A program made the position numbers and the translations under genes. A DNA stretch of 64,000 nt, taken from positions 62,001 to 126,000 of the forward strand of contig NZ_SJEE01000004.1 in assembly GCF_006937785.1 (NCBI RefSeq), read 5' to 3'. Below are positions 1-64,000 of this stretch, piece by piece. How positions within the stretch are numbered: position 1 is the first letter of the stretch; every line of letters begins with the position of its first letter. This stretch comes from Pseudanabaena sp. UWO311 (GTDB lineage Bacteria > Cyanobacteriota > Cyanobacteriia > Pseudanabaenales > Pseudanabaenaceae). The notes below the pieces were generated by a model, which was not told where the DNA came from, did not search any database, and saw only the letters and a program-made list of their open reading frames with translations.

Positions 1-665
1 CAAATATAATTCTGGCGGGATATCTGGCGGGTGCATCTGATTACATACCGATCGCCAAGAAGTTAGAAAAGAAAAATTTATCAGCAACGGTGGTTCCTTT
101 GAAATGGTGGGACTGGGTTCCGACTGTCGGCGGACGCTCGATCGCGCCAATCTTAGAAAAGCTCGACCAAACCGTAAATCAGGAATTAGCCAAAACGGGT
201 GCATCGAAAGTAAATATCATTGCCCATTCCGCAGGGGGCTGGCTATCACGGATTTATCTAGGCGATCGCCCCTATTACGACAAGGTTTGGAATGCACGTC
301 CTAAGGTTGCCAAACTGGTTTGTCTAGGAACTCCTCAACGTAGTCTCGAACCTTGGTCACTGCCAAATTTAGGTTTTGTCAATGACAATTATCCTGATGC
401 TTTTTATGATGATATTGAATATATCTGTGTGGCAGGAAATGCAGTACAGGGCAAAAAATCTACACCCAAAAAATGGCTTGCCTATAGTAGTTATGAACTC
501 ACGATTGGGCAAGGCGATGTCTGGGGTGATGGCATAATTCCGATTGAGGCGGCTTATTTGGATGGTGCTAAGAATATGGCGATCGATGGGGTCTATCATT
601 CACCGCGATCGGGTAAATGGTATGGCTCTCAAGAGGTGGTTGATATCTGGGCAGAGTATCTGTAA
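1..665 (+). CDS. Alpha/beta hydrolase (lipase-like), 5' end outside the window
   Basis: The reading frame is open from base 3 to the stop at 663-665 and has no convincing start inside the window, so the gene begins further left. A GTG at 90 lies inside conserved sequence and is not the start. The visible part has the nucleophile elbow HSAGG in the segment IIAHSAGGWLSRIYLGD, typical of alpha/beta hydrolases and class-2-like lipases, with a hydrophobic strand before it. Upstream codons (ILAGYLAGASDYIPIAKKLE) fit the N-terminal strand/helix of the same fold. The product is probably a soluble esterase or lipase. Substrate is unknown. No partner gene is visible on the left. Confidence 0.8.
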   Translation, partial: NIILAGYLAGASDYIPIAKKLEKKNLSATVVPLKWWDWVPTVGGRSIAPILEKLDQTVNQELAKTGASKVNIIAHSAGGWLSRIYLGDRPYYDKVWNARPKVAKLVCLGTPQRSLEPWSLPNLGFVNDNYPDAFYDDIEYICVAGNAVQGKKSTPKKWLAYSSYELTIGQGDVWGDGIIPIEAAYLDGAKNMAIDGVYHSPRSGKWYGSQEVVDIWAEYL

Positions 666-786
666 TCCAAATGGGGAACTCAAAGCGACTCCTCTGAATG
701 GGTAGATATGTCTATAAAAAACAAATAAAAGTGCAAACATCAGCCAAAAGGCTTACGAAAAACTCCAATATTGCTCGACAAACTAG

Positions 787-815
787 TAGACATTTCGGGA
801 TGAGGGATGTATAGT
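787..815 (+). promoter_or_regulatory. Predicted sigma-70 promoter of a short RNA
   Basis: TAGACA at 787-792 is separated by exactly 17 bases from TATAGT at 810-815. A start site 6 bases after the -10 box falls at about base 821, the first base of the 11-mer GGTGTGAGGAG. No + strand gene follows before 3772, so the promoter would serve a stand-alone short transcript. Confidence 0.5.
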
Positions 816-820
816 ATAGA

Positions 821-892
821 GGTGTGAGGAGCGAACAAAAGAAAAAGCCTAGGAACGAAACAGGGAAAGTAACCTAGGCTTTTTCTTTTGGT
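821..892 (+). ncRNA. Candidate small RNA with a Yfr1-complementary 5' end
   Basis: The predicted transcript starts with GGTGTGAGGAG (821-831), the exact complement of the CUCCUCACACC core known from the cyanobacterial small RNA Yfr1. It then folds into a perfect 17-bp hairpin (837-853 with 873-889, 19-base loop) ending in a T-rich tract, which looks like an intrinsic terminator. No start codon lies at a useful distance from the GAGGAG, so it is probably not coding. It could instead be a member of a known family such as Yfr2, which I cannot check here. The rest of 666-999 holds two more hairpins and no gene. Confidence 0.4.
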
Positions 893-902
893 TACCGTTA
901 AT

Positions 903-942
903 AAAAAAGAGAGAGTAGCTAATAGCTGCTCTCTCTTTTTTT
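903..942. terminator. Hairpin with A-run and T-run flanks
   Basis: An AAAAAAGAGAGAG arm pairs with CTCTCTCTTTTTT around an imperfect apex (TAGCTAATAGCTG). The flanks would give a U-run in both directions, so it may be a bidirectional terminator between the short RNA and the minus-strand DUF2288 gene. Confidence 0.5.
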
Positions 943-961
943 CATAAATTTTAATGCACCG

Positions 962-1010
962 CATCAGAATAAACAAAGCCTCGCTAAGCGAGGCTTTGTT
1001 TATTCTGATG
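962..1010. terminator. Perfect 23-bp hairpin over the DUF2288 stop codon
   Basis: Two perfect 23-base arms flank a TAA loop. The right arm contains the last sense codons and the stop codon (1000-1002) of the minus-strand DUF2288 gene. The left arm is its exact inverted copy. Confidence 0.75.
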
Positions 1011-1305
1011 TGGAAATAGGGTCAAGTCTTACAAGAACAAATGGTGGCACAACAAGGCTAATAAACTCTTTTTCTTTGTTTGCATTCCAATCGCTAAGCT
1101 CCTCAGCCACAGGATGACGTATCCAGCCATCCTCGATCCATGTTTGGACTAGCTGCGTATTATCCTCAGTCAGCGCAACGCCCACATCGACAATATCCAG
1201 TTTTGCCCCAACCAAAATTACTCGTGCTCTTGCAGCGTGGGGAGACAGCCAGTCCCATATCGCTACATCTACCATTTTGGTTAAATCTTCTTTTAAATTA
1301 CTCAC
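1000..1305 (-). CDS. DUF2288 family protein
   Basis: A 101-residue protein of the DUF2288 family, found in cyanobacteria and proteobacteria; function unknown. The family pattern is visible in LDIVDVGVALTEDNTQLVQTW followed by a short helix, a variable linker and VVPPFVLVRL at the end. It begins with GTG, whose G is shared with the TAG stop of the upstream uracil-DNA glycosylase gene, so the two are translationally coupled in one operon. No signal peptide or membrane segment is seen. The last codons lie in the arm of a terminator hairpin. The link to a DNA repair enzyme is positional only. Confidence 0.8.
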   Translation of the reverse strand: MSNLKEDLTKMVDVAIWDWLSPHAARARVILVGAKLDIVDVGVALTEDNTQLVQTWIEDGWIRHPVAEELSDWNANKEKEFISLVVPPFVLVRLDPISTSE

Positions 1306-2084
1306 TAAAATTCCTCGTCATCATCAACTACGCTATCAGCACCAATAATTTCTAGATACTTGGCTTTGATCGCTTTCACATCTTGCCATGTTAGCCACTT
1401 GGGACTGCCTTGTTCACGACTTTGATTTCGCAATAAATAAGAGGGATGGAATATTGGCATTACTAAACGCCCTTCCCACTCGTACCATTTGCCACGCACT
1501 TTAGTAATGCCTAACTTTTCGCCCAATATTGACTTAAGTGATGTTGCGCCTGTTAACAAGATAATTTTAGGATCAACGAGACGAATTTGCTCAAGCAAGT
1601 AGGGTTTGCAGGTGGTGGTTTCTATTTCAGTGGGGACACGATTATTGGGAGGACGGCATTTGACGGTATTGCAAACATAGATATCTTTATTAGTGTCAAA
1701 TCCCACTGATTCCAAGATTTTGTCTAAAAGCTGTCCAGATTTTCCAACAAATGGCAATCCTGATAGGTCTTCTTGTTCACCAGGCGCTTCGCCGATGATG
1801 AGGATTTTGGCATTGCGATCGCCTCTTTCGACGACAACATTAGTCCGTGTTGGGGCAAGCGGGCACTTCTGACAATTGCAAGCGGCTTCTCGCAATGCGT
1901 CTAGGCTAGTAAATTGCTCATGCGCTGGCAATGGGGCAGCAGGTACGGGGCTAGTATTTTTAGCAGCCCGCGTAGTTTTTTTTGCAGGTGAGAGATCAGC
2001 AGATGTCTCTGCGTGGGGAAGCTCTACCAAAGGAACCTCCGATGGAGTCAGATCAAACAGGCTCATTTGTTCTTTGTCAGTCAT
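1305..2084 (-). CDS. Uracil-DNA glycosylase, family 4 (UDG4, Fe-S)
   Basis: It removes uracil from DNA as the first step of base excision repair. The catalytic domain begins near residue 65 after a low-complexity N-terminal tail. It has the four cysteines expected for the 4Fe-4S cluster of family-4 enzymes (C71, C74, C143, C159), the motif GEAPGEQED (98-106) that holds the water-activating region, and the late HPSYLLR motif. At 259 residues it is longer than the roughly 200-residue archaeal and Thermus enzymes because of the Pro/Ala-rich first 60 residues, a common extension in cyanobacteria. It is the upstream gene of a two-gene operon with DUF2288 (1-base overlap). Confidence 0.92.
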   Translation of the reverse strand: MTDKEQMSLFDLTPSEVPLVELPHAETSADLSPAKKTTRAAKNTSPVPAAPLPAHEQFTSLDALREAACNCQKCPLAPTRTNVVVERGDRNAKILIIGEAPGEQEDLSGLPFVGKSGQLLDKILESVGFDTNKDIYVCNTVKCRPPNNRVPTEIETTTCKPYLLEQIRLVDPKIILLTGATSLKSILGEKLGITKVRGKWYEWEGRLVMPIFHPSYLLRNQSREQGSPKWLTWQDVKAIKAKYLEIIGADSVVDDDEEF

Positions 2085-2234
2085 AGACAGGTTATGCGCC
2101 CCAAATCATTGCTTATTGCTAATATCTTACCTGTGTCAGCAAGTTATTTGAAAACACGTTTCAGTAATTTGTATTTTAATTTCTTGAAATATCACTAATT
2201 CTTTGAGGAAGGATAAACTCCACGATGCAAATTT

Positions 2235-2322
2235 ATACCAATTCACAAAAGGGTGTGAGTTAAAAGCCAAAACCTGTAAGGGTTTTAAAACATAAAATGG
2301 CTTAGCCATTTTATGTTTTGGT
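2235..2322. mobile_element. MITE-like palindromic repeat, copy A
   Basis: It begins ATACCAATTCACAAAAG and ends TTTTATGTTTTGGT. It is the inverted counterpart of the element at 60590-60691, sharing outer ends, an inner CTGTAAGGGTTTTAAAACA block and an AAAATGGC/GCCATTTT hairpin with a TTA loop. It sits directly against the stop codon of the alanine racemase gene. It contains no ORF, so any movement would depend on a transposase elsewhere. Confidence 0.7.
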
Positions 2323-2323
2323 G

Positions 2324-3481
2324 CTAGATAGCCTTCGGTAAAGTCATAAGACCGATCGCATTGACAACATTAATCCTTGGCAATCGATTCTTAAACCCGC
2401 AAAGAATTTCCCATGAAATCGTACCTAATAGATTAGCCCAGTCGTCAGCAGTATTTTCAGATTCGCCACCCAAAAATGTCACCACATCGCCAACATTTAT
2501 ATTGGGAACATGAGTTACATCGATCGCACATTGATCCATCGTGATTGTGCCAATCTGAGCAACTTTTTGACCGTTTACTGCCACACGAATCCGATTAGAC
2601 AAACCGCGAGGAATACCGTCTGCATAGCCGATCGCTACAGTTGCCATTTTCATATCTTGTGCGGCGATGAATGAGCGACCGTAACTAACACTTGTCCCTG
2701 CCTTAATTTCTTTGACTTGAGTAATCCGAGCCTTGACCGTGAGCGCAGGACGTAGATCAACAATATTTTTGAGATGGGGCGCGGGATAAAGTCCGTATAG
2801 TCCTAAACCAGTTCGTACAATGTCGTAATGGATTTGGCGATCACATAGCATCGCGGCTGTATTGCAAATGTGAATACGAGGCGGATAGATCCCTTCAGCT
2901 TTGAGTTCTGCAATTACTTGCTCAAATCTTTGGGTTTGTAATTGCATGAAAGTGCGATCGCTGTCATCGGCAGTAGCAAAGTGCGAATAAACGCTCATTA
3001 TTTCTAAATTAGGTAAATGCTGCACCAGTTGAGCAAAGGCGATCGCCTCCTGCCAATTTACCCCTAGCCGTGACATGCCCGTATCAATTTTAAGATGGAC
3101 AGGAACTTGCTCGCCAGTTTGAGAGAGCACTTCGTGATAAATCAGTGCTTGTTTAGGATTGCAAATCGTCGGTTGTAATCGATACTCTGCGATCGCCTTA
3201 ATCTCATCAACGCCATTAGTCGCACCTAAAACCACAATTGGCGCTGTAATTCCTGCTCGACGCAACTGAATACCTTCAGGAATTGTGGCAACACCTAACC
3301 AAGTCGCTCCTGCCTCGATCGCAGATTGACTAACATCAATTGACCCATGTCCATAGGCATCAGCCTTTACAATCGCCATTAGCTCAGTTGGCGAAGTCAG
3401 CAAGGATTTTAATTGATGCACATTATGCTTAATTATCGAGAGATCGACTTCCACCCAGGCCCGATGGTTTTGCTTGAGCAT
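2324..3481 (-). CDS. alr: Alanine racemase
   Basis: A PLP enzyme that interconverts L- and D-alanine and so supplies D-Ala for peptidoglycan. The PLP lysine is in AIVKADAYGHG near the N-terminus, the general-base tyrosine is in VAIGYADGIPR, and the fold-III domain plus C-terminal beta domain are complete (385 residues with the start used here). I chose the ATG at 3481 because GAGGAG lies about 9 bases upstream; an in-frame TTG 39 bases further upstream would place that ribosome site inside the coding region. It stands alone, with a MITE-like repeat right after its stop. It is a cytosolic homodimer in the family. Confidence 0.95.
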   Translation of the reverse strand: MLKQNHRAWVEVDLSIIKHNVHQLKSLLTSPTELMAIVKADAYGHGSIDVSQSAIEAGATWLGVATIPEGIQLRRAGITAPIVVLGATNGVDEIKAIAEYRLQPTICNPKQALIYHEVLSQTGEQVPVHLKIDTGMSRLGVNWQEAIAFAQLVQHLPNLEIMSVYSHFATADDSDRTFMQLQTQRFEQVIAELKAEGIYPPRIHICNTAAMLCDRQIHYDIVRTGLGLYGLYPAPHLKNIVDLRPALTVKARITQVKEIKAGTSVSYGRSFIAAQDMKMATVAIGYADGIPRGLSNRIRVAVNGQKVAQIGTITMDQCAIDVTHVPNINVGDVVTFLGGESENTADDWANLLGTISWEILCGFKNRLPRINVVNAIGLMTLPKAI

Positions 3482-3771
3482 TACAGCGCACTCCTCATAC
3501 GTTAATCTGGTTTGCAGCAACTACGATAATGCAAACCTCTAAATTGTTTTTAGCTTGCAAGACGTTATATTAATTTGATTCGGCAAAAACACGCTTGTCT
3601 TTCTAGCAAGATCTGTAACAAACTCAAATCAGCTTTTGATAGCCCCCATAATTCTCAGAATAGAAACCAAATCTAAGTTTATCGAGTCTTGTTTAAGACC
3701 AGCATCGCCAAAACTAGATTTACAATGAGAATTGCGATCAGTATTTTTACTTAGTCTAATTATCTATACTT

Positions 3772-5160
3772 ATGCGACTTATGCAACTACCAAGTTTTAT
3801 GCCTCAAGATTGGCGGAAACATAAATTTAGTCACAATCTTAGACATATCTTTAGGCAAATGTTGCGATCGCGCAAACGTTTTTTGTCATTTCTTTTTGTC
3901 GTAACTTTTGCAGCCACGCTACTTTTACATAGCCTGATCCCTCCATTGTTGGGCAATGATCAAGCGATCGCTCAAATAAACCCACAAACAAAACCGCAAA
4001 CAAAACCGCAAATAAAACTACTAGTCCCACCGTTAAAGCAACCTGTTGTCCCTCCCAATGCGCTAATCAACCAACCCATAGACAAGCGTCAAGAGATTCG
4101 TGGGGTATGGTTGACGAGTAATGACTTTGCAATGTTTAGCGATCGCAAACAGCTGAGTGAGGCTCTACAACAACTCAAGCAACTCAATTTCAACACTATC
4201 TATCCCGTTGTCTGGAACTCAGGCTATGCCATGTATCCCAGTACTGTCGCTCAAGAAGCAGGAGCACAGCCATTTGTATATCGCGGTTCTGAAGGACATG
4301 ATATTGTTGCCGACATCATCACGCAGGGACATAAAAATAATTTATTAGTAATGCCTTGGTTTGAGTTTGGATTTATGGCTCCAGAAATGTCTGAGCTAGC
4401 GATCGCACATCCCGATTGGCTGACACAACAACGCAATGGTGATAAAACTTCAATCACGGCTGCTGGCGAAGTCGCTTGGCTTAATCCTTTTCATCCTGAA
4501 GTGCAAAAATTCCTGATGGAATTAGTATTGGAAGCAGTGTCAAATTACGATTTAGATGGCATTCAATTTGACGATCATACTAGCCTCCCTAAGACCTTTG
4601 GCTATGATCGCTACACCCTCAACCTCTATCGCCAAGAGACGAAAAGAGATGCTCCTGCTGATGTCAACGATCCTGCTTGGGTGAGCTGGCGAGCAAATAA
4701 AATTTCAGCTTTTATGGCAAGACTAAGTAAAGCCGTGAAACAAAGAAAGCCTAATGTGCTCTTCTCCGTATCTCCTAACTATTACGATTTTGCCTATAAA
4801 CAGCAGTTGCAAGACTGGCTAGGCTGGGTACGTCAAGGTTTTGTCGATGAATTACTGGTTCAGGTATATCGTAATGACCTAGATGATTATCTTTCTCAAA
4901 TTAGCCGTCCTGAGATTGCAGAAGTCCAAAATAAAATTTCCACAGCGATCGCAATTCTTTCTGGACTTCGCAATAGTAATGTGCCAATGTCAAGGGTTTA
5001 TTCCCAAGCTATAAATGCCCAAAGTAGAGGCTTAGGTGTTTCGTTCTTTTATTACAGGAGCTTGTGGGGCTATGGGCCAGAAACAGTTGCTGAACGACAA
5101 AAAGAATTGCAATATCTATTCCGAAGTCCTGCACCAAGGTTTGCGAATAGATATCCATAA
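3772..5160 (+). CDS. Glycoside-hydrolase-like protein (GHL10, DUF187 type)
   Basis: A 462-residue exported protein. A basic N-terminus (RSRKRF) is followed by a hydrophobic segment at about residues 39-58, a signal peptide or anchor, then a Pro/Lys/Thr-rich linker. The GHL10 barrel starts at REIRGVWLTSNDF near residue 107 and contains the family block FNTIYPVVWNSGYAMYPS and the acidic strand end DLDGIQFDDHTS. Relatives are thought to act on cell-wall glycans or polysaccharides, but the reaction is not established. The N-terminal part has a near-repeat of KPQTKPQ. It is monocistronic; a strong hairpin follows at 5202. Confidence 0.88.
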   Translation: MRLMQLPSFMPQDWRKHKFSHNLRHIFRQMLRSRKRFLSFLFVVTFAATLLLHSLIPPLLGNDQAIAQINPQTKPQTKPQIKLLVPPLKQPVVPPNALINQPIDKRQEIRGVWLTSNDFAMFSDRKQLSEALQQLKQLNFNTIYPVVWNSGYAMYPSTVAQEAGAQPFVYRGSEGHDIVADIITQGHKNNLLVMPWFEFGFMAPEMSELAIAHPDWLTQQRNGDKTSITAAGEVAWLNPFHPEVQKFLMELVLEAVSNYDLDGIQFDDHTSLPKTFGYDRYTLNLYRQETKRDAPADVNDPAWVSWRANKISAFMARLSKAVKQRKPNVLFSVSPNYYDFAYKQQLQDWLGWVRQGFVDELLVQVYRNDLDDYLSQISRPEIAEVQNKISTAIAILSGLRNSNVPMSRVYSQAINAQSRGLGVSFFYYRSLWGYGPETVAERQKELQYLFRSPAPRFANRYP

Positions 5161-5201
5161 TTTTTTTAGCGATCACTAAACTTCGTAATCGCTGATTACC
5201 G

Positions 5202-5238
5202 AAAGACAAATCGCCCGCTACGCGGGCGATTTGTCTTT
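5202..5238. terminator. 17-bp hairpin between convergent genes
   Basis: Perfect arms AAAGACAAATCGCCCGC and their complement close a TAC loop, followed by TTTTT. It lies between the GHL10 gene and the convergent protease gene and can terminate both. Confidence 0.8.
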
Positions 5239-5245
5239 TTTAGTT

Positions 5246-6103
5246 TTAGTTTTTATTTGAACTCACTGTCACAAATATTGCTTCTCCGATCCAATAGTCT
5301 TTCATTTCCTCGAAGGTCTTAATCTGTTTTCCATACAGAGGATTGGCGACAACTAAATTGCCTTTTGATAAATCGATTTCAAATAGAGCGATCGCATGTT
5401 GGATTCTCTGACCTGCAACTGGTTCCATGACATGTAAAACTGCCATTTGTCTTCGATTAGATAAATCTTTAATCGTAAGATTTCGTTCATACTGGGGCTC
5501 TAAACCAAGTTCTTCCATTGCTCGAATTTCGGCAAGAGTGGTTGTTCCTAGCCGACTAGTTCCTGCGATCTTGACTACATCTCTTTCGGTTGTTTTGAGA
5601 TGGGGATTTACCTTACGAACAAGAGTAGCGATCGTGGCAGCAGCACAACTGTAAGGGGTTGTCTGAAACACAACTCCATCCGAAATACGAGGAGCTTCCA
5701 CTAAATCAGTAATTGGCAAACCTTGATAAAGCAAAAAGCAAATAGATAAAAAACTAACAGCTAAAAAAACAATAAGTTGCTGAAATCTTCGGAGATCTTT
5801 CCATCCTGGCAACTCCATGAGGATAAGTAATCCTAAACAAAAAAAGCAGATGAGTAAAATGGCATACCAGAAATATGCACCTACATAAAGCAAAAGGAAA
5901 GAAGGAACCCAAGGGCTATTGCGTCCATATGCCATCAGAATGCTAATAAGCGTAACTGCGCCCAAAGTAATGCAGCCAATCAAATAGACCTGCCGTTGGT
6001 TTCGTTTCAAGGCATTGTCAGCGGTTACTCCTTTTCTAGCTAAGCTCCATCCCAGCCAAGATCCTGCCAAGAAAAAGATCAGAATAGCGACTATAAGAAA
6101 CAT
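5246..6103 (-). CDS. Membrane protein with C39-like cysteine peptidase domain
   Basis: A 285-residue protein with about four N-terminal membrane segments (roughly residues 1-20, 38-58, 66-97 and 108-126), followed by a papain-like C39 domain. The catalytic cysteine is C153 in TTPYSCAAA, the histidine is H236 in RIQHAIAL, and N254 in VVANPL fits the third position. C39 domains usually trim double-glycine leader peptides within ABC exporters. Here there is no transporter ATPase, so the substrate is unknown and it may be a free-standing processing protease. No precursor peptide gene is visible nearby. It converges with the GHL10 gene. Confidence 0.78.
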   Translation of the reverse strand: MFLIVAILIFFLAGSWLGWSLARKGVTADNALKRNQRQVYLIGCITLGAVTLISILMAYGRNSPWVPSFLLLYVGAYFWYAILLICFFCLGLLILMELPGWKDLRRFQQLIVFLAVSFLSICFLLYQGLPITDLVEAPRISDGVVFQTTPYSCAAATIATLVRKVNPHLKTTERDVVKIAGTSRLGTTTLAEIRAMEELGLEPQYERNLTIKDLSNRRQMAVLHVMEPVAGQRIQHAIALFEIDLSKGNLVVANPLYGKQIKTFEEMKDYWIGEAIFVTVSSNKN

Positions 6104-6139
6104 CAGTTTTAGGGATTATTATAGTCGCCGCAGTTTCTG

Positions 6140-6187
6140 TTAAATCAATTCACAAAAGTGTGCCGACACTTCTATGAATTGATTTAA
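6140..6187. repeat. Imperfect palindrome related to a MITE arm
   Basis: TTAAATCAATTCA and its complement close an inner AAGTGT/ACACTT stem with a GCC apex. The AATTCACAAAAGTGT block is shared with the inner hairpin of the MITE at 60590-60691, so it may be a fragment of the same element family. Confidence 0.55.
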
Positions 6188-6199
6188 CTACAAAACAAA

Positions 6200-6228
6200 A
6201 AACAAGGTGAGACAATCTCACCTTGTTT
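6200..6228 (-). terminator. Terminator of rpsA
   Basis: Perfect 13-base arms (AAACAAGGTGAGA) close a CAA loop about 32 bases downstream of the rpsA stop; the adjoining A-rich stretch gives a U-run on the minus strand. Confidence 0.75.
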
Positions 6229-6259
6229 ATAGAAAATATTAACTTTTCTGCAAGCTTAA

Positions 6260-7300
6260 TTAAGCTTCAGCAATAACTTCTTCTACTGCTTCGGGTTCAG
6301 CAGCAACTTCTTCAGGGATTTCTGCTTCTTCCATAGCATCAGGAACTTCATACTCTTCTTCTTCAACTGCTGCCACAGGAATTTCCATTACCGCAGGAGC
6401 CGCATTGAGTTGTTCGCGGTACTTAGCTGCCATCTCTTCAGCCTTAGCGTAAACAAGTTGAGGGTCTTTGACCATATCACCTGGTTCGGCTTCAAGTTGC
6501 TTAGTAGAGAGCGAAATGCGTCCACGCTCTGCATCAAGGTCGATGATCATTACCTTCACTTCGTCATTGACATTGAAGACATTGTGAGGAGTTTCGATAT
6601 GCTCGTGGGAGATTTCGGAGATGTGCAACAAACCACTGACACCACCGATGTCAATAAATGCACCGTAAGGCTTGATGCCACGTACTACGCCGATGACGAC
6701 TTCGCCAACTTCGAGCTTGTTCATCTTGCGCTCAACAAGGGCGCGACGATGACTGAGGACGAGACGGTTACGGTCTTCATCCACTTCCAAGAATTTGAGT
6801 GGCAACTCTTCGCCAACCAATTCTTCCTTAGGCTTACGAGTGCTGATGTGAGAACCAGGTATAAATCCACGTAGTCCTTCAATTCTGACCAGAGCACCAC
6901 CACGGTTGGTGGCAAAAATTAGCGATCGCACGGTTGCATCTTCTGCTTGCAACTGACGTACACGTTCCCATGCTCTCATGTACTCGATCCGACGAATCGA
7001 AAGGGTCAGTTGCCCTTCTTCGTTTTCGTCAGCGAGAATGAAAAACTCACGGGTTTCATTATTTTGTAAAACTTCTTCAGGTTGATCAACGCGGTTGATC
7101 GACATTTCCTGAATCGGGATGTAAGCTGCTGTTTTTGCACCAATGTCAATAAGTGCGCCTCTCGGCTCAATGCTAAATACTGTTCCTGCAACGATGTCGC
7201 CAGGGCTGAAGTGATAATCGTATTTGTCTAAAAGTTTTGCAAAATCTTCATGAGTGAAGCCGACATTGGTAGCTGTGGCAGTTTTGGCCCGATTGATCAT
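6260..7300 (-). CDS. rpsA: 30S ribosomal protein S1 (short cyanobacterial form)
   Basis: It binds mRNA on the small ribosomal subunit during initiation. Three S1 OB-fold domains are visible: about 33-105 (PGDIVAGTVFSIEPRGALIDIG), about 120-190 (TNRGGALVRIEGLRGFIPGSHIS) and about 200-275 (GEVVIGVVRGIKPYGAFIDIGGVSGLLHISEIS). The C-terminal tail is very acidic (repeated EEE/EAE). At 346 residues it matches the three-domain S1 of cyanobacteria and chloroplasts rather than the six-domain enterobacterial protein. It is monocistronic with a long leader; a possible TATAAT lies at 7460-7465. It should be strongly expressed. Confidence 0.95.
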   Translation of the reverse strand: MINRAKTATATNVGFTHEDFAKLLDKYDYHFSPGDIVAGTVFSIEPRGALIDIGAKTAAYIPIQEMSINRVDQPEEVLQNNETREFFILADENEEGQLTLSIRRIEYMRAWERVRQLQAEDATVRSLIFATNRGGALVRIEGLRGFIPGSHISTRKPKEELVGEELPLKFLEVDEDRNRLVLSHRRALVERKMNKLEVGEVVIGVVRGIKPYGAFIDIGGVSGLLHISEISHEHIETPHNVFNVNDEVKVMIIDLDAERGRISLSTKQLEAEPGDMVKDPQLVYAKAEEMAAKYREQLNAAPAVMEIPVAAVEEEEYEVPDAMEEAEIPEEVAAEPEAVEEVIAEA

Positions 7301-7459
7301 AACTAAATTTTTCCTTGTTCCTGTTTTGAATTTATCTGGTTTCCTCCCAGAAATGTAAGAGCATTAGCCATTAAAGCTTGTTGCGGTTTACATCCTACGC
7401 CTATTGATGTTGTTAATATGTTGTTGATATTTAGTAAAATGTATAGGCATAGGTTTGCA

Positions 7460-7465
7460 ATTATA
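7460..7465 (-). promoter_or_regulatory. Possible -10 element for rpsA
   Basis: A perfect TATAAT on the minus strand about 160 bases upstream of the rpsA ATG. No good -35 is seen at the right distance. The call rests on the -10 match and position only. Confidence 0.3.
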
Positions 7466-7532
7466 GCGCACTTAAGCTATATCTCGAAAGTGTTGACAAA
7501 TATTTTTTCGATAACCTTCTAGGCGATCGCTT

Positions 7533-8087
7533 TTAGTTAAGCCTGCTTACAAAGTTTGGCACAGAAGTTTTTAAAACATTCAGCAAATCTGTAACCGACA
7601 TGGGTGGCTTTTTTAAATCACTTGCCTGAGTCTGGAGAACTTGCCTAATCTCTTGAGGAAACAAATCATGTAGATAGGTTAAAAATTGATCGGCGCTTTG
7701 GGCTTCAACTTGATATTGGCTCAGAACTATTGCGGGAAAGTGCTTCAGATTTTCGGTGACGATTACATGGGCTTTGGCAATCAAAGCAGTCGCTAAAACA
7801 TGGCGATCGCCTTCATGGTTATCCATACAAGGAATTAAGCGATCGGTCACGTTGAGCATCGCATCGGGGAAAGCCATATTAATTTGCATTTCTAGCCCAT
7901 TTACTTGCTGGATCTGCATTTTCTGGTTTGCTATTAAATTTCGGAGCGCCCCGTCTAAGATTTCTTGTGACCAATGCACACGATATAACCCAGCCTCAGC
8001 AGCACGAAGTAAAGTATCCCGCAAATACATTGGATAAAGCACACAGGAGTCAAGTACAACGGGAAATCGAGAGGATGGCAAACTCAT
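7533..8087 (-). CDS. PIN-domain ribonuclease toxin (VapC-like)
   Basis: A 184-residue PIN-domain protein, probably a metal-dependent RNase that acts as the toxin of a type II module. The first acidic residue is in VVLDSCVLYPM, further acidic residues are in DNHEGDRHVLATAL, and a long C-terminal helical tail follows, as in the PIN_3-like group paired with excisionase-type antitoxins. Its ATG overlaps the stop of the upstream HTH gene by one base (TAATG), so the pair is translationally coupled. The antitoxin-first order matches the usual logic. The target RNA cannot be inferred. Confidence 0.85.
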   Translation of the reverse strand: MSLPSSRFPVVLDSCVLYPMYLRDTLLRAAEAGLYRVHWSQEILDGALRNLIANQKMQIQQVNGLEMQINMAFPDAMLNVTDRLIPCMDNHEGDRHVLATALIAKAHVIVTENLKHFPAIVLSQYQVEAQSADQFLTYLHDLFPQEIRQVLQTQASDLKKPPMSVTDLLNVLKTSVPNFVSRLN

Positions 8088-8563
8088 TACGCTGGTGAAA
8101 TAGCCTCAGTTAAGCGGTCATCCTCTGGTGTATAAAATCCCATCTCTTGACTAAGTTCAGTAAGCTCACTCAAAGCCTGATGACGCTGAGCATCTCTCTT
8201 TTTTTTGTACTGCATTAAATCTTGAAACTGGATACGGCGATGCTTACCAACCTTGATATAGGGGATATCGCCTTGATCTAACAATTTATATAAATAAGGG
8301 CGTGAAACATTGAGCAAGTCAGAGGCTTGAATCGTACTCAAATGTAGGTTATAAGGAACCAACGATATAACTTGTCCCGATGCCATCATGTGAATAACTT
8401 GCCGAAGGGCTTGATATATGGAGTCAGGCAACATAATTTCTTCACCATCTAGACCGACAAGCTTGGGATATGCCTTTTCTAGCATTGCCTCTAGGCGTTG
8501 TATAGGTAGGGTGTCTGGCTCAGGTGCAAAGACAGAATCTGGTAGGTCGTTCAACATACACAT
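8087..8563 (-). CDS. HTH (excisionase-type) antitoxin
   Basis: Its central MerR/excisionase-like helix-turn-helix reads LSTIQASDLLNVSRPYLYKLLDQGDIPYIKVGKHRRIQFQDL, a DNA-binding module used by antitoxins paired with PIN_3 toxins. It likely binds both the toxin and its own operator. I place the start at the ATG at 8563 (MCMLNDL). The longer frame starting with TTG at 8638 would begin on bases that form the -35 box of a good promoter and would translate the tandem operator-like repeat. The product is about 158 residues. It overlaps the toxin start by one base. Confidence 0.8.
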   Translation of the reverse strand: MCMLNDLPDSVFAPEPDTLPIQRLEAMLEKAYPKLVGLDGEEIMLPDSIYQALRQVIHMMASGQVISLVPYNLHLSTIQASDLLNVSRPYLYKLLDQGDIPYIKVGKHRRIQFQDLMQYKKKRDAQRHQALSELTELSQEMGFYTPEDDRLTEAISPA

Positions 8564-8604
8564 ATTTAAAGATTGCTGATGTTGAGATGGGTTGACTTTT
8601 GAAG

Positions 8605-8638
8605 TAAGTGTAATAAGTGTAAATATACTATATGCCAA
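8605..8638 (-). promoter_or_regulatory. Promoter with tandem 9-bp operator-like repeat of the HTH/PIN module
   Basis: On the minus strand, TTGGCA (8638-8633) is followed after exactly 17 bases by TATTAC (8615-8610), a plausible promoter. The -10 is covered by two exact adjoining copies of TTACACTTA (8605-8613 and 8614-8622). A regulator binding there would block polymerase, which fits antitoxin autoregulation. Confidence 0.5.
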
Positions 8639-8715
8639 TTAAGCGATCGACTCAATCTCACGACTGGCATTTTATGGAGCATTGTTTTTGCGATCGCCGC
8701 CGCCGCCGATGGACA

Positions 8716-10071
8716 TCATATTTTCTGTAACTTCACCATAAAGAATCCATCCATATCATGTTCGTGGGGCAGAACTTTTACCCAGCCCCGATCGCAAACA
8801 AAGTGAGCCGCAGGATTATCTACACTCGGAGGCACAATTTGCCAATCGGGATGATTTGCTAAAAACTGGGTAATTACTTCTTCATTTTCGGCAGGATGTA
8901 GGGTGCAGGTGCTGTAAACAATTACGCCTTCAGGTTTTACCCATTGTGTAGCGCGTTCAAGTATTTCGGCTTGAGTTTTGGCTAATTTATAAGGTTCTTC
9001 AGGAGTTTGTCGCCAACGGGCATCGGCGTGGCGATGAAGTGTACCTAGTCCAGAGCAAGGCACATCTAGCAAAACGCGATCGCATTTTTCGTCTAATACT
9101 TTGTCAGCGTCAAATTCACGAGCATCGATCTCAATAGTTTGCACATTAGTGATCCCCAGACGAGCCGTATTTTGATCAATCTTTTTTAGACGATTGGCTA
9201 GGCGATCAAAGGCATAAACTTTACCCGTATTTTTCAGGCGATCGCTGATATGCGTAGTTTTACCTCCTGGGGCAGCGCAGGCATCAATAATGATCTCATT
9301 CGGTTGAGGATCTAATAAATAAGTAACCAACTGAGCGCTCGCATCTTGCACTGACCACCAACCCTCTTTAAATTTCGGTAATTGACTAACATCGCCCGCA
9401 CCTTGAGCTACGCGAATACCATCGGGCAAATGGGGAATTGGCTCAGCCTTGATCTCGGCTTCTGCAAAAGCTGATAGAACTTGATCCCGCGTTGCATGTA
9501 AAAGATTTACTCGTAAATCGAGATGAGGTGTTTGATTAAACCAATTGCAAATGCTAGCGATCGCCTCTTTCCCAAATTCTTTTTGCCATAGCTCGATTAA
9601 CCATTCAGGATAACTATAAAAACTAGCTGGGTCAGTAATTTTGGCGAGAATATCTTCCTTATCCTTAGCTCTGAGTATAGATCTCATGATCCCGTTCGCA
9701 AAGCCAGACAAACCTTTTAAGTTGTTTTCTTTGACTAATTCCACTGTGGTATGCACGATCGCTGATGGCTTAATGCGATCGAGAAAACATAGCTGGTAGA
9801 CACCAATCTGTAAGATTATTAATAAGTCTGGTGGTAATTTTGTAGTTGGTTTTTGTGAGAAGTTTTGCAAAACCGCTTGCAAGGTTTTTTGGCGGCGCGT
9901 ACATCCATAAACTAATTCCGTAATTAGACGGCGATCGCTCTCTAAGAGGGTAATATTTTCTTGACGCGCCCGCGAAAGCGTACAGTCAAGTGCGACATCA
10001 GCATACGCATTACGTCTTTGAATCAAACGAAGCGCTTCTAAAGCAATTTGTCGAGAATTCTTACTTGCCAT
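8716..10071 (-). CDS. rsmB: 16S rRNA (cytosine-967 C5) methyltransferase RsmB
   Basis: It methylates C967 of 16S rRNA using S-adenosylmethionine. The N-terminal NusB-like RNA-binding domain (about residues 5-140) is followed by the RsmF/RsmB catalytic domain with SAM motif DACAAPGGKTTHISD, the PCS motif LLDVPCSGLGT with one catalytic cysteine, and the second catalytic cysteine in VYSTCTLHPAENE. The ATG at 10071 is preferred over an in-frame TTG at 10104, which lacks a ribosome-binding site and adds a poorly conserved dozen residues. Length (451) is normal. It is divergent from mraY. Confidence 0.93.
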   Translation of the reverse strand: MASKNSRQIALEALRLIQRRNAYADVALDCTLSRARQENITLLESDRRLITELVYGCTRRQKTLQAVLQNFSQKPTTKLPPDLLIILQIGVYQLCFLDRIKPSAIVHTTVELVKENNLKGLSGFANGIMRSILRAKDKEDILAKITDPASFYSYPEWLIELWQKEFGKEAIASICNWFNQTPHLDLRVNLLHATRDQVLSAFAEAEIKAEPIPHLPDGIRVAQGAGDVSQLPKFKEGWWSVQDASAQLVTYLLDPQPNEIIIDACAAPGGKTTHISDRLKNTGKVYAFDRLANRLKKIDQNTARLGITNVQTIEIDAREFDADKVLDEKCDRVLLDVPCSGLGTLHRHADARWRQTPEEPYKLAKTQAEILERATQWVKPEGVIVYSTCTLHPAENEEVITQFLANHPDWQIVPPSVDNPAAHFVCDRGWVKVLPHEHDMDGFFMVKLQKI

Positions 10072-10300
10072 CGGCAATTTAGTTTGGCTATTTAATGGAG
10101 TCAATTTAGAGTGCTATTTATAAAGATTGAGGGCAAGGATTCAAGAATTATCAAAATTCAATGGTTGCACTGTAGACAAATGCGGTCATTATTTGGTATC
10201 TAAGAGCGTATATTCCGATGATATTTAATCATCTGTTACAAAGCTGTAAAAAAGCTTCTGATCTAAAGTTCGATCTAAAAAAAGTGTGATGGTTACTGTG

Positions 10301-10311
10301 GGTGTGAGGAG
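10301..10311 (+). promoter_or_regulatory. mraY ribosome-binding site inside an 11-mer complementary to Yfr1 core
   Basis: GGTGTGAGGAG ends 5 bases before the mraY ATG and includes the Shine-Dalgarno GAGGAG. The same 11-mer starts the candidate small RNA at 821. It is the exact complement of CUCCUCACACC, the unpaired core of cyanobacterial Yfr1, so mraY is a candidate Yfr1 target. Confidence 0.45.
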
Positions 10312-10316
10312 CGGCA

Positions 10317-11420
10317 ATGGTTGATACTGGTGTGAGAGTTAGGAAAGCAAAATTTCCGACAGGAAGTAGCCTAGCACTTGGTTTAGCAATCGGTTTAATA
10401 AGTTTAATTGTTGGTGTCGATCTTTTCTTGAATCCTAATATAAGTTCAAGTCTGCTGCTGCCATTCACGTTTGGGGGGGCTGGAGTTGCATTTTTAGGTA
10501 CTTTTGCTGTTCCAGCTTTACGTCAGCTTAAGGCGGGGCAAATCATTCGTGAAGACGGACCACAAGCTCATCTCAAGAAACAAGGCACACCGACAATGGG
10601 TGGGATATTTATTATACCTGTCGGAATTTTATTAGCGCTAGTATGGTCTGGCTTTAATGACAAAGTAATAGCTTGTAGTTTGCTAACTGTATCTTTTGGC
10701 TTTATCGGATGGCTAGACGATTGGAAAATTTTGCGTCGTCACTCCAATAAAGGCTTGTCTCCGCGCTCCAAGATTTTCCTGCAAGCATTTTTCGCCGCTT
10801 GTTTCTGTGCATGGCTAGGGCTAACCCAAAACTGGCAAGCGATCGCTACGATTAATTTGCCATTGCACTTTGTGATCCCCCTCGGATTGCTGTTTTTCCC
10901 TCTCGCTTTGTTTGTATTTCTTGGGAGCAGTAATGCTACAAATCTAACCGATGGCTTAGATGGATTAGCAGGTGGTACGGGTGCGATCGCCCTATTTGGT
11001 ATGGGGCTACTACTGTTTCCTCAGAACAAAGAACTAGCCATTTTTTGCATGTGCCTCAGTGGTAGCTATTTAGGATTTCTCTGGCACAATCGCTATCCTG
11101 CCCGCGTATTTATGGGTGATACGGGATCGCTAGCTCTAGGTGGTGCACTTGCCTCGACTGCGATACTTGGTAATTTGCTCTGGGCATTTCTGATTATTGG
11201 CGCAATTTTTATCTGGGAATCAATTTCGGTGATTGCGCAGGTTTCTTATTACAAAGCAACCAAAGATGAAACTGGGATGGGCAAACGTCTTTTCAAAATG
11301 GCTCCTTTTCACCATCACCTAGAGCTAAGTGGCTGGCATGAGCTACATGTGGTTAGGTTCTTTTATCTAACAGGTGGTTTTTTGGTTGGGATCGCTATTG
11401 TAGTTAGTAAACTCCCTTAA
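10317..11420 (+). CDS. mraY: Phospho-N-acetylmuramoyl-pentapeptide-transferase
   Basis: It transfers phospho-MurNAc-pentapeptide from UDP to undecaprenyl phosphate, making lipid I in the inner membrane. It has about ten transmembrane segments and the family signatures GTPTMGGIFI, GWLDDWKILRRHSNKGLSPRSK (catalytic aspartates and basic loop), SNATNLTDGLDGLAGG, FMGDTGSLALGG and the late HHH of FHHHLELSGW. At 367 residues it is slightly longer than the Escherichia coli protein, with a short cytosolic N-terminus. The start is set by GAGGAG five bases upstream. It stands alone and not in a dcw cluster, as usual in cyanobacteria. Confidence 0.96.
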   Translation: MVDTGVRVRKAKFPTGSSLALGLAIGLISLIVGVDLFLNPNISSSLLLPFTFGGAGVAFLGTFAVPALRQLKAGQIIREDGPQAHLKKQGTPTMGGIFIIPVGILLALVWSGFNDKVIACSLLTVSFGFIGWLDDWKILRRHSNKGLSPRSKIFLQAFFAACFCAWLGLTQNWQAIATINLPLHFVIPLGLLFFPLALFVFLGSSNATNLTDGLDGLAGGTGAIALFGMGLLLFPQNKELAIFCMCLSGSYLGFLWHNRYPARVFMGDTGSLALGGALASTAILGNLLWAFLIIGAIFIWESISVIAQVSYYKATKDETGMGKRLFKMAPFHHHLELSGWHELHVVRFFYLTGGFLVGIAIVVSKLP

Positions 11421-11441
11421 ACTTAAGTTAAAAACACTCAC

Positions 11442-11471
11442 AAAAAAGCCACCCAATCGGGTGGCTTTTTT
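11442..11471. terminator. Terminator shared by mraY and the pentapeptide gene
   Basis: Thirteen-base arms (AAAAAAGCCACCC) close an AATC loop, followed by T. The right arm reaches two bases into the stop codon of the convergent pentapeptide gene. Confidence 0.85.
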
Positions 11472-11979
11472 ATTCGCATTCCAAAGAGGCTTTAGTATCG
11501 ACACCTGTTTTTGAGTTTGTGCCTTTAGCTTTAGTGCATAGCCATTTGCGCTGTCCCCCATCCATGATTGAGTCAGTAAAATCTGCCCCATCAATATTCA
11601 CAAAATCAAAAGTACTACGTAACAAAATTGTTTCGACCAGTAAAGCATCACTAAGATCAGCCTTAGCGAAATCAGCTTGATCCAGTAAGCCACTGGAAAA
11701 GTTTGCTCCTTTGAGATTAGCATTGCGCAACACAGAAGCGCTAAATACAGCTCCGCGTACATCAGCATTTTCAAAGTTTGCCCCTTCCATGTTGGCATTG
11801 GCAAAACCTGAACCGACCAGATCTCTCCCTGAAAAATCTCTGTTTTTTAGCTGGGCATGGCTAAATGAAAGAGTTTCTGCTTGAACATTAATGGGACAAG
11901 TCAGTAAACAGACAAGCATGATAGTTATCGCGATCGCTAGGCGCAAAAATGAAAAATTTAAAAATTTAAAAAATGACAT
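11470..11979 (-). CDS. Exported pentapeptide-repeat protein
   Basis: A 169-residue protein with a signal peptide (basic MSFFKFLNFSFLRL, then a hydrophobic core, AEA-like cleavage near residue 34) and about 14 pentapeptide repeats of the A(D/N)LXX type, for example ANMEGANFENADVRG and ANLKGANFSSG. The repeats form a right-handed square beta helix. A C-terminal region with two cysteines (WLCTKAK and LECE) may form a disulfide, as in thylakoid-lumen pentapeptide proteins. It is probably lumenal or periplasmic with unknown function. It converges with mraY. Confidence 0.88.
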   Translation of the reverse strand: MSFFKFLNFSFLRLAIAITIMLVCLLTCPINVQAETLSFSHAQLKNRDFSGRDLVGSGFANANMEGANFENADVRGAVFSASVLRNANLKGANFSSGLLDQADFAKADLSDALLVETILLRSTFDFVNIDGADFTDSIMDGGQRKWLCTKAKGTNSKTGVDTKASLECE

Positions 11980-12025
11980 AAAAATAAATCTAAAGATAAT
12001 GGCTTTATCTTAGCGTCTGTCAAAC

Positions 12026-12068
12026 GCAGGAAAGGCGATCGCTACATTGTAGCGATCGCCTTTCCTGC
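12026..12068. terminator. 20-bp perfect hairpin carrying a HIP1 core in each arm
   Basis: Perfect arms containing GGCGATCGC close an ATT loop. It sits between psaI (downstream side) and the start of the pentapeptide gene, so it can end the psaL-psaI transcript. There is no long T-run on the minus strand. Confidence 0.6.
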
Positions 12069-12157
12069 TGTTGAGAATGTAATAAAAAAAGATACGAAGA
12101 GCAAGTTAAAGATATTGAAAATCAGACTACCAAAAGCCTAGTTTCCAACTTTGTAAA

Positions 12158-12268
12158 TTAGTTCTCGATGTAGTTGAGAAGTAGACCCATGGTGGCGATC
12201 GGGAGGATTACACCAATAAGTGGTACGAAGATGAAAGAGACGTAGTAATGTGCGTAGTATCCAGTCAT
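12158..12268 (-). CDS. psaI: Photosystem I subunit VIII (PsaI)
   Basis: A 36-residue single-span membrane protein: an aromatic N-terminus (MTGYYAHYY), a hydrophobic span reading FIFVPLIGVILPIATMGLLL, and the conserved end NYIEN. PsaI lies next to PsaL in the photosystem I trimerisation domain and helps hold PsaL in place. The gene is about 100 bases downstream of psaL on the same strand, so the two are probably co-transcribed. The frame is too short for most ORF callers. AAGGAA upstream of the ATG can serve as ribosome-binding site. Confidence 0.93.
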   Translation of the reverse strand: MTGYYAHYYVSFIFVPLIGVILPIATMGLLLNYIEN

Positions 12269-12368
12269 GGTCGTGGGGTTCCTTGAATTAAGATATAAAT
12301 TTTTGAGGATCTGATTTAGATTAAATTAATATGATTTGGAGCTGAAGTGAACAACACCAAAAATAAAT

Positions 12369-12842
12369 CTAATTCCAAAGCAGACCAAGGAATTTTTGCA
12401 TTGGCTCTAGGTAGTTGAGGAAGTATGCAAATGCAGCACCACCAGCACCACCAAGCAAAAAGCTGCTTGCAAATTCGCTCCAACCAGCAGGAGTACCCAA
12501 TTCAGCAGGGGCTTCTAATGCAGAGCTAGACTGCAACTTAGTTACAGTTTGACCATATAAGGACAAGCCAACTGTCAACAATACAACAGATGCGATCGTT
12601 GCCAATAGACCAGCAAGGCTAGCCAATTCTGTATTTCTCAGAGGTCCCAATAATGCAAATGGCCCGTAGATGAAGTAGCCATGTGCCATGCCGATTTCTA
12701 GACCACGACGGCTAGGAGACAAGCCTGCGCGATAAGCGGGAAGGTTGCCGATAAAAGCCTTAACGATCGCGGAATCGCTAATGGGTGTAGACAAATTCCC
12801 TAGTTGGGGATCGTTCTTGAAGGGTTTTACAAAATCTGTCAT
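12369..12842 (-). CDS. psaL: Photosystem I subunit XI (PsaL)
   Basis: A 157-residue thylakoid membrane protein that binds chlorophyll and forms the contact between monomers in photosystem I trimers or tetramers. The cytosolic N-terminus (FVKPFKNDPQLGNLSTPISDS) is followed by the conserved block GLSPSRRGLEIGMAHGYFIYGPF and two or three transmembrane helices; PAELGTPAGWSEFASSFLLGGAGGAAFAYFL near the C-terminus fits the family. Its downstream neighbour is psaI. psaK lies 20 kb away on the other strand. Confidence 0.97.
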   Translation of the reverse strand: MTDFVKPFKNDPQLGNLSTPISDSAIVKAFIGNLPAYRAGLSPSRRGLEIGMAHGYFIYGPFALLGPLRNTELASLAGLLATIASVVLLTVGLSLYGQTVTKLQSSSALEAPAELGTPAGWSEFASSFLLGGAGGAAFAYFLNYLEPMQKFLGLLWN

Positions 12843-13014
12843 AAGTCTTTATTAAGTTAAAGATTGCAGGGAGAATTTTGTCTTCATTTTAGGGAATAAG
12901 CGCGGATGTCACTGCATAAAGGGTGCGTATCTTTAGAAAACTTCACAACCTCTAGTAAAAAATTGGCAAAGCCAAGTTTTTATTTTGAGTAGCTAGACAT
13001 AAATAATTACAAAC

Positions 13015-13063
13015 CAAAACCCGTAAAGTTGCGCCCCGCAGGGTCGCAACTTTATGGGTTTTG
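13015..13063. terminator. Hairpin overlapping the end of nth
   Basis: CAAAACCC(G/A)TAAAGTTGCG arms pair with two mismatches near the apex. The right arm includes the nth stop codon (13052-13054) and its last three sense codons. Confidence 0.7.
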
Positions 13064-13714
13064 ATACTTTGCTGATGGACATAAATCAGCAAGTTCGCAG
13101 CGATCGCAAGCAGGTTTACGGGCGTTACAAACAGCACGTCCATGATAAATAATCCTGATCGACCAGTTTTCCCAGTCCCGTTGGGGCAACATTCCCATCA
13201 GATCCCGTTCGACTTTTAGAGGTTCTTCAAATTTAGTTAGTCCTAGTCTTTTGGTCAGTCGCTTTACATGGGTGTCAACGGTCACACCTGCATTAATTCC
13301 GTAGGCATGGGCTAATACGACATTAGCGGTTTTTCGGGCTACTCCTGCCAGCTTGAGCAGTTTATCCATCGTATTAGGTACTGTGCCTTCAAAGTCACGC
13401 ACAATCATTTCGCAGGCACTTCTAATGTTTTTGGCTTTGTTGCGATAAAAGCCTGTGGAGTGGACTAGCTCCATGAGTTCATCGAGATCGGCGTTGGCTA
13501 GGGCGATCGCATCGGGATATCGGGCAAATAATTTTGGGGTGACCATATTCACGCGCTCATCGGTACATTGTGCCGAGAGGATCACTGCTACCAATAACTG
13601 CACAGGTGTCTCGTAATCAAGCGAGCAAGTTGCGTCGGGATAAAGCCGTTTAAGACGGATCAGGATTTCGTTAGCCCGAACTTTTTTGGATGAACGTTTG
13701 GTAATAATTCCCAT
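13052..13714 (-). CDS. nth: Endonuclease III
   Basis: A bifunctional DNA glycosylase/AP lyase for oxidised pyrimidines. The helix-hairpin-helix LLKLAGVARKTANVVLAHA contains the catalytic lysine K128, and VDTHV carries the catalytic aspartate D147. The 4Fe-4S loop is C196-x6-C203-x2-C206-x5-C212. Length 220 is typical. The product is complete, but its last codons are embedded in a palindrome, so the tail YQNP may have been shaped by the hairpin. It is a single gene, with a hairpin just upstream at 13744. Confidence 0.96.
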   Translation of the reverse strand: MGIITKRSSKKVRANEILIRLKRLYPDATCSLDYETPVQLLVAVILSAQCTDERVNMVTPKLFARYPDAIALANADLDELMELVHSTGFYRNKAKNIRSACEMIVRDFEGTVPNTMDKLLKLAGVARKTANVVLAHAYGINAGVTVDTHVKRLTKRLGLTKFEEPLKVERDLMGMLPQRDWENWSIRIIYHGRAVCNARKPACDRCELADLCPSAKYQNP

Positions 13715-13743
13715 GATTAGCGCGATACACCGATGATTTGCAG

Positions 13744-13795
13744 TTTAGCATTGTTTAAAAAAGCACCTGAAGGAGCTTTTTTAAACAATGCTAAA
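13744..13795. terminator. Long hairpin upstream of nth
   Basis: TTTAGCATTGTTTAAAAAAGC pairs with its complement around CC-TGAA-GG, with one A/A mismatch. It lies between the divergent nth and CHAT-AAA genes, where no transcript is expected to end, so it may be a repeat rather than a terminator. Confidence 0.55.
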
Positions 13796-13890
13796 TAATT
13801 CGGGCAGCACTCATTTAAAATTGAGTAGTACGGCTTCGCCGCACCAAAACACATTGCTTCCAACTTAAATAGCCTCCCCCAAGCTCGCAA

Positions 13891-15492
13891 ATGGATAAGA
13901 AAAAAGTATTATTGCTATCGGCGAATCCTGCGAATACCGATCGCTTGCGGGTTGAGGCGGAATTTCGAGAAATTGAGGAATGTTGTCAGAAATCGAGTTT
14001 GCGCGATCGCTTTGCGATTGTGACTAAAGGCGCAGTCCGCATTGATGATTTGCAACCAATTTTGCTACAAGAAGTGCCGCGTGTGGTGCATTTCTCAGGA
14101 CATGGGGCGGCGGAAAATGGGTTGGTGTTAGAACATGATGATGGTAGTTGGCAACTCGCTCCCACTGATGCTCTAGCAGATTTGTTTCGCATACTCCAAA
14201 ATGGCATCGACTGCGTAGTGCTAAATGCTTGCTTCTCAGAGGTGCAAGCGGAGGCGATCGCCCGATATGTGCCGTATGTGTTGGGGATGAATCAGGCAAT
14301 TGGCGATTTGGCGGCGATCGAATTTGCGAAGGGGTTTTATGGGGCTTTGTTTGAGGGGCGATCGGTCAAAGAGTCTTTTGAGTTAGGCAAAAACTTAATT
14401 GCGCTCAAAAATATTCCTGAGGCGCAAACACCTGTTTTACTAGAACGCAATTATGAAAGTCAGATTCTGCCAAGGGTAAATATTGCAATCGAAGAACCTG
14501 AAGGTGCGGTGCGGATTGGTTCCGATTTTTATATTCCGCGATCGCCACAACAGGAACAATGCTTTAAAGCGATCGCCATGCCCCATACCTTGCTGCGCTT
14601 AAAATCTCCTGATCGCATGGGTAAGTCTTCGCTATTGGTGCGCGTCTTGGAAGAAGCGCGGCGGTTGGATAGTCGCACCACATGGCTTGATTTACAAAAA
14701 TGCGATCGCAAGTTCTTTGAAAATATGGATCGCTTCTTGCAGTGGTTTTGTGCGGTGATTGGGCGTGATTTGGGAGTGAAGGCTAAACCGACCGATGACT
14801 GGGATGAAATGTTTGGCGCAAACAGCAACTGTGAGGAATTTTTTGAAAGATATTTATTGAATGACGACGACGATCGCCCCTTGGTGATTGCCATTGAAAA
14901 TCTGGATCGCATATTTCTCCACGAAGCGATCGAGGTGGATTTTTGCGGTTTATTGCGCGGGTGGCATGAGCAGGGCAAGCATGACAAAAGATGGGGTAAG
15001 TTGCGGCTAGTGCTTGCCTATTCGATGGAATCTTTTACAACGAAGGATATTAACCAATCACCGTTTAATGTCGGTACGCCCATCGATTTGGATGAATTCA
15101 CAATTGCTCAAGTGCAAGAACTTGCCGCATTGCATGGATTCTCATCTATACAAATCGAACCGATATCAGAATTAATCGGTGGACATCCCTATCTAGTACG
15201 ACTAGCTTTTTATAATTTAGCTAGTGGCGCAAATTCCCTTGAGCAGATCATCCAAAGTGCAGCGACAGAAGTGGGGCTTTTTGGCAAACATCTCACCACT
15301 CGTTTAGCCAAGGTCGAAAAAGATGCTCATCTTACGGAAGTTTTGCGATCGCTGGTTAACTCACCGCAACCCATCCGTTTTGATCTAGCGACTACGGCAA
15401 AGTTAGATGGAATGGGTTTAATATTACGCACAGAAACAGGTGTCATTATTCGTAATCAGTTATATCGTCGTTATTTTCGCGATCGGCTATAG
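13891..15492 (+). CDS. CHAT caspase-like protease fused to an AAA-like ATPase
   Basis: A 533-residue protein. Residues 1-190 form a CHAT domain with catalytic His (H71 in HFSGHG) and Cys (C114 in VVLNACFSE). Residues 210-530 form an AAA-like STAND-type ATPase (PF14516 group) starting at FYIPRSPQQEQ, with P-loop SPDRMGKSS (239-247) and Walker B LVIAIENLD (331-339). CHAT domains are caspase relatives used as self-cleaving or partner-cleaving effectors in bacterial conflict and cell-death systems; STAND ATPases act as switches. It has no repeat sensor of its own, but the same ATPase type carries WD40 repeats three genes downstream, suggesting a split effector/receptor pair. Confidence 0.88.
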   Translation: MDKKKVLLLSANPANTDRLRVEAEFREIEECCQKSSLRDRFAIVTKGAVRIDDLQPILLQEVPRVVHFSGHGAAENGLVLEHDDGSWQLAPTDALADLFRILQNGIDCVVLNACFSEVQAEAIARYVPYVLGMNQAIGDLAAIEFAKGFYGALFEGRSVKESFELGKNLIALKNIPEAQTPVLLERNYESQILPRVNIAIEEPEGAVRIGSDFYIPRSPQQEQCFKAIAMPHTLLRLKSPDRMGKSSLLVRVLEEARRLDSRTTWLDLQKCDRKFFENMDRFLQWFCAVIGRDLGVKAKPTDDWDEMFGANSNCEEFFERYLLNDDDDRPLVIAIENLDRIFLHEAIEVDFCGLLRGWHEQGKHDKRWGKLRLVLAYSMESFTTKDINQSPFNVGTPIDLDEFTIAQVQELAALHGFSSIQIEPISELIGGHPYLVRLAFYNLASGANSLEQIIQSAATEVGLFGKHLTTRLAKVEKDAHLTEVLRSLVNSPQPIRFDLATTAKLDGMGLILRTETGVIIRNQLYRRYFRDRL

Positions 15493-15542
15493 CTTAGAAA
15501 TCGCACTAAACTGAAATTAGCATAGTCCTCAAGAGTAAAACT

Positions 15543-15941
15543 ATGAGCCAAATTACCGTTCAAACTCAACTTCCCTTTGAGCAGCTTATTCAAACTGTAG
15601 AGCAGCTAGATGCGTCTGAGCTAGAACAATTGATTGCTCAAGCAATCCGAGTTCAGACTAAGCGCAAAACTCTTAGCTTGCCAAAGGATCAATCTTTGCT
15701 ATTGCAACAAATTACTCAATGTATTCCCAATCAACTACAAGAGCGCTATGACTTGCTTATTGGTAAGCGTCAAGATAACGCCCTTACGGATGAAGAATAT
15801 CAAGAGTTAATCAACCTAGGAGAACATATTGAAGCAATTGATGTTAAAAGGTTAGAAAATTTAACTAAACTTGCGAAACTTCGACAAATATCTTTGAATG
15901 AGCTAATCCAAGATTTTCAGTTACAACCACAGGCTTTATGA
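15543..15941 (+). CDS. Hypothetical helical protein coupled to an HNH nuclease
   Basis: I do not recognise a named family. It is 132 residues, mostly helical, rich in Gln, Leu and Glu, with no signal peptide or membrane span. The N-terminal part (LPFEQLIQTVEQLDASELEQLIAQAIRV) looks like an amphipathic helix pair, and the end reads LNELIQDFQL. Its stop overlaps the HNH start by four bases (ATGA), so the two are translationally coupled. Such a small helical protein just before a nuclease could be an antitoxin, immunity or adaptor protein; this is inference. It starts 50 bases after the CHAT-AAA gene. Confidence 0.7.
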   Translation: MSQITVQTQLPFEQLIQTVEQLDASELEQLIAQAIRVQTKRKTLSLPKDQSLLLQQITQCIPNQLQERYDLLIGKRQDNALTDEEYQELINLGEHIEAIDVKRLENLTKLAKLRQISLNELIQDFQLQPQAL

Positions 15942-16363
15942 CGGCTAAATCAATCAGCGAAAAGCTTCGTCAAATAGTCACGGAAAGAGCAAAAGGTTGT
16001 TGCGAGTATTGTCTTAGCCAAGAGAATTATTCTACACAGAGGCTTTCTGTCGAGCATATCATTCCAATTTGGAAAAATGGTGAAACTACGGTTGAGAATC
16101 TTGCTCTCGCCTGTCAAGGATGCAACAATTACAAGCATACTAAAACTCAAGCAGTTGATCCTAAAACTTCACAAGTAACAGATCTTTATCATCCTAGACA
16201 ACAGCAATGGAAAGAGCATTTTACTTGGAATGATGACTACAGCGAAATCATTGGTTTAACGCCCACAGGACGAGTAACTGTAGAATTGCTTAAACTCAAT
16301 CGCGAAGGAGTTGTAAATCTGCGTCGTATTCTCTATGCAACAGGAAATCACCCGCCATTATGA
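15938..16363 (+). CDS. HNH endonuclease
   Basis: A 141-residue stand-alone HNH nuclease. A structural zinc site is formed by C22-x2-C25 and C59-x2-C62; the catalytic histidine is H40 in VEHIIP, and N54 and N63/H67 complete the HNH pattern. It likely nicks or cuts DNA in a metal-dependent way. It overlaps the preceding small gene (ATGA) and the following AAA-WD40 gene (ATGA at 16360), so all three are translated as a coupled set. Stand-alone HNH genes with this kind of partner are frequent in cyanobacteria; lying between two STAND-type genes suggests an effector role here. Confidence 0.85.
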   Translation: MTAKSISEKLRQIVTERAKGCCEYCLSQENYSTQRLSVEHIIPIWKNGETTVENLALACQGCNNYKHTKTQAVDPKTSQVTDLYHPRQQQWKEHFTWNDDYSEIIGLTPTGRVTVELLKLNREGVVNLRRILYATGNHPPL

Positions 16364-19300
16364 CTAGTGCAAGTTCTTTTAATTATCAAGTTGGTGGTAG
16401 TCTCCCTGCGGATGCGCCTAGTTATGTAGAGCGACAATGCGATCGCGACTATTACGAGTTGCTCAAGGAGCGTAAATATTGCTATGTGTTTAACTGTCGG
16501 CAGATGGGCAAATCTAGTTTGCGGGTGCGGGTGACGCATAAGTTACAATCGGAAGGGATTGTGTGTGCGACGATCGATCCGCAGAAGATTGGGGTGGAGG
16601 TGACTTGCGAGCAGTGGTATGCCAGCGCGATTCGGAGTTTGGTGGGGGATTTGGATTTAAAAAGTAAGTTTGATTTGCGGAGTTGGATTAGGGAACGGGA
16701 ATTGCTGTCGCCTGTGCAGCGCTTTGCGGAGTTTATTGAAACAGTGGTGTTGCAAGAGATTGATGCGCCGATTGTGATTTTTGTGGAGGAAATAGATCGC
16801 CTCTTGAGTCTCAAGTTTGGCATGGATGATTTCTTTGGTTTGGTAAGGTCATTTTTTGAAGATCGTCCGACTAAGCCTGACTATAATCGCCTCACTTTTT
16901 CCTTTTTGGGTGTGGCGACACCGACGGATTTGATTCAGAGTCATAATACTTCGGCGTTTAATATTGGCTATGCGGTGGAGATGGCGGGATTTACGCTGAC
17001 GGAGGCTTTGCCATTGATGCAAGGGTTGGCGAGTAAGGTGGCAAATCCGCAGGATTATCTGGAAGAGGCGGTGAAGTGGACGGGGGGACAGCCTTTTCTG
17101 ATTCAGCGATTGTTGGGAATGATGGAGAAGGAGTTAGCAGGAATCGCACCACCTGAGAATATTGCGGGCTGGGTTGAGAATTTAGTACAGGAGCGGATTG
17201 TCACGAATTGGGAACCGCAGGATGCGCCGCCACATTTGACGACGATTAGGGATCGCGTGATTAGTGTAGAAGAGAAGTTGCGGGGGCGGATGTTGGGTTG
17301 CTATCAGCAGGTGTTGGCAGATGGAGCATTGGAAGACGATCGCAGTGAGGAGCGATCGAAGTTGCGTTTGACGGGGTTGGTGGTGCGACGGGATGGGAAG
17401 TTGGTTTCCTATAATCCGATCTATGGGGCGGTGTTTAATAATGCTTGGGTGGAGGGTCAGTTAGCGGATTTGCGTCCAGAGTTTTATGGTTCGGCGTTTC
17501 GGGCTTGGCGGGATGCGGAGGAGGGGCAGAATCAGGGTTTTCTGTTGCGGGGACAGGCGTTGGAGGAGGCGGAGATTTGGGCGAGAGGGAAGAGGCTTAG
17601 CGATGTAGATGAGCAGTTTTTGCGAGAGAGTCGGGAGTTTGAGAGGTTAGAGACGAGTCAACAGTTGGCGGCGACGGAAGAGGCGAATGCGATTTTGGTT
17701 GCGGCGGAACGGAAGGCAAGCGATCGCGTTAGGGTGGGTTCGGTGGTGTTGGGGGTGATGCTGTTGTTGGCGGCGGCGGTGGGTTTATGGGCGGCGAGAT
17801 CGGTGAATGAATCAAATTTGAAGGTAGCAGAAACCCAAAAAGACGCTCAGACTAAATTGAAAGATGCAGATCTGAAGGTAGACTTTGCAAATAAAGAGGC
17901 TGATCGCATTGGAAAAAATGCTGAGCAGGAGAAGAACAAGGCGGCGCAGAAAGTGATAGAGGCTGATGAGAAAGTTGCATCGGCGCAAAAGGATGTGGAA
18001 GCAGCCAAGGCTGAGTTAGAGAATGTATCACAGCAGTCAAAGGAGAAAGTTTTGGAAGCTCAGGCGAAAATCGTAGATGCGGAAGTAAAGGTTAAGGAAG
18101 CAACACAACTTCGTAGAGATTCTGAACAAGCATCTCTTAGAGCTCAAGCGAATACAAAACTTGCATTACAAGGAAATTCTCTAGAGCAATTAGGATCTAT
18201 TGCGTTGCAACAATTTGATTCTGACGAACTAAATTCTTTACTGAAGGCAATGCAAGGCAGTCAAGATTTACAAGAATTGGTTAGAGATGGACTTTCTCTA
18301 GACAAGTATCCAGCTTTTAGCCCTCTATTTGCACTACAAAAAATACTCAATAGAATTTCTGAGAAAAATCAACTTAGAGGTCATCAAGGTTGGGTCAGGA
18401 GTGTTCGCTTCAATCCAGATGGACAGATGATAGTTACTGCTGGTTCAGATGGTACAGTTCAGACTTGGGATGCCTTAGGGAAACAGCAAACTAAATTTAA
18501 AGCTCATTCTCTCAGCATCTTAAATATAAACGTCAGTCCAGATGGTCAACTTATAGCTACTGCATCAGATGATGGAATAGTTCGTATTTGGAATCTATCA
18601 GGACAGATGCTACATGAGTATAAACATTCAAATGTTATTCATGACGTTGCTTTTAGCTCGAATGGGAATCATATTGCTACGGTAGGAGAGGACGGTGATA
18701 TTAGTTTATGGAGCTTGAATGATAAACAAAAAATAAGTTGGCAAGGAGATCAAGGTGCAATCTACAGCCTTAGTATTAGTCCAGATAGCCAATACATTGC
18801 TACAGCAGGACATAATAGTAGTGTTAAGATTTGGGATTTGAATGGGAAACGTTTAGCTGAATTTAAAAATTTTAATGGGCGATTGCTTAGGGTAAGCTTT
18901 AGTCCAGATGGAAGATTAATTGCTACAGCAGGGGAAGATGGCAAGGCAAAAATCTGGAAGATGTCAGGTGAACAACTAGCTGAATTTAAAGCACATTTGG
19001 GATGGGTTAGAGACATAAGCTTTAGTCCAGATGGAAGATTAATTGCTACAGCAGGAGAAGATGGCAAGGCAAAAATCTGGAAGATATCAGGTGAACAAGT
19101 AGGCGAATTAAAAGGGCATCTAGGCGGAGTGCTGAGCGTAAGTTTTAACCCGCAACAAAACTCTCTTGCCACAGGCAGCACAGATGGCACTGCAAGGATT
19201 TGGAGTTTTTCTAATAAACAGCTTAAGTCAAACATCTTGTATTCAGCAAACTCTTTTCTTATGAATGCTGGTTCAGACAGTAACACCAGTTGTTCCTCTT

Positions 19301-20649
19301 TGTATGCACCTGGTCTGTATCCTGAAAGGGTTGCTTCTTCACTGTTTGAAGATAACCAAGTTGGAAAGATATTTTTTGAGAACTATACAAATAGAGTCGT
19401 TGAAGTTAAGCTCTATCATCCCGATTCTCCTGGTATGATATTTGGAACTTATGCAGTTGAGCCAAGGGCAACTTGGACTTTCCCTCCAGAAGGTCAAAAT
19501 TATGGATTTGGCAGTGACTGGGGAATCCAAGTAGACAACTCAAAGATTTGTATTCTTGGTAGGGTAGCAAATTGGAATTTACTTGATAAAAACTGGCATG
19601 TTTTTAAAACATCATCAGATAGATTTCCATTAGGAACGTCTCCTAAAAATGAGAATATGGTCAGCAGTTTAACTTTTAATAGAAATGGACAAAACTTGGC
19701 TATTGCTGAAATGGATGGAAAAGTTCGCATCCTAAATTCTTCAGGGAAGGAATTAACTCAATGGAAATTTGGTGATAGTGGTGGGATTTCTACTATTAGT
19801 TTTAGTCCAGATGGAAAATATCTTGCTACAACAGCTGAAGGTGCAGTCAAAATTTGGAACGTATCAGGTCAGACCATTACCCAATATTCTGGAGCGTACA
19901 ATATGAGCTTTAGTCATGATGGGCAATATTTAGCTACAGTGCTAAGCGATGAACAAGGCGATAAAGTGCAAATCTGGGATAGATGGAATCAACCCCAAAA
20001 GCGTCTGTTAAAGGGATGGTCATTATCTCAGTCAAAGGAGGGACATATATCAGTCTATAGCATGAGCTTTAGTAAAGATTCTCAAAAAATACTTATAGCA
20101 GGGACTTTGCAGATCAATCGTTACAGTATTGTAGATAGTCCAGTTCAACTCTTGGATTTTTCAGGTCAACGGTTAGCTGAATTTAAAGGGCATAGAGGAG
20201 GGGTACTAAGTGCAAATTTTAGTCCTGATGAAAAAGCAATTATTACAAGTGGTATGGATGGCACTGTTAGACTTTGGGATTTTTCAGGCAATCAACTAAT
20301 TCAATGGAAAGCTCACCAAGGATGGGTTAGAAGTGCTATTTTTCTTGATAATCAACGTATTGCTTCAGTAGGAGATGATGGATTAGTGAAGGTATGGAGT
20401 CGTTCAGGACAACAATTAGCTGAGTTTGCTGGACATCGTGGAAAAATTAGTAGCATGTCTTTTAGTTCAACTGATCAGACTATTGTCACATCAGGCTATG
20501 ATGGGACGGTAAGAATTTGGCATATTGATAGCCTAAGTGAACTGCTAACAAAGGGATGCGGTTGGTTACATAACTATCTTTTGACTAATAACCCTAATGT
20601 CAGTGATGAGGACAGACAGATGTGTGGCATTGCTCCAAGGCAAAAGTAA
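16360..20649 (+). CDS. AAA-like / transmembrane / coiled-coil / WD40-repeat receptor-type protein
   Basis: A 1429-residue protein. Residues 1-430 are an AAA-like STAND ATPase (P-loop CRQMGKSS at 46-53, Walker B VIFVEEID near 138-145). A membrane span follows near 458-482 (GSVVLGVMLLLAAAVGLWAA), then a long Lys/Ala/Glu coiled coil at about 484-607. WD40 repeats start near 670 and run to about 1400. They are interrupted near 955-1095 by a separate domain with four cysteines. Two adjacent blades (18895 and 19018) are near-identical in DNA. STAND-WD40 proteins are thought to sense a ligand through the propeller and switch on nucleotide binding. The start overlaps the HNH stop. The first 1.45 kb is G-rich and the rest A/T-rich, so the gene looks mosaic. 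Confidence 0.88.
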   Translation: MTSASSFNYQVGGSLPADAPSYVERQCDRDYYELLKERKYCYVFNCRQMGKSSLRVRVTHKLQSEGIVCATIDPQKIGVEVTCEQWYASAIRSLVGDLDLKSKFDLRSWIRERELLSPVQRFAEFIETVVLQEIDAPIVIFVEEIDRLLSLKFGMDDFFGLVRSFFEDRPTKPDYNRLTFSFLGVATPTDLIQSHNTSAFNIGYAVEMAGFTLTEALPLMQGLASKVANPQDYLEEAVKWTGGQPFLIQRLLGMMEKELAGIAPPENIAGWVENLVQERIVTNWEPQDAPPHLTTIRDRVISVEEKLRGRMLGCYQQVLADGALEDDRSEERSKLRLTGLVVRRDGKLVSYNPIYGAVFNNAWVEGQLADLRPEFYGSAFRAWRDAEEGQNQGFLLRGQALEEAEIWARGKRLSDVDEQFLRESREFERLETSQQLAATEEANAILVAAERKASDRVRVGSVVLGVMLLLAAAVGLWAARSVNESNLKVAETQKDAQTKLKDADLKVDFANKEADRIGKNAEQEKNKAAQKVIEADEKVASAQKDVEAAKAELENVSQQSKEKVLEAQAKIVDAEVKVKEATQLRRDSEQASLRAQANTKLALQGNSLEQLGSIALQQFDSDELNSLLKAMQGSQDLQELVRDGLSLDKYPAFSPLFALQKILNRISEKNQLRGHQGWVRSVRFNPDGQMIVTAGSDGTVQTWDALGKQQTKFKAHSLSILNINVSPDGQLIATASDDGIVRIWNLSGQMLHEYKHSNVIHDVAFSSNGNHIATVGEDGDISLWSLNDKQKISWQGDQGAIYSLSISPDSQYIATAGHNSSVKIWDLNGKRLAEFKNFNGRLLRVSFSPDGRLIATAGEDGKAKIWKMSGEQLAEFKAHLGWVRDISFSPDGRLIATAGEDGKAKIWKISGEQVGELKGHLGGVLSVSFNPQQNSLATGSTDGTARIWSFSNKQLKSNILYSANSFLMNAGSDSNTSCSSLYAPGLYPERVASSLFEDNQVGKIFFENYTNRVVEVKLYHPDSPGMIFGTYAVEPRATWTFPPEGQNYGFGSDWGIQVDNSKICILGRVANWNLLDKNWHVFKTSSDRFPLGTSPKNENMVSSLTFNRNGQNLAIAEMDGKVRILNSSGKELTQWKFGDSGGISTISFSPDGKYLATTAEGAVKIWNVSGQTITQYSGAYNMSFSHDGQYLATVLSDEQGDKVQIWDRWNQPQKRLLKGWSLSQSKEGHISVYSMSFSKDSQKILIAGTLQINRYSIVDSPVQLLDFSGQRLAEFKGHRGGVLSANFSPDEKAIITSGMDGTVRLWDFSGNQLIQWKAHQGWVRSAIFLDNQRIASVGDDGLVKVWSRSGQQLAEFAGHRGKISSMSFSSTDQTIVTSGYDGTVRIWHIDSLSELLTKGCGWLHNYLLTNNPNVSDEDRQMCGIAPRQK

Positions 20650-20670
20650 AAAGGTAAAAGGAAAAAATTT

Positions 20671-20854
20671 GTAGGGGTTTTGCATTTGCGCCACCATTCC
20701 CAAACACCCCACATAAACCTCCATTTACAAATGCAGAACACTCTTCGCCTTCACCGATCGCTTGTCCCTGCGTTGTCAGGTATTGGAGCCTAGCATTCCC
20801 AAATCAAAGGAACCTAAGAATTTAGAAATTGTCGCGGGAATACTTTGCCCCTAC
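20671..20854. repeat. Possible decayed MITE with GTAGGGG ends
   Basis: GTAGGGGTTTTGCATT at 20671 and its imperfect inverted match AATACTTTGCCCCTAC ending at 20854 bracket 184 bases with no gene. GTAGGGG-type ends are common on short cyanobacterial repeats. It separates the WD40 gene from the ParDE-like pair. Only one copy is in the window. Confidence 0.35.
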
Positions 20855-20921
20855 GAATGTTTACTAATCCCAACACTAGAGATAAAGATATAATCGATAT
20901 AACGATCACATCAACTAACCT

Positions 20922-21179
20922 ATGCCTATTACCCTACAACCCGAACAAGAGCAGTTTATTCAAACCCAGCTTGCCACAGGGCGCTACACCAACGCCACTG
21001 AAGTAATTGCCGAAGCATTGCAACTTCTAGAAAAACGCAACCATTACGATCGCTGGGTCGAAGAACTCGGAAACAAAATCGACATAGCCGCCGCAGAACT
21101 CGATCGCGGTGAAGGTATTGATGGCGAAACAGCTATTAATCAGCTAAGAGCAAGACTTCACCAAAAACGCGAAGCCTAA
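20922..21179 (+). CDS. ParD/CopG-type antitoxin
   Basis: An 85-residue protein starting MPITLQPEQEQFIQTQLATGRYTNATEVIAEALQLLEKRN, the ribbon-helix-helix pattern of ParD-like antitoxins (beta strand, helix, RYxNATEV turn, helix), followed by an acidic C-terminal tail that would wrap the toxin. It probably binds the promoter as a dimer and neutralises the ParE-type toxin whose ATG is six bases after its stop. It belongs to the toxin-antitoxin cluster downstream of the WD40 gene. Confidence 0.88.
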   Translation: MPITLQPEQEQFIQTQLATGRYTNATEVIAEALQLLEKRNHYDRWVEELGNKIDIAAAELDRGEGIDGETAINQLRARLHQKREA

Positions 21180-21185
21180 TGCCCC

Positions 21186-21485
21186 ATGCCTCAATACACC
21201 ATATCCCCCACAGCCATCCGCGACCTTGAAGACATCATCGACTATTTCACAGAAAGAAACGTAGAAACAGGCGATCGGTTACTCAATGAATTCAGTAAAA
21301 AATGTCGATATCTCACCCAATTTCCATTAATTGGTCGAAGCTATTCCCAGATTCGCAATTATCTGCGCGGTATTCCCATGCAAAACTACATCATCTTCTA
21401 TCGCGTCATTGATGAAGACATAGAAATTATGCGAGTGATTAGAGGCGATCGGAATCTAGAAGCCATGTTTGAGGAAAAATTGTAA
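21186..21485 (+). CDS. ParE/RelE-type toxin
   Basis: A 99-residue toxin of the RelE/ParE fold: ISPTAIRDLEDIIDYFTERN at the N-terminus, central FPLIGRSYSQIRNYLRGIPMQNYIIFYRVIDEDIEIMRVIRGDRN. The YLRG...YIIFYR...VIRG.R pattern is that of ParE, whose members poison gyrase; RelE-type mRNA cleavage would need residues not clearly present. The antitoxin gene lies just upstream. The gene is complete. Confidence 0.88.
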   Translation: MPQYTISPTAIRDLEDIIDYFTERNVETGDRLLNEFSKKCRYLTQFPLIGRSYSQIRNYLRGIPMQNYIIFYRVIDEDIEIMRVIRGDRNLEAMFEEKL

Positions 21486-21522
21486 ACGCTTCTCAAACCA
21501 GAACAAATTATCAGGAGTGACT

Positions 21523-21741
21523 CATGGCAACCTTAACCATTCGCCTACCAGATGTCAAACACCTCAGACTAAAAAACTCGCCGAGAGTCAAGGCTTGAGC
21601 ATCAATAAGATAATTGAAGAACTTTCAACGATCGCCCTTGTCAAATTTGACACCCATACCAGATTTAAACTGTTAGCTGCCAAAGACTATCCAAAAGAAG
21701 GTTTAAAACTTCTCGATAAATTAGATGCACTAAGCAAATAA
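21523..21741 (+). pseudogene. Frameshifted CopG/Arc-type antitoxin-like gene
   Basis: The ATG at 21523, with AGGAG upstream, encodes MATLTIRLPDVKHLRLK and then hits a stop. Shifting frame at the run of six A at 21571-21576 continues with KKLAESQGLSINKIIEELS and LLAAKDYPKEGLKLLDKLDALSK to the stop at 21741. Seven A instead of six would give one intact 73-residue ribbon-helix-helix protein. It is therefore a recent one-base deletion, a sequencing error, or a slippage site. No toxin gene follows directly. Confidence 0.75.
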
Positions 21742-21791
21742 GATCAAACTCAATCACATTCATAAATCCCTTAATTTACAAGAGAGAAACC

Positions 21792-22148
21792 ATGCCCCAA
21801 CTCATCCCCACCGAACTCGAAGACGGCAGCATCATTTATTTTCAAGTCGAAGAAACTGATAAAATCACCTCCCACAACCGTGATTTTCTGGTCGGGGAAA
21901 AGGCTCAAGCCGCCGCCAAAGAAAAAGCAATCCAAAGTTTTCAAGCCATGCAAAGCCTCGTGCGAGGCTATACCGTTAACACCCTCAACGCCTTTCGCAA
22001 TTTAGGAAGTGCCGAAGTCAGTGAAGTCACCCTAGAGTTTGGCGTGAGCCTCGATGCCAAAGCAGGAGTACCCTTCATCGCATCAGGCGGCGCAAGCTCC
22101 AATCTAAAAATTACTGTAAAATGCGTGTTTCCCAAGAAGCCAGAATAA
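21792..22148 (+). CDS. Trypco1-type (CU044_2847 family) conflict-system protein
   Basis: A 118-residue protein: an N-terminal strand pair (ELEDGSIIYFQVEE), a central helix, then the diagnostic block VTLEFGVSLDAKAGVPFIASGGASSNLKITVKCVF. This matches the trypsin-co-occurring domain 1 pattern as I remember it (EFGVKLSAEAG...A.G..A.FKV). Such domains are described as partners of trypsin, TIR and CHAT proteins in NTP-dependent bacterial conflict systems. It lies 1.1 kb downstream of the AAA-WD40 gene and may be an adaptor of that system; the genes between are toxin-antitoxin modules. It is soluble, with no signal peptide. Confidence 0.72.
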   Translation: MPQLIPTELEDGSIIYFQVEETDKITSHNRDFLVGEKAQAAAKEKAIQSFQAMQSLVRGYTVNTLNAFRNLGSAEVSEVTLEFGVSLDAKAGVPFIASGGASSNLKITVKCVFPKKPE

Positions 22149-22229
22149 CTACAAGCACCACAAATCTCCCAGCGATCGCATACACTAGTAACAAATCTTT
22201 ACGCCAGCTAAAGCATAAATCGCGATCGA

Positions 22230-25094
22230 ATGCCAGACCATACCCATATCCACGTTAGAGGTGCTAGACAGCACAATCTCAAGAATGTTGACCTGACAAT
22301 TCCCCGCGATCGCCTGATCGTGTTTACAGGTGTGTCTGGCTCTGGTAAGTCATCTCTAGCTTTTGACACGATTTTTGCCGAGGGACAACGCCGCTATGTC
22401 GAATCCCTGAGTGCCTATGCGCGGCAATTTTTGGGGCAAGTCGATAAGCCTGATGTGGACTACATCGAAGGCTTGAGTCCCGCGATTTCGATTGATCAAA
22501 AGTCAACTTCCCATAATCCACGCTCAACCGTTGGCACGGTTACTGAGATTTATGATTATTTAAGATTGTTATTTGGTCGCGCAGGTTCGCCCCATTGCCC
22601 GATCTGCGATCGCAATATTGCACCACAAACGATTGATCGCATGGTAGATGCGATTATGGAGCTTAGCGATCGCACTAAGTTTCAATTATTAGCGCCCGTA
22701 ATTCGTGGCAAAAAGGGAACTCATAAAAAATTACTATCTACTCTAGCCAGTGAAGGCTTTGCACGGGTGCGAGTAGATGGAGAAGTTCGAGAACTTAGTG
22801 ACAATATCGAATTAGATAAAAACAAACTGCACGATATTGAAATTGTGGTTGATCGTCTAGTTCGCAAGAATGATATTCAAGAACGTTTGACTGATTCCCT
22901 CGCAACTTGTTTAAAACGTGCCGAAGGGATTGCGATGGTGGAGATTTTGCCCTCATATCCAGATTCCAAATCTGAAGAGGTAAGCAATTTGCTAACTTTT
23001 TCAGAAAACTTTGCCTGTCCTGAACATGGCGCGGTAATGGAAGAACTATCGCCACGCATGTTCTCATTTAATTCTCCCTATGGCGCTTGTCCAGCCTGTC
23101 ATGGATTGGGAAGTATTAAAACCTTTAGTCCTGAGTTGTTAGTTCCCGATCCGTCTTTACCAGTTTATGCCGCGATCGCACCTTGGGCAGATAAAACCCA
23201 TACCTATTACATTTCACTGTTAGCCAGTGTTGGCGAATATGCAGGCTTTGAGATTACTGCACCTTGGGAAAAACTTACCCAGTCACAGATTGATATTATT
23301 CTGCATGGCACTACAGAGAAGATTTTAATTAAGCCAGACTCGCTCTATCGCGATCGCAGTGAGGGATATTACAAGCGCTATGAAGGTGCGATCGCTATCC
23401 TCGAACAGCAATATAAAGAAGCTGGAGAATCGCAAAGACAGAAATTAGAGAACTATCTCATCGAAGAGTCTTGCTCGACTTGCGAAGGAACAAGGCTTAA
23501 GCCAGAATCCCTAGCAGTTCGGATTGGTGGCTATAACATTAACGATTTTGTGTCAGTGCCAATTGGCACTTGTCGCGATCGCTTAAAAAATCTCGACCTT
23601 GATGAGCGAACTCGCCAAATAGGCGATCGGGTCTTACAGGAAATTGAAGCCAGACTGCAATTTCTGCTGGATGTGGGCTTAGATTACCTCACCCTCGATC
23701 GCTCTACGATGTCCCTCTCTGGTGGTGAAGCCCAACGCATCCGCCTTGCTACCCAAATTGGTTCTGGTTTGACAGGCGTTCTCTATGTTCTTGACGAGCC
23801 GAGCATAGGACTACATCAACGCGATAACTCTCGGCTGCTTGCGACATTAACCAAACTGCGCGATCTTGGGAATACCTTAATCGTAGTGGAACATGACGAA
23901 GAAACAATTCGCGCTGCTGACTATCTCGTAGATATTGGGCCAGGGGCAGGAGTACATGGCGGTAAGATCGTCGCGCAGGGTACTGTCAAGGATATTGAGC
24001 AGCATCCTGAATCCCTCACAGGTGCTTATCTATCTAAACAAAAGCTGATTCATACACCCGCAGAGCGTCGCGAAGGTAATGGCAAATATTTAGAAATTTG
24101 TAATGCCTATCTCAATAACCTGAAACATGTCAATGTCACTCTTCCACTTGGCAAGCTAGTTTGTGTCACAGGTGTATCAGGTTCAGGCAAATCTACGCTC
24201 ATTAATGACCTATTGCATAACTCTCTAGATCATCATTTTTCGCGCAAAAAACCAGCACCTAAAGGTATTGATGAAATTAAGGGACTCCAAGCTCTAGATA
24301 AATTTATTGTGATTGACCAATCACCAATTGGACGCACACCTCGTTCCAATCCAGCGACTTACACAGGCTTATTTGATGTCATTCGCGAAACTTTTGCCCT
24401 AACAACGGCGGCAAAAACTAGAGGCTATAAAGCAGGGCAATTCTCTTTTAACGTCAAGGGTGGACGTTGCGAGGCTTGCTCTGGACAGGGTGTAAATGTT
24501 ATCTCAATGAATTTTCTTCCCGATGTCTATGTGCAATGCGATGTTTGCAAAGGCGCAAGATATAACCGTGAAACTCTACAGGTGAAGTACAAAGAGAAGA
24601 CGATCGCCAATGTGCTAGATATGACCATCGAAGAAGCGATGCATTTCTTTGAAAATATTCCCTCAGCTCACACCAAATTGGGAATGCTAGTGGATGTTGG
24701 TTTAGGCTATGTACGTCTCGGTCAGTCTGCGCCCACGCTTTCAGGTGGTGAAGCTCAACGGGTGAAGCTTGCCACAGAATTAGCGCGACGAGCTACAGGT
24801 AAAACTCTCTATCTCATCGATGAACCGACTACAGGTTTAAGCTTTTACGATGTGCATAAATTGCTGGATGTGATGCAGCGTCTTGTGGATAAAGGCAATA
24901 GCATCATCACGATTGAGCATAATCTCGATGTGATTCGTTGTGCTGATTGGGTGATTGATTTGGGCCCTGAAGGAGGCGATCGCGGTGGTGAGATTATTGC
25001 CGAAGGTACGCCCGAACAGGTTGCCAAGGTCAAAAAATCCTATACTGGCAAGTATCTCAAACAAGTATTAGCGGATTATCCCCGTGCTAAGTAG
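22230..25094 (+). CDS. uvrA: Excinuclease ABC subunit UvrA
   Basis: The damage-recognition ATPase of nucleotide excision repair, working with UvrB. Two ABC modules are complete: first Walker [10 protein letters not shown] (34-42) and signature [18 protein letters not shown] near 496; second Walker [11 protein letters not shown] near 649 and signature [18 protein letters not shown] near 837. The first insertion has the zinc motif of [13 protein letters not shown], and the second has CEACSGQG...VQCDVCKG. Length 954 is typical. It sits within the toxin-antitoxin-rich stretch but is a core gene and looks normal in composition. Confidence 0.97.
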
Positions 25095-25123
25095 TAACCT
25101 GTAAAAAATAGGAGGTTAAATTT

Positions 25124-25363
25124 ATGATTGCTACCCAACAAGAACTCCTCAAGACCTTTGCGAGCCTTCCGCCCGAAGCACAACGCCAAGCCCTAAACTT
25201 CATCGCCTTCTTGCAACAAACATATGCCCCAGCGATCGCTAAACCACAAAAAATGGAAATTGATTGGGCAAATGATCCTTTCATAGGAATGTGGCAAGAG
25301 CGTCAAGATATGGACGACAGCACAACATGGGTACGCGATATTCGAGAAAAGGAGTGGTCATGA
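25124..25363 (+). CDS. VapB-type antitoxin (DUF2281-like)
   Basis: A 79-residue protein with the N-terminal helix pair LLKTFASLPPEAQRQALNFIAFLQQ, common in small cyanobacterial antitoxins of the DUF2281-like group, and an acidic/aromatic tail (DDSTTWVRDIREKEWS) likely to bind the toxin. AGGAGG lies about 8 bases before the ATG, an unusually strong ribosome site here. It is followed after four bases by a PIN toxin. Confidence 0.82.
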   Translation: MIATQQELLKTFASLPPEAQRQALNFIAFLQQTYAPAIAKPQKMEIDWANDPFIGMWQERQDMDDSTTWVRDIREKEWS

Positions 25364-25367
25364 GGCA

Positions 25368-25757
25368 ATGCCGAATTTAACCATCATTGACACAGACATC
25401 TTGATCGATACTTCGCGCAATAAAAGTGAAGCAATTGATTATCTGCAAAACTTACAATCAACTAGCATTCTAGCAATTAGTGCAGTTACACAAATGGAAC
25501 TCATTGTTGGTTGCACAAATAAAGCTGATCTAAGAAAGGTAGAAAATTTCCTCAAACAATTTGCTATCATCAAAATCGATCAAGATATTTCAGACAAATC
25601 AGTTGAGCTCCTGAAATCTTATCGTCTGGGCCACGGATTACTAATTGCTGACAGTCTAATTGCTGCTACTGCAATTGTTTGGGATTATCCCCTAGCCACC
25701 AAAAATCAACGTGATTACAAATTTATTCAAGAGCTAAAACTTTTGCCATATCCATAG
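25368..25757 (+). CDS. VapC-type PIN ribonuclease toxin
   Basis: A 129-residue PIN-domain protein. The four acidic positions are visible: IIDTDILID at the N-terminus, TQMELIVGC in the middle, and HGLLIADSLIAATAI near the end. VapC toxins cut tRNA or rRNA with magnesium ions; the target here is unknown. It starts four bases after the antitoxin stop, so the two form an operon. It is complete and not closely similar to the longer PIN protein at 7533. Confidence 0.9.
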   Translation: MPNLTIIDTDILIDTSRNKSEAIDYLQNLQSTSILAISAVTQMELIVGCTNKADLRKVENFLKQFAIIKIDQDISDKSVELLKSYRLGHGLLIADSLIAATAIVWDYPLATKNQRDYKFIQELKLLPYP

Positions 25758-25898
25758 AATAGAGTTTAGTTTCAGATTTTCTGTTTTATCGCATTAGCGA
25801 TCGCGGCTTATTTGAGATAATTTTCCCCGATGGTAAATTTTAATGAACTCAGCAGAATCAAGGTAAATTGTTAGAAGCTATTAATTCTAGAGGACATC

Positions 25899-26477
25899 AT
25901 GAAAGAAATTTGGACACAAATAGATGATTGGCTAATAGCTAATGCTCCACAAATATTTGAAGATTTACAATCAGGAGCCTCTGAAAAAGAGATCAGTGAA
26001 TTAGAAGAATCTCTTTCGATCAAGCTGCCTGAAGATGTCAAAGATTCTTATCGTATTCATAATGGTCAATCAGACGGTTCTTATGGGTTACTAGATGGGC
26101 GTGAATTTTTATCTATTGAGCGGATCAAACAAGAATGGACTGTTTGGAAAGATCTGCTGGATAGTGGTACATTTCAAGATCAAGATGGTCATGATATAGG
26201 AAGTGAGCCTGAGCTAGGAATTCGCAACGTTTGGTGGAGTGCAAAGTGGATACCGCTTACCTATGATGGTAGTGGCAATCATGATTGTCTTGATTTAGAG
26301 CCGTCTGAAGCTGGTAATGTCGGGCAGATTATTACCATGTGGCATGATGATTCTAACAGAAAACTTGTTGCATCAAGTTTTCGTGAATGGTTGCAGGAAT
26401 ATGCTGAAGGACTAAAAGAAGGGAGGTTTGTTCTTTCTGAGGAATACGGCGGTATCGTCAATGCAGATGATGTTTAG
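25899..26477 (+). CDS. SMI1/KNR4 (SUKH-type) protein
   Basis: A 192-residue acidic protein of the SUKH superfamily. It shows the family order: ASEKEISELEESLSIKLPEDVKDSYRIHNGQ, a GLLDGREFLSIERIKQEW strand-helix, then the late WIPLTYDGSGNHDCLDLEP block (aromatic plus GDG-like turn). In bacteria SUKH proteins are often immunity proteins for polymorphic toxins. No toxin with an obvious polymorphic architecture is next to it, so it is an orphan immunity gene or has another role. It follows the VapBC pair by 141 bases. Confidence 0.85.
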   Translation: MKEIWTQIDDWLIANAPQIFEDLQSGASEKEISELEESLSIKLPEDVKDSYRIHNGQSDGSYGLLDGREFLSIERIKQEWTVWKDLLDSGTFQDQDGHDIGSEPELGIRNVWWSAKWIPLTYDGSGNHDCLDLEPSEAGNVGQIITMWHDDSNRKLVASSFREWLQEYAEGLKEGRFVLSEEYGGIVNADDV

Positions 26478-26535
26478 CTGTGTAAATGAAAATCGCTTAT
26501 CTTAGAACAAGCCCAGAGTAACTAATTTACTGCCC

Positions 26536-28302
26536 ATGTCTAATGTTCATCCGTTTGTCCGTCTGATGTCCTATGCTCGTAAGTATCGGCAACAGATTTG
26601 GACTGCCACAACTTGCTCGATTTTAAATAAATTCTTCGATTTAGCACCACCAGTTTTGATTGGGGCGGCGATCGATCTGGTATTACAAAAAGAGAACTTT
26701 TGGGCAAATCCCTTTGGTGTGCAAGGATTAGCCGCGCAATTGCTAGTCCTCTCAGCTATCAGTGGTGTGATTTGGGGATTAGAGTCGATTTTTGAATATG
26801 CCTATGCGCTTCAGTGGCGAAATCTTGCTCAGACTGTACAACATGACTTGCGACTCGATGCCTATCAGCATTTGCAGGAGTTAGAACTAGCCTTTTTTGA
26901 GGATCGCAGTTCAGGTGGATTGATGTCGATATTGAGTGATGATGTCAATCAATTAGAACGCTTTCTGGATGGTGGTGCGAATGAAGTTATTCAAGTTTCA
27001 GCAACTATTTTGTTGATTGGCGGCGCATTTTTTGTGATTACGCCGAATGTGGCTTGGTTAGCCCTGTCACCGATGCCGTTTATTTTATGGGGTTCGATCT
27101 GGTTTCAGAAATTCCTTGCGCCGCGCTATGCTGAAGTTCGCGAAAAGGTGGGGATGCTGAACGGGCAATTATCAAATAATATTGGCGGGATTACGACGAT
27201 TAAAGCTTTTGTCACTGAGGCATATGAACGCCAACGCATTGAGAAAGAAAGCAATCAATATCGTCAAAGTAATCGCAAAGCGATCGCCTATAGTGCTGCT
27301 TTCGTTCCTTTAATCAGAGTTTTGATCTTTATAGGATTTATTGCAATTCTCTATTTCGGTGGTTTAGAAGTTCAGGCAAACAGGCTGTCGGTCGGTAATT
27401 ACTCCGTGATGATTTACCTAATTCAGCGCTTGTTATGGCCGCTTACGCGCTTGGGCGAAACCCTCGATCAATATCAAAGAGCAATGGCTTCAACTAATCG
27501 TATTCTTGATTTGCTCGATACCCCGATCGCAATTCATTCAGGCTCACAGGTACTAGACTCTGTAGTCAATGGTGATATCCAATTAAAGAATGTTACCTTT
27601 GGATATGCTCCTAATTTCCCAATTGTGGAAAATCTATCCTTAGAAATCGCCGCCCATAAAACTACTGCTATCGTCGGGGCGACTGGCTCAGGCAAAAGTA
27701 CTTTGGTAAAGCTGCTGCTACGTTTATACGAAATTCAATCAGGCAATATCTTTCTCGATCGCATTGATATTCGCGACTTAGAATTGCGATCGCTACGTTC
27801 TTGCATGGGTTGGGTAAGCCAAGATGTATTTCTATTTCATGGTTCAGTTCTAGAAAATATTGCCTATGGTTCCTTTGATGCAACCGTGGATCGGATTGTC
27901 GAAGCAGCCAAGATTGCCGAAGCCCATGACTTTATCCAATCTCTGCCCAATGGTTACGATACGATTGTCGGTGAGCGTGGTCAAAAGCTATCAGGTGGTC
28001 AGAGACAACGCATTGCGATCGCTCGTGCAGTGTTACGCAATCCCCCCATTTTAATTCTCGATGAAGCAACTTCGGCAGTGGATAATGAAACAGAAGCAGC
28101 AATCCAAAAATCCCTAGATTACATCACCAAAAACCGCACAACAATTGCGATCGCTCACCGTCTATCCACCATTCGTAGTGCCGATCGCATCTATGTAATG
28201 GATCAGGGCAAAGTAGTGGAGTTGGGAACTCATGATGAGCTAGTTGCGAACAATGGAATCTATGCAGGTTTATGGAATCTGCAAACAGGACAAAAAATCT
28301 GA
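26536..28302 (+). CDS. ABC exporter, fused permease and ATPase
   Basis: A 588-residue half-transporter of the MsbA/multidrug type that works as a homodimer in the inner membrane. Six transmembrane helices occupy about residues 20-310. The ATPase has Walker A VGATGSGKST near 380-389, the signature LSGGQRQRIAIAR near 485, and Walker B ILILDEATSAVD near 505, followed by the H-loop AIAHRLSTI. The substrate is not predictable; lipids or drugs are typical. It is probably monocistronic, with a hairpin after the stop. Confidence 0.93.
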   Translation: MSNVHPFVRLMSYARKYRQQIWTATTCSILNKFFDLAPPVLIGAAIDLVLQKENFWANPFGVQGLAAQLLVLSAISGVIWGLESIFEYAYALQWRNLAQTVQHDLRLDAYQHLQELELAFFEDRSSGGLMSILSDDVNQLERFLDGGANEVIQVSATILLIGGAFFVITPNVAWLALSPMPFILWGSIWFQKFLAPRYAEVREKVGMLNGQLSNNIGGITTIKAFVTEAYERQRIEKESNQYRQSNRKAIAYSAAFVPLIRVLIFIGFIAILYFGGLEVQANRLSVGNYSVMIYLIQRLLWPLTRLGETLDQYQRAMASTNRILDLLDTPIAIHSGSQVLDSVVNGDIQLKNVTFGYAPNFPIVENLSLEIAAHKTTAIVGATGSGKSTLVKLLLRLYEIQSGNIFLDRIDIRDLELRSLRSCMGWVSQDVFLFHGSVLENIAYGSFDATVDRIVEAAKIAEAHDFIQSLPNGYDTIVGERGQKLSGGQRQRIAIARAVLRNPPILILDEATSAVDNETEAAIQKSLDYITKNRTTIAIAHRLSTIRSADRIYVMDQGKVVELGTHDELVANNGIYAGLWNLQTGQKI

Positions 28303-28316
28303 AGAAGATATCAACT

Positions 28317-28363
28317 AAAAGCCTGAAAAATATGGCGCAAAGTGCCATATTTTTCAGGCTTTT
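28317..28363. terminator. Hairpin between the ABC exporter and the methyltransferase
   Basis: AAAAGCCTGAAAAATATGGC pairs fully with its complement around GCAAAGT, ending in TTTT. It can end both convergent genes. Confidence 0.8.
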
Positions 28364-28370
28364 AAGGCAA

Positions 28371-29504
28371 TCAGGCATGAGTCATTAGATACTGACCATT
28401 ACCATTGTATTCACCATCGCAAGTCGCAAAAATTGTACCTAGCAACAGTAAATAAAACCGCCACATCCGACGGAACTTAGCATAGTCCATACCATAGTCT
28501 AAAGACTTGACAAGATCTTGGGATGCATCAAATCTCTCCAACCACGCCATTGCAGTTTTGTGATAATTTATTCCATTTATATACCACTGATCGACAGTTT
28601 TAAGATCGCTATTATGACTCGGAACTGCATCATAATTCCAGTAGCGACCATGGGGGAAAATATACTTGTGTGTAAAGCCAGTTGACAAATTGTTGGGGAT
28701 ACGAACAGTGATGATATGAATGAATAACTTTCCATCACTTTTAAGAAAAGAGGATAACTTTTGGAAAGCGTTGGTCAGATTACCTACATGACAAAAAACT
28801 CCAATTGAGAGAATTTTGTCGAATTTTTCGGTAAATTGTGCCTCATTCAAATCACCTTCATACAAAGTAAATCGACCTCCACTGAGATGGCTCTGTGGAT
28901 CTTGCATTTTGCCACGCATATACTCACACTGTTGATGACTCAGATTTAGTCCCGTAAACCGTACATTAGGGAACTTAGACATGATGTAATTGGCGACACA
29001 GCCCCAGCCACAGCCAAAATCCAAAATATGGTCACCATCAACGATTTCTAGTCTTTCAATCACCTGATCGATCATGTGCATTTGCGATTGTTCGAGATCG
29101 ATCGCCCCATTCTCCCAAAGCCCCATGCTGTACTTTGGATAAATGACATCCCAATCCCCTAACATACGGTTCAGAAGGGCTTGGGGTAAGTCATACTGAA
29201 TCTTCATCAATTCTCGTGAAGATTCAGCTAGATGATCGGATTCCTTTAATACCCATTCATAGGGAGCGAGTAAACCTGGAGCATGTTTAAATAGAAGCGG
29301 CATGGATGTGTGCAACAACGATTGAAAGACAGAATCTGGTATTTCTAACCCGTTAATATAGGCTTCTGCCAATGCCATTTGAGCTGTATTGAAAACTCCA
29401 GCCATTAATCGAGTGGTTTTGTACGCTATCGGACTTTTGAGAGTCATATCTCCAATAATGGGGATATGGTTTTGAATATTTTGCGAAATGCCGACAGAAG
29501 CCAT
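28371..29504 (-). CDS. Cyclopropane-fatty-acid-synthase-family methyltransferase
   Basis: An S-adenosylmethionine-dependent methyltransferase of about 377 residues. SAM motif I reads ILDFGCGWGCVANYI, followed by the CFA-type segment NVRFTGLNLSHQQCEYMRG and IGVFCHVGNL. Relatives cyclopropanate or methylate lipid double bonds, or act as plant-type N-methyltransferases. The N-terminal lipid-binding part differs from bacterial Cfa, so the substrate is uncertain. The ATG at 29504 is chosen over upstream ones because GGGAG lies seven bases before it. It is divergent from a fatty acid desaturase gene with only about 130 bases between starts, which points to a lipid substrate. Confidence 0.82.
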   Translation of the reverse strand: MASVGISQNIQNHIPIIGDMTLKSPIAYKTTRLMAGVFNTAQMALAEAYINGLEIPDSVFQSLLHTSMPLLFKHAPGLLAPYEWVLKESDHLAESSRELMKIQYDLPQALLNRMLGDWDVIYPKYSMGLWENGAIDLEQSQMHMIDQVIERLEIVDGDHILDFGCGWGCVANYIMSKFPNVRFTGLNLSHQQCEYMRGKMQDPQSHLSGGRFTLYEGDLNEAQFTEKFDKILSIGVFCHVGNLTNAFQKLSSFLKSDGKLFIHIITVRIPNNLSTGFTHKYIFPHGRYWNYDAVPSHNSDLKTVDQWYINGINYHKTAMAWLERFDASQDLVKSLDYGMDYAKFRRMWRFYLLLLGTIFATCDGEYNGNGQYLMTHA

Positions 29505-29638
29505 ATCTTTACTCCCAGTTAACATTAAATGATTTTTTAATGATATCTCACATTTTACTGATTTTGCCAATTAGACAGAATTGTTAAGATAGATTAGTCC
29601 CAACATTTTGACTCTAACCCGTTAAAGTCAACATTTCT

Positions 29639-30760
29639 ATGCAACTCACTAGTATTCAAACCCTTATCCCCCAAAGAACGTATGTTAAAACATTGCGTCC
29701 CTTACTTCCGCCTGAAGCGTTTGCTCCCGATCCAAGCAAGTTAGTCCTCATATTCATTAATCTTGCAATTCTGGTATTTGGCTGGATGATAGCGGCTCAC
29801 CTAGATCGTTGGAATCCATATCTTTTATGGTTGTATTTACCTCTAGCTATCGTGATGGGCAATAGCGTCATGTTTATGGCATTTAGCTGCCATGACCTCA
29901 TGCATGGCACTGTGATTAGAAACTCCCGCCTGACGTATATTATTAGCTTACTAGGGCAAACGATCTTGTGGATGCCGCCGACGTTATGGAAAGCAGTTCA
30001 TAATCGAGTACATCATAATAAAACAAACTCCTTGGGAGATCCTGATCGTAATTACTTATACGAGCAACCTAATACTTCGAGTAAATGGATTCAGAATCTA
30101 GTTTTCCCTTCTCTTGAGGTAAATCCTATAGCATTAGCGTTGGGTATGGTAACAGCATGGGGTTACTATACTTTCCGGAATCTGACCGCTGTACTTTTTT
30201 TTAATCGAGAATTTGTTGATTATCTTCCTGCTTCATTTAGGGTCAGTACTAAAGAGCGTTGGGCGATCGCGGGGGAATTTTTGTTTATGTTAATTATTCA
30301 TCTAAGTATTTTTATTTATCTACAATTTGATCCCTTAAAACTAATCCTTAGCTATTTTTTACCAATTGGGATTGGATATGCGGGAATGATATTTTATATT
30401 TATACGCATCACCTGATTTGTCGGATGACCAGCGTTAACGATCCACTGATTAATAGTGTTTCCATTCGAGTTCCTAAAATATTTGATGTTTTGCATTTAA
30501 ATTTTTCTTACCATACCGAACACCATGTTTTTCCTGGAATGAACTCTAACTATTATCCAATGGTGCAAGAACTATTAAAAATTCACTACCCTGAACGCTT
30601 TAATTTATTGAATGTTGGCGAGGCTTGGCACCTACTCATGCAAACCCCTAGACATTACAAGAATGACAATACTCTGACAGATTGGGCAGGAGAAAAGTCT
30701 GTTCCTTGTCCTCTTAATAGCCCCAATACTCAGGCTCAGGATAAATCTGATATGAAATGA
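29639..30760 (+). CDS. Membrane fatty acid desaturase family protein
   Basis: A 373-residue integral membrane di-iron enzyme. The three histidine boxes are HDLMH (85-89), HNRVHH (121-126) and HTEHH (starting near 292), with membrane spans before, between and after them. The family includes acyl-lipid desaturases, hydroxylases and ketolases; the box spacing fits an acyl-chain desaturase, but regiochemistry cannot be read. The divergent neighbour is a CFA-type methyltransferase, so the pair may desaturate and then methylate the same acyl chain. The C-terminal tail is hydrophilic. Confidence 0.85.
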   Translation: MQLTSIQTLIPQRTYVKTLRPLLPPEAFAPDPSKLVLIFINLAILVFGWMIAAHLDRWNPYLLWLYLPLAIVMGNSVMFMAFSCHDLMHGTVIRNSRLTYIISLLGQTILWMPPTLWKAVHNRVHHNKTNSLGDPDRNYLYEQPNTSSKWIQNLVFPSLEVNPIALALGMVTAWGYYTFRNLTAVLFFNREFVDYLPASFRVSTKERWAIAGEFLFMLIIHLSIFIYLQFDPLKLILSYFLPIGIGYAGMIFYIYTHHLICRMTSVNDPLINSVSIRVPKIFDVLHLNFSYHTEHHVFPGMNSNYYPMVQELLKIHYPERFNLLNVGEAWHLLMQTPRHYKNDNTLTDWAGEKSVPCPLNSPNTQAQDKSDMK

Positions 30761-31202
30761 TTGTGATTGGAGAAAATTGCCTCTTACAGCAATTACCGAT
30801 CAAAAAACTACACGGAAACCATTGAAAGTGTTGCAAAGCAAAACTTTCAATGGTTTCCGTAGTTTGGGCTTGAGCGTAAAATGATGTCAGTAATCGTGCT
30901 CAATAACATTGTCAAAACAGAAAGCTTTTCTTTGTAGCAATTCGTTTAGCCATATAATCTCTGTAGCAAATTTTTCATTAAAAGACTTGTAATGCAAGCC
31001 TTTTAATGAAAAATTTGCTTTTTACTTTCTGTATAAAGTGTTGTATATCAGCAACATACCAGAGAACGCAATATACTTGTCCAGATATCACAACTGTTGT
31101 CTTCGCTACGGAACTAATGTTGCTTTTGAAGTCAGATCAGAATTTGTAGAAAGACTAAAGCTTTTCTAAATTTATCCGCCCATACACCCGCCTAAATACC
31201 CT
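30761..31202. other. 442-base intergenic region with two long inverted repeats
   Basis: No gene is seen. At 30805-30868 GGAAACCATTGAAAG pairs with its complement around TTGC-AAA-GCAA, with a 2-base indel in the outer stem. At 30965-31019 AGCAAATTTTTCATTAAAAG pairs with its complement. The first belongs to the family with cores like GTGTTGCAAAGCAAAAC, also present at 47048 and 47404. The last 150 bases before the transglutaminase gene hold its promoter region; I see no clear boxes. Confidence 0.6.
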
Positions 31203-32831
31203 ATGCCTAGCTTACCAAGCACGATTTATCCCATTGGCGCTTATAACCTTCATGGTTTAGTGTGGCAAACCGATGTAAGTACTGATGTAGATAATGGCAA
31301 ACCCTACGCGCTTTGTGTAGATTCCTATCAGGGACACCTGCTCAAAATCGATCCCTTTTCTGAAGGTGCAACGGTACTGAATAATTACACAGCATTGCAG
31401 TTTCGAGACGCGACAGGTTTAGCGATCGCAGGGGAGACCCTTTGGATTACTAAGGACAATGGAATTTATTACTGCAATATGGTTGATTTTGATCTGCAAC
31501 CATTTATGGAGCTACCCAACAAGGTCGATGGCATAGCAGTCTCTGATGGTGGCGTGTATGTAAGTTCTAGTGAAGTCGGCAAAATTTTTGTATTCGGACG
31601 CGCCACTCGCACTTTGCTCCGAATTATGGATGCTCCTGGGGCAGGATTTGAGGCACTGACGTTAGTCGGTGAAGAATTGTGGGTTAGCGATCGCACCGAG
31701 GAGACAGTTTATCGACTTAATGCCAAAACAGGCGAAGTGGTACATCGTGGTTTGACTCCATTCCCCAATCCTATGGGATTAGGATTTTTGGGCAATGATT
31801 TATATGTAGTTTATTCAGGTGACGAAAACTATATTCGAGACAATCCTAATGATTTGGATGAGCCATTTTCGGTCTCCACCCGCGAAAAGACTTTTATTCA
31901 TCGCCTCAAGTTTAATCAATACCAAGATGAAAAGTTAAACTACACTCTCACCACTGGCTACAAAGTAGAGATGATCTATCTTGAGGAACTCTCCTCGGAG
32001 GAACCAACTTCAGTCTATAACCTCACATGGCGAGTTGCCTATCCTACAGATACCTATCGCCAAAAATTATTAGCGATCGAGCCAATTGGCATTCCCTTTG
32101 AAGAAGAAATTGTTGATGGTCAGCGTGTTGCCGCATTCAAGCTTGGAAACTTAAAACCTGAAGAATCGAGAATGTTCGGTTGGAAAGCAACTTTAGAACT
32201 TCGTGGAATCAAATATGAACTTAAAGATAGTGAAGTAGAATTTGTCCCTGAACTATCTCCCGAAATGCAGAAGCTTTATCTCGTTGATGATGATGGATTA
32301 AGCATGGATCATCCGATCATTCAAGCAGCCGCCAAGGAAGCTGTGGGTAACGAAACAAATATTTTGCGCAAGATGCTATTGATTCGTGACTACGTCTATG
32401 ACAAGCTCTCATACCGTGTCACACCTTACATTGCCGCGCCAGAAGAAGTTCTAGTCAGAGGCACAGGCTCTTGTGGTGAATATGTCGGTTTATTATTAGC
32501 ATTAACTCGCTTAAATGGAATTGCTTGTCGCACGGTCGGACGATACAAATGTCCTCACGATGGAGAATTGATGATGAACATTCCTCTCCATCAATATTAC
32601 AATCATGTTTGGATTGAGTTCTATATTCCCAGTATTGGATGGTTGCCAATGGAATCTAATCCAGATGATACTGGCTATCGACCTTATCCGACTCGATGGT
32701 TTATGGGTTTACCTTGGTATCATGTGGAAATTGGCAAAGGCATCTTTTTTGAGACGATTCAACCTCAGCCCTATTCCATTGGCGAGCTAGCTCTCAATCA
32801 TGTGCGCTTCAAAGTTTTAGAAGAAATCTAA
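31203..32831 (+). CDS. Beta-propeller / transglutaminase-like protein
   Basis: A 542-residue protein. Residues 1-230 look like an NHL/SMP30-type beta propeller (repeated LWVSDRTEETVYRLN-like blades). A beta domain follows, and a transglutaminase core occupies about 375-520. The catalytic triad is C424 in GTGSCGEY, H468 in YYNHVW and D488 in ESNPDD. It has no signal peptide, so it is probably cytosolic. Bacterial transglutaminase-fold proteins are often proteases or peptidases rather than cross-linkers. The last codons and the stop lie within a 30-bp palindrome. No operon partner is seen. Confidence 0.83.
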   Translation: MPSLPSTIYPIGAYNLHGLVWQTDVSTDVDNGKPYALCVDSYQGHLLKIDPFSEGATVLNNYTALQFRDATGLAIAGETLWITKDNGIYYCNMVDFDLQPFMELPNKVDGIAVSDGGVYVSSSEVGKIFVFGRATRTLLRIMDAPGAGFEALTLVGEELWVSDRTEETVYRLNAKTGEVVHRGLTPFPNPMGLGFLGNDLYVVYSGDENYIRDNPNDLDEPFSVSTREKTFIHRLKFNQYQDEKLNYTLTTGYKVEMIYLEELSSEEPTSVYNLTWRVAYPTDTYRQKLLAIEPIGIPFEEEIVDGQRVAAFKLGNLKPEESRMFGWKATLELRGIKYELKDSEVEFVPELSPEMQKLYLVDDDGLSMDHPIIQAAAKEAVGNETNILRKMLLIRDYVYDKLSYRVTPYIAAPEEVLVRGTGSCGEYVGLLLALTRLNGIACRTVGRYKCPHDGELMMNIPLHQYYNHVWIEFYIPSIGWLPMESNPDDTGYRPYPTRWFMGLPWYHVEIGKGIFFETIQPQPYSIGELALNHVRFKVLEEI

Positions 32832-32887
32832 ATTCAAAAAGCAAGTGGGGGGCGAAGCGCCCCCCACTTGCTTTTTGAATTTAGATT
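32825..32887. terminator. 30-bp perfect hairpin containing the transglutaminase stop
   Basis: Two perfect 30-base arms (outer AATCTAAATTC, inner GTGGGGGGCG) close an AAG loop. The left arm begins in the penultimate sense codons of the transglutaminase gene and includes its TAA. Confidence 0.85.
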
Positions 32888-33027
32888 CTTAAGAGATCGC
32901 TATAACTGTAAATGATTACTAAGTTTAATGAATTTAGCTTAAGAAGAATTTTTTGATGTCTGGATACCTCTTAGGATTATGTAAATTAAAAAAAATTATA
33001 GGTAATTAGACTTAGGAATACAAATTT

Positions 33028-33300
33028 ATGACACATCTAGCTTTCAACTTACTTGCCGCAGTTCCAGTTACTCCTACTTGGTCACCAAGTGTAGGTTTGC
33101 TTATGATTTCAGCTAATGCATTTGCGTTGGTCGTTGCTCGCTATGGCATCAAAGTAAAAGGTGTTGGTCCTAGCTTACCTGTAGAATTACCTGGTTTGTT
33201 TGCAGGTTTTGGTTTGGCAGAATTGCTAGCTGTTACTAGCTTTGGTCATGTTCTTGGAGCAGGTTTGATTTTGGGCTTAGCTCAAGCAGGCTTAGTATAA
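33028..33300 (+). CDS. psaK: Photosystem I subunit PsaK
   Basis: A 90-residue thylakoid protein with two membrane helices linked by a stromal loop. Conserved parts are TPTWSPSVGLLMISANAFALVVARYGIKVKGVG and LPGLFAGFGLAELLAVTSFGHVLGAGLILGL. PsaK sits at the edge of photosystem I, binds chlorophyll and carotenoid and takes part in phycobilisome energy transfer and state transitions. It is monocistronic with its own hairpin terminator at 33313. A light-regulated promoter is expected, but I cannot assign its boxes. Confidence 0.95.
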   Translation: MTHLAFNLLAAVPVTPTWSPSVGLLMISANAFALVVARYGIKVKGVGPSLPVELPGLFAGFGLAELLAVTSFGHVLGAGLILGLAQAGLV

Positions 33301-33312
33301 AAAAATTAGTAT

Positions 33313-33353
33313 AAAAAATTAGAGAGTACACTTCGTGTACTCTCTAATTTTTT
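33313..33353. terminator. 19-bp hairpin after psaK
   Basis: Perfect arms AAAAAATTAGAGAGTACAC and complement close a TTC loop, followed by TTTAT. It also lies downstream of the convergent nitroreductase gene. Confidence 0.85.
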
Positions 33354-33386
33354 ATTTGGGCTGAGCTAGATAGATCGAAGTTAAGA

Positions 33387-34013
33387 CTATACAAACGGAG
33401 CAGAAATCCCCCATTCACTTGTAAAGACAAAGCTTGAGAGGGGATACCTAGCGCGAGGAGCAATTTCACGATCTTGTAACTCCGTGGGCAAATTACTAGT
33501 TTCTCCTGCATAGCCAATCGCGATCGCTGCCACAGGTTTCGCCGTTTCAGGGATATTAAAAGTAGCGATCGCTTTAGCAGGATCAAATCCACCCATTTGG
33601 TGCACGACCAGATTTAAAGCCGTAGCCTGCAATACTAAAGTTGCGGTAGCCTGCCCAGCGTCATACTCTGCCCAAGCATTAGGTTTGCCATTGTGCTTAA
33701 AGTTCTTTTGGGCTATCACTAAACCCAATACTGGCGCAACCTGCGCCCAAATAACATTAGCAGGAACCAGACAATCAAGTAGTTTCTGATAGTTTACTGT
33801 GTCATCTTTAGTTGCCACAATAAACGCCCAAGGTTGATCATTAAAGCAAGAAGAAGACCATCTTGCCGCTTCAAATAACTGCGCAAGTTTATCTTTTTCA
33901 ACAAGTTTGCTATCAAAGGCACGGGGACTCCATCTCTGAGAGATCAGAGGATGAAGTTGATGGTCGTTAATGGCAGGATTTTCCATATTAATATTTTGAG
34001 GATTTTGAGCCAA
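33387..34013 (-). CDS. Nitroreductase family protein
   Basis: A 208-residue FMN-dependent oxidoreductase. It has the family start HPLISQRWSPRAFDSKLVEKDKLAQLFEAARWSSSCFNDQPW (RxSxRxF-like FMN contact and SxxNxQPW) and a late AAIAIGYAGE segment. Substrates range from nitroaromatics to quinones and the physiological one is unknown. It acts as a cytosolic dimer in the family. No operon partner; it converges with psaK. Confidence 0.88.
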   Translation of the reverse strand: MAQNPQNINMENPAINDHQLHPLISQRWSPRAFDSKLVEKDKLAQLFEAARWSSSCFNDQPWAFIVATKDDTVNYQKLLDCLVPANVIWAQVAPVLGLVIAQKNFKHNGKPNAWAEYDAGQATATLVLQATALNLVVHQMGGFDPAKAIATFNIPETAKPVAAIAIGYAGETSNLPTELQDREIAPRARYPLSSFVFTSEWGISAPFV

Positions 34014-34442
34014 ATTTATTTTGGTACTAAAACAAATGGAAGGTCGTAAGGATAAATATAATCTCTATCAGTCAATAGTTCCTAAATCTAAAGAAAAACC
34101 ACAGCAATTCTCATTTTGAAAATTGGTTTTTCCAATAGGCAAATGCTCATTGGAAAACTAAAAAACAAACTCTAGTATGGTTTTTAGTTTTTAAATTTAC
34201 CTTAGGTAAATTTAAAACATCTATAGCAAATCTTGTGGATATAGCTAATAATTTTCTCGATCACGCAGAAGGAGATCGCCAGCTTGAGGAACTTGTGGCT
34301 TACCTTTCGATTTAAAAAAGATGAGAGGCGGCGCTTTGCGCCGCCTCTCATCTTTTGGGTTTTGATTTGTTAAAAATTTGATGGATCGATGTAAGCTGCA
34401 AATATAGACCATAGATCGATCGCGCTAGAAATCAGTAATCCC
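34014..34442. other. 429-base divergent intergenic region with hairpins
   Basis: No gene is seen. A 13-bp hairpin with a TTA loop lies at 34189-34217 (TTTTAAATTTACC), preceded by weaker inverted repeats (CCAAT...ATTGG near 34130-34153; AAAACTAAAAA near 34155). A perfect 19-bp hairpin with a TTT loop lies at 34316-34356 (AAAAGATGAGAGGCGGCGC). Because the flanking genes diverge, these are not needed as gene terminators and look like dispersed palindromic repeats. Confidence 0.6.
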
Positions 34443-35786
34443 ATGAGCTTAATGCCCAAGCATTTATCTAACATTGCTTCACTCCTGAAACTTAAAGCCC
34501 AAAGCCATTCTAAAAAGACACCGCTGCGGCAATGGTGCTTTTTTGCAAGCCTAACGATCGCATTGCTATCAGGATGTCAGGAGAAACCAGCACCAAGCCC
34601 CACAGCCTCGCCAACCGCTACAGCCATACCAACTGCGGCTGTGACTAAAGGAAAAGAGCCAGAGGGGATTTTAGAACGGGTGAAAGCTCGCGGCAAGCTA
34701 ATTTGTGGCGTGAATGGAAAGCTTTCAGGATTTAGCTATGTTGATGATAAAGTGGGATGGAGTGGCTTAGATGTCGATTATTGCCGCGCGATCGCTGCTG
34801 CGGTCTTGGGTGATGCCAAAGCAGTTGAGTTTAAGCCATTGCTAGCCAAAGATCGCTTTACCGCCATCCAAAATGGGGATGTTGATATCTTGATGCGCAA
34901 CACCTCACGCACATTAACCCGTGATGTCACCCTAAATATTTCCTTTGCTCCCACAACTTTTTTTGATGGACAGGGAGTAATGCTCAGAGTTGGGGCAAAA
35001 CCAACTAGTATTTCTCCTAGCCCCAGCGCTTCTAGTCCTAGTTCTCCTAGCCTCAGTTCTCCTAGCCCCAGTCCCACATCTTCGCCATCGGCTTCGCCTA
35101 GCCCCACTAGTAGCCCTGATAAAGACAGTAAATCCGATAAACAAACACCAGGAACCATCGAAGCCCCAAAAAGCAATGAAGAATCTGCGATCGCACTCAA
35201 AGAGTTAACTGATAAAAAAATCTGTGTAGAAACTGGAATCAACGCCACAAATTTGGAATCTACATTCAAAGAAGCAAATATTGCGATCGAGTCGATTATT
35301 CTGCCTGATCTTGATGGAGTTTTGAACGCTTATGCAAAAGGGGACTGTGATGCGATTTCTTCAGAAAAATCACAGCTTGCAGCATGGAGAAGTAAACTAC
35401 CCCGTCCTGCTGATCACAAAATTCTCGATCTCAGCTTGTCAAGGGAACCACTTAGTCCTGCTCTAGTTGGTAATGACGATCGCTGGCGAGATGTCGTGAC
35501 TTGGGTCGTTTATGCCACTTTTTATGCCGAAGAATTGGGCATTAATATGGATAACTACCAGATTTTTAAAGATACGAAAAATCCTGAAGTTGCCAGATTT
35601 CTCGGGACATCCGATTCCCTAGGTATTGAGCTTGGACTTGCACCCGACTGGACAACCCAAATCCTCAAACAAGTGGGAAATTACAATGATATCTACAATC
35701 GCAATCTTGCCCCACTAGATATTCCACGCGGATTAAATCGCACATGGAAGAAAGGTGGTTTACTTTACTCGATGCCATTTCGTTAA
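34443..35786 (+). CDS. Amino-acid ABC transporter substrate-binding lipoprotein (AapJ/BztA-like)
   Basis: A 447-residue exported solute-binding protein. A lipoprotein signal with lipobox ALLSGC is followed by a Pro/Thr/Ala-rich linker. Lobe 1 starts at RVKARGKLICGVNGKLSGFSYVD (family signature), lobe 2 at LKELTDKKICVETGI, and the end RGLNRTWKKGGLLYSMPFR matches general L-amino-acid binding proteins. Between lobe 1 and lobe 2 it carries an unusual insert of about 50 residues made of Ser/Pro/Ala repeats (about 190-240), at the place where relatives have a short hinge loop. No permease or ATPase genes are adjacent, so it is an orphan binding protein. Confidence 0.87.
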   Translation: MSLMPKHLSNIASLLKLKAQSHSKKTPLRQWCFFASLTIALLSGCQEKPAPSPTASPTATAIPTAAVTKGKEPEGILERVKARGKLICGVNGKLSGFSYVDDKVGWSGLDVDYCRAIAAAVLGDAKAVEFKPLLAKDRFTAIQNGDVDILMRNTSRTLTRDVTLNISFAPTTFFDGQGVMLRVGAKPTSISPSPSASSPSSPSLSSPSPSPTSSPSASPSPTSSPDKDSKSDKQTPGTIEAPKSNEESAIALKELTDKKICVETGINATNLESTFKEANIAIESIILPDLDGVLNAYAKGDCDAISSEKSQLAAWRSKLPRPADHKILDLSLSREPLSPALVGNDDRWRDVVTWVVYATFYAEELGINMDNYQIFKDTKNPEVARFLGTSDSLGIELGLAPDWTTQILKQVGNYNDIYNRNLAPLDIPRGLNRTWKKGGLLYSMPFR

Positions 35787-35795
35787 CTAAACAGG

Positions 35796-35830
35796 TAAGT
35801 ATAGGCGGCGCTTCGCGCCGCCTATACTTA
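35796..35830 (+). terminator. 16-bp hairpin after the binding protein
   Basis: Perfect arms TAAGTATAGGCGGCGC and complement close a TTC loop. No T-run follows, so termination may be weak. Confidence 0.65.
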
Positions 35831-35859
35831 GAGTATAAATACCAAATGCGGAGGTAGTT

Positions 35860-36483
35860 ATGTTTCAATCTGCGACTAGAGAAGTTACCTTGGATGAGTT
35901 TTTGGATTGGTATCCAGATGGCTATGGTCGTTATGAACTTTATGATGGAGCAATTGTCGAAATGCAGCCAACAGGAACCCATGAACAAGTTGGCGGCTTC
36001 ACTGCCTCAAAGCTATCTGTGGAAATTGATCGCCACTTGATGGATTGCTTTATTCCTCGTCAAGCATTTGTGAAGCCTATTGATTCTCATAAGTCTGGCT
36101 ATATTCCTGATGTGATTGTGTTAAATCAATCTAGTCTGGAGTCAGAACCGATCTGGAAAAAACGTTCCACAATTACTAAGGGCGAAACTATTCGGCTGAT
36201 CATTGAGGTTGTCAGTACTAATTGGCAGGATGATTATTTGACGAAATTACGGGATTATGAAGCTTTAAATATTCCTGAATATTGGATTATTGATTACTTG
36301 GGTTTAGGAGGAAAGCGCTATATTGGCTTTCCTAAACAGCCAACTTTGTCAATTTATCAGCTCGTGGATGGAGAATACGAAGTACGACAGTTTCGTGGCA
36401 GCGATCGCTTGATTTCAATCGCTTTTCCACAACTAATATTAACCGCAGCCCAAATTTTTAATTCTGGTAATCTAGGGGTATAA
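35860..36483 (+). CDS. Uma2-family (DUF820) putative nuclease
   Basis: A 207-residue protein of the Uma2 family, expanded in cyanobacteria, with a PD-(D/E)XK nuclease-like fold. The pattern is visible in TLDEFLDWYPDGYGRYELYDGAIVEMQPTG, SGYIPDVIVLNQ (active-site acid), IIEVVSTNWQDDYLTKLRDYEALNIPEYWIIDYLG. The native role is unknown. It ends two bases before the SPFH gene and may share its transcript. A second paralog lies at 56712. Confidence 0.85.
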   Translation: MFQSATREVTLDEFLDWYPDGYGRYELYDGAIVEMQPTGTHEQVGGFTASKLSVEIDRHLMDCFIPRQAFVKPIDSHKSGYIPDVIVLNQSSLESEPIWKKRSTITKGETIRLIIEVVSTNWQDDYLTKLRDYEALNIPEYWIIDYLGLGGKRYIGFPKQPTLSIYQLVDGEYEVRQFRGSDRLISIAFPQLILTAAQIFNSGNLGV

Positions 36484-36485
36484 AA

Positions 36486-37397
36486 ATGTCGTTTATTATT
36501 TCCGCGATCGCCTCATTAGTCTCGATAGTTGTATTTTTTAGTAGCAAAAGGCTAGTTGACAATCGCATTGCTCAATTAGTCATCCAATCAGTTTCGGGAT
36601 TGATTGCGCTGTTGGCAACGATAAATGCCCTGAGCCGATTGATCATCGTCATTCCTGCGGGAAATGTTGGTGTGGAAGATTTTCAGGGCAAAGTCAGCGA
36701 TCGCAGCTTACCCGCAGGTATTCACGCCATTAATCCTTTTGCGGATGTGGTGCAATTTTCAGTCCGTTTACGCGATCTCAAAGAAGAGATTGGAGCAACC
36801 TCAAAGGAAGGCTTAGCATTGGGAATTGATGTCAGCATTCAATATCGCATCGATCCTGCTAAGGCGGCGAGTATTTATCTAAATATTGGTACTGAAGAAA
36901 GAGAAATTGTAGTTTCTAGATTTCGATCAATTTCACGGGAAATTATTTCTGGATATACCGCAGAAGAGGTCTATGCTACTAAACGCGAAGAAGTAAGTTT
37001 AAAACTTGCCGAAAAATTGCGATCGCAGCTCGCTCCCATTGGCTTTATCGTCGATGAAGCCCTGTTGCGAAATGTGAAAGTCCCTGAAACTTTGCAAGCC
37101 GCGATCCAACAAAGGCTCAAGGCTGAGCAGGAAAATTTACAAATGAAATTTGTCTTAGAAAAAGAAAAGCAAGAAGCCGATCGCAAACGCATTGAGGCAA
37201 AGGGCAGTGCGGACGCTCAAAAAATTCTAGCTGAGGGGCTTACGCCTGCGGTGCTGCAATTACGTGCGATCGAGGCAACTGAAAAGTTATCGCTATCACC
37301 AAATTCTAAAATTGTAATTCTTGGCAGTGGTCAAAGCACGCCATTAATTTTGCCACTTGATCGCGAAGCTAGTAGAAACGTTGTTCCAGCACCGTAA
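36486..37397 (+). CDS. SPFH/prohibitin-family membrane protein
   Basis: A 303-residue protein with two N-terminal hydrophobic stretches (about 5-20 and 30-60) and a band-7/prohibitin domain starting at IPAGNVGVEDFQGKVSDRSLPAGIHAINPFADV, followed by a coiled coil (LKAEQENLQMKFVLEKEKQEADRKRIEAKGSADAQ). Such proteins form large membrane rings that organise lipids or regulate FtsH proteases. In cyanobacteria there are several paralogs in plasma and thylakoid membranes. It is close behind the Uma2 gene. Confidence 0.9.
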   Translation: MSFIISAIASLVSIVVFFSSKRLVDNRIAQLVIQSVSGLIALLATINALSRLIIVIPAGNVGVEDFQGKVSDRSLPAGIHAINPFADVVQFSVRLRDLKEEIGATSKEGLALGIDVSIQYRIDPAKAASIYLNIGTEEREIVVSRFRSISREIISGYTAEEVYATKREEVSLKLAEKLRSQLAPIGFIVDEALLRNVKVPETLQAAIQQRLKAEQENLQMKFVLEKEKQEADRKRIEAKGSADAQKILAEGLTPAVLQLRAIEATEKLSLSPNSKIVILGSGQSTPLILPLDREASRNVVPAP

Positions 37398-37543
37398 AAA
37401 TAATGGACTCCTTAACACTCCTCAGTTTTATGTTTTTTTTGAGATTACTGATGGGTGAGGTGACTTGAACTGTTAAAATTTTTGCAAGGTTAAATAAAAT
37501 TCTTTACAGTTTTAGTCATAAAACTCAGACAGGATCACAAATA

Positions 37544-38590
37544 GTGAGAATTGCAGTAGATGCGATGGGTGGAGATTTTGCCCCACGCGAAATAATCGAA
37601 GGAGCAATATTAGCTCAAACCCAATTGGGTGTAGATATAGCGTTAGTAGGCGATCGCGATATTCTCGCGAACTACTTCAAGCAACATAATTATCAAGAGA
37701 GCGATCGCCTTGAGATCGTGCCATCGGAAGGGATCATCGAAATGGATGATGAGCCTCTCGAAGGATTGCGCCGCAAACCTAATTCCTCGATCGCCGTTGC
37801 CATGAACTTGGTTAAGCGCAAGCAAGCCGATGCCGTGATTTCGGCAGGACATTCTGGGGCAGCAATGGCGGCGGCGTTGCTACGTTTGGGGCGATTGCCA
37901 GGGGTAGATCGTCCTGCGATCGGCGCATTGTTTCCCACGCAGGTTGCACATAAGCCTGTACTTTTGCTTGATGTGGGCGCAAATGTTGACTGTCGCCCCA
38001 AATTTTTAGAGCAGTTTGCCATCATGGGATCGCTCTATAGTCAATATGCGATCGGTATTAAAGAGCCAAAAGTTGGCTTGCTAAATATTGGCGAAGAAGC
38101 TTGTAAAGGTAACGAACTAGCAATTCGCGTTCATCAAGCCTTACAAGAAAATCCTCAGATTACCTTTGCAGGTAATGCAGAAGGTCGCGACATTCTTAAA
38201 GGTCAGTTTGATGTGATTGTCTGTGATGGTTTCGCGGGCAATATTGTGCTCAAGTTTGCTGAAGGTGTCGGCAATGCTGTCATACAAATCCTCAAGGAAG
38301 AGTTACCTAAGGGTTGGCGAGGCAAGCTAGGCGCATTAATCCTGAAACCAAATCTAAAAAAGGTGAAAGAGCGTATCGATGCCGACGAGTATGGTGGGGC
38401 TTTATTACTAGGTGTAGCTGGTATTTGCGTGATTAGTCACGGTAGCTCCAACGCTGTGAGTATTCGTAATGCCATCCGTGTTGCTAAAGATGCTGTCGAT
38501 AATGAAGTGCTTGAGCGTATTCGTGGTCAAATCAAGCCTAAAGTCCCTGTACCTGCGATCGATGACACACCCGATGATCCGCCAACTTAG
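37544..38590 (+). CDS. plsX: Phosphate acyltransferase PlsX
   Basis: It converts acyl-ACP to acyl-phosphate, the donor for glycerol-3-phosphate acylation by PlsY. It begins with GTG (MRIAVDAMGGDFAPREIIEGA), with AGGAT upstream, and contains GDRDIL, ISAGHSGAAMAAALL and VCDGFAGNIVLK, all typical of the family. Length 348 is normal. It is followed 80 bases downstream by fabH, the common plsX-fabH order, so the pair couples membrane-lipid synthesis to fatty-acid initiation. Confidence 0.95.
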   Translation: MRIAVDAMGGDFAPREIIEGAILAQTQLGVDIALVGDRDILANYFKQHNYQESDRLEIVPSEGIIEMDDEPLEGLRRKPNSSIAVAMNLVKRKQADAVISAGHSGAAMAAALLRLGRLPGVDRPAIGALFPTQVAHKPVLLLDVGANVDCRPKFLEQFAIMGSLYSQYAIGIKEPKVGLLNIGEEACKGNELAIRVHQALQENPQITFAGNAEGRDILKGQFDVIVCDGFAGNIVLKFAEGVGNAVIQILKEELPKGWRGKLGALILKPNLKKVKERIDADEYGGALLLGVAGICVISHGSSNAVSIRNAIRVAKDAVDNEVLERIRGQIKPKVPVPAIDDTPDDPPT

Positions 38591-38670
38591 CTTCTTTTTA
38601 CGATTAGGTTTTAATTCAGCGCAAAGCGCTGTAACACTCTTTATCCAGCTATTCTGATCAAACACAGCCA

Positions 38671-39654
38671 ATGACTAATACTGAATCTTCTCTCGTCGGA
38701 GTGCGTTTTATTGGTAGCGGTTCCGCCGTTCCCGATCGCGTACTTACTAATCATGATCTCGCGCAGATGGTGGACACCACTGACGAGTGGATAGCCTCAC
38801 GTACAGGCATCAGAGAGCGTCATATTGCCGATGGCGAAAATGATTCAGTAGCAAATCTGGCTGCTCGAGCAGGACAACAGGCGATCGCAGCCGCAGGCTT
38901 GACACCAGAAGACATTGATCTAATTATTTTGTCTACATCGACTAGCGATGACTTGTTTGGGACAGCAGGAAGAGTTCAAAAAATCTTAGGTGCAGAACGA
39001 GCTGTCGCTTTTGATCTGGTTGCAGCATGTTCTGGATTTGTGTTTGGTGTGGTTACTGCATCGCAATATATTCGTACAGGGGTTTACAAAAATGTTTTGC
39101 TGATCGGTGCTGATGTGCTCTCGCGCTGGGTCGATTGGCAAGATCGTCGCACATGTATTTTGTTTGGCGATGGTGCGGGAGCTATAGTTTTGCAAGCCAG
39201 TAGCGAAAGTAAGCCTCAAGACAATCTTTTAGGCTTTGAGATGCGTAGTGATGGCAAGGGCAATGATTTACTTAATATCAATTATTCTGGTCGGAGTACC
39301 TTTGAATCCATCAGTATGAATGGTCAAGAGGTCTATCGGTTTGCAGTACGTCGCGTTCCTGAAGTGATCGAAAAATCTTTGCACTATGCTCATTTGGAAG
39401 TCCATGATCTTGATTGGCTAATTTTGCATCAAGCTAATCAACGTATTATTGAGGCAGTAGTAAATCGTTTTGGCATCGATCCTGCCAAGGCGGTCAGCAA
39501 TATGGGTAAATATGGCAATACTTCCGCCGCTTCAATTCCGATCGCACTTAATGAGTGGGTACAAGCAGGCAAAATTCAACCCGATCATTTAATTGCGATC
39601 GCAGGTTTTGGCGCAGGTTTAAGCTGGGGTTCAGCGGTATTGCGTTGGGGATAA
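38671..39654 (+). CDS. fabH: 3-oxoacyl-ACP synthase III
   Basis: It condenses acetyl-CoA with malonyl-ACP to start fatty-acid synthesis. The catalytic triad is C120 in LVAACSGF, His in ILHQANQRI and Asn in KYGNTSAASIP. The start region MVDTTDEWIASRTGIRERHIA is typical. Length 327 is normal. It is second in the plsX-fabH pair. It converges with the dioxygenase-like gene, with about 11 bases between stops and no hairpin terminator. Confidence 0.96.
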   Translation: MTNTESSLVGVRFIGSGSAVPDRVLTNHDLAQMVDTTDEWIASRTGIRERHIADGENDSVANLAARAGQQAIAAAGLTPEDIDLIILSTSTSDDLFGTAGRVQKILGAERAVAFDLVAACSGFVFGVVTASQYIRTGVYKNVLLIGADVLSRWVDWQDRRTCILFGDGAGAIVLQASSESKPQDNLLGFEMRSDGKGNDLLNINYSGRSTFESISMNGQEVYRFAVRRVPEVIEKSLHYAHLEVHDLDWLILHQANQRIIEAVVNRFGIDPAKAVSNMGKYGNTSAASIPIALNEWVQAGKIQPDHLIAIAGFGAGLSWGSAVLRWG

Positions 39655-39665
39655 TAAATAAGCTT

Positions 39666-40679
39666 TTATACTCTGAGACGATTTTTAGGGATCCATTTAG
39701 CTAATCCTGTTAAGCGATCGCGCCAAGTTACACAGTCTCGCGTATCTTCTGGCAAGAGACTTGCCATATATTTCAGCTCTTCATCAGAGAGCGGCGATCT
39801 GCCACAGAAAAAGGGATGTCGGGGTTTGCGACTACAATAACCAAAAAAGATCGCCGAACGATCGAATTTAGTGGGTGGTTTACCACGATGATAGTATCGC
39901 GCCGTATCCACAAAAATTACCGTTCCAGCCTTGCCAGTACAGGTTTTATGCCAATTTTCCTGCATATGTTCGGGTAACATTTCCTGAATTTCATGATGAA
40001 AAGCAGTTTTATAACGGCGCACAGATTTAGTTTTTAAAGTCTTGCATAGAAATTCATTAGCTTCGGGAGTAACACATTCAAAGGGTCCTCCATCTTCATT
40101 TACATCATTGATATAAACGCCAATTTTGACCATTTGCCAGTCTTCTTTGTCCTGATGCCACTTACGGGGGCCAGTTTCTCTTCCATCTGGAAGGCTGTAG
40201 TAATAAGATAAGCCATCGTAAGCAACAGGTAGCTTGAGATAGTTTTCAATAATTCGTAGAAGCTTAGCATCTGCACCCCACAGAAATAATTCTGGATAGC
40301 GCATAATCTTCTCAGCATTAATATTTAATGTATGTCTGCCCATATACAGAGGATTTTGGGCATCTCTTTTGAGTTCTTGCGAAATATTTTCGGCGGCAAG
40401 AAAAAAGCGATCGCTATTAGGAATTGCCAAGTCATTTAAAGTTGTGACCGCTACTCCATATTTTTCTAGTTCTTGAACAATTTTTTGTTCTTCAGAGGTT
40501 GGGCAATTAAGTAATGGTTGATATTCGCGGATAAATCTTTGATAACGCGGATATAAGACCTTTTGCTCAACCACATCAATATTGCTAATAAATAGAGCTA
40601 TATCTGATGGAGCGCTAATGGCTCTTTGCCATAGCTTCTCAAAGGTCTGATATGCCTGAGATATAATTTTTTGATGCAT
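39666..40679 (-). CDS. Putative Fe(II)/2-oxoglutarate dioxygenase (phytanoyl-CoA hydroxylase-like)
   Basis: A 337-residue protein. The central part has a 2-His-1-carboxylate pattern: HxD in RKWHQDKEDWQMVKIGVYIND and the distal His in FVDTARYYHRGKPP, followed by an Arg in KFDRSAIFFGY that could bind 2-oxoglutarate. This resembles the PhyH family. The N-terminal 100 residues are helical and not recognised. Substrate is unknown; secondary metabolism is possible, but no biosynthetic cluster surrounds it. It is monocistronic. Confidence 0.68.
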   Translation of the reverse strand: MHQKIISQAYQTFEKLWQRAISAPSDIALFISNIDVVEQKVLYPRYQRFIREYQPLLNCPTSEEQKIVQELEKYGVAVTTLNDLAIPNSDRFFLAAENISQELKRDAQNPLYMGRHTLNINAEKIMRYPELFLWGADAKLLRIIENYLKLPVAYDGLSYYYSLPDGRETGPRKWHQDKEDWQMVKIGVYINDVNEDGGPFECVTPEANEFLCKTLKTKSVRRYKTAFHHEIQEMLPEHMQENWHKTCTGKAGTVIFVDTARYYHRGKPPTKFDRSAIFFGYCSRKPRHPFFCGRSPLSDEELKYMASLLPEDTRDCVTWRDRLTGLAKWIPKNRLRV

Positions 40680-41149
40680 CCCAATAAAACCTTAGAAATA
40701 ATCATTTGCAAGGACATGTCTCAGATCTTACGGAGGACTCTATAAATTATAGTAAAGTTCCTAATATTTATAGGATTTTTATATTTATATATTATAAACT
40801 CTACTTTACTCATGAGCTTGTCACACAATTGGGTGATTTCCTGAATGAATTGAATGATTTGTTTGACTACGATATAGAATGTAATAATTTGCTTGATTAC
40901 GATACAAAATGTAATGAAGCTAGAATATCGACATTACTTATAACAGTTTTCGAGCTAAATAACCACAAAAACACTTTAAAAGTTTTGAGAGCAATACTTT
41001 TAAAGTGTTTTTAGTTTGGTTTTGAGAATAAAGTGCTGTGACTAGCAAGTAGCTAAGAGTAACTTTAAACCCAAGAATCCTGTCGCGATCGCGACAGGAT
41101 TCTTGGGTTGGGGTTTAATTATGATCAGCCACTTAAGTTGTACAACTGG
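40680..41149. other. 470-base region with palindromes and one doubtful AT-rich frame
   Basis: A TTG-initiated frame (40706-41014, 102 codons) is AT-rich, lacks a ribosome site and ends in the hairpin at 40967-41012 (AAAAACACTTTAAAAGT arms, 12-base loop), so I do not call it. It contains an in-phase 30-bp tandem repeat (40857-40916). Ends of the region resemble the flanks of the palindromic family at 47404 (AAAGTGCTGT near 41031). A 42-bp palindrome follows at 41068. Confidence 0.45.
41068..41109. terminator. 42-bp perfect palindrome centred on HIP1
   Basis: AACCCAAGAATCCTGTCGCGA and its exact complement meet without a spacer at GCGATCGC. It lies downstream of the minus-strand hydrolase stop. 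As RNA the loop must open by at least the central four bases. Confidence 0.7.
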
Positions 41150-42043
41150 CTAAGTTGATGAGATACTTAGCCAAGTTAAAATTTCATAATTAACTCGCTC
41201 AGGGTTATCGTCGTGAGCACAATGTCCCATTCCATCCAAATACATTAATGTGGCATTAGGTGCATACTTCACCAATCGCTTACCTTCTGATGGTGGTATT
41301 AAGCGATCGCTACTTCCCCACAAAATCAATAAGGGAGCTTGCAATTGTTCAAGGGCTTGAGTTAAGCTCGGTGAATAGTTGGGTTGATTAATGCTGCGAT
41401 TTAATCTTAGAAAAGCTTCGGCAGCTTGGCGATCGCGAGCTGGCTTAGCGATAATTTCCACTAATTCATTATCGACACGACGGCGATCGCAATAGACAAT
41501 TCCTTTAAGAACTAAACGGATCGTGAAGGGTTGGCGGATTAAATGGAATAGAGGCTTAACAAGTACTGCGGAGACGATTGCCTTGACAGTGCGTTCAATT
41601 GGTTGCAGTGCTTTGGGAACCATGTCGTTAAAAGCGGCGATATCAGGCAAGCTAATCACGACTACACTTGAAGCGATTTCAGGATGATGGCTAGCGGCGA
41701 TCGCAGCAACAAGAGAACCAATCGAGTTCCCAATAATCACCATTGGTACTTTAATAAACTTCTGCCAAAACTGGAAAACTTGCTCTACCCACAGATGTAT
41801 CGAATAGCGAGTTGGGGGTTTTTCGGAATTACCAAATCCTAATAGGTCGATCGCATAGACCGTATGATTTTCTGCCAAAGCTGGAATATTGCCGCGCCAA
41901 TGATCGATCGCTGCGCCAAATCCATGAATTAACAGAATCGGGGGCTTAGAGTGCTCAACATTCTGCGATCGGCGAAACCCATAACGCGATCGCCATCCTC
42001 GAAAGTACCAATCGCGATATTGCATTACATTAGCCATGTTCAT
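41150..42043 (-). CDS. Alpha/beta hydrolase
   Basis: An approximately 297-residue alpha/beta hydrolase. Oxyanion motif ILLIHGFGAAIDHWRGNIP, nucleophile elbow VIIGNSIGSLVAA, acid in LILWGSSDRLIPP and catalytic His in DGMGHCAHDDNPE are all present. This set fits the plant/cyanobacterial group near pheophytinase and haloalkane-dehalogenase-like enzymes; the substrate is unknown. The upstream frame extends to 42109 but that start lies in a perfect hairpin, so I use the ATG at 42043 (a second ATG is at 42037). It is downstream of cysH, behind a terminator-like hairpin. Confidence 0.87.
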   Translation of the reverse strand: MNMANVMQYRDWYFRGWRSRYGFRRSQNVEHSKPPILLIHGFGAAIDHWRGNIPALAENHTVYAIDLLGFGNSEKPPTRYSIHLWVEQVFQFWQKFIKVPMVIIGNSIGSLVAAIAASHHPEIASSVVVISLPDIAAFNDMVPKALQPIERTVKAIVSAVLVKPLFHLIRQPFTIRLVLKGIVYCDRRRVDNELVEIIAKPARDRQAAEAFLRLNRSINQPNYSPSLTQALEQLQAPLLILWGSSDRLIPPSEGKRLVKYAPNATLMYLDGMGHCAHDDNPERVNYEILTWLSISST

Positions 42044-42080
42044 CACTTTATATATTCTTGCAAACAATATCGCTATCTCC

Positions 42081-42137
42081 AAAACCCAGAGATTGTAGAT
42101 GCGGTGCAAAGCATCGCATCTACAATCTCTGGGTTTT
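42081..42137 (-). terminator. 27-bp hairpin after cysH
   Basis: AAAACCCAGAGATTGTAGATGCG pairs with its complement around TGC-AAA-GCA with one G/T wobble. It lies between the cysH stop and the start of the hydrolase. Confidence 0.8.
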
Positions 42138-42166
42138 TAAAGGATCGCTTTGCGAGCCTTTATCAT

Positions 42167-42904
42167 TTATTCGCCTTTAGCGCGAACCAATCGACCGTCA
42201 CTGGTGACATGCAATCCGCATTCTTGATTGCTCATTTCCCACCACCAACGACCAGCACGGAGATCTTCTCCTGCTTCGACGGCTCTAGTACATGGCGCAC
42301 AGCCAATACTAGGGAAGTTTTGATCATGTAGTGCATTGTAAGGAACGTCATTGGCGTGAATGTATTCCCAAACTTGCTCATTTGTCCAATCGATTAAAGG
42401 ATTAATCTTGGCAATATTGCGATCGCCATCTAGTTCAACGGTTTCCATTGTGGAACGGTTAGCAGTCTGATCGCGGCGTAGCCCTGTAATCCAAGCATCC
42501 AGATCCTTAGTAGCCCGACCGAGTGGCTCTACTTTACGAATGAAGCAGCATTGCTTGCGATTTTCGACGCTGTCATAAAAAAGATTGATTCCTTTGTCGC
42601 TGACCATCTGTTCCACTGCTTCGGCTTGAGGAAACATGATGCGCAGTTGTAGTTGTGGATATTTTTGTTGTACTTTAGCAATTACTTCATAGGTTTCTGC
42701 ATTCAATCGACCTGTATCGAGTGTGAATACATTTGCGTCAGGTTTAATTTTGGCGATCATGTCGATCAAGGTGACATCTTCGGCTCCAAAACTTGAAGCT
42801 AGCGATATCTTGTCGTAGTTACCGAGTGCCCATGTGAGTACTTCTTGAGGGGTTTTATCCTTAAGCTGTGCGGCGGCGGTGTCAATGTCTGTTTGTAAGG
42901 TCAT
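42167..42904 (-). CDS. cysH: Fe-S type adenylylsulfate/phosphoadenylylsulfate reductase
   Basis: It reduces activated sulfate to sulfite for cysteine synthesis. The PP-loop-type start SLASSFGAEDVTLIDMI is followed by two cysteine pairs, C119-C120 in RKQCCFIRK and C202-x2-C205 in GCAPC, that bind a 4Fe-4S cluster, and the catalytic C229 in QECGLH. The presence of both pairs indicates the iron-sulfur type that can use APS, unlike the cluster-free PAPS reductases of enteric bacteria. Length 245. Likely thioredoxin-dependent. Divergent from prk. Confidence 0.92.
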   Translation of the reverse strand: MTLQTDIDTAAAQLKDKTPQEVLTWALGNYDKISLASSFGAEDVTLIDMIAKIKPDANVFTLDTGRLNAETYEVIAKVQQKYPQLQLRIMFPQAEAVEQMVSDKGINLFYDSVENRKQCCFIRKVEPLGRATKDLDAWITGLRRDQTANRSTMETVELDGDRNIAKINPLIDWTNEQVWEYIHANDVPYNALHDQNFPSIGCAPCTRAVEAGEDLRAGRWWWEMSNQECGLHVTSDGRLVRAKGE

Positions 42905-43289
42905 TAGTTACTTAGTAAATGCGCTGAGATGAAAATATAATTTTATTATGACCTGCACTCAGGCTCACAGAAATATGGCGATATTACGGTTTTTACTTCC
43001 CTACAGGCAGCGATCGTTAAAGTCTCAGCAAGAGATCGCGTAATCGATGATTTTCACCTAATGGATGGGTTAGGTTGCCCTAAACCATCCTACTAAATAA
43101 TTAAGTCTTCCACCGTTAATGAAGCTAAGGATCATAATTTGCTTATTATTTTTGCTTTAAATTCACAAACAACAGCAATTATTAAAATCAAGTCAAAATT
43201 AAACTTGTATGGAGATCACTGTTTTGGTAGATTGGAGGTTGGGAAAGAAGTAATAATAAATACATTTTTATAAGGATTGGTTCAGAATT
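42905..43289. other. 385-base divergent upstream region of cysH and prk
   Basis: No gene, hairpin terminator or repeat is seen. It must contain both promoters. AAGGATTGG just before the prk ATG can act as its ribosome site. The half nearest prk is AT-rich, as expected for a regulated leader; I cannot assign a regulator site with confidence. Confidence 0.5.
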
Positions 43290-44291
43290 ATGAGCAGTAA
43301 GCCCAACCGCGTTGTTGTAATCGGAGTTGCAGGAGACTCTGGTTGCGGCAAGTCCACATTTTTACGCAGATTAAATGACTTGTTCGGCGAAGAATTTATG
43401 ACCGTGATTTGTCTAGATGACTATCACTGCCTAGATCGCAAACAACGCAAAGAAACGGGAATTACTGCGCTTGATCCTCGTGCCAACAATTTTGACTTAA
43501 TGTACGAGCAAGTCAAAGCCCTCAAAGAAGGCAAATCGATCATGAAGCCAATCTACAACCATGAAACAGGTTTACTTGATCCGCCCGAATTGGTTGAGCC
43601 TAATAAAGTAATTGTGATCGAGGGCTTGCATCCAATTTATGACGAGCGAGTGCGTGCACTTCTCGATTTCAGTATTTACCTAGACCTCAGTGACGAAGTC
43701 AAAATTGCTTGGAAGATTCAGCGTGATATGGCTGAGCGTGGTCACACCCTTGCTGATGTTATGCAAGCGATCGAATCTCGTAGACCAGACTTTGAGGCTT
43801 ATATTGATCCCCAAAAAGCCCATGCTGATGTTGTCATCCAGATTCTGCCGACTAATCTTATTCCTAATGACACTGAGCGTAAAGTTTTGCGTGTGCGTTT
43901 AGTTCAACGCAGCAGTGTTGAGGGCCTGAAGCCAGCTTATTTATTTGATGAAGGTTCGACAATTTCTTGGATTCCCTGTGGTACAAAGCTAACCTGCTCC
44001 TATCCAGGTATTAAGTTGTTTTCGGGACCAGATAGCTGGCTTGGTCAACCCGCCAGCATCTTGGAAATCGATGGACAATTTGATCGCCTTGATGAAATGG
44101 TCTATATCGAAAGTCATCTCAGCAGCCTAGATACTAAATATTACGGTGAGTTGACTGAGCTATTACGTAAACACCCTGATTATCCAGGTTCTAATAACGG
44201 TACTGGTCTGTTACAAATTATTGTGGGTCTGAAGATGCGTGAAACCTTCGAGCGTCTTACCCAACAAGCCGAACAATTGGTTACAGCCTAA
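43290..44291 (+). CDS. prk: Phosphoribulokinase
   Basis: It makes ribulose-1,5-bisphosphate from ribulose-5-phosphate and ATP in the Calvin-Benson cycle. The P-loop GVAGDSGCGKST (12-23) contains the regulatory cysteine C19, and C41 in ICLDDYHC is its disulfide partner, so the enzyme is of the thioredoxin/CP12-regulated oxygenic type. VIVIEGLHPIYDERVR and the C-terminal CGTKLTCSYPGIK cysteine pair are also typical. Length 333 is normal. It shows the organism is an autotroph. It is monocistronic and followed by a perfect hairpin. Confidence 0.97.
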   Translation: MSSKPNRVVVIGVAGDSGCGKSTFLRRLNDLFGEEFMTVICLDDYHCLDRKQRKETGITALDPRANNFDLMYEQVKALKEGKSIMKPIYNHETGLLDPPELVEPNKVIVIEGLHPIYDERVRALLDFSIYLDLSDEVKIAWKIQRDMAERGHTLADVMQAIESRRPDFEAYIDPQKAHADVVIQILPTNLIPNDTERKVLRVRLVQRSSVEGLKPAYLFDEGSTISWIPCGTKLTCSYPGIKLFSGPDSWLGQPASILEIDGQFDRLDEMVYIESHLSSLDTKYYGELTELLRKHPDYPGSNNGTGLLQIIVGLKMRETFERLTQQAEQLVTA

Positions 44292-44295
44292 CTTA

Positions 44296-44338
44296 CAAAA
44301 AACAAGGAGAGTAGCTTTGCTACTCTCCTTGTTTTTTG
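44296..44338. terminator. 20-bp perfect hairpin between prk and the convergent ATPase gene
   Basis: Arms CAAAAAACAAGGAGAGTAGC and complement close a TTT loop. The right arm is also the last five sense codons (KKQGE) and stop of the minus-strand ATPase gene. Confidence 0.85.
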
Positions 44339-45567
44339 ACAATGAAAGGACTGCTAAACCAGTAGCCCTGACGATCATGATGTGAAAAAAGTAAGAGACG
44401 ACGGCACAGATTGATTGTTTCGGATGTGATTGCATAATCACTAGTCAGACATTTCTGTAAAGCTTGCCGATCGCGATCGCTAATTGTTGATAATCGGGTA
44501 ATGTGATCGTTCTCCAAGACTTGGTTGAGCGTATCAAGACGAATCGGCGGATCTTGCAATTGCAAACAACCTTGCAGTAAGGATAGTAAATATGGTAGAT
44601 GACCATGGCTAGCCAGACATAGTCGATCAAGGATTTCTAGATGATCAAAGCAATCGGTAACTTGCTCTAACCTCAGATCAGAAACAATATTGGGTAACAT
44701 CCTTGCTAAAACAACTTGGCGCAGTAGATTTAAACTTTCAGGCTTAACAACATCATGGCGATCGTATAGCTGCAAATTAGGCAATTCAATTGGTGCAGTA
44801 CCCTTTAGTTGAAACTGCTCAATGAGATGAGCTCTTGCTAGCAGTGGCAAAGTATAGATTGCGTGGCATTGAAATTGACGGAAATATTTATTACCTTTAC
44901 CAAAAATCAAATCAGACTGCTCAATGGATAGTCGATCAAGATTGTCCACCAAGATTACTAGTCCCTTTTTTCCTGTTTGCTTAACACGTTCACTAGCGAC
45001 TCCCGTTACTTTTTCGAGCGTCGCAATTAGTGAGTTGGTAAGACGTGTTTCTAGGTGTCGGTGCAACTGGCGGCGATTTTGTTCGTTATCTTGTAAGGTT
45101 CGCAAAATTCTTTGTAAGCGTTGCACAGAGGTTGAAATGTTAACAGATGGAATTATCCTCATCCATTTTTCGATTTCCGCGATCGTATTTGGCAAATAGG
45201 TTAGGGAGATTGAATCTCCTTTGCTCTCTAGTTGTTGCAAAATTAGCTTCAGAATCACTAGCCAAAGCTCTGTTAAGCCAAGATCATGGATTTGCAAATA
45301 CTGGTCAACCGCACAATAAATTACCGCAAAGCCCTGTTGCTCCAGCTCAAATTTTAATCTGAGGAGTTCCGTTGACTTACCACTACCAATCTGTCCTGAA
45401 AGTATTTGATAGGTAGGTTTATTAGAGGATAGAGCGATCACTCTCCGCATTCGCTTCACAACATTTTCGCCCCTAGCCGCAGTCAAATCTATGTAGTAAT
45501 TTGCTTCTTTTTGCAAACAGATAGAAAAGCTAGGATTACAAGCCCGAAGGAATTCTAGATTTGACAT
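44320..45567 (-). CDS. P-loop AAA-type ATPase, operon partner of a DciA-like protein
   Basis: A 415-residue cytosolic ATPase. Walker A is SGQIGSGKSTE near residues 57-67, Walker B is KGLVILVDNLDRL near 205-217, and a winged-helix-like C-terminal half follows. It resembles ORC/Cdc6- and KAP-type P-loop proteins, but I cannot name the family. It starts three bases after the DUF721 gene, so the two are co-transcribed. DUF721/DciA proteins load the replicative helicase in bacteria without DnaC, so a role at replication forks is possible but inferred. Its C-terminal KKQGE lies in a terminator arm. Confidence 0.75.
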   Translation of the reverse strand: MSNLEFLRACNPSFSICLQKEANYYIDLTAARGENVVKRMRRVIALSSNKPTYQILSGQIGSGKSTELLRLKFELEQQGFAVIYCAVDQYLQIHDLGLTELWLVILKLILQQLESKGDSISLTYLPNTIAEIEKWMRIIPSVNISTSVQRLQRILRTLQDNEQNRRQLHRHLETRLTNSLIATLEKVTGVASERVKQTGKKGLVILVDNLDRLSIEQSDLIFGKGNKYFRQFQCHAIYTLPLLARAHLIEQFQLKGTAPIELPNLQLYDRHDVVKPESLNLLRQVVLARMLPNIVSDLRLEQVTDCFDHLEILDRLCLASHGHLPYLLSLLQGCLQLQDPPIRLDTLNQVLENDHITRLSTISDRDRQALQKCLTSDYAITSETINLCRRLLLFSHHDRQGYWFSSPFIVKKQGE

Positions 45568-45570
45568 GAT

Positions 45571-46173
45571 TTAATTAAATAAATATTTGATCGCGCAAAC
45601 TCGGCACATTTGCCAGCGAGATATTTCACCAGTGAGGGCAGGGCGATCGCATCGAGGACATTGAGGCATTTGATGGGTTCTCAACTTCATGACATTTTGC
45701 CAACGTTGGAATGCTTCATTAGCGGTTTCAGGGGCTTTAGGAGCTTCTAATTTAATTTTAAGATTGGGTTTCAGTTTACGGTTAGTTAATTCATTCGCGA
45801 TCGCTGGAGGTAAATAACTAGGGTGATCTTCGGCGACAACCTTTTGTTCTTTTAGGGTTTGTTGTTGGGTTGCCCATTTTGCCGTCGAGAAATGAATATC
45901 AGCGATCGCAAAAGTTCCAGCACCACCAAACAGCGCATTAACTTTTGCTAAAATCCTGACGCGCTCAAAGGTCAGAGCCTGCGACCAAACTGAATTCGAT
46001 ACAGCGACCTGTAGAGCTTTTTGATATACCCCAATTGGGCAAGTTTGTTTTGCAACTGATTCACCGACAATCTCCGCCCATTTTTCGACAATCAGTAAAT
46101 ATTGACAACGCTGCTGCCAACTAGTACGCGACTGAATGCCGTTCAAAATATTTGGTAATCCTGTTAGGGACAT
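45571..46173 (-). CDS. DUF721 (DciA-like) protein with C-terminal zinc ribbon
   Basis: A 200-residue protein. The N-terminal DUF721 KH-like domain has the typical YLLIVEKWAEIVGESVAKQTCP and KALQVAVSNSVWSQALTFERVRIL. A basic linker follows, then a C-terminal zinc finger with C-x2-C and C-x2-C (CPRCDRPALTGEISRWQMCRVC-like). DUF721 proteins include DciA, the ancestral helicase loader; the zinc ribbon is an addition seen in cyanobacteria. It is the first gene of the operon with the ATPase. Confidence 0.85.
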   Translation of the reverse strand: MSLTGLPNILNGIQSRTSWQQRCQYLLIVEKWAEIVGESVAKQTCPIGVYQKALQVAVSNSVWSQALTFERVRILAKVNALFGGAGTFAIADIHFSTAKWATQQQTLKEQKVVAEDHPSYLPPAIANELTNRKLKPNLKIKLEAPKAPETANEAFQRWQNVMKLRTHQMPQCPRCDRPALTGEISRWQMCRVCAIKYLFN

Positions 46174-46427
46174 TATCGTAAACTAAACATAACTTTGTTT
46201 AAGATTAGCATTTTTATAGCTGTCGCCATTTAAATTACAGCAATTTGTGCGCTACTCATTTTTATCATGTAGCTTGGAAAGGAGAAAACTAAAAATCTTG
46301 TTCTCTCCCCTTGGATAAGGGAGGCTTAGGATGGGGTCAATTTCCAACGAGAAACCACTTTATTTTCTAAAAACAGCGATAATATTTACAGTTGATTTTT
46401 ACAGTTGATTTTGAGTGAGAATTTTCT

Positions 46428-47021
46428 ATGTTTGGAAGTTTGTTTCAATCCCGATCGCCAAATCAAGACCGTATTCCTAAAGGGCAGAGGCTGACCAATG
46501 GCTTCCCCATCATGACCTATGGAGATACGCCCCAAATTCAGCGTCAAGACTGGCAATTTCACGTATGGGGATTAGCAACAGAGAAAACATTCTCATGGGA
46601 TGACTTCATGTCAATGCCGCAAACAGAATATACAATTGACTTTCATTGCGTAACCACATGGTCAAAGCTCGATGTGAAATGGAAGGGTGTCAAAGTTACG
46701 GATTTCTTGAAATATATTGAAGTCGATCCTCAAGCTGTACATTTAATGGAACATTGCTATGGCGGCTATACGACAAATATTGCAATGGAAGATTTTGTGA
46801 GGGAAGAGAATTTTTTTGCCCATACGCTTTTTGATGAGCCGTTGCCTATTGATAATGGTGGCCCCATGCGACTAGTAGTTCCCCATCTTTATGCTTGGAA
46901 AAGTGCTAAATGGATAAATGGGCTTGAGTTTCTCGATAAAATGCAACTCGGTTTCTGGGAGCGTAATGGTTACCACCATCGCGGCGAACCCTTTGCAGAA
47001 GAAAGATATAGTTCGCTTTAA
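46428..47021 (+). CDS. Molybdopterin-dependent sulfite-oxidase-like oxidoreductase
   Basis: A 197-residue protein of the sulfite oxidase/YedY superfamily. The molybdenum-ligating cysteine is in YTIDFHCVTTWSKLDVKWKGV, and the cofactor pocket continues in EHCYGGYTTNIAMEDF and GGPMRLVVPHLYAWKSAKW. It has no signal peptide and no heme or dimerisation domain, so it is the short cytosolic version with unknown substrate. Upstream at 46280-46340 is a sequence resembling the common cyanobacterial CTCCCCTTGG repeat. It is monocistronic. Confidence 0.9.
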   Translation: MFGSLFQSRSPNQDRIPKGQRLTNGFPIMTYGDTPQIQRQDWQFHVWGLATEKTFSWDDFMSMPQTEYTIDFHCVTTWSKLDVKWKGVKVTDFLKYIEVDPQAVHLMEHCYGGYTTNIAMEDFVREENFFAHTLFDEPLPIDNGGPMRLVVPHLYAWKSAKWINGLEFLDKMQLGFWERNGYHHRGEPFAEERYSSL

Positions 47022-47047
47022 GTCATACAGCGCTTTATACTCACAAA

Positions 47048-47108
47048 CGAACCTATAAATCTCCTAAAAGTATTGCAAAGCAACACTTTTAGGAGATTTA
47101 TAGGTTCG
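47048..47108. terminator. 29-bp hairpin with one mismatch
   Basis: CGAACCTATAAATCTCC and the inner AAAAGTATTGC pair with their complements around AAA, with one A/C mismatch. It belongs to the TTGCAAAGCAA palindrome family. It follows the molybdoenzyme gene. Confidence 0.75.
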
Positions 47109-47249
47109 CAACATCAGTGACTAGTGATCGCGATCGCATCTTTTAATCCAAACAATCACAAAACCTCAAAGGATCTCATCACGTCATATCTTGAGAAAAA
47201 ACCTGATACTAATTGCATCAAGAGTTACAAGGAAGTGAGGAGCAAAGCA

Positions 47250-47342
47250 ATGTCAGTATTTCATTTTGGTAGATTTATTCTTAAGTTCTACTTTGGTTCG
47301 ATCGCTGTTTTAGTTTTGGCAAATGCGCTCTCTACACTTTAG
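47250..47342 (+). CDS. Possible 30-residue single-span membrane protein
   Basis: ATG at 47250 is preceded at six bases by GTGAGGAG, one of the strongest ribosome-binding sites in the window. The product starts MSVFHFGRFILKFYFG and continues with a hydrophobic span SIAVLVLANALSTL, with basic residues before it. Size and form match the tiny subunits of photosynthetic complexes, but I do not recognise PsaM, PetG, PetL, PetN, PsbX or Ycf12. A longer in-frame start would add a poorly coding stretch. It is flanked by large hairpins, so it could be a separate transcription unit. Confidence 0.45.
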   Translation: MSVFHFGRFILKFYFGSIAVLVLANALSTL

Positions 47343-47403
47343 CTCCCTCATAACTTTGACTATCATTGATCTCCTAGTTTTTTCATTTACAGCACTTTGT
47401 GCT

Positions 47404-47476
47404 CCAAACAAAACCCAAGAAAATCTTGAAAGTGTTGCGAAGCAACACTTTCAAGATTTTCTTGGGTTTTGTTTGG
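47404..47476. terminator. 35-bp perfect hairpin, largest in the window
   Basis: Two perfect 35-base arms, outer CCAAACAAAACCCAAG and inner GAAAGTGTTGC, close a GAA loop. It lies between the possible small gene and the convergent aldolase/SDR gene. It carries the same GTGTTGC-RAA-GCAACAC core as 47048 and 30805. Confidence 0.8.
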
Positions 47477-47557
47477 TAATTGCTATAGTTTTTTTGTGAC
47501 CGAGATCGCGGCTTTAGTCATAATGAGAGAAAGACTCGCATTGCGAGTCTTTCTTGG

Positions 47558-49531
47558 TTAAATCACGCGATCGTTACCGCCATCAATGGGAACTTGAGCC
47601 GCAGTCGTACAGGCAAACAGCGCACCACACATCTCAGCGGCAAGTTCAGCAACATGGCGACTGGTGACTTCTACTTTGAGGAGATTATTAGTCTTATATT
47701 CCTCAACCGTTAATCCATAGTGCTGAGCGCGAGATGTCAATACATCCTCTGTCCAGATGCCCGTATCAAAGACTGCATTGGGATGTAAAGTGTTGATGCG
47801 AATGCGATCGCTACTCCATTCCAGTGCTGCGACACGCATCAGTTGGGTTAACGCTGCCTTTGAAGCAGAATATGCTGCTGCTGCTGGGCCAGGGGCAGGA
47901 ACATTCTTAGACCCGATCGCCACGACGCGACCACCGTTAGGTGCAAGTTTCAGCAATGGATAGCACTCGCGCATCAAAATTAAATTTGCATCGAGATTGA
48001 TATGCATCACCTTTTGCCATGTAGCAGTATCAAGATTTTCAATGCGACAGCCCGATGGGAAAATTCCTGCATTGAGAATGAGAATATCTAGCCCTCCAAA
48101 AGACTTTACGGCTTGATCAAGCGCATGAGCGATCGCAGATTCATCACTAACATCGCAAGTAATACCGACAAAATCTGGGCGATCGTAAAGCTTCTCAATA
48201 ACAGGATTGATATCTAAGCCCACGACAGCTGCGCCGCGTTTTAGTAACGAATCTACGCAAGCTTTGCCAATACCTGAAGCCGCACCAGTAACCAAGGCAA
48301 TTTCCCCAGTAAAAGCGGGAGATGAACCACCTTTTTTGAGTTTAGCTTGTTCTAATTCCCAATATTCCACTGCAAAGATATCGCTGGCAGGTAATGCTTG
48401 ATAGCCACCCAAAAGCTGCGATCGCTGAATAATTTCTATTGTGTGTTCGTAGATATCCGCGACGATTGCGGCATCTTTGGCGGATTTGCCAACTGTGACT
48501 AGTCCTAATTGGCGATCGATAATTACACGGGGGGCAGTATCAAGGATTGTCACAGACTGGGTTGACTTAGAAGATTCTTCCGCAAAATAGGTGCGATAGG
48601 ATTCAGCATAAGCCTTTGTATCTCTCCCAACTAGGGGCAAGCGCTTAGTACGAATGACGTGATCGGGAGTCGCACAGCCCTGTTGCGAAATGATGTTTAC
48701 ATCTTTCCTTTGCGCAAAGGCTAAACTTTTTTCGTCGGCATGGGAACTTAAGACTACAGGAAACTTGGCAACTTGAGAAACTTCAGAGCGGAGTTTGGCG
48801 ATCTCTAATCTTGCCTCGCTTTCCCTAATTAGAGAAGCTGGTGGTGAGATTTCCCAAGCATGATGTTCTTGAAGATAAACTTCAGCACGATCAACCAAAG
48901 CAATCATTCGCTCGTAGGATTCATGAGCCGTTTCGCCAAAGGAGAAAATACCATGATTCATTAACACCATGCCGATGGTGCGATCGCTCTTCTCGGCGGC
49001 AAACTTCTCAGCGCAGACTCTTGCTAGGTCAAATCCTGGCATCACGTAGGGAATAATCACCACATCATCGCCATAGATTTCTTGAATGCGTTCCCATCCA
49101 TTCGCCGTATTCGTCACCGAAATGACCGCGTCAGCATGGGTATGATCAACAAATTTATAGGGCAAACTGGCATGGAGAATCGTCTCTACCGATGGTGCAG
49201 GTGCACTTGCCTTAGTCATCTGTGTTTTCAGTTCATTCACCATTTGTGAATCGGAGAGAACTTGCAACTTGGCTAATTTCAACAAATGCGCCATGCGGAC
49301 AGGGGCAAAACCTGCCTCTGCGATCGTTTCTAAATCCCAGCCACTTCCTTTTACATAGAGAATCTCTTCTTCTTCACCCACAAGATTCTGCACACGGATT
49401 TTGACGGAAGTATTACCACCACCATGCAGCACCAACGATGGATCTCGTCCCAATAGCTTTGATGTATATACTCTTAACCCCAAGTCACCTTTATATTCCG
49501 CAGCCTCGCGATCGCTCCACAAGCTTTTCAT
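47558..49531 (-). CDS. Bifunctional class II aldolase / short-chain dehydrogenase
   Basis: A 657-residue fusion. The N-terminal class II aldolase (about 1-390) has GGGNTSVKI, the metal-binding His pair in VDHTHADAVISV and a later LMNHGIFSFG. The C-terminal SDR (about 410-657) has VTGAASGIGKA (NAD site) and VVAIGSKN with YSASK (catalytic Ser, Tyr, Lys). This architecture matches RhaD/RhaE-like bifunctional rhamnulose-1-phosphate aldolase/lactaldehyde dehydrogenase. I use the ATG at 49531 because AGAGG precedes it; the longer frame starts within the terminator hairpin of ridA. No other rhamnose genes are nearby. Confidence 0.88.
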   Translation of the reverse strand: MKSLWSDREAAEYKGDLGLRVYTSKLLGRDPSLVLHGGGNTSVKIRVQNLVGEEEEILYVKGSGWDLETIAEAGFAPVRMAHLLKLAKLQVLSDSQMVNELKTQMTKASAPAPSVETILHASLPYKFVDHTHADAVISVTNTANGWERIQEIYGDDVVIIPYVMPGFDLARVCAEKFAAEKSDRTIGMVLMNHGIFSFGETAHESYERMIALVDRAEVYLQEHHAWEISPPASLIRESEARLEIAKLRSEVSQVAKFPVVLSSHADEKSLAFAQRKDVNIISQQGCATPDHVIRTKRLPLVGRDTKAYAESYRTYFAEESSKSTQSVTILDTAPRVIIDRQLGLVTVGKSAKDAAIVADIYEHTIEIIQRSQLLGGYQALPASDIFAVEYWELEQAKLKKGGSSPAFTGEIALVTGAASGIGKACVDSLLKRGAAVVGLDINPVIEKLYDRPDFVGITCDVSDESAIAHALDQAVKSFGGLDILILNAGIFPSGCRIENLDTATWQKVMHINLDANLILMRECYPLLKLAPNGGRVVAIGSKNVPAPGPAAAAYSASKAALTQLMRVAALEWSSDRIRINTLHPNAVFDTGIWTEDVLTSRAQHYGLTVEEYKTNNLLKVEVTSRHVAELAAEMCGALFACTTAAQVPIDGGNDRVI

Positions 49532-49563
49532 TGTTACCTCTTTATATAACTCTCTAAAATTCA

Positions 49564-49588
49564 AAAAAGCCTCGCTAGGCAAGGCTTT
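49564..49588 (-). terminator. Short hairpin after ridA
   Basis: AAAAGCCT pairs with AGGCTTTT around CGCTAGGCA, with a T/A-rich flank on the minus strand. It separates ridA from the aldolase/SDR gene. Confidence 0.6.
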
Positions 49589-49615
49589 TGCTGAAGAAAA
49601 ATAGTATTATTTTCT

Positions 49616-50008
49616 CTAGATTGCGACGATACACTCGATTTCTACGCGCACATCAAGGGGCAATTTGGCGACTTGAATTGAAGAACGTGCAGGATAGGGA
49701 GCAGTGAAATATTTGCCATAGATGGCGTTCATGGCAGCGAAGTCTGCCATGTCTACTAGGAAGACGGTGGTTTTGACGACATTGGCAAAATCTGCACCTG
49801 CTTCAGCGAGAACAGCTTGAATGTTTTTGAGAACCTGCTCGGTTTGATCTTCAATTGTCGTAGCAACGACTTTGCCAACAGCAGGATCGATCGCAATTTG
49901 TCCCGCCATGAACACTAACTTGCTGGTGGCAGGAACTGCGATCGCTTGATTATAGGGGCCAACAGGAGCAGGCGCTTTATCGGTTAGGATTACTTCTTTC
50001 TGAGTCAT
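49616..50008 (-). CDS. ridA: RidA-family enamine/imine deaminase
   Basis: A 130-residue Rid protein that hydrolyses reactive 2-aminoacrylate-type enamines formed by PLP enzymes. It has VGPYNQAIAV at the start, VFMAGQIAIDP, the catalytic arginine in YPARSSIQVAKLPLDVRVEIECIVAI and the typical glutamate near the end. Length is normal and it would be a cytosolic trimer. It precedes the aldolase/SDR gene on the same strand, separated by a hairpin. Confidence 0.95.
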   Translation of the reverse strand: MTQKEVILTDKAPAPVGPYNQAIAVPATSKLVFMAGQIAIDPAVGKVVATTIEDQTEQVLKNIQAVLAEAGADFANVVKTTVFLVDMADFAAMNAIYGKYFTAPYPARSSIQVAKLPLDVRVEIECIVAI

Positions 50009-50067
50009 TGTTTATCTTTAAAAAAATCGCGAATTAATATTTTGGGGCAGCTTTAGCTGCCCAAAAA

Positions 50068-51360
50068 CTATGGTTTTTGCTCTTTGAGCATTTTGGCATA
50101 TTCTTGATCCGCCAAATCTTGCTCGGTGGTGTAGGCAAGATTATCTTGATCGATCGCCTCTTGTTTCATCGCAAAAGTCTTCGCAAAATCTAGCTTTTCA
50201 CGTAGAGCAGACGATGGTTTTTGCAATTGCTCAACACGGGCTGCCCGTTTTTGGTTGCGATCGCCGATACCCTTATTCAGATATTGCAAGACAAAATATC
50301 GCACCACAGGCGTGGATAGGAATAGCACGGCATAGCCTAGTAGGAAGCCATAAGCTGCTTTGATAAAACCCAAAAATCCAACAAGGGACTTAGCGAGACG
50401 CGGATCGCCTAGCAAACTACCCAGATACAGCGAGGCAACTAGATAAAAAACACCTAAGCCGATCGCTAAAGCAATTTTGCCTTGAGAGGCTTGGCTGAAT
50501 TTCCAAAGTTTTTCTTGCAAATAGGAACTGCTAGTTTTAGATTTGCGCTCTGAGGCTACCTTTTGCAATTCAGGAAATTTATAGGCAAGGGTTCCCGCAT
50601 CACTGACTTCGGGAAAACCATTAAATTTTGACAGCACAGGGATCACAAAATATTCATCACCCTCTAGACGGCTAGTTTCATCGAGGTAGGGTGCTATTTG
50701 CTCAGCAATGACTACACCATTGTTACTGCGGATCATTGAAGCAATATCGCGCCAACGACGTTCATCAAGATCGGCGTTGGGGTTGCCATCACCAAACAAA
50801 AATGAAAATACGCTCTCCAAAAAGCCCATTTCATCGGGATCCCGTTTACGAACTTGTTCTGGCTCATAGTAGTAAGGATCAAACATAATGAATGGGTTAC
50901 CGAAGGGGCTGCCCCAACCACCGAGCCAGATAAATCCACCGCCACCGCCACGATTATCGCTACGGCGATCATCGCGATCGTTGTCGCTGCGTCCCTGACT
51001 TTGGATTGCGATCGTCGCGGCGATAATACCCAGCACTACGATCAAAATCGAAACAATCAGCAAAATACCAAAGGAAATACGGATCGCGTAAAATACCCAT
51101 TTCCATGCGCCCTTTAGCCATTCCTTGACCTGTAGCCAAAATGAACGACTGACAAGGACTTGACGAAAATTGGGCGCAAATTTATAGGCAATCTCACCCG
51201 ACTCGGCAACTTGGATATTGCCCCCAGTCTCCGAGGCAAGCGCCAGTACTTCACGCTGTGCTACATTCAAACTAAGTCCAGATTGTGCCGCCACATCACC
51301 TATCGTGACCCGATAGTTGAGCTTTTCGACGGCTTCCATCACTGCTGTACGCGGAGCCAT
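50068..51360 (-). CDS. Conserved cyanobacterial/plastid membrane protein (At5g03900-like)
   Basis: A 430-residue protein. The first 65 residues form a winged-helix-like module (RVTIGDVAAQSGLSLNVAQREVLALASE...VAESGEIAYKF), followed by a membrane span near 80-110. A Gly/Asp/Arg-rich linker comes next, then a second winged-helix-like segment near 205-265 ending TLAYKF, and two more spans near 285-350. I recall plant chloroplast homologues of this type (At5g03900) described as linked to iron-sulfur cluster biogenesis, which I cannot verify here. The repeated AYKF ends suggest two related modules. Divergent from DUF1997. Confidence 0.65.
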   Translation of the reverse strand: MAPRTAVMEAVEKLNYRVTIGDVAAQSGLSLNVAQREVLALASETGGNIQVAESGEIAYKFAPNFRQVLVSRSFWLQVKEWLKGAWKWVFYAIRISFGILLIVSILIVVLGIIAATIAIQSQGRSDNDRDDRRSDNRGGGGGFIWLGGWGSPFGNPFIMFDPYYYEPEQVRKRDPDEMGFLESVFSFLFGDGNPNADLDERRWRDIASMIRSNNGVVIAEQIAPYLDETSRLEGDEYFVIPVLSKFNGFPEVSDAGTLAYKFPELQKVASERKSKTSSSYLQEKLWKFSQASQGKIALAIGLGVFYLVASLYLGSLLGDPRLAKSLVGFLGFIKAAYGFLLGYAVLFLSTPVVRYFVLQYLNKGIGDRNQKRAARVEQLQKPSSALREKLDFAKTFAMKQEAIDQDNLAYTTEQDLADQEYAKMLKEQKP

Positions 51361-51442
51361 ATGCTTTCCCTAATCGAACTTCTAAGACTATTATGATGGA
51401 AATAGTTAACAACTAGCGCATAAGCAGCTTAGGATATCCGTC

Positions 51443-52267
51443 ATGCAGCAAGAACCAATGCGATCACCTGCAAATCAAGAGCCAGATCCAGAAATACTGG
51501 GGGGGAATGACTCTGATTTTTTGTTAACACCTGAACAAGAAGCAGCCATGCTGGCTACCTATGGCATGGGTAATGATGATTCTAAGTTCGACCTCCAAGA
51601 TCCTGATGCCGCAGAGCAGGATCCAACAAACAAGCAAAGTACTGAGAAAAATCAGGATCTGAAGCCATCTCTAAAGGGTGATAAAAGTGCATTTCATAAT
51701 CACTATGTTGGCTACATGGACTTGTTTGCCGATAAGCAGACAGTAATGAAATACCTCAATGCCCATCAAGGTTGGTTCAGGCGTTGCGCTAATCCATTTA
51801 AGGCTGACCCAATTGGGGAAATGGGCTATGCCATGGGTGTGGGGCAAGTCGGGGCGATGGGCTTCCAAGTTGATGCGAGGGTGGGACTAAATCTATTACC
51901 TCCCGATGAAAACTCAGTCTACCGTATCACCACGATTCCGATCCCAAATCAAGCTCCACAAGGCTATGAAGTGGATTTTCAAGCTGAGATGCGCTTGCAG
52001 GAAAAAACTCTGGATTTACAAGCAGGTCAAAAGTTAGGACAAAACTGGGTGATGACTAGCATTGAGTGGGATTTAAATCTCACTGTGACACTGCAATTTC
52101 CCCAATTCATTCAGCGCTTGTCTCAGGATATGCTCCAAAAAACGGGTGATGGAGTTCTGGGGTTTGTGGTGAAGCGAGTCTCTAAGAGTCTAACGGCGAA
52201 GGTGCAAGATGATTTTCACAAGACCCATGAGATTAAGGTTCCCAAGCAGATTAAGCTGAGAAGATAA
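51443..52267 (+). CDS. DUF1997 family protein
   Basis: A 274-residue protein of the DUF1997 family, shared by cyanobacteria and chloroplasts; function unknown. The N-terminal 75 residues are acidic and low complexity. The conserved domain starts at FADKQTVMKYLNAHQGWFRRCANPFKADPIG and includes TSIEWDLNLTVTLQFP and a C-terminal amphipathic stretch MLQKTGDGVLGFVVKRVSKSLT. No signal peptide or membrane span. About 30 bases separate it from gvpF/L, so they may be co-transcribed. Confidence 0.85.
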   Translation: MQQEPMRSPANQEPDPEILGGNDSDFLLTPEQEAAMLATYGMGNDDSKFDLQDPDAAEQDPTNKQSTEKNQDLKPSLKGDKSAFHNHYVGYMDLFADKQTVMKYLNAHQGWFRRCANPFKADPIGEMGYAMGVGQVGAMGFQVDARVGLNLLPPDENSVYRITTIPIPNQAPQGYEVDFQAEMRLQEKTLDLQAGQKLGQNWVMTSIEWDLNLTVTLQFPQFIQRLSQDMLQKTGDGVLGFVVKRVSKSLTAKVQDDFHKTHEIKVPKQIKLRR

Positions 52268-52297
52268 ACCTTTGGCAAGGAAAAAGGAAAAAGGAAA

Positions 52298-52993
52298 ATG
52301 CTTTATACGTTTGCGATTTTGCTTGCGCCTGTTCCAGACAATTTGCCATTGGGAATTATGGGTAAGCCTATTCAGTATTTGCAATGCGATCGCTTGATTG
52401 CGGCGATTGAAGCAGATGTGGATATTGAGGCGTTGAAGCTTTTACCTGAGCAGTCTTTGATGCAAGCGATCGTTCAGCACGATCGCTTAATTTGTGAGTT
52501 GTTTAATGATCGCACGCTTTTACCTTTGCGCTTTGGGACTGCGTTTGTGTCGATTGAGGCTTTAGAAACTTATTTAAAAGAAGAGGGCGCTAGATTATTA
52601 GCAAGTTTGGAGAGACTAGATGGATATGCGGAATTTTTGATTACTGGTTCGGCGATCGCGCCGAAAGCAGAAGCTGCTGCGAATCTCAAAGGCAAAGACT
52701 ATCTCTTGGCGAAGCGATCGCAATATCTGCAACAGGAACAATGGCGATCGCAGTTACAAGAGGAAGTTCTCGCCTATCGCCAGACGATAACTGATAGCTT
52801 AAATCCTGATCTCTATAAACCTGAATTTCAGCATGTGGAAACTCAAGGATCTGAGGATGTGCGAGTTTACGCTTTGTTGCCGCGATCGCAGGTTGAGTAT
52901 TTGCAAGAATCATTGCGATCGTGGGAAGCGGAACATCCCCATTGGCAAATCGCATGGAGTCAGCCTTTGCCGCCCTATCATTTTCTGAATTAA
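52298..52993 (+). CDS. Gas vesicle protein GvpL/GvpF family
   Basis: A 231-residue protein with the GvpL/F pattern: YTFAILLAP at the start, LLPLRFGTAFVSIEALETYL in the middle (the RFGT motif), and the C-terminal DVRVYALLPRSQVEYLQESL. GvpF/L proteins help assemble gas vesicles. No gvpA, gvpC, gvpN, gvpJ or gvpK is in the window, so this is either an orphan copy or part of a scattered set. It follows DUF1997 closely on the same strand. AAGGAAAA precedes the ATG. Confidence 0.86.
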   Translation: MLYTFAILLAPVPDNLPLGIMGKPIQYLQCDRLIAAIEADVDIEALKLLPEQSLMQAIVQHDRLICELFNDRTLLPLRFGTAFVSIEALETYLKEEGARLLASLERLDGYAEFLITGSAIAPKAEAAANLKGKDYLLAKRSQYLQQEQWRSQLQEEVLAYRQTITDSLNPDLYKPEFQHVETQGSEDVRVYALLPRSQVEYLQESLRSWEAEHPHWQIAWSQPLPPYHFLN

Positions 52994-53190
52994 CGAATAT
53001 ATGCGATCGCTTCGGTGACTTGCTCAGTAATTGATCTGGCGATCTATAATGCTGATAAGACCTCTCGCGATCTAATCCTATATCTCAAGATCTGCTAACT
53101 CAGGTTTATAACGATTGGTCTAGTTAAACTAGAAATTCATCTTGTAAACCCTAGCTATATTAAACGCGGCAAGTAACAATCGCAAAACTC

Positions 53191-54051
53191 ATGACAGATA
53201 ACAGACATGAAACAGCTTTAGTTTTCTATGACAAGGAATTACAAGACAATCCTAAAAACTATAGAGGATGGTACAACCGAGGCACTGCACTATTTTATTT
53301 AGAAAGATACGAAGAAGCGATCGCCTCCTATGACCAAGCCTTGCAAATTAAATCTGACTATCATGAAGCATGGAACAGTCGAGGCATTGCACTACAAAAA
53401 GTAGGAAGACACGAAGAATCGATCGCCTCCTATGACCAAGCCTTGCAAATTAAATCTGGCTATCACGAAGCATGGAACAGTCGAGGCATTGCGCTACAAA
53501 AAGTAGGAAGACACGAAGAAGCGATTGCCTCCTACGACCAATCTCTTGCTATCAAGCCAGATTCCTACGAAGCATATTGCAACCGAGGTAATGCACTTGT
53601 TTATTTAGGAAAATACGAAGAAGCGATCGCTGCCCATGACAAAGCACTTGTTATCAACCCTGACTTACGACAAGCATGGGGAAACCGAGGTATTTCGCTA
53701 AGACATTTAGGCAGATACGAAGAAGCGATCGCTTCCTATGACAAAGTATTGGCAATTAATCCTGACGACGATAAAGCATGGGAAAACCGAGGCATTGCAC
53801 TAAGTGATTTAGGCAGATATGAAGAAGCGATCGCTTCCTATGACAAAGTATTGGCAATTAATCCTGACAAGCTCGATGCATGGTACAACAAAGCCTGTGC
53901 TTATTCTCTCCAAAATCAGATCGAACTTACTTTAGAGAATCTGCAAAAAGCAATTCAACTCAATCCTGAGAAGTATCACGAACTAGCAAAGACTGACTCA
54001 GATTTTGATAACATCCGTCACGATCCACGCTTTCAAGCCTTGATACAATAG
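53191..54051 (+). CDS. TPR-repeat protein
   Basis: A 286-residue protein made of about seven tetratricopeptide repeats of 34 residues, each with W/Y-N/G-R-G-x-A-L and EEAIASYDKAL. Repeats 2 and 3 are nearly identical in DNA, showing recent internal duplication, and most repeats carry a HIP1 site at AIAS. The C-terminal cap reads ELAKTDSDFDNIRHDPRFQALIQ. No catalytic domain is present, so it is a protein-binding scaffold. Degenerate copies of its tail occur after each of the two following toxin-antitoxin pairs. Confidence 0.9.
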   Translation: MTDNRHETALVFYDKELQDNPKNYRGWYNRGTALFYLERYEEAIASYDQALQIKSDYHEAWNSRGIALQKVGRHEESIASYDQALQIKSGYHEAWNSRGIALQKVGRHEEAIASYDQSLAIKPDSYEAYCNRGNALVYLGKYEEAIAAHDKALVINPDLRQAWGNRGISLRHLGRYEEAIASYDKVLAINPDDDKAWENRGIALSDLGRYEEAIASYDKVLAINPDKLDAWYNKACAYSLQNQIELTLENLQKAIQLNPEKYHELAKTDSDFDNIRHDPRFQALIQ

Positions 54052-54063
54052 GAGAAAAACACC

Positions 54064-54324
54064 ATGACTACCATACTCGAACAAGCCTTTACCGCCGCTT
54101 CTGCGCTACCCCAGACAGAACAAGAAGAAATTGCCCATGATATTTTCCGAAGACTTGAATCCAGAAAAAAGTCTCGCCGCTCCTTACTAAAAATGCCATT
54201 AGAGCAACGCCGCCAAATCCTCACTCAACAAGCAGAAAAGATGGTGGAGCATTATCAACAAAATCCAGAATGGAAAGAACTAGGAGTAGGAGATATCCTT
54301 GAATACAACAATGAAACCAAATAG
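54064..54324 (+). CDS. Antitoxin of MazF-type module 1
   Basis: An 86-residue helical protein (ALPQTEQEEIAHDIFRRLESRKKSR) of the small cyanobacterial antitoxin type found before MazF/PemK genes. It has no clear MazE AbrB fold. The acidic tail (PEWKELGVGDILEYNNETK) would bind the toxin. GGAGAAAAAC precedes the ATG, the same leader as module 2. It overlaps the toxin by 14 bases and follows the TPR stop by 12 bases. Confidence 0.75.
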   Translation: MTTILEQAFTAASALPQTEQEEIAHDIFRRLESRKKSRRSLLKMPLEQRRQILTQQAEKMVEHYQQNPEWKELGVGDILEYNNETK

Positions 54325-54664
54325 AGGTGAAATCTGGCTGGTAAATCTCGAACCAACCGTCGGTGCAGAAATTCGGAAAACTAGACCAGTAGTTGTGATT
54401 AGCTCAGATGCGATCGGCAAATTACCAATAAAACTGATTGCTCCCATTACTGACTGGAAACCATATTTTGAGGAAAATATTTGGCATATCAAGATTGAGC
54501 CAGATAGCATTAATGGATTAAGTAAAGTCTCAGCAATTGATACTCTTCAACTCAGAGGCCTAGATACTACAAGGTTTATCCGACAACTAGGAAAACTTAC
54601 TGAAGGGATCATGATGGAACTCACAATTGCGATCGCTCTAGTAATCGAATACACACCAGAGTAA
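54311..54664 (+). CDS. MazF/PemK-type endoribonuclease toxin 1
   Basis: A 117-residue toxin with the MazF core RGEIWLVNLEPTVGAEIRKTRPVVVISSD, KLIAPITDW, KVSAIDTLQLRGLDTTRFI. It is probably a sequence-specific mRNA interferase. The ATG at 54311 is preferred over an upstream in-frame TTG. Its paralog at 54975 shares most motifs, so the two modules arose by duplication. Confidence 0.9.
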   Translation: MKPNRGEIWLVNLEPTVGAEIRKTRPVVVISSDAIGKLPIKLIAPITDWKPYFEENIWHIKIEPDSINGLSKVSAIDTLQLRGLDTTRFIRQLGKLTEGIMMELTIAIALVIEYTPE

Positions 54665-54677
54665 CAAGCGAGCTAAG

Positions 54678-54737
54678 ACCGACTCATATTTTGACAACAT
54701 CCACTGCGATCGCTACTTTCAAGCATTGATAAAATAG
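54678..54737 (+). pseudogene. Relic of the TPR gene tail, copy 1
   Basis: It translates as TDSYFDNIHCDRYFQALIK then stop, matching TDSDFDNIRHDPRFQALIQ then stop at the end of the TPR gene. It is followed by the same GGAGAAAAAC leader and the start of antitoxin 2. It is too short to be a gene. Confidence 0.8.
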
Positions 54738-54748
54738 GAGAAAAACAA

Positions 54749-54982
54749 ATGATTACAACTACAGAAATCCTCCAAACCATTCCCAAACTCTCCCAAGAAG
54801 ACTGCTTCCAAATAGCAGAAATACTTTTACAAAGACTACTAACTCAAACAAAACCCACCCGCGCCCAAATCAACCAACAGCTAAAAATTGCCGCCTTACT
54901 TGCCGTTGACGACTACACTAATGATCCAGAACTAACAGCCCTAACTGCCCTTGATGGCGAGGACTTTTACGAATATGAATAG
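54749..54982 (+). CDS. Antitoxin of MazF-type module 2
   Basis: A 77-residue helical protein (TEILQTIPKLSQEDCFQIAEILLQRLL) whose short acidic tail (DGEDFYEYE) overlaps the toxin start by 8 bases. It is clearly diverged from antitoxin 1 in sequence but has the same position, size and leader. Helix content suggests a toxin-binding role, possibly also DNA binding. Confidence 0.72.
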   Translation: MITTTEILQTIPKLSQEDCFQIAEILLQRLLTQTKPTRAQINQQLKIAALLAVDDYTNDPELTALTALDGEDFYEYE

Positions 54983-55319
54983 AGGTGAAATCTGGCTAGT
55001 TCAACTCAATCCTTCCGTTGGCAGTGAAATCGGGAAAACCCGTCCAGTCGTTATTGTTAGCAACAATGCCATAGGGATTTTGCCCCTAAAAGTGATTATT
55101 CCAATTACTGACTGGAAAGAAAGATATGCAATTCGTACTTGGATGGTAAAACTTGAATCCACAACAGACAATGGGCTGACCAAAACTTCTGCGGCTGACA
55201 CCTTTCAAGTACGTTCATTATCTCAAGAGAGATTTGTCTGCAAACTAGGTCAGCTAAAAGCGAAATCTATGCAGGATATTCAGCAAGCCTTACTCATCGT
55301 TTTAGACATATTCCCATAG
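54975..55319 (+). CDS. MazF/PemK-type endoribonuclease toxin 2
   Basis: A 114-residue paralog of the toxin at 54311: MNRGEIWLVQLNPSVGSEIGKTRPVVIVSNN, KVIIPITDW, KTSAADTFQVRSLSQERF. The ATG at 54975 is used; the longer frame adds eight residues from the antitoxin reading frame. Module 2 has the same gene order as module 1. Confidence 0.9.
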   Translation: MNRGEIWLVQLNPSVGSEIGKTRPVVIVSNNAIGILPLKVIIPITDWKERYAIRTWMVKLESTTDNGLTKTSAADTFQVRSLSQERFVCKLGQLKAKSMQDIQQALLIVLDIFP

Positions 55320-55326
55320 AAAAAAT

Positions 55327-55377
55327 ACTGATTTCGACAACATCCACTGCGATCGCAGTTTTCACACCTTGATATGA
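55327..55377 (+). pseudogene. Relic of the TPR gene tail, copy 2
   Basis: It translates as TDFDNIHCDRSFHTLI then stop, closer to relic 1 (FDNIHCDR) than to the intact TPR tail. It lies directly after toxin 2, so each module is followed by a tail copy. Confidence 0.75.
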
Positions 55378-55445
55378 ATGGTAAAGCTGAGGTTGTTATA
55401 TTGGAGATAGTAATTTTGCCTATATAGCGATCGCACCACAAGATC

Positions 55446-56663
55446 ATGACTTTTGCTACCACCGCCTTACCTATCCATACCAATTTCAAGATTCGTGCCG
55501 ATATTCTTGAACTGAAATCTAGCCTCGTGCAATGGCGGAGAGACTTTCATCGCTTTCCTGAGCTTGGGTTTAAAGAAAAGCGCACAGCCAATGCGATCGC
55601 TGAAAAATTAACCGCATGGGGTATCCCACACCAAACAGGCATCGCCCAAACTGGTCTCGTCGCCACGATCACAGGGACAAAAAAAGGCAATAACAAAGTT
55701 TTAGCGATCCGTGCCGATATGGATGCGCTACCAATTCAAGAAGAAAATATCGTTAGTTATAAATCGCAAATAGATGGACTGATGCATGCCTGCGGTCATG
55801 ACGGGCATACAGCGATCGCGATCGGTACGGCAAAATATCTATGGGAAAATCGCGATCGGTTTAGTGGCACTGTGAAAATAATTTTCCAGCCAGCCGAGGA
55901 GGGACCTGGTGGCGCAAAACCAATGATCGAGTCGGGAGTACTCGAAAATCCAAAGGTAGATGCGTTGATTGGCTTACATCTTTGGAATAGCTTGCCCCTT
56001 GGTACGGTCGGAGTGCGAGCAGGTGCATTGATGGCAGCAACCGAATTTTTTCATTGCAAAATTTTTGGACGGGGTGGACATGGGGCACTTCCACATCAAA
56101 CGATTGATTCAATTTTGGTAGCAGCTCAAGTGGTGAATACAATCCATACAATCGTCTCGCGTAATGTTAGTCCGATCGAATCCGCCGTAATTAGTATCGG
56201 AGAATTCCATGCTGGTACTGCGACAAATATCATTGCCGATTCCGCCCGAATCAGTGGAACGGTGCGATTCTTTAATCCTGAAGTTGGTGTAAAGTTAGCG
56301 TTACGATTGGAAGAAGCGATCGCAGGTGTATGTGCGGCGCATGGTGCTACTTACGAGTTGAAATATACTAAGCTCTATCCACCTGTAATTAATGATTATG
56401 CGATCGCAGAATTAGTTCGCTCCGTTGCTGAAACTGTGATCGAAACTCCCGCAGGTATCGTTCCTGAATGTCAAACGATGGGAGGTGAAGATGTATCTTT
56501 CTTTTTGGAAGCTGTGCCTGGATGTTATTTCTTTCTCGGTTCTGCAAATCCAGATAAGGGCTTAGCCTATCCCCATCATCATCCTCGCTTTAATTTTGAT
56601 GAGACGGCTCTGGCAACAGGTGTGGAGATTTTTGCCCGTTGTGTAGAGAAGTTTTTGGGCTAG
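55446..56663 (+). CDS. M20-family amidohydrolase
   Basis: A 405-residue zinc peptidase/amidohydrolase. Metal ligands are visible in MHACGHDGHTAIA and AEEGPGGAKPMIESG; the late PHHHPRFNFDE supplies a histidine ligand, and the dimerisation domain contains GGHGALPHQTIDSI. It matches N-acyl-amino-acid or hippurate hydrolases such as the IAA-amino acid hydrolase group; substrate unknown. Cytosolic, complete and probably monocistronic. Confidence 0.92.
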   Translation: MTFATTALPIHTNFKIRADILELKSSLVQWRRDFHRFPELGFKEKRTANAIAEKLTAWGIPHQTGIAQTGLVATITGTKKGNNKVLAIRADMDALPIQEENIVSYKSQIDGLMHACGHDGHTAIAIGTAKYLWENRDRFSGTVKIIFQPAEEGPGGAKPMIESGVLENPKVDALIGLHLWNSLPLGTVGVRAGALMAATEFFHCKIFGRGGHGALPHQTIDSILVAAQVVNTIHTIVSRNVSPIESAVISIGEFHAGTATNIIADSARISGTVRFFNPEVGVKLALRLEEAIAGVCAAHGATYELKYTKLYPPVINDYAIAELVRSVAETVIETPAGIVPECQTMGGEDVSFFLEAVPGCYFFLGSANPDKGLAYPHHHPRFNFDETALATGVEIFARCVEKFLG

Positions 56664-56711
56664 ACTTTACGATATCGCGATCGCTTTGGAGATTTATAGG
56701 AGAGTTATGTA

Positions 56712-57338
56712 ATGATTGCCCAACCACAATACATAAGCCCACAAGATGAACAACTAATCATGTCGCCCGCAGAATATCTCGCTTGGGAAAGTGTGCAAGA
56801 TAGCAGACATGAATACGAAAACGGTAAAATTATTGCGATGACAGGCGGCACGATTCCTCATAGTCAAATTCCGCTTAATTTTGCCTCATTGCTCCTTGCT
56901 CATCTTCGAGGTAAAGGCTGCAAGATTACCATTAGTGATGCCAAAGTCACCATCAAATCTGGGAAGTATTATTATCCTGATGTGGTGGTTTCCTGTGATG
57001 AGCGCGATCGCTTCTCTCGTGATTTCTTTCAATATCCTACTCTCATAGCCGAAGTCTTATCGCCCTCAACAGAAGCTCGCGATCGCGGTATCAAGCAGCA
57101 AAACTATATGTTGATCGATACGCTGCAAACTTATATTCTCATCAACTCTGAACGTCCAAGAATTGAAATTTACCAGAAGCTTGATCGAGCTTGGGAATAT
57201 ATATCGATTGCGATCGAGCAGACAAATTTCGATCAAGATGATCCGCTTATTCACATCACCAGTATCGATCTCCAGTTTCCTCTATCAGCACTTTACGAAA
57301 ATATAGATTTTCTTGATAGTGAACAAATTGAAAAGTGA
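56712..57338 (+). CDS. Uma2-family (DUF820) putative nuclease
   Basis: A 208-residue paralog of the gene at 35860. Family blocks: MSPAEYLAWESVQDSRHEYENGKIIAMTGGT, YYPDVVVSCDERDRFSRDFFQYPTLIAEVLSPSTEARDRG, QNYMLIDTLQTYILINSERPRIE. The acidic and lysine positions fit a PD-(D/E)XK-like site. Role unknown. It is followed by a truncated receiver domain rather than by another gene. Confidence 0.86.
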   Translation: MIAQPQYISPQDEQLIMSPAEYLAWESVQDSRHEYENGKIIAMTGGTIPHSQIPLNFASLLLAHLRGKGCKITISDAKVTIKSGKYYYPDVVVSCDERDRFSRDFFQYPTLIAEVLSPSTEARDRGIKQQNYMLIDTLQTYILINSERPRIEIYQKLDRAWEYISIAIEQTNFDQDDPLIHITSIDLQFPLSALYENIDFLDSEQIEK

Positions 57339-57401
57339 TAAAATTGTATCCATAGATTTTTGGGGGTTCATAGTAATGCTCGAATTAGTTAGGGCAAGTT
57401 T

Positions 57402-57659
57402 TATCAGTCGATCGCCCTTGCCAAAAGTGATCGCCCAGATTTGATTTTGATGGATATCCAAAAGCCTGTTATGGATGGACTTGAAGCGATCGCCCAAATC
57501 CGTCTTGCCCCTAGCATGATTAACATTCCGATTATCGCCTTAACTGCATTGGCAATGGAAGGCGATCGCGATCGCTGTTTGGCGGCTGGCGCTAATGAAT
57601 ACATGAGCAAACCTATCAAACTAAAACAATTAGATCTTTTAGTGCAACAATTGCTCTAG
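57402..57659 (+). pseudogene. N-terminally truncated response-regulator receiver
   Basis: The in-frame sequence covers [22 protein letters not shown] (phospho-acceptor Asp), [18 protein letters not shown], and EYMSKPIK (Thr/Lys switch region) to the end of a receiver domain, but the first strand with the Asp-Asp pair is missing. A stop precedes it at 57390-57392. A TTG at 57441 could start a short product but would lose a third of the fold. It resembles the C-terminal receivers of hybrid kinases, and also the receiver running off the right edge. Confidence 0.75.
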
Positions 57660-57740
57660 AGATGTGAACACTGAAGCTACTCAAATCTCTAGAGTGCTTT
57701 CCCAAGATTTTGCTATTAACAAATTACAGTAATTTGTCCT

Positions 57741-60545
57741 ATGAAACACCCTGAAACTCCAGCAAATGAAAGCGATCGCTTAGTTGCGCTAGATCGCTAC
57801 AAAATTCTTGATACGTTGCCAGAACAAGTATATGACGACTTGACTCAACTTGCTGCGGATATATGTGGAACGCCGATCGCACTCATCTCCTTAGTTGATA
57901 AAGATCGTCAATGGTTTAAATCGCGGGTGGGAATTGACGCGACAGAAACACCTCGCGATATTTCCTTTTGTGGTCATGCCGTTGCCGAAAGTGCAATTTT
58001 AAATGTTCCTGATGCTAGTCTTGATCCGCGATTTGCTGACAATCCACTAGTGGCACAAGATCCAAATATTCGCTTTTATGCTGGAGTTCCTCTAATTACT
58101 GATGATAGTTTTGCTTTGGGGACGCTATGCGTAATTGATCGCCAACCTCGCGAACTTACCGACCAACAAATTAGACAGCTAGAAGCCCTAAGCCGTTTGG
58201 TCATCAGTCAATTTGAGCTAAGGCTCAAAGAGGATTCATCTCGGTTGTTAGCATCTGTAGTCGAATCTTCTGATGACGCGATTATTACCAAGACTCTAGA
58301 TGGGATCATCACCAGTTGGAATCCTGCTGCTGAGAGATTATTTGGTTATTCAGAAGCTGAAGTGATCGGACAGCAAGTCTCTATCCTTTTTCCCAGCGAT
58401 CGATTAGATGAAGAATCTCAAATTCTTGAACGTCTTAAACGTGGAGAACGGATAGAACATTTTGAAACTATCCGCAAAGGTAAAGACGGTAGGTGTATTG
58501 AAGTATCAGCGACCATTTCTCCTTTATTCGACAATGACGGACAGATTGTTGGGGCTTCTAAAATTTTGCATGATATTAGCGATCGCAAGGCTTCAGAATT
58601 ACAACTGGGCGAAGCCTTAAACCTCAACCAAACGATCTTAGATAGCGTCAACTTTGCCGTCATTTCCACCGATGTGGAGGGCATCATTCAATCTTTTAAT
58701 ATCGCTGCTGAGAAGATGTTAGGCTATGCAGCATCGGAGGTTGTGGGCAAGACTAGCCCTGCTATTTTGCACGATCTTGATGAGGTTGTTGCCCAAGCTC
58801 ATCAGTTATCCACAGAACTCCAACGAAATATCGAACCTGGGTTTGAAGTTTTTGTTGCCAAATCTAAACTAGGAGAGGTTTCTGAACAGGAATGGACTTA
58901 TATTCGTAAAGATGGTTCGCGATTTCCTGTAATGCTGACGATAACCCCCATTTTCACAGACGGCAAAATTACAGGATTTCTGGGCATTGCCAAAGATATT
59001 ACTGCTGAGAAGAAATCGGAGAAGCGAGTAAAAGATATCACTTCTGCCCTCGATCAAACCGCAATTGTTGCCATTACTGATGTGCAAGGAACGATTAAAT
59101 TTGTCAATGATAAATTTTGTGAAATCTCTAAATATAGCCGTGAGGAATTAATCGGACAAAATCATCGCCTTCTCAATTCTGGACATCATCCGCGTCAGTT
59201 TTTTGTTGATATGTGGAAACAAATTTCTATTGGTCAAACTTGGCGGGCTGAAATCAAAAACCGAGCTAAGGATGGTTCTTTTTATTGGGTCGATACTACA
59301 ATCGTTCCTTTCCTAAATGAAGATGGTAAACCCTATCAATATCTTGCGATTCGGAAGGATATTACCGATCGCAAAGCTACTGAGATTGAGTTACAAAAGC
59401 TGTCATTGATTGCTAGTAAAACTGATAATGTGGCGATCGTTTCTGACCCGCAAGGACGGATTGAATGGGTTAATGAGAGTTTCCATCGAGTCACTGGTTA
59501 CACCTTGGCAGAGGTAATCGGTCAAAAACCAGGAGACATTTTGCAAGGCGCGAAAACTTCTAAGGAGACCATTGCCGAAATTCGCAATGCCTTGGCAAGA
59601 CGCGAACCATTTAGCGGCGAGATTTTGAATTATCGCAAGGATGGTAAGCCCTATTGGTTATTGTTACAGATTAATCCTGTGTTTGATGATGATGGTAATT
59701 TGCTACATTACATTGCGATCGAGAATGAAATCACAACCCGCAAAGAAATGGAAGGCAACCTCAAGCGAGAAATCGAGGAGCGCCGCATTGCTTCCCAAAA
59801 ATTGAGTGTTTTAACGGAACGTTTAGAAATTAGCAACCGCGAATTATTAGACTTTGCCTATGTTTCTTCCCATGATTTACAGGAGCCTTTACGCAAAATT
59901 CAGGCTTTCGGCGATCGCCTCAAATCTACATGTCAAGATTCTTTAAATGAAAAAGGGTTGGATTATTTAGAACGCATGTTAAATGCAGCGAGTCGCGCTC
60001 AGATCTTAATCAATGACCTGCTCGATTTCTCGCGGGTGACAACCAAGGCACAGCCCTTTCAACCGATCAAATTGTCTGAAATCTTAGAGGGAGTTCTCTC
60101 TGACCTAGAGGTGCGAATTGAAAAATCAGGCGTAATCCTTGAAGTTGATCCTCTCCCAGTCGTTGAAGCTGATGCATTACAAATGCGTCAAATTCTCCAA
60201 AATCTCATTGGCAATGCTCTAAAATTTTTGCGAGAAGGAGTTACGCCTGTGGTGCAGGTGCGATCGCGGGTTTACTTTGAATATGGGGAAGACTGGTGCG
60301 AAATTCGGGTCATTGATAACGGCATTGGCTTTGAGCAACAATATGCTGAGCGTATCTTCCAGATTTTTCAGCGCCTGCATGGTCGAAAGACTTTTGAAGG
60401 AACAGGGATTGGTCTAGCAATTTGCCGTAAAATTGCAGAGAGACACAATGGTACATTAATAGCAGAAAGCGAACCCGAACAAGGCGCGACTTTTATTTTT
60501 ACATTACCCATTCATCAACCCAAAGGAGATCTTCACAATGCCTAA
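57741..60545 (+). CDS. GAF-PAS(4) sensor histidine kinase
   Basis: A 934-residue soluble histidine kinase. The order is GAF (about 12-165), four PAS/PAC domains (about 170-290, 295-420, 430-545, 550-670), a coiled linker (EMEGNLKREIEERRIASQ), a HisKA domain with phospho-acceptor H711 in SSHDLQEPLRKIQAFGDRL, and a HATPase_c with IGNALKFL, DNGIGF and GTGIGLAICRKI. This is a phytochrome-like kinase of the Cph1 output type but lacks a bilin-binding GAF pattern. Its stop overlaps the ATG of a response-regulator relic, so it has probably lost its cognate regulator. Confidence 0.92.
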   Translation: MKHPETPANESDRLVALDRYKILDTLPEQVYDDLTQLAADICGTPIALISLVDKDRQWFKSRVGIDATETPRDISFCGHAVAESAILNVPDASLDPRFADNPLVAQDPNIRFYAGVPLITDDSFALGTLCVIDRQPRELTDQQIRQLEALSRLVISQFELRLKEDSSRLLASVVESSDDAIITKTLDGIITSWNPAAERLFGYSEAEVIGQQVSILFPSDRLDEESQILERLKRGERIEHFETIRKGKDGRCIEVSATISPLFDNDGQIVGASKILHDISDRKASELQLGEALNLNQTILDSVNFAVISTDVEGIIQSFNIAAEKMLGYAASEVVGKTSPAILHDLDEVVAQAHQLSTELQRNIEPGFEVFVAKSKLGEVSEQEWTYIRKDGSRFPVMLTITPIFTDGKITGFLGIAKDITAEKKSEKRVKDITSALDQTAIVAITDVQGTIKFVNDKFCEISKYSREELIGQNHRLLNSGHHPRQFFVDMWKQISIGQTWRAEIKNRAKDGSFYWVDTTIVPFLNEDGKPYQYLAIRKDITDRKATEIELQKLSLIASKTDNVAIVSDPQGRIEWVNESFHRVTGYTLAEVIGQKPGDILQGAKTSKETIAEIRNALARREPFSGEILNYRKDGKPYWLLLQINPVFDDDGNLLHYIAIENEITTRKEMEGNLKREIEERRIASQKLSVLTERLEISNRELLDFAYVSSHDLQEPLRKIQAFGDRLKSTCQDSLNEKGLDYLERMLNAASRAQILINDLLDFSRVTTKAQPFQPIKLSEILEGVLSDLEVRIEKSGVILEVDPLPVVEADALQMRQILQNLIGNALKFLREGVTPVVQVRSRVYFEYGEDWCEIRVIDNGIGFEQQYAERIFQIFQRLHGRKTFEGTGIGLAICRKIAERHNGTLIAESEPEQGATFIFTLPIHQPKGDLHNA

Positions 60546-60806
60546 CAAAGACTGAAGCAGATATCCTGCGAACCTACGATCTAGGCGTGATACCAAAACA
60601 CAAAAAGGCGTAGCCATTTTGTGTTTTAAAACCCTTACAGGGTTTGGTTTTTAATTCACAAAAGTATGGCAACACTTTTGTGAATTGGTATGAGTACTTT
60701 TATTGGTAAGCCCGTTCTGCTTGACTCGATGGTGCAAATCATGAAAATGAGGGGAACATATTGGTTTGAAATTGTAGAATTGCCCGATCGCGCTTCTAGG
60801 GAATAA
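60538..60806 (+). pseudogene. Rcp1-type response regulator, internally deleted and split by a MITE
   Basis: It starts with AAGGAGAT, ATG and MPNK, overlapping the kinase stop, as Rcp1-type regulators do behind phytochrome-like kinases. After MPNK the reading jumps to TEADILRTYDLGV, the late part of a receiver, so roughly 80 codons are missing. The sequence is then cut by the element at 60592-60691. Taking that out leaves one AT and gives an unbroken GVMSTFIGKPVLLD and later TYWFEIVELPDRASRE to a TAA at 60804. The end overlaps the stop of the minus-strand GGDEF-EAL gene. Confidence 0.85.
60590..60691. mobile_element. MITE-like palindromic repeat, copy B
   Basis: It begins ATACCAAAACACAAAA and ends TTTTGTGAATTGGTAT: imperfect terminal inverted repeats flanked by an AT duplication. 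Two inner hairpins are present: AAGGC-GTA-GCC and AATTCACAAAAG... . It is the inverted relative of 2235-2322 and interrupts a response-regulator relic. It has no ORF. Confidence 0.8.
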
Positions 60807-62613
60807 ATTTTGCTTCGATCTCTTGAACGGACAAGGGCTCAGAAAATAAATAACCTTGCCCGAATTGACATCCTAAGTCTCGCAGTATTTGCAACTGCCC
60901 TGATGTCTCAATACCTTCGGCAACAACGGCTAATCCTATTTGATTGCCTAAGGCGATGATGGTACGCACGATTTGGTAATTACGGCTTGCTTCTTGCATT
61001 TGATTGACAAAGGAGCGATCGATTTTCAAGTAATCCGCAGGTAAACGATGGATATAATTTAGCGATGAATAGCCTGTACCGAAATCATCAATACTAACTT
61101 GGATATTTCTGGCTTTAATTTGAGAGAGTAGATCGATTGTTTGGTTAATATCCGCAATTAACATACTCTCAGTAATTTCTAAAGTGATCGATTTTCCATC
61201 TAAGCCAGTTTTCGCCAATATGCGATCGATATCTGTCAGTAAGTTGGGGTTGCGAATATCCTGTGCCGATAGATTGATACTCATTTTTAGGTCGTGAGAA
61301 CTCGCAAATTTTTCCTTCCATTTGATGAGTTGATGGCAAGCTTCGTGAAATATCCAACTATCAAGAGCGATAATTAATCCTGTTTCTTCAGCGATCACTA
61401 CAAAATCCATAGGAGAAACCATGCCACGAGTTGGGTGTTGCCAACGGACTAAGGCTTCAAAACCAATTAAGCGATCGCCATTAAGGATGTCTATAATTGG
61501 CTGATAATAAACCATAAACTCTTGACGATCGATCGCATTACGCAAATCTGTTTCTAGAGTCAGTCGCTTAATCGCCTGATCGTGCATTTTGACATCAAAA
61601 ATCTTGTAGGAATTGCGTCCCTGTGCCTTTGCTTTGTACATAGCGAGATCGGCATCACGGAGTAAATCTGTGGCTTGATGATAATTTTTATTGCCCAAGA
61701 CAATGCCAATACTGACATTAATAAATATTTCACCGCCATTCAAAATTAATGGTATTTGAAAATCATTAAGAATGCATTCTGTAATCTTAATTACTTCATC
61801 AATATCGGCAATATATTCCAACAAAATGACAAACTCATCACCACCAAATCGAGCTACTAAATAAACATCCTCTAAATGAGCTTTTAGCTTTTCAGCAATG
61901 CTAATTAGCAGTTGATCGCCAATGATATGCCCCAAACTATCATTAACGATTTTAAATTGATCTAAATCTAGAAACAAAACTGCGTAACCATAGGAATCTA
62001 ATTGATGCGATCGCTGAATTGCTAATTCAATCCGTTGCAACAACAGCCGTCGATTTGGTAAATCTGTAAGGACATCATGGAGCGCATTGTGCGTAATCAT
62101 ATCAGAAGCTGCTTTAAGTGCAGCAGTCCGCAACGACACTTGCCACTCTAGTTCGGCATTACGATTCTCTAATAACTCTCTCTTTTCTGCTTCTAAGGCA
62201 GTCTGGCGATCGAGGGATATTTGCAAAGCATCGTATTGTTGCTTTATTCTCAACATTGATTGTACCCTAGCCCTCAGTTCAAGAGCATTAAGAGGCTTGC
62301 TAATAAAATCATCAGCCCCTGCATTTAAGCATTGAGCAAGATCTTCTTTAGCGGTAAGGGCTGTGACCATAATGATCGGAATCGGTCTATATTTAGGAAT
62401 GGCTTTGATGCGTTCGCAGACTTCGATACCATCCATATCGGGCATCATTACATCCAGTAAAATCAAATCTATCTCTAGGATTTTCAAAGATTCGAGTGTT
62501 TCCAGTCCACTAGATGCATAATTTAACTCATAGTCATATTCATTCAACAATGCTTCTATGACATCAAAGTTACCTGGCTCATCATCAACTATTAGAATGG
62601 ATAGATTAGACAT
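60796..62613 (-). CDS. Response regulator with GGDEF and EAL domains
   Basis: A 605-residue protein. A receiver domain (about 1-120; phospho-acceptor Asp in LILLDVMMPDMDG) is followed by a coiled linker, a GGDEF domain with intact ARFGGDEFVILL and an EAL domain with GFEALVRWQHP, IDDFGTGYSSL and EGIETSGQL. Both catalytic motifs look active, so it could make or break cyclic di-GMP depending on phosphorylation. Its first 150 residues are almost identical to those of the next gene. It converges on the kinase/response-regulator relic. Confidence 0.94.
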   Translation of the reverse strand: MSNLSILIVDDEPGNFDVIEALLNEYDYELNYASSGLETLESLKILEIDLILLDVMMPDMDGIEVCERIKAIPKYRPIPIIMVTALTAKEDLAQCLNAGADDFISKPLNALELRARVQSMLRIKQQYDALQISLDRQTALEAEKRELLENRNAELEWQVSLRTAALKAASDMITHNALHDVLTDLPNRRLLLQRIELAIQRSHQLDSYGYAVLFLDLDQFKIVNDSLGHIIGDQLLISIAEKLKAHLEDVYLVARFGGDEFVILLEYIADIDEVIKITECILNDFQIPLILNGGEIFINVSIGIVLGNKNYHQATDLLRDADLAMYKAKAQGRNSYKIFDVKMHDQAIKRLTLETDLRNAIDRQEFMVYYQPIIDILNGDRLIGFEALVRWQHPTRGMVSPMDFVVIAEETGLIIALDSWIFHEACHQLIKWKEKFASSHDLKMSINLSAQDIRNPNLLTDIDRILAKTGLDGKSITLEITESMLIADINQTIDLLSQIKARNIQVSIDDFGTGYSSLNYIHRLPADYLKIDRSFVNQMQEASRNYQIVRTIIALGNQIGLAVVAEGIETSGQLQILRDLGCQFGQGYLFSEPLSVQEIEAKFIP

Positions 62614-62719
62614 GAATTATTTAGATTATTAGACTATTGTTGTTGGGCTAAAACTTGTTTGATTGTATTTGCAAGTTGATTGAATTTGAAAGGTTAAATT
62701 AAATATTCAACGGTCAATA

Positions 62720-63721
62720 TCATGAAATTGCTACCACATATCGATCGCGACCTTGATATTTAGCTTCATAAAGGGCCTTGTCAGACAGGGCAATTAAATG
62801 CTCTGATGATTTATCCGAAGTAGGAATCAAGCTAGAAAGCCCCATACTAATGGTGACGATTTCATTGATCTTGGAATCTTCGTGAGGAATATTTAGGTTG
62901 CGGATAGCCTCTTGGATGGACTCAGCAACTGCGATCGCACCATCTATCTCTGTATTGGGCAAAAGTACTATAAATTCTTCCCCTCCATAGCGAGCAAATA
63001 GATCGTCAGGGCGTTTGAGTTGTTTGGCGGCAGTTTGTGCAACTTGGATCAAGCAATCATCTCCAGAGAGATGCCCGTAGAAGTCGTTATAATTTTTAAA
63101 ATAATCAATGTCGATCAAAATGAGGGAAAGCCATGTTTGTTCCCGCCTCAGACGTTGCCATTCTTTCTGTAGGCGATCGTCAAAACAACGACGATTGGAT
63201 ACCTGAGTTAAGCCATCAGTGTTGGCTCGCAAATATGCTTCTTCGGTTTGCCGCTCTAGTTCGGCATTACGATTCTCTAATAACGCTCTCTTTTCTGCCT
63301 CTAAGACTAACTGGCGATCGAGGGATATTTGCAAAGCATCGTATTGTTGCTTTATTCTCAACATTGATTGCACTCTAGCCCTCAGTTCAAGAGCATTAAG
63401 AGGCTTGCTAATAAAATCATCAGCCCCTGCATTTAAGCATTGAGCAAGATCTTCTTTGGCGGTAAGGGCTGTGACCATAATGATCGGAATCGGTCTATAT
63501 TTAGGGATGGCTTTGATGTGTTCGCAGACTTCAATTCCATCCATCTCTGGCATCATTACATCCAGTAAAATCAAATCTATCTCTAGGATTTCTAAGGATT
63601 CGAGTGCCTCCTGTCCACTAGATGCATAATTTAATTCATAGTCATATTCACTTAAAAATGATTCTATGACATCAAAATTGCGCGGCTCATCATCAACGAT
63701 TAAAATAGACTGACTATTCAT
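62720..63721 (-). CDS. Response regulator with GGDEF domain
   Basis: A 333-residue diguanylate cyclase candidate. A receiver (Asp in LILLDVMMPEMDG), a coiled linker and a GGDEF domain with ARYGGEEFIVLLPN and a downstream YRG-like product-binding turn are present. The receiver and linker are nearly identical in DNA to those of 60796-62613 but the output domain differs, so the genes came from duplication of the receiver part. It is upstream of the GGDEF-EAL gene on the same strand. Confidence 0.94.
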   Translation of the reverse strand: MNSQSILIVDDEPRNFDVIESFLSEYDYELNYASSGQEALESLEILEIDLILLDVMMPEMDGIEVCEHIKAIPKYRPIPIIMVTALTAKEDLAQCLNAGADDFISKPLNALELRARVQSMLRIKQQYDALQISLDRQLVLEAEKRALLENRNAELERQTEEAYLRANTDGLTQVSNRRCFDDRLQKEWQRLRREQTWLSLILIDIDYFKNYNDFYGHLSGDDCLIQVAQTAAKQLKRPDDLFARYGGEEFIVLLPNTEIDGAIAVAESIQEAIRNLNIPHEDSKINEIVTISMGLSSLIPTSDKSSEHLIALSDKALYEAKYQGRDRYVVAIS

Positions 63722-63750
63722 GATTATTAGGTTAGGGTGCTACGATTTAA

Positions 63751-63789
63751 GATTTTTTGTGTCGAGGCTTCGCCTCGACACAAAAAATC
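63751..63789 (-). terminator. 18-bp perfect hairpin after the right-edge receiver gene
   Basis: Arms GATTTTTTGTGTCGAGGC and complement close a TTC loop, six bases downstream of the stop of the right-edge receiver gene. T-rich flanks on both strands fit a terminator. Confidence 0.85.
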
Positions 63790-63795
63790 GGTTAT

Positions 63796-64000
63796 TTATT
63801 GCTTTTGGGCTAAAATTTGTTTGATTGTCGTGGCTAGGTGATTGAGTTTGACGGGTTTAGTTAAATATTCATTTGCACCAGCTTCTATGCATCGATCGCG
63901 ATCGCCTGTCATCACCAATGCAGTTAAGGCAATAATGGGAATGTTCGCTAATTCAGGAATATTACTACCACGAATGATTTTGATCGCCTCTAGCCCGTCA
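63796..64000 (-). CDS. Receiver domain of a larger signalling protein, partial
   Basis: The minus-strand frame from the right edge to the stop at 63796 encodes the end of a receiver: DGLEAIKIIRGSNIPELANI, then IIALTALVMTGDRDRC, then EYLTKPVKLNH, ending IKQILAQKQ. It is the C-terminal part of a hybrid histidine kinase or a response regulator beginning beyond the window. It resembles the truncated receiver at 57402-57659. Confidence 0.8.
   Translation of the reverse strand, partial: DGLEAIKIIRGSNIPELANIPIIALTALVMTGDRDRCIEAGANEYLTKPVKLNHLATTIKQILAQKQ

Follow-up and report, generated by a model that had tools for sequence, protein, structure and literature searches.

The window, a stretch of 64,000 nucleotides from Pseudanabaena sp. 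UWO311, spans 62001-126000 on contig C38 of a genome of 5.21 Mb (99.98% complete) and carries near its start a putative small RNA gene, designated yfr2 (Table 1). A lipase-like gene lies upstream of it, and orf101 and a uracil-DNA glycosylase gene lie downstream in convergent orientation; a near-perfect long inverted repeat at 961-1011, around the 3' end of orf101 (minus strand), is probably the terminator of orf101. The promoter that an earlier note on this DNA had proposed was present in the window sequence, with TAGACA and TATAGT separated by a 17-base spacer, and both boxes were conserved in the genus. The 11-mer GGTGTGAGGAG was located at the predicted start (821-831). As the note had also held, no credible ORF overlapping the 787-892 element was found on the + strand. 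Promoter-like matches alone were not significant (7 found in 3 kb versus 5.6 expected from shuffles), and the 10-mer GTGTGAGGAG alone was not rare, with 8 copies genome-wide; thus, neither was used as evidence by itself, and the evidence is the combination of the promoter, the 5' motif, the stem, the loop, and their conservation. For the 11-mer GGTGTGAGGAG, about 0.004 copies per strand were expected in the window, and two were observed, at 821 and 10301.

Table 1. Features of the yfr2 locus, the predicted Yfr1 target sites in the window, and the Yfr1 gene region of the same genome
Feature	Position	Strand	Remarks
-35 box TAGACA, yfr2 promoter	787..792	+	Region 783-796, mean identity 0.94 (25 genus genomes)
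-10 box TATAGT, yfr2 promoter	810..815	+	Region 807-816, mean identity 0.96
yfr2 small RNA gene	821..890	+	Start predicted; Cyano-1 match 818-889; model R1 E 3.5e-11
Unpaired 5' motif GUGUGAGGAG, complement of Yfr1 core	822..831	+	Invariant in genus
CGAAC, invariant in its Yfr2 subtype	832..836	+	GAAC can pair with GUUC beside Yfr1 core
5' arm of 17-bp stem	837..853	+	Genus substitutions all compensated
12-nt loop GAAACAGGGAAA, second conserved Yfr2 motif	857..868	+	Invariant in genus
3' arm of stem, U-rich	873..889	+	From fold
Second hairpin, A and U runs on its flanks	903..941	+	-25.3 kcal/mol, z -7.8
Weaker predicted Yfr1 target site GTATGAGGAG	3479..3500	-	Upstream of likely ATG of alanine racemase gene
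Predicted Yfr1 target site GGTGTGAGGAG	10301..10319	+	Five bases upstream of mraY ATG
Yfr1 core	Contig C13, 248559-248568	-	CUCCUCACACC, exact 11-base match to Yfr2
trxA, downstream of Yfr1	Contig C13, 247796-248098	-	

When folded as RNA, the segment 821-892 gave an unpaired 5' end and a single long stem (-26.9 kcal/mol, z = -6.1 versus shuffles); the hairpin spanned 836-890, and 821-835 was unpaired in the MFE structure. The stem under the 12-nt loop was 17-18 bp in length, and the loop was closed by two pairs followed by an internal loop (A854 / A871-A872), which places the interruption at -3/-4. The earlier note had taken this hairpin for a 17-bp intrinsic terminator. A hairpin is indeed there; it is a conserved Yfr2 stem-loop of which the loop itself is a motif, and the second hairpin (903-941) may be the main terminator. 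A comparable hairpin was also seen in the genus alignment, and the second hairpin is a probable terminator, possibly for both strands. The 3' end of the RNA may lie at about 890 (in the U-rich 3' arm) or at about 943 (past the second hairpin), and the RNA is most likely 70-120 nt in size, with its own sigma-70-type promoter.

With Rfam at default thresholds, zero matches were obtained in the window. Under a permissive threshold, the Cyano-1 model (RF01701), which we take to be the Rfam model of Yfr2 in agreement with the motifs in common, matched 818-889 over its full length (E = 0.0014 in a stretch of 501 bases and 0.0034 genome-wide), and this was by far the best Cyano-1 match of the genome. 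The Rfam comparison that the note had suggested therefore gave a full-length match, at a score (31.7 bits) under the gathering cut-off of 41 bits, which is a curated threshold and no biological feature. This cut-off under-calls the family, since only five of the 18 sampled loci with both Yfr2 motifs scored above it, and 13 scored below. The other Rfam matches in the region (mir-318, rpsL_ricks, and others) were far below their cut-offs and on simple palindromes, and were rejected.

Two motifs were described for the Yfr2 of Synechocystis, one an unpaired stretch at the 5' end and the other a central loop of 12 nt (PMC2662882). Both were present at the locus, the former at 822-831 and the latter at 857-868. 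The loop, which settles the family, had been missed by the earlier note, as had the second copy of GGTGTGAGGAG before mraY. About 85,000 species genomes were scanned for GTGTGAGGAG followed by GAAACANGGAAA within 5-35 bases, and 82 stretches were obtained; their titles were all cyanobacterial except for one Gracilibacteria MAG. The exception (L028, filed as a contig of a Candidatus Gracilibacteria MAG) has a Yfr2 of the typical cyanobacterial kind; the contig probably entered the Gracilibacteria bin as a cyanobacterial contaminant.

A BLAST search with 770-960 detected the locus in 25 of the 26 Pseudanabaena genomes. A covariance model (R1) built from 54 members found yfr2 once each in the same 25 genomes (E of about 1e-11), and gave only a chance-level match in the 26th (82% complete). 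Note that, as R1 includes the window sequence and its relatives, its score is not independent; the single-copy result is still informative. No further Yfr2 copy was found in the genome with R1 or Cyano-1, and the only other Cyano-1 match (contig C18, 17.5 bits) was rejected as a second Yfr2 for want of either motif. At least one flanking gene (lipase-like, orf101, or uracil-DNA glycosylase) was common to 24 of the 25 loci. Compared with the window, the 25 genomes had an identity of 0.94 (-35 region), 0.61 (spacer), 0.96 (-10 region), 0.97-1.0 (RNA), and 0.30 (past the second hairpin). The 11-mer noticed earlier is found exactly at 821; however, position 821 is G or A in the genus, and thus the conserved motif is only the 10-mer at 822-831. 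From base 822, four versions of the RNA occurred among the 25 genomes, and all differences between them were in the stem, where both sides had changed and the pair was kept. A cultured strain, Pseudanabaena PCC 7429 (L048), has an RNA identical to that of the window. Among the subtype members from other genera (n = 14, 13 distinct), 97.7% of the cells paired, and nine of the 17 pairs had two-sided changes, versus 1-4 in slid controls.

By the published definition, Yfr1 has two stem-loops, 16-20 unpaired nt with ACUCCUCACAC between them, and a 3' terminator, and trxA is commonly downstream (PMC2190773). A gene on contig C13 agrees with this definition in its stems, motif, terminator, and same-strand trxA: a 5' stem of 8 bp (GCGGAGAC-GAAA-GUUUCCGU) is followed by 19 unpaired nt (UCACUCCUCACACCACAUU), a 3' hairpin, and a U-rich tail. 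Its terminator region (L004 1346-1479) is tandemly repeated (unit of 72 bases, 1.9 copies, 95% matches), and more copies of the repeat were seen in several relatives. The 11-mer at 821 had been read as the complement of a Yfr1 core, a proposal to which a Yfr1 gene without a matching core would have been fatal; the Yfr1 of this genome holds CUCCUCACACC, exact over 11 bases, and the core was invariant in all 25 orthologues retrieved from the genus. Yfr2 821-831 is predicted to pair with CUCCUCACACC with zero mismatches, GAAC:GUUC being possible after one C.A mismatch, and its conserved part GUGUGAGGAG with CUCCUCACAC(C). The gain on cofolding of Yfr1 and Yfr2 was -25.6 kcal/mol, with each partner open in its own fold; shuffling gave no information on the energy of the unconstrained duplex, since the intramolecular arms dominate it.

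Other candidates for Yfr1 were rejected. The guaB locus (L093) had no core nearby, Yfr1 being upstream of trxA on another contig, and the core in L002 was in an unremarkable intergenic context. A second exact core (L003 1500-1560, contig C4:59919) has a terminator-like hairpin 3' of the core and is located upstream of genes for a small secreted protein and an efflux-type membrane fusion protein. It was rejected as the Yfr1 gene, being clearly present in one relative only, in which the core is CTCCTCACAT; it is possibly a Yfr10-like RNA.

Yfr2 has been reported to pull down Yfr1 and Yfr10, to lift the repression that Yfr1 exerts on a porin reporter in E. coli, and to prevent the binding of Yfr1 to ppa mRNA (PMC6778093), and Nostoc Yfr2 likewise binds Yfr1 (PMC6974561); Yfr2 is thus a known Yfr1-titrating RNA (PMC6778093, PMC6974561). 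By analogy with this work on Prochlorococcus MED4 and Nostoc PCC 7120, the Pseudanabaena Yfr2 likely sequesters Yfr1, so that the mRNA targets of the latter become free, and the titration suggested in the earlier note gains support via this membership. The promoter would produce an RNA with the unpaired 5' end GGUGUGAGGAG, which would form 11 base pairs with the Yfr1 core CUCCUCACACC, itself unpaired; Yfr1 would thereby be taken off its mRNA targets, and their ribosome-binding sites, that of mraY among the likely ones, would be released as a result.

Two predicted targets are in the window itself. The GGTGTGAGGAG of mraY (10301-10311) is an exact Yfr1 site at the ribosome-binding site, and its 10-mer was exact in 19 of the 26 genus genomes, with one or a few base changes in the remaining seven. 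The site before the likely ATG of the alanine racemase gene (2324-3520) is one mismatch from the Yfr1 complement; because GAGGAG resembles a ribosome-binding site, this match is weak by itself. In Nostoc, mraY and alanine racemase are verified Yfr1 targets, and judging from the sequences, both are likely Yfr1 targets in Pseudanabaena. The predicted pairing energy with the Yfr1 core was -29.4 kcal/mol for Yfr2, -25.4 kcal/mol for mraY, and -18.5 kcal/mol for alanine racemase; since the pairing of Yfr2 is the strongest, it should be able to compete with both mRNAs.

An element that ends in hairpins between convergent genes could also be a transcribed leader or a mere terminator between the lipase-like and uracil-DNA glycosylase genes, with no independent small RNA, and some Synechocystis Yfr2 copies use the start site of a downstream gene too (PMC2662882). 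However, here the gene downstream lies on the other strand, the boxes of the element's own promoter are conserved in comparison with the variable spacer, and a plain terminator would not hold the 5' end and the loop invariant; we regard this explanation as very improbable. It is scarcely credible that a separate small RNA family converged on the Yfr1-complementary motif. The Rfam score under the cut-off and the different apical closing pairs are in line with convergence, but the element shares its stem and both its 5' and loop motifs, in order and spacing as well, with clear Yfr2 members, of which some reach the Rfam cut-off, and intermediate forms exist in neighboring lineages (L070, L088).

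A further explanation accepts a Yfr2 RNA and assigns it another main role, in which the GAAACANGGAAA loop is the main active part, with mRNAs or a protein as its targets, and the pairing with Yfr1 mainly neutralizes Yfr2. The loop is conserved as strongly as the 5' motif, CRAFD-Seq gives Yfr2 targets of its own, and RNase E can cut off the 5' part of Yfr2 and leave the loop (PMC6778093). Nevertheless, the 5' motif is just as invariant and has an exact match in Yfr1, and the two roles can coexist; we consider a mainly loop-based role possible and rather unlikely. The anatomy, the motifs, their conservation, the compensated stem, and the Yfr1 gene with the exact core lead us to conclude that the locus is very probably yfr2, the only small RNA gene of the Yfr2 family that we found in this Pseudanabaena genome, and that its 5' end would pair with Yfr1 and so free mRNA targets; for binding, titration, and target release, this reading draws on the published work. 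Membership in Yfr2, which the earlier note had offered as one possibility, is borne out by both motifs, the full-length Cyano-1 match, and the R1 match.

The sampled Yfr2 RNAs (L011-L092) were roughly of two types after the 5' motif, a UAA-type and a CGAAC-type, and the second loop-closing pair was usually U-A in the former and A-U in the latter. The genomes with a GUUC-bearing Yfr1 had a CGAAC-type Yfr2 in five of five cases; five genomes without GUUC in Yfr1 were also of the CGAAC-type, and extended GAAC:GUUC pairing was therefore not supported as the general cause of CGAAC conservation. As CGAAC is invariant yet several Yfr1 are without GUUC, pairing with Yfr1 alone fails to explain the conservation. 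A distinct CGAAC-type subfamily with a second partner besides Yfr1 is a tentative idea that we hold with low confidence. Because the CGAAC-type is the sole Yfr2 found in Pseudanabaena, a single deletion could suffice to isolate its function.

According to published surveys, almost all cyanobacteria have Yfr2, and thus its presence in Pseudanabaena is expected; our literature search found no paper naming Yfr2 together with Pseudanabaena. The gene is a new, well-conserved member of an already known family and comes from a genus in which the members fall short of the Rfam cut-off; yfr2, its Yfr1 partner, and the probable cell-wall targets (mraY and alanine racemase) are united in one genome. The Yfr1-Yfr2 titration model is hard to test genetically where Yfr2 is multi-copy; with one Yfr2 gene found per Pseudanabaena genome, it is testable by single-gene deletion.

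Small RNA sponges of other bacteria form a general class in which an RNA mainly acts by binding another small RNA. Yfr2 would work like them, which is a likeness of mode with no claim of homology and with no RNA-chaperone dependence seen. Yfr1 is the partner of Yfr2 and no relative: it holds the exact complement CUCCUCACACC in this genome, two stem-loops flank its motif, and it acts as a repressor, Yfr2 being its titrator. The Yfr2 RNAs described in publications measure about 80-95 nt, are abundant, and are transcribed from their own start site. With the Yfr2 family (Yfr2a-c of Synechocystis PCC 6803 and Yfr2-5 of Prochlorococcus MED4), the Pseudanabaena RNA shares the unpaired 5' GUGUGAGGAG, the long stem, the 12-nt GAAACANGGAAA loop, a promoter of its own, and the complementarity to Yfr1; the 5' hallmark of the family, single-stranded GUGUGAGGA(G), is the motif unpaired here at 822-831. 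The Pseudanabaena RNA differs from other Yfr2 in that its loop has two closing pairs and an A.A mismatch, whereas three pairs and a bulge are usual, in that CGAAC follows the 5' motif and the score is below the Rfam cut-off, and in that a single copy was found per genome, its location being conserved in the genus.
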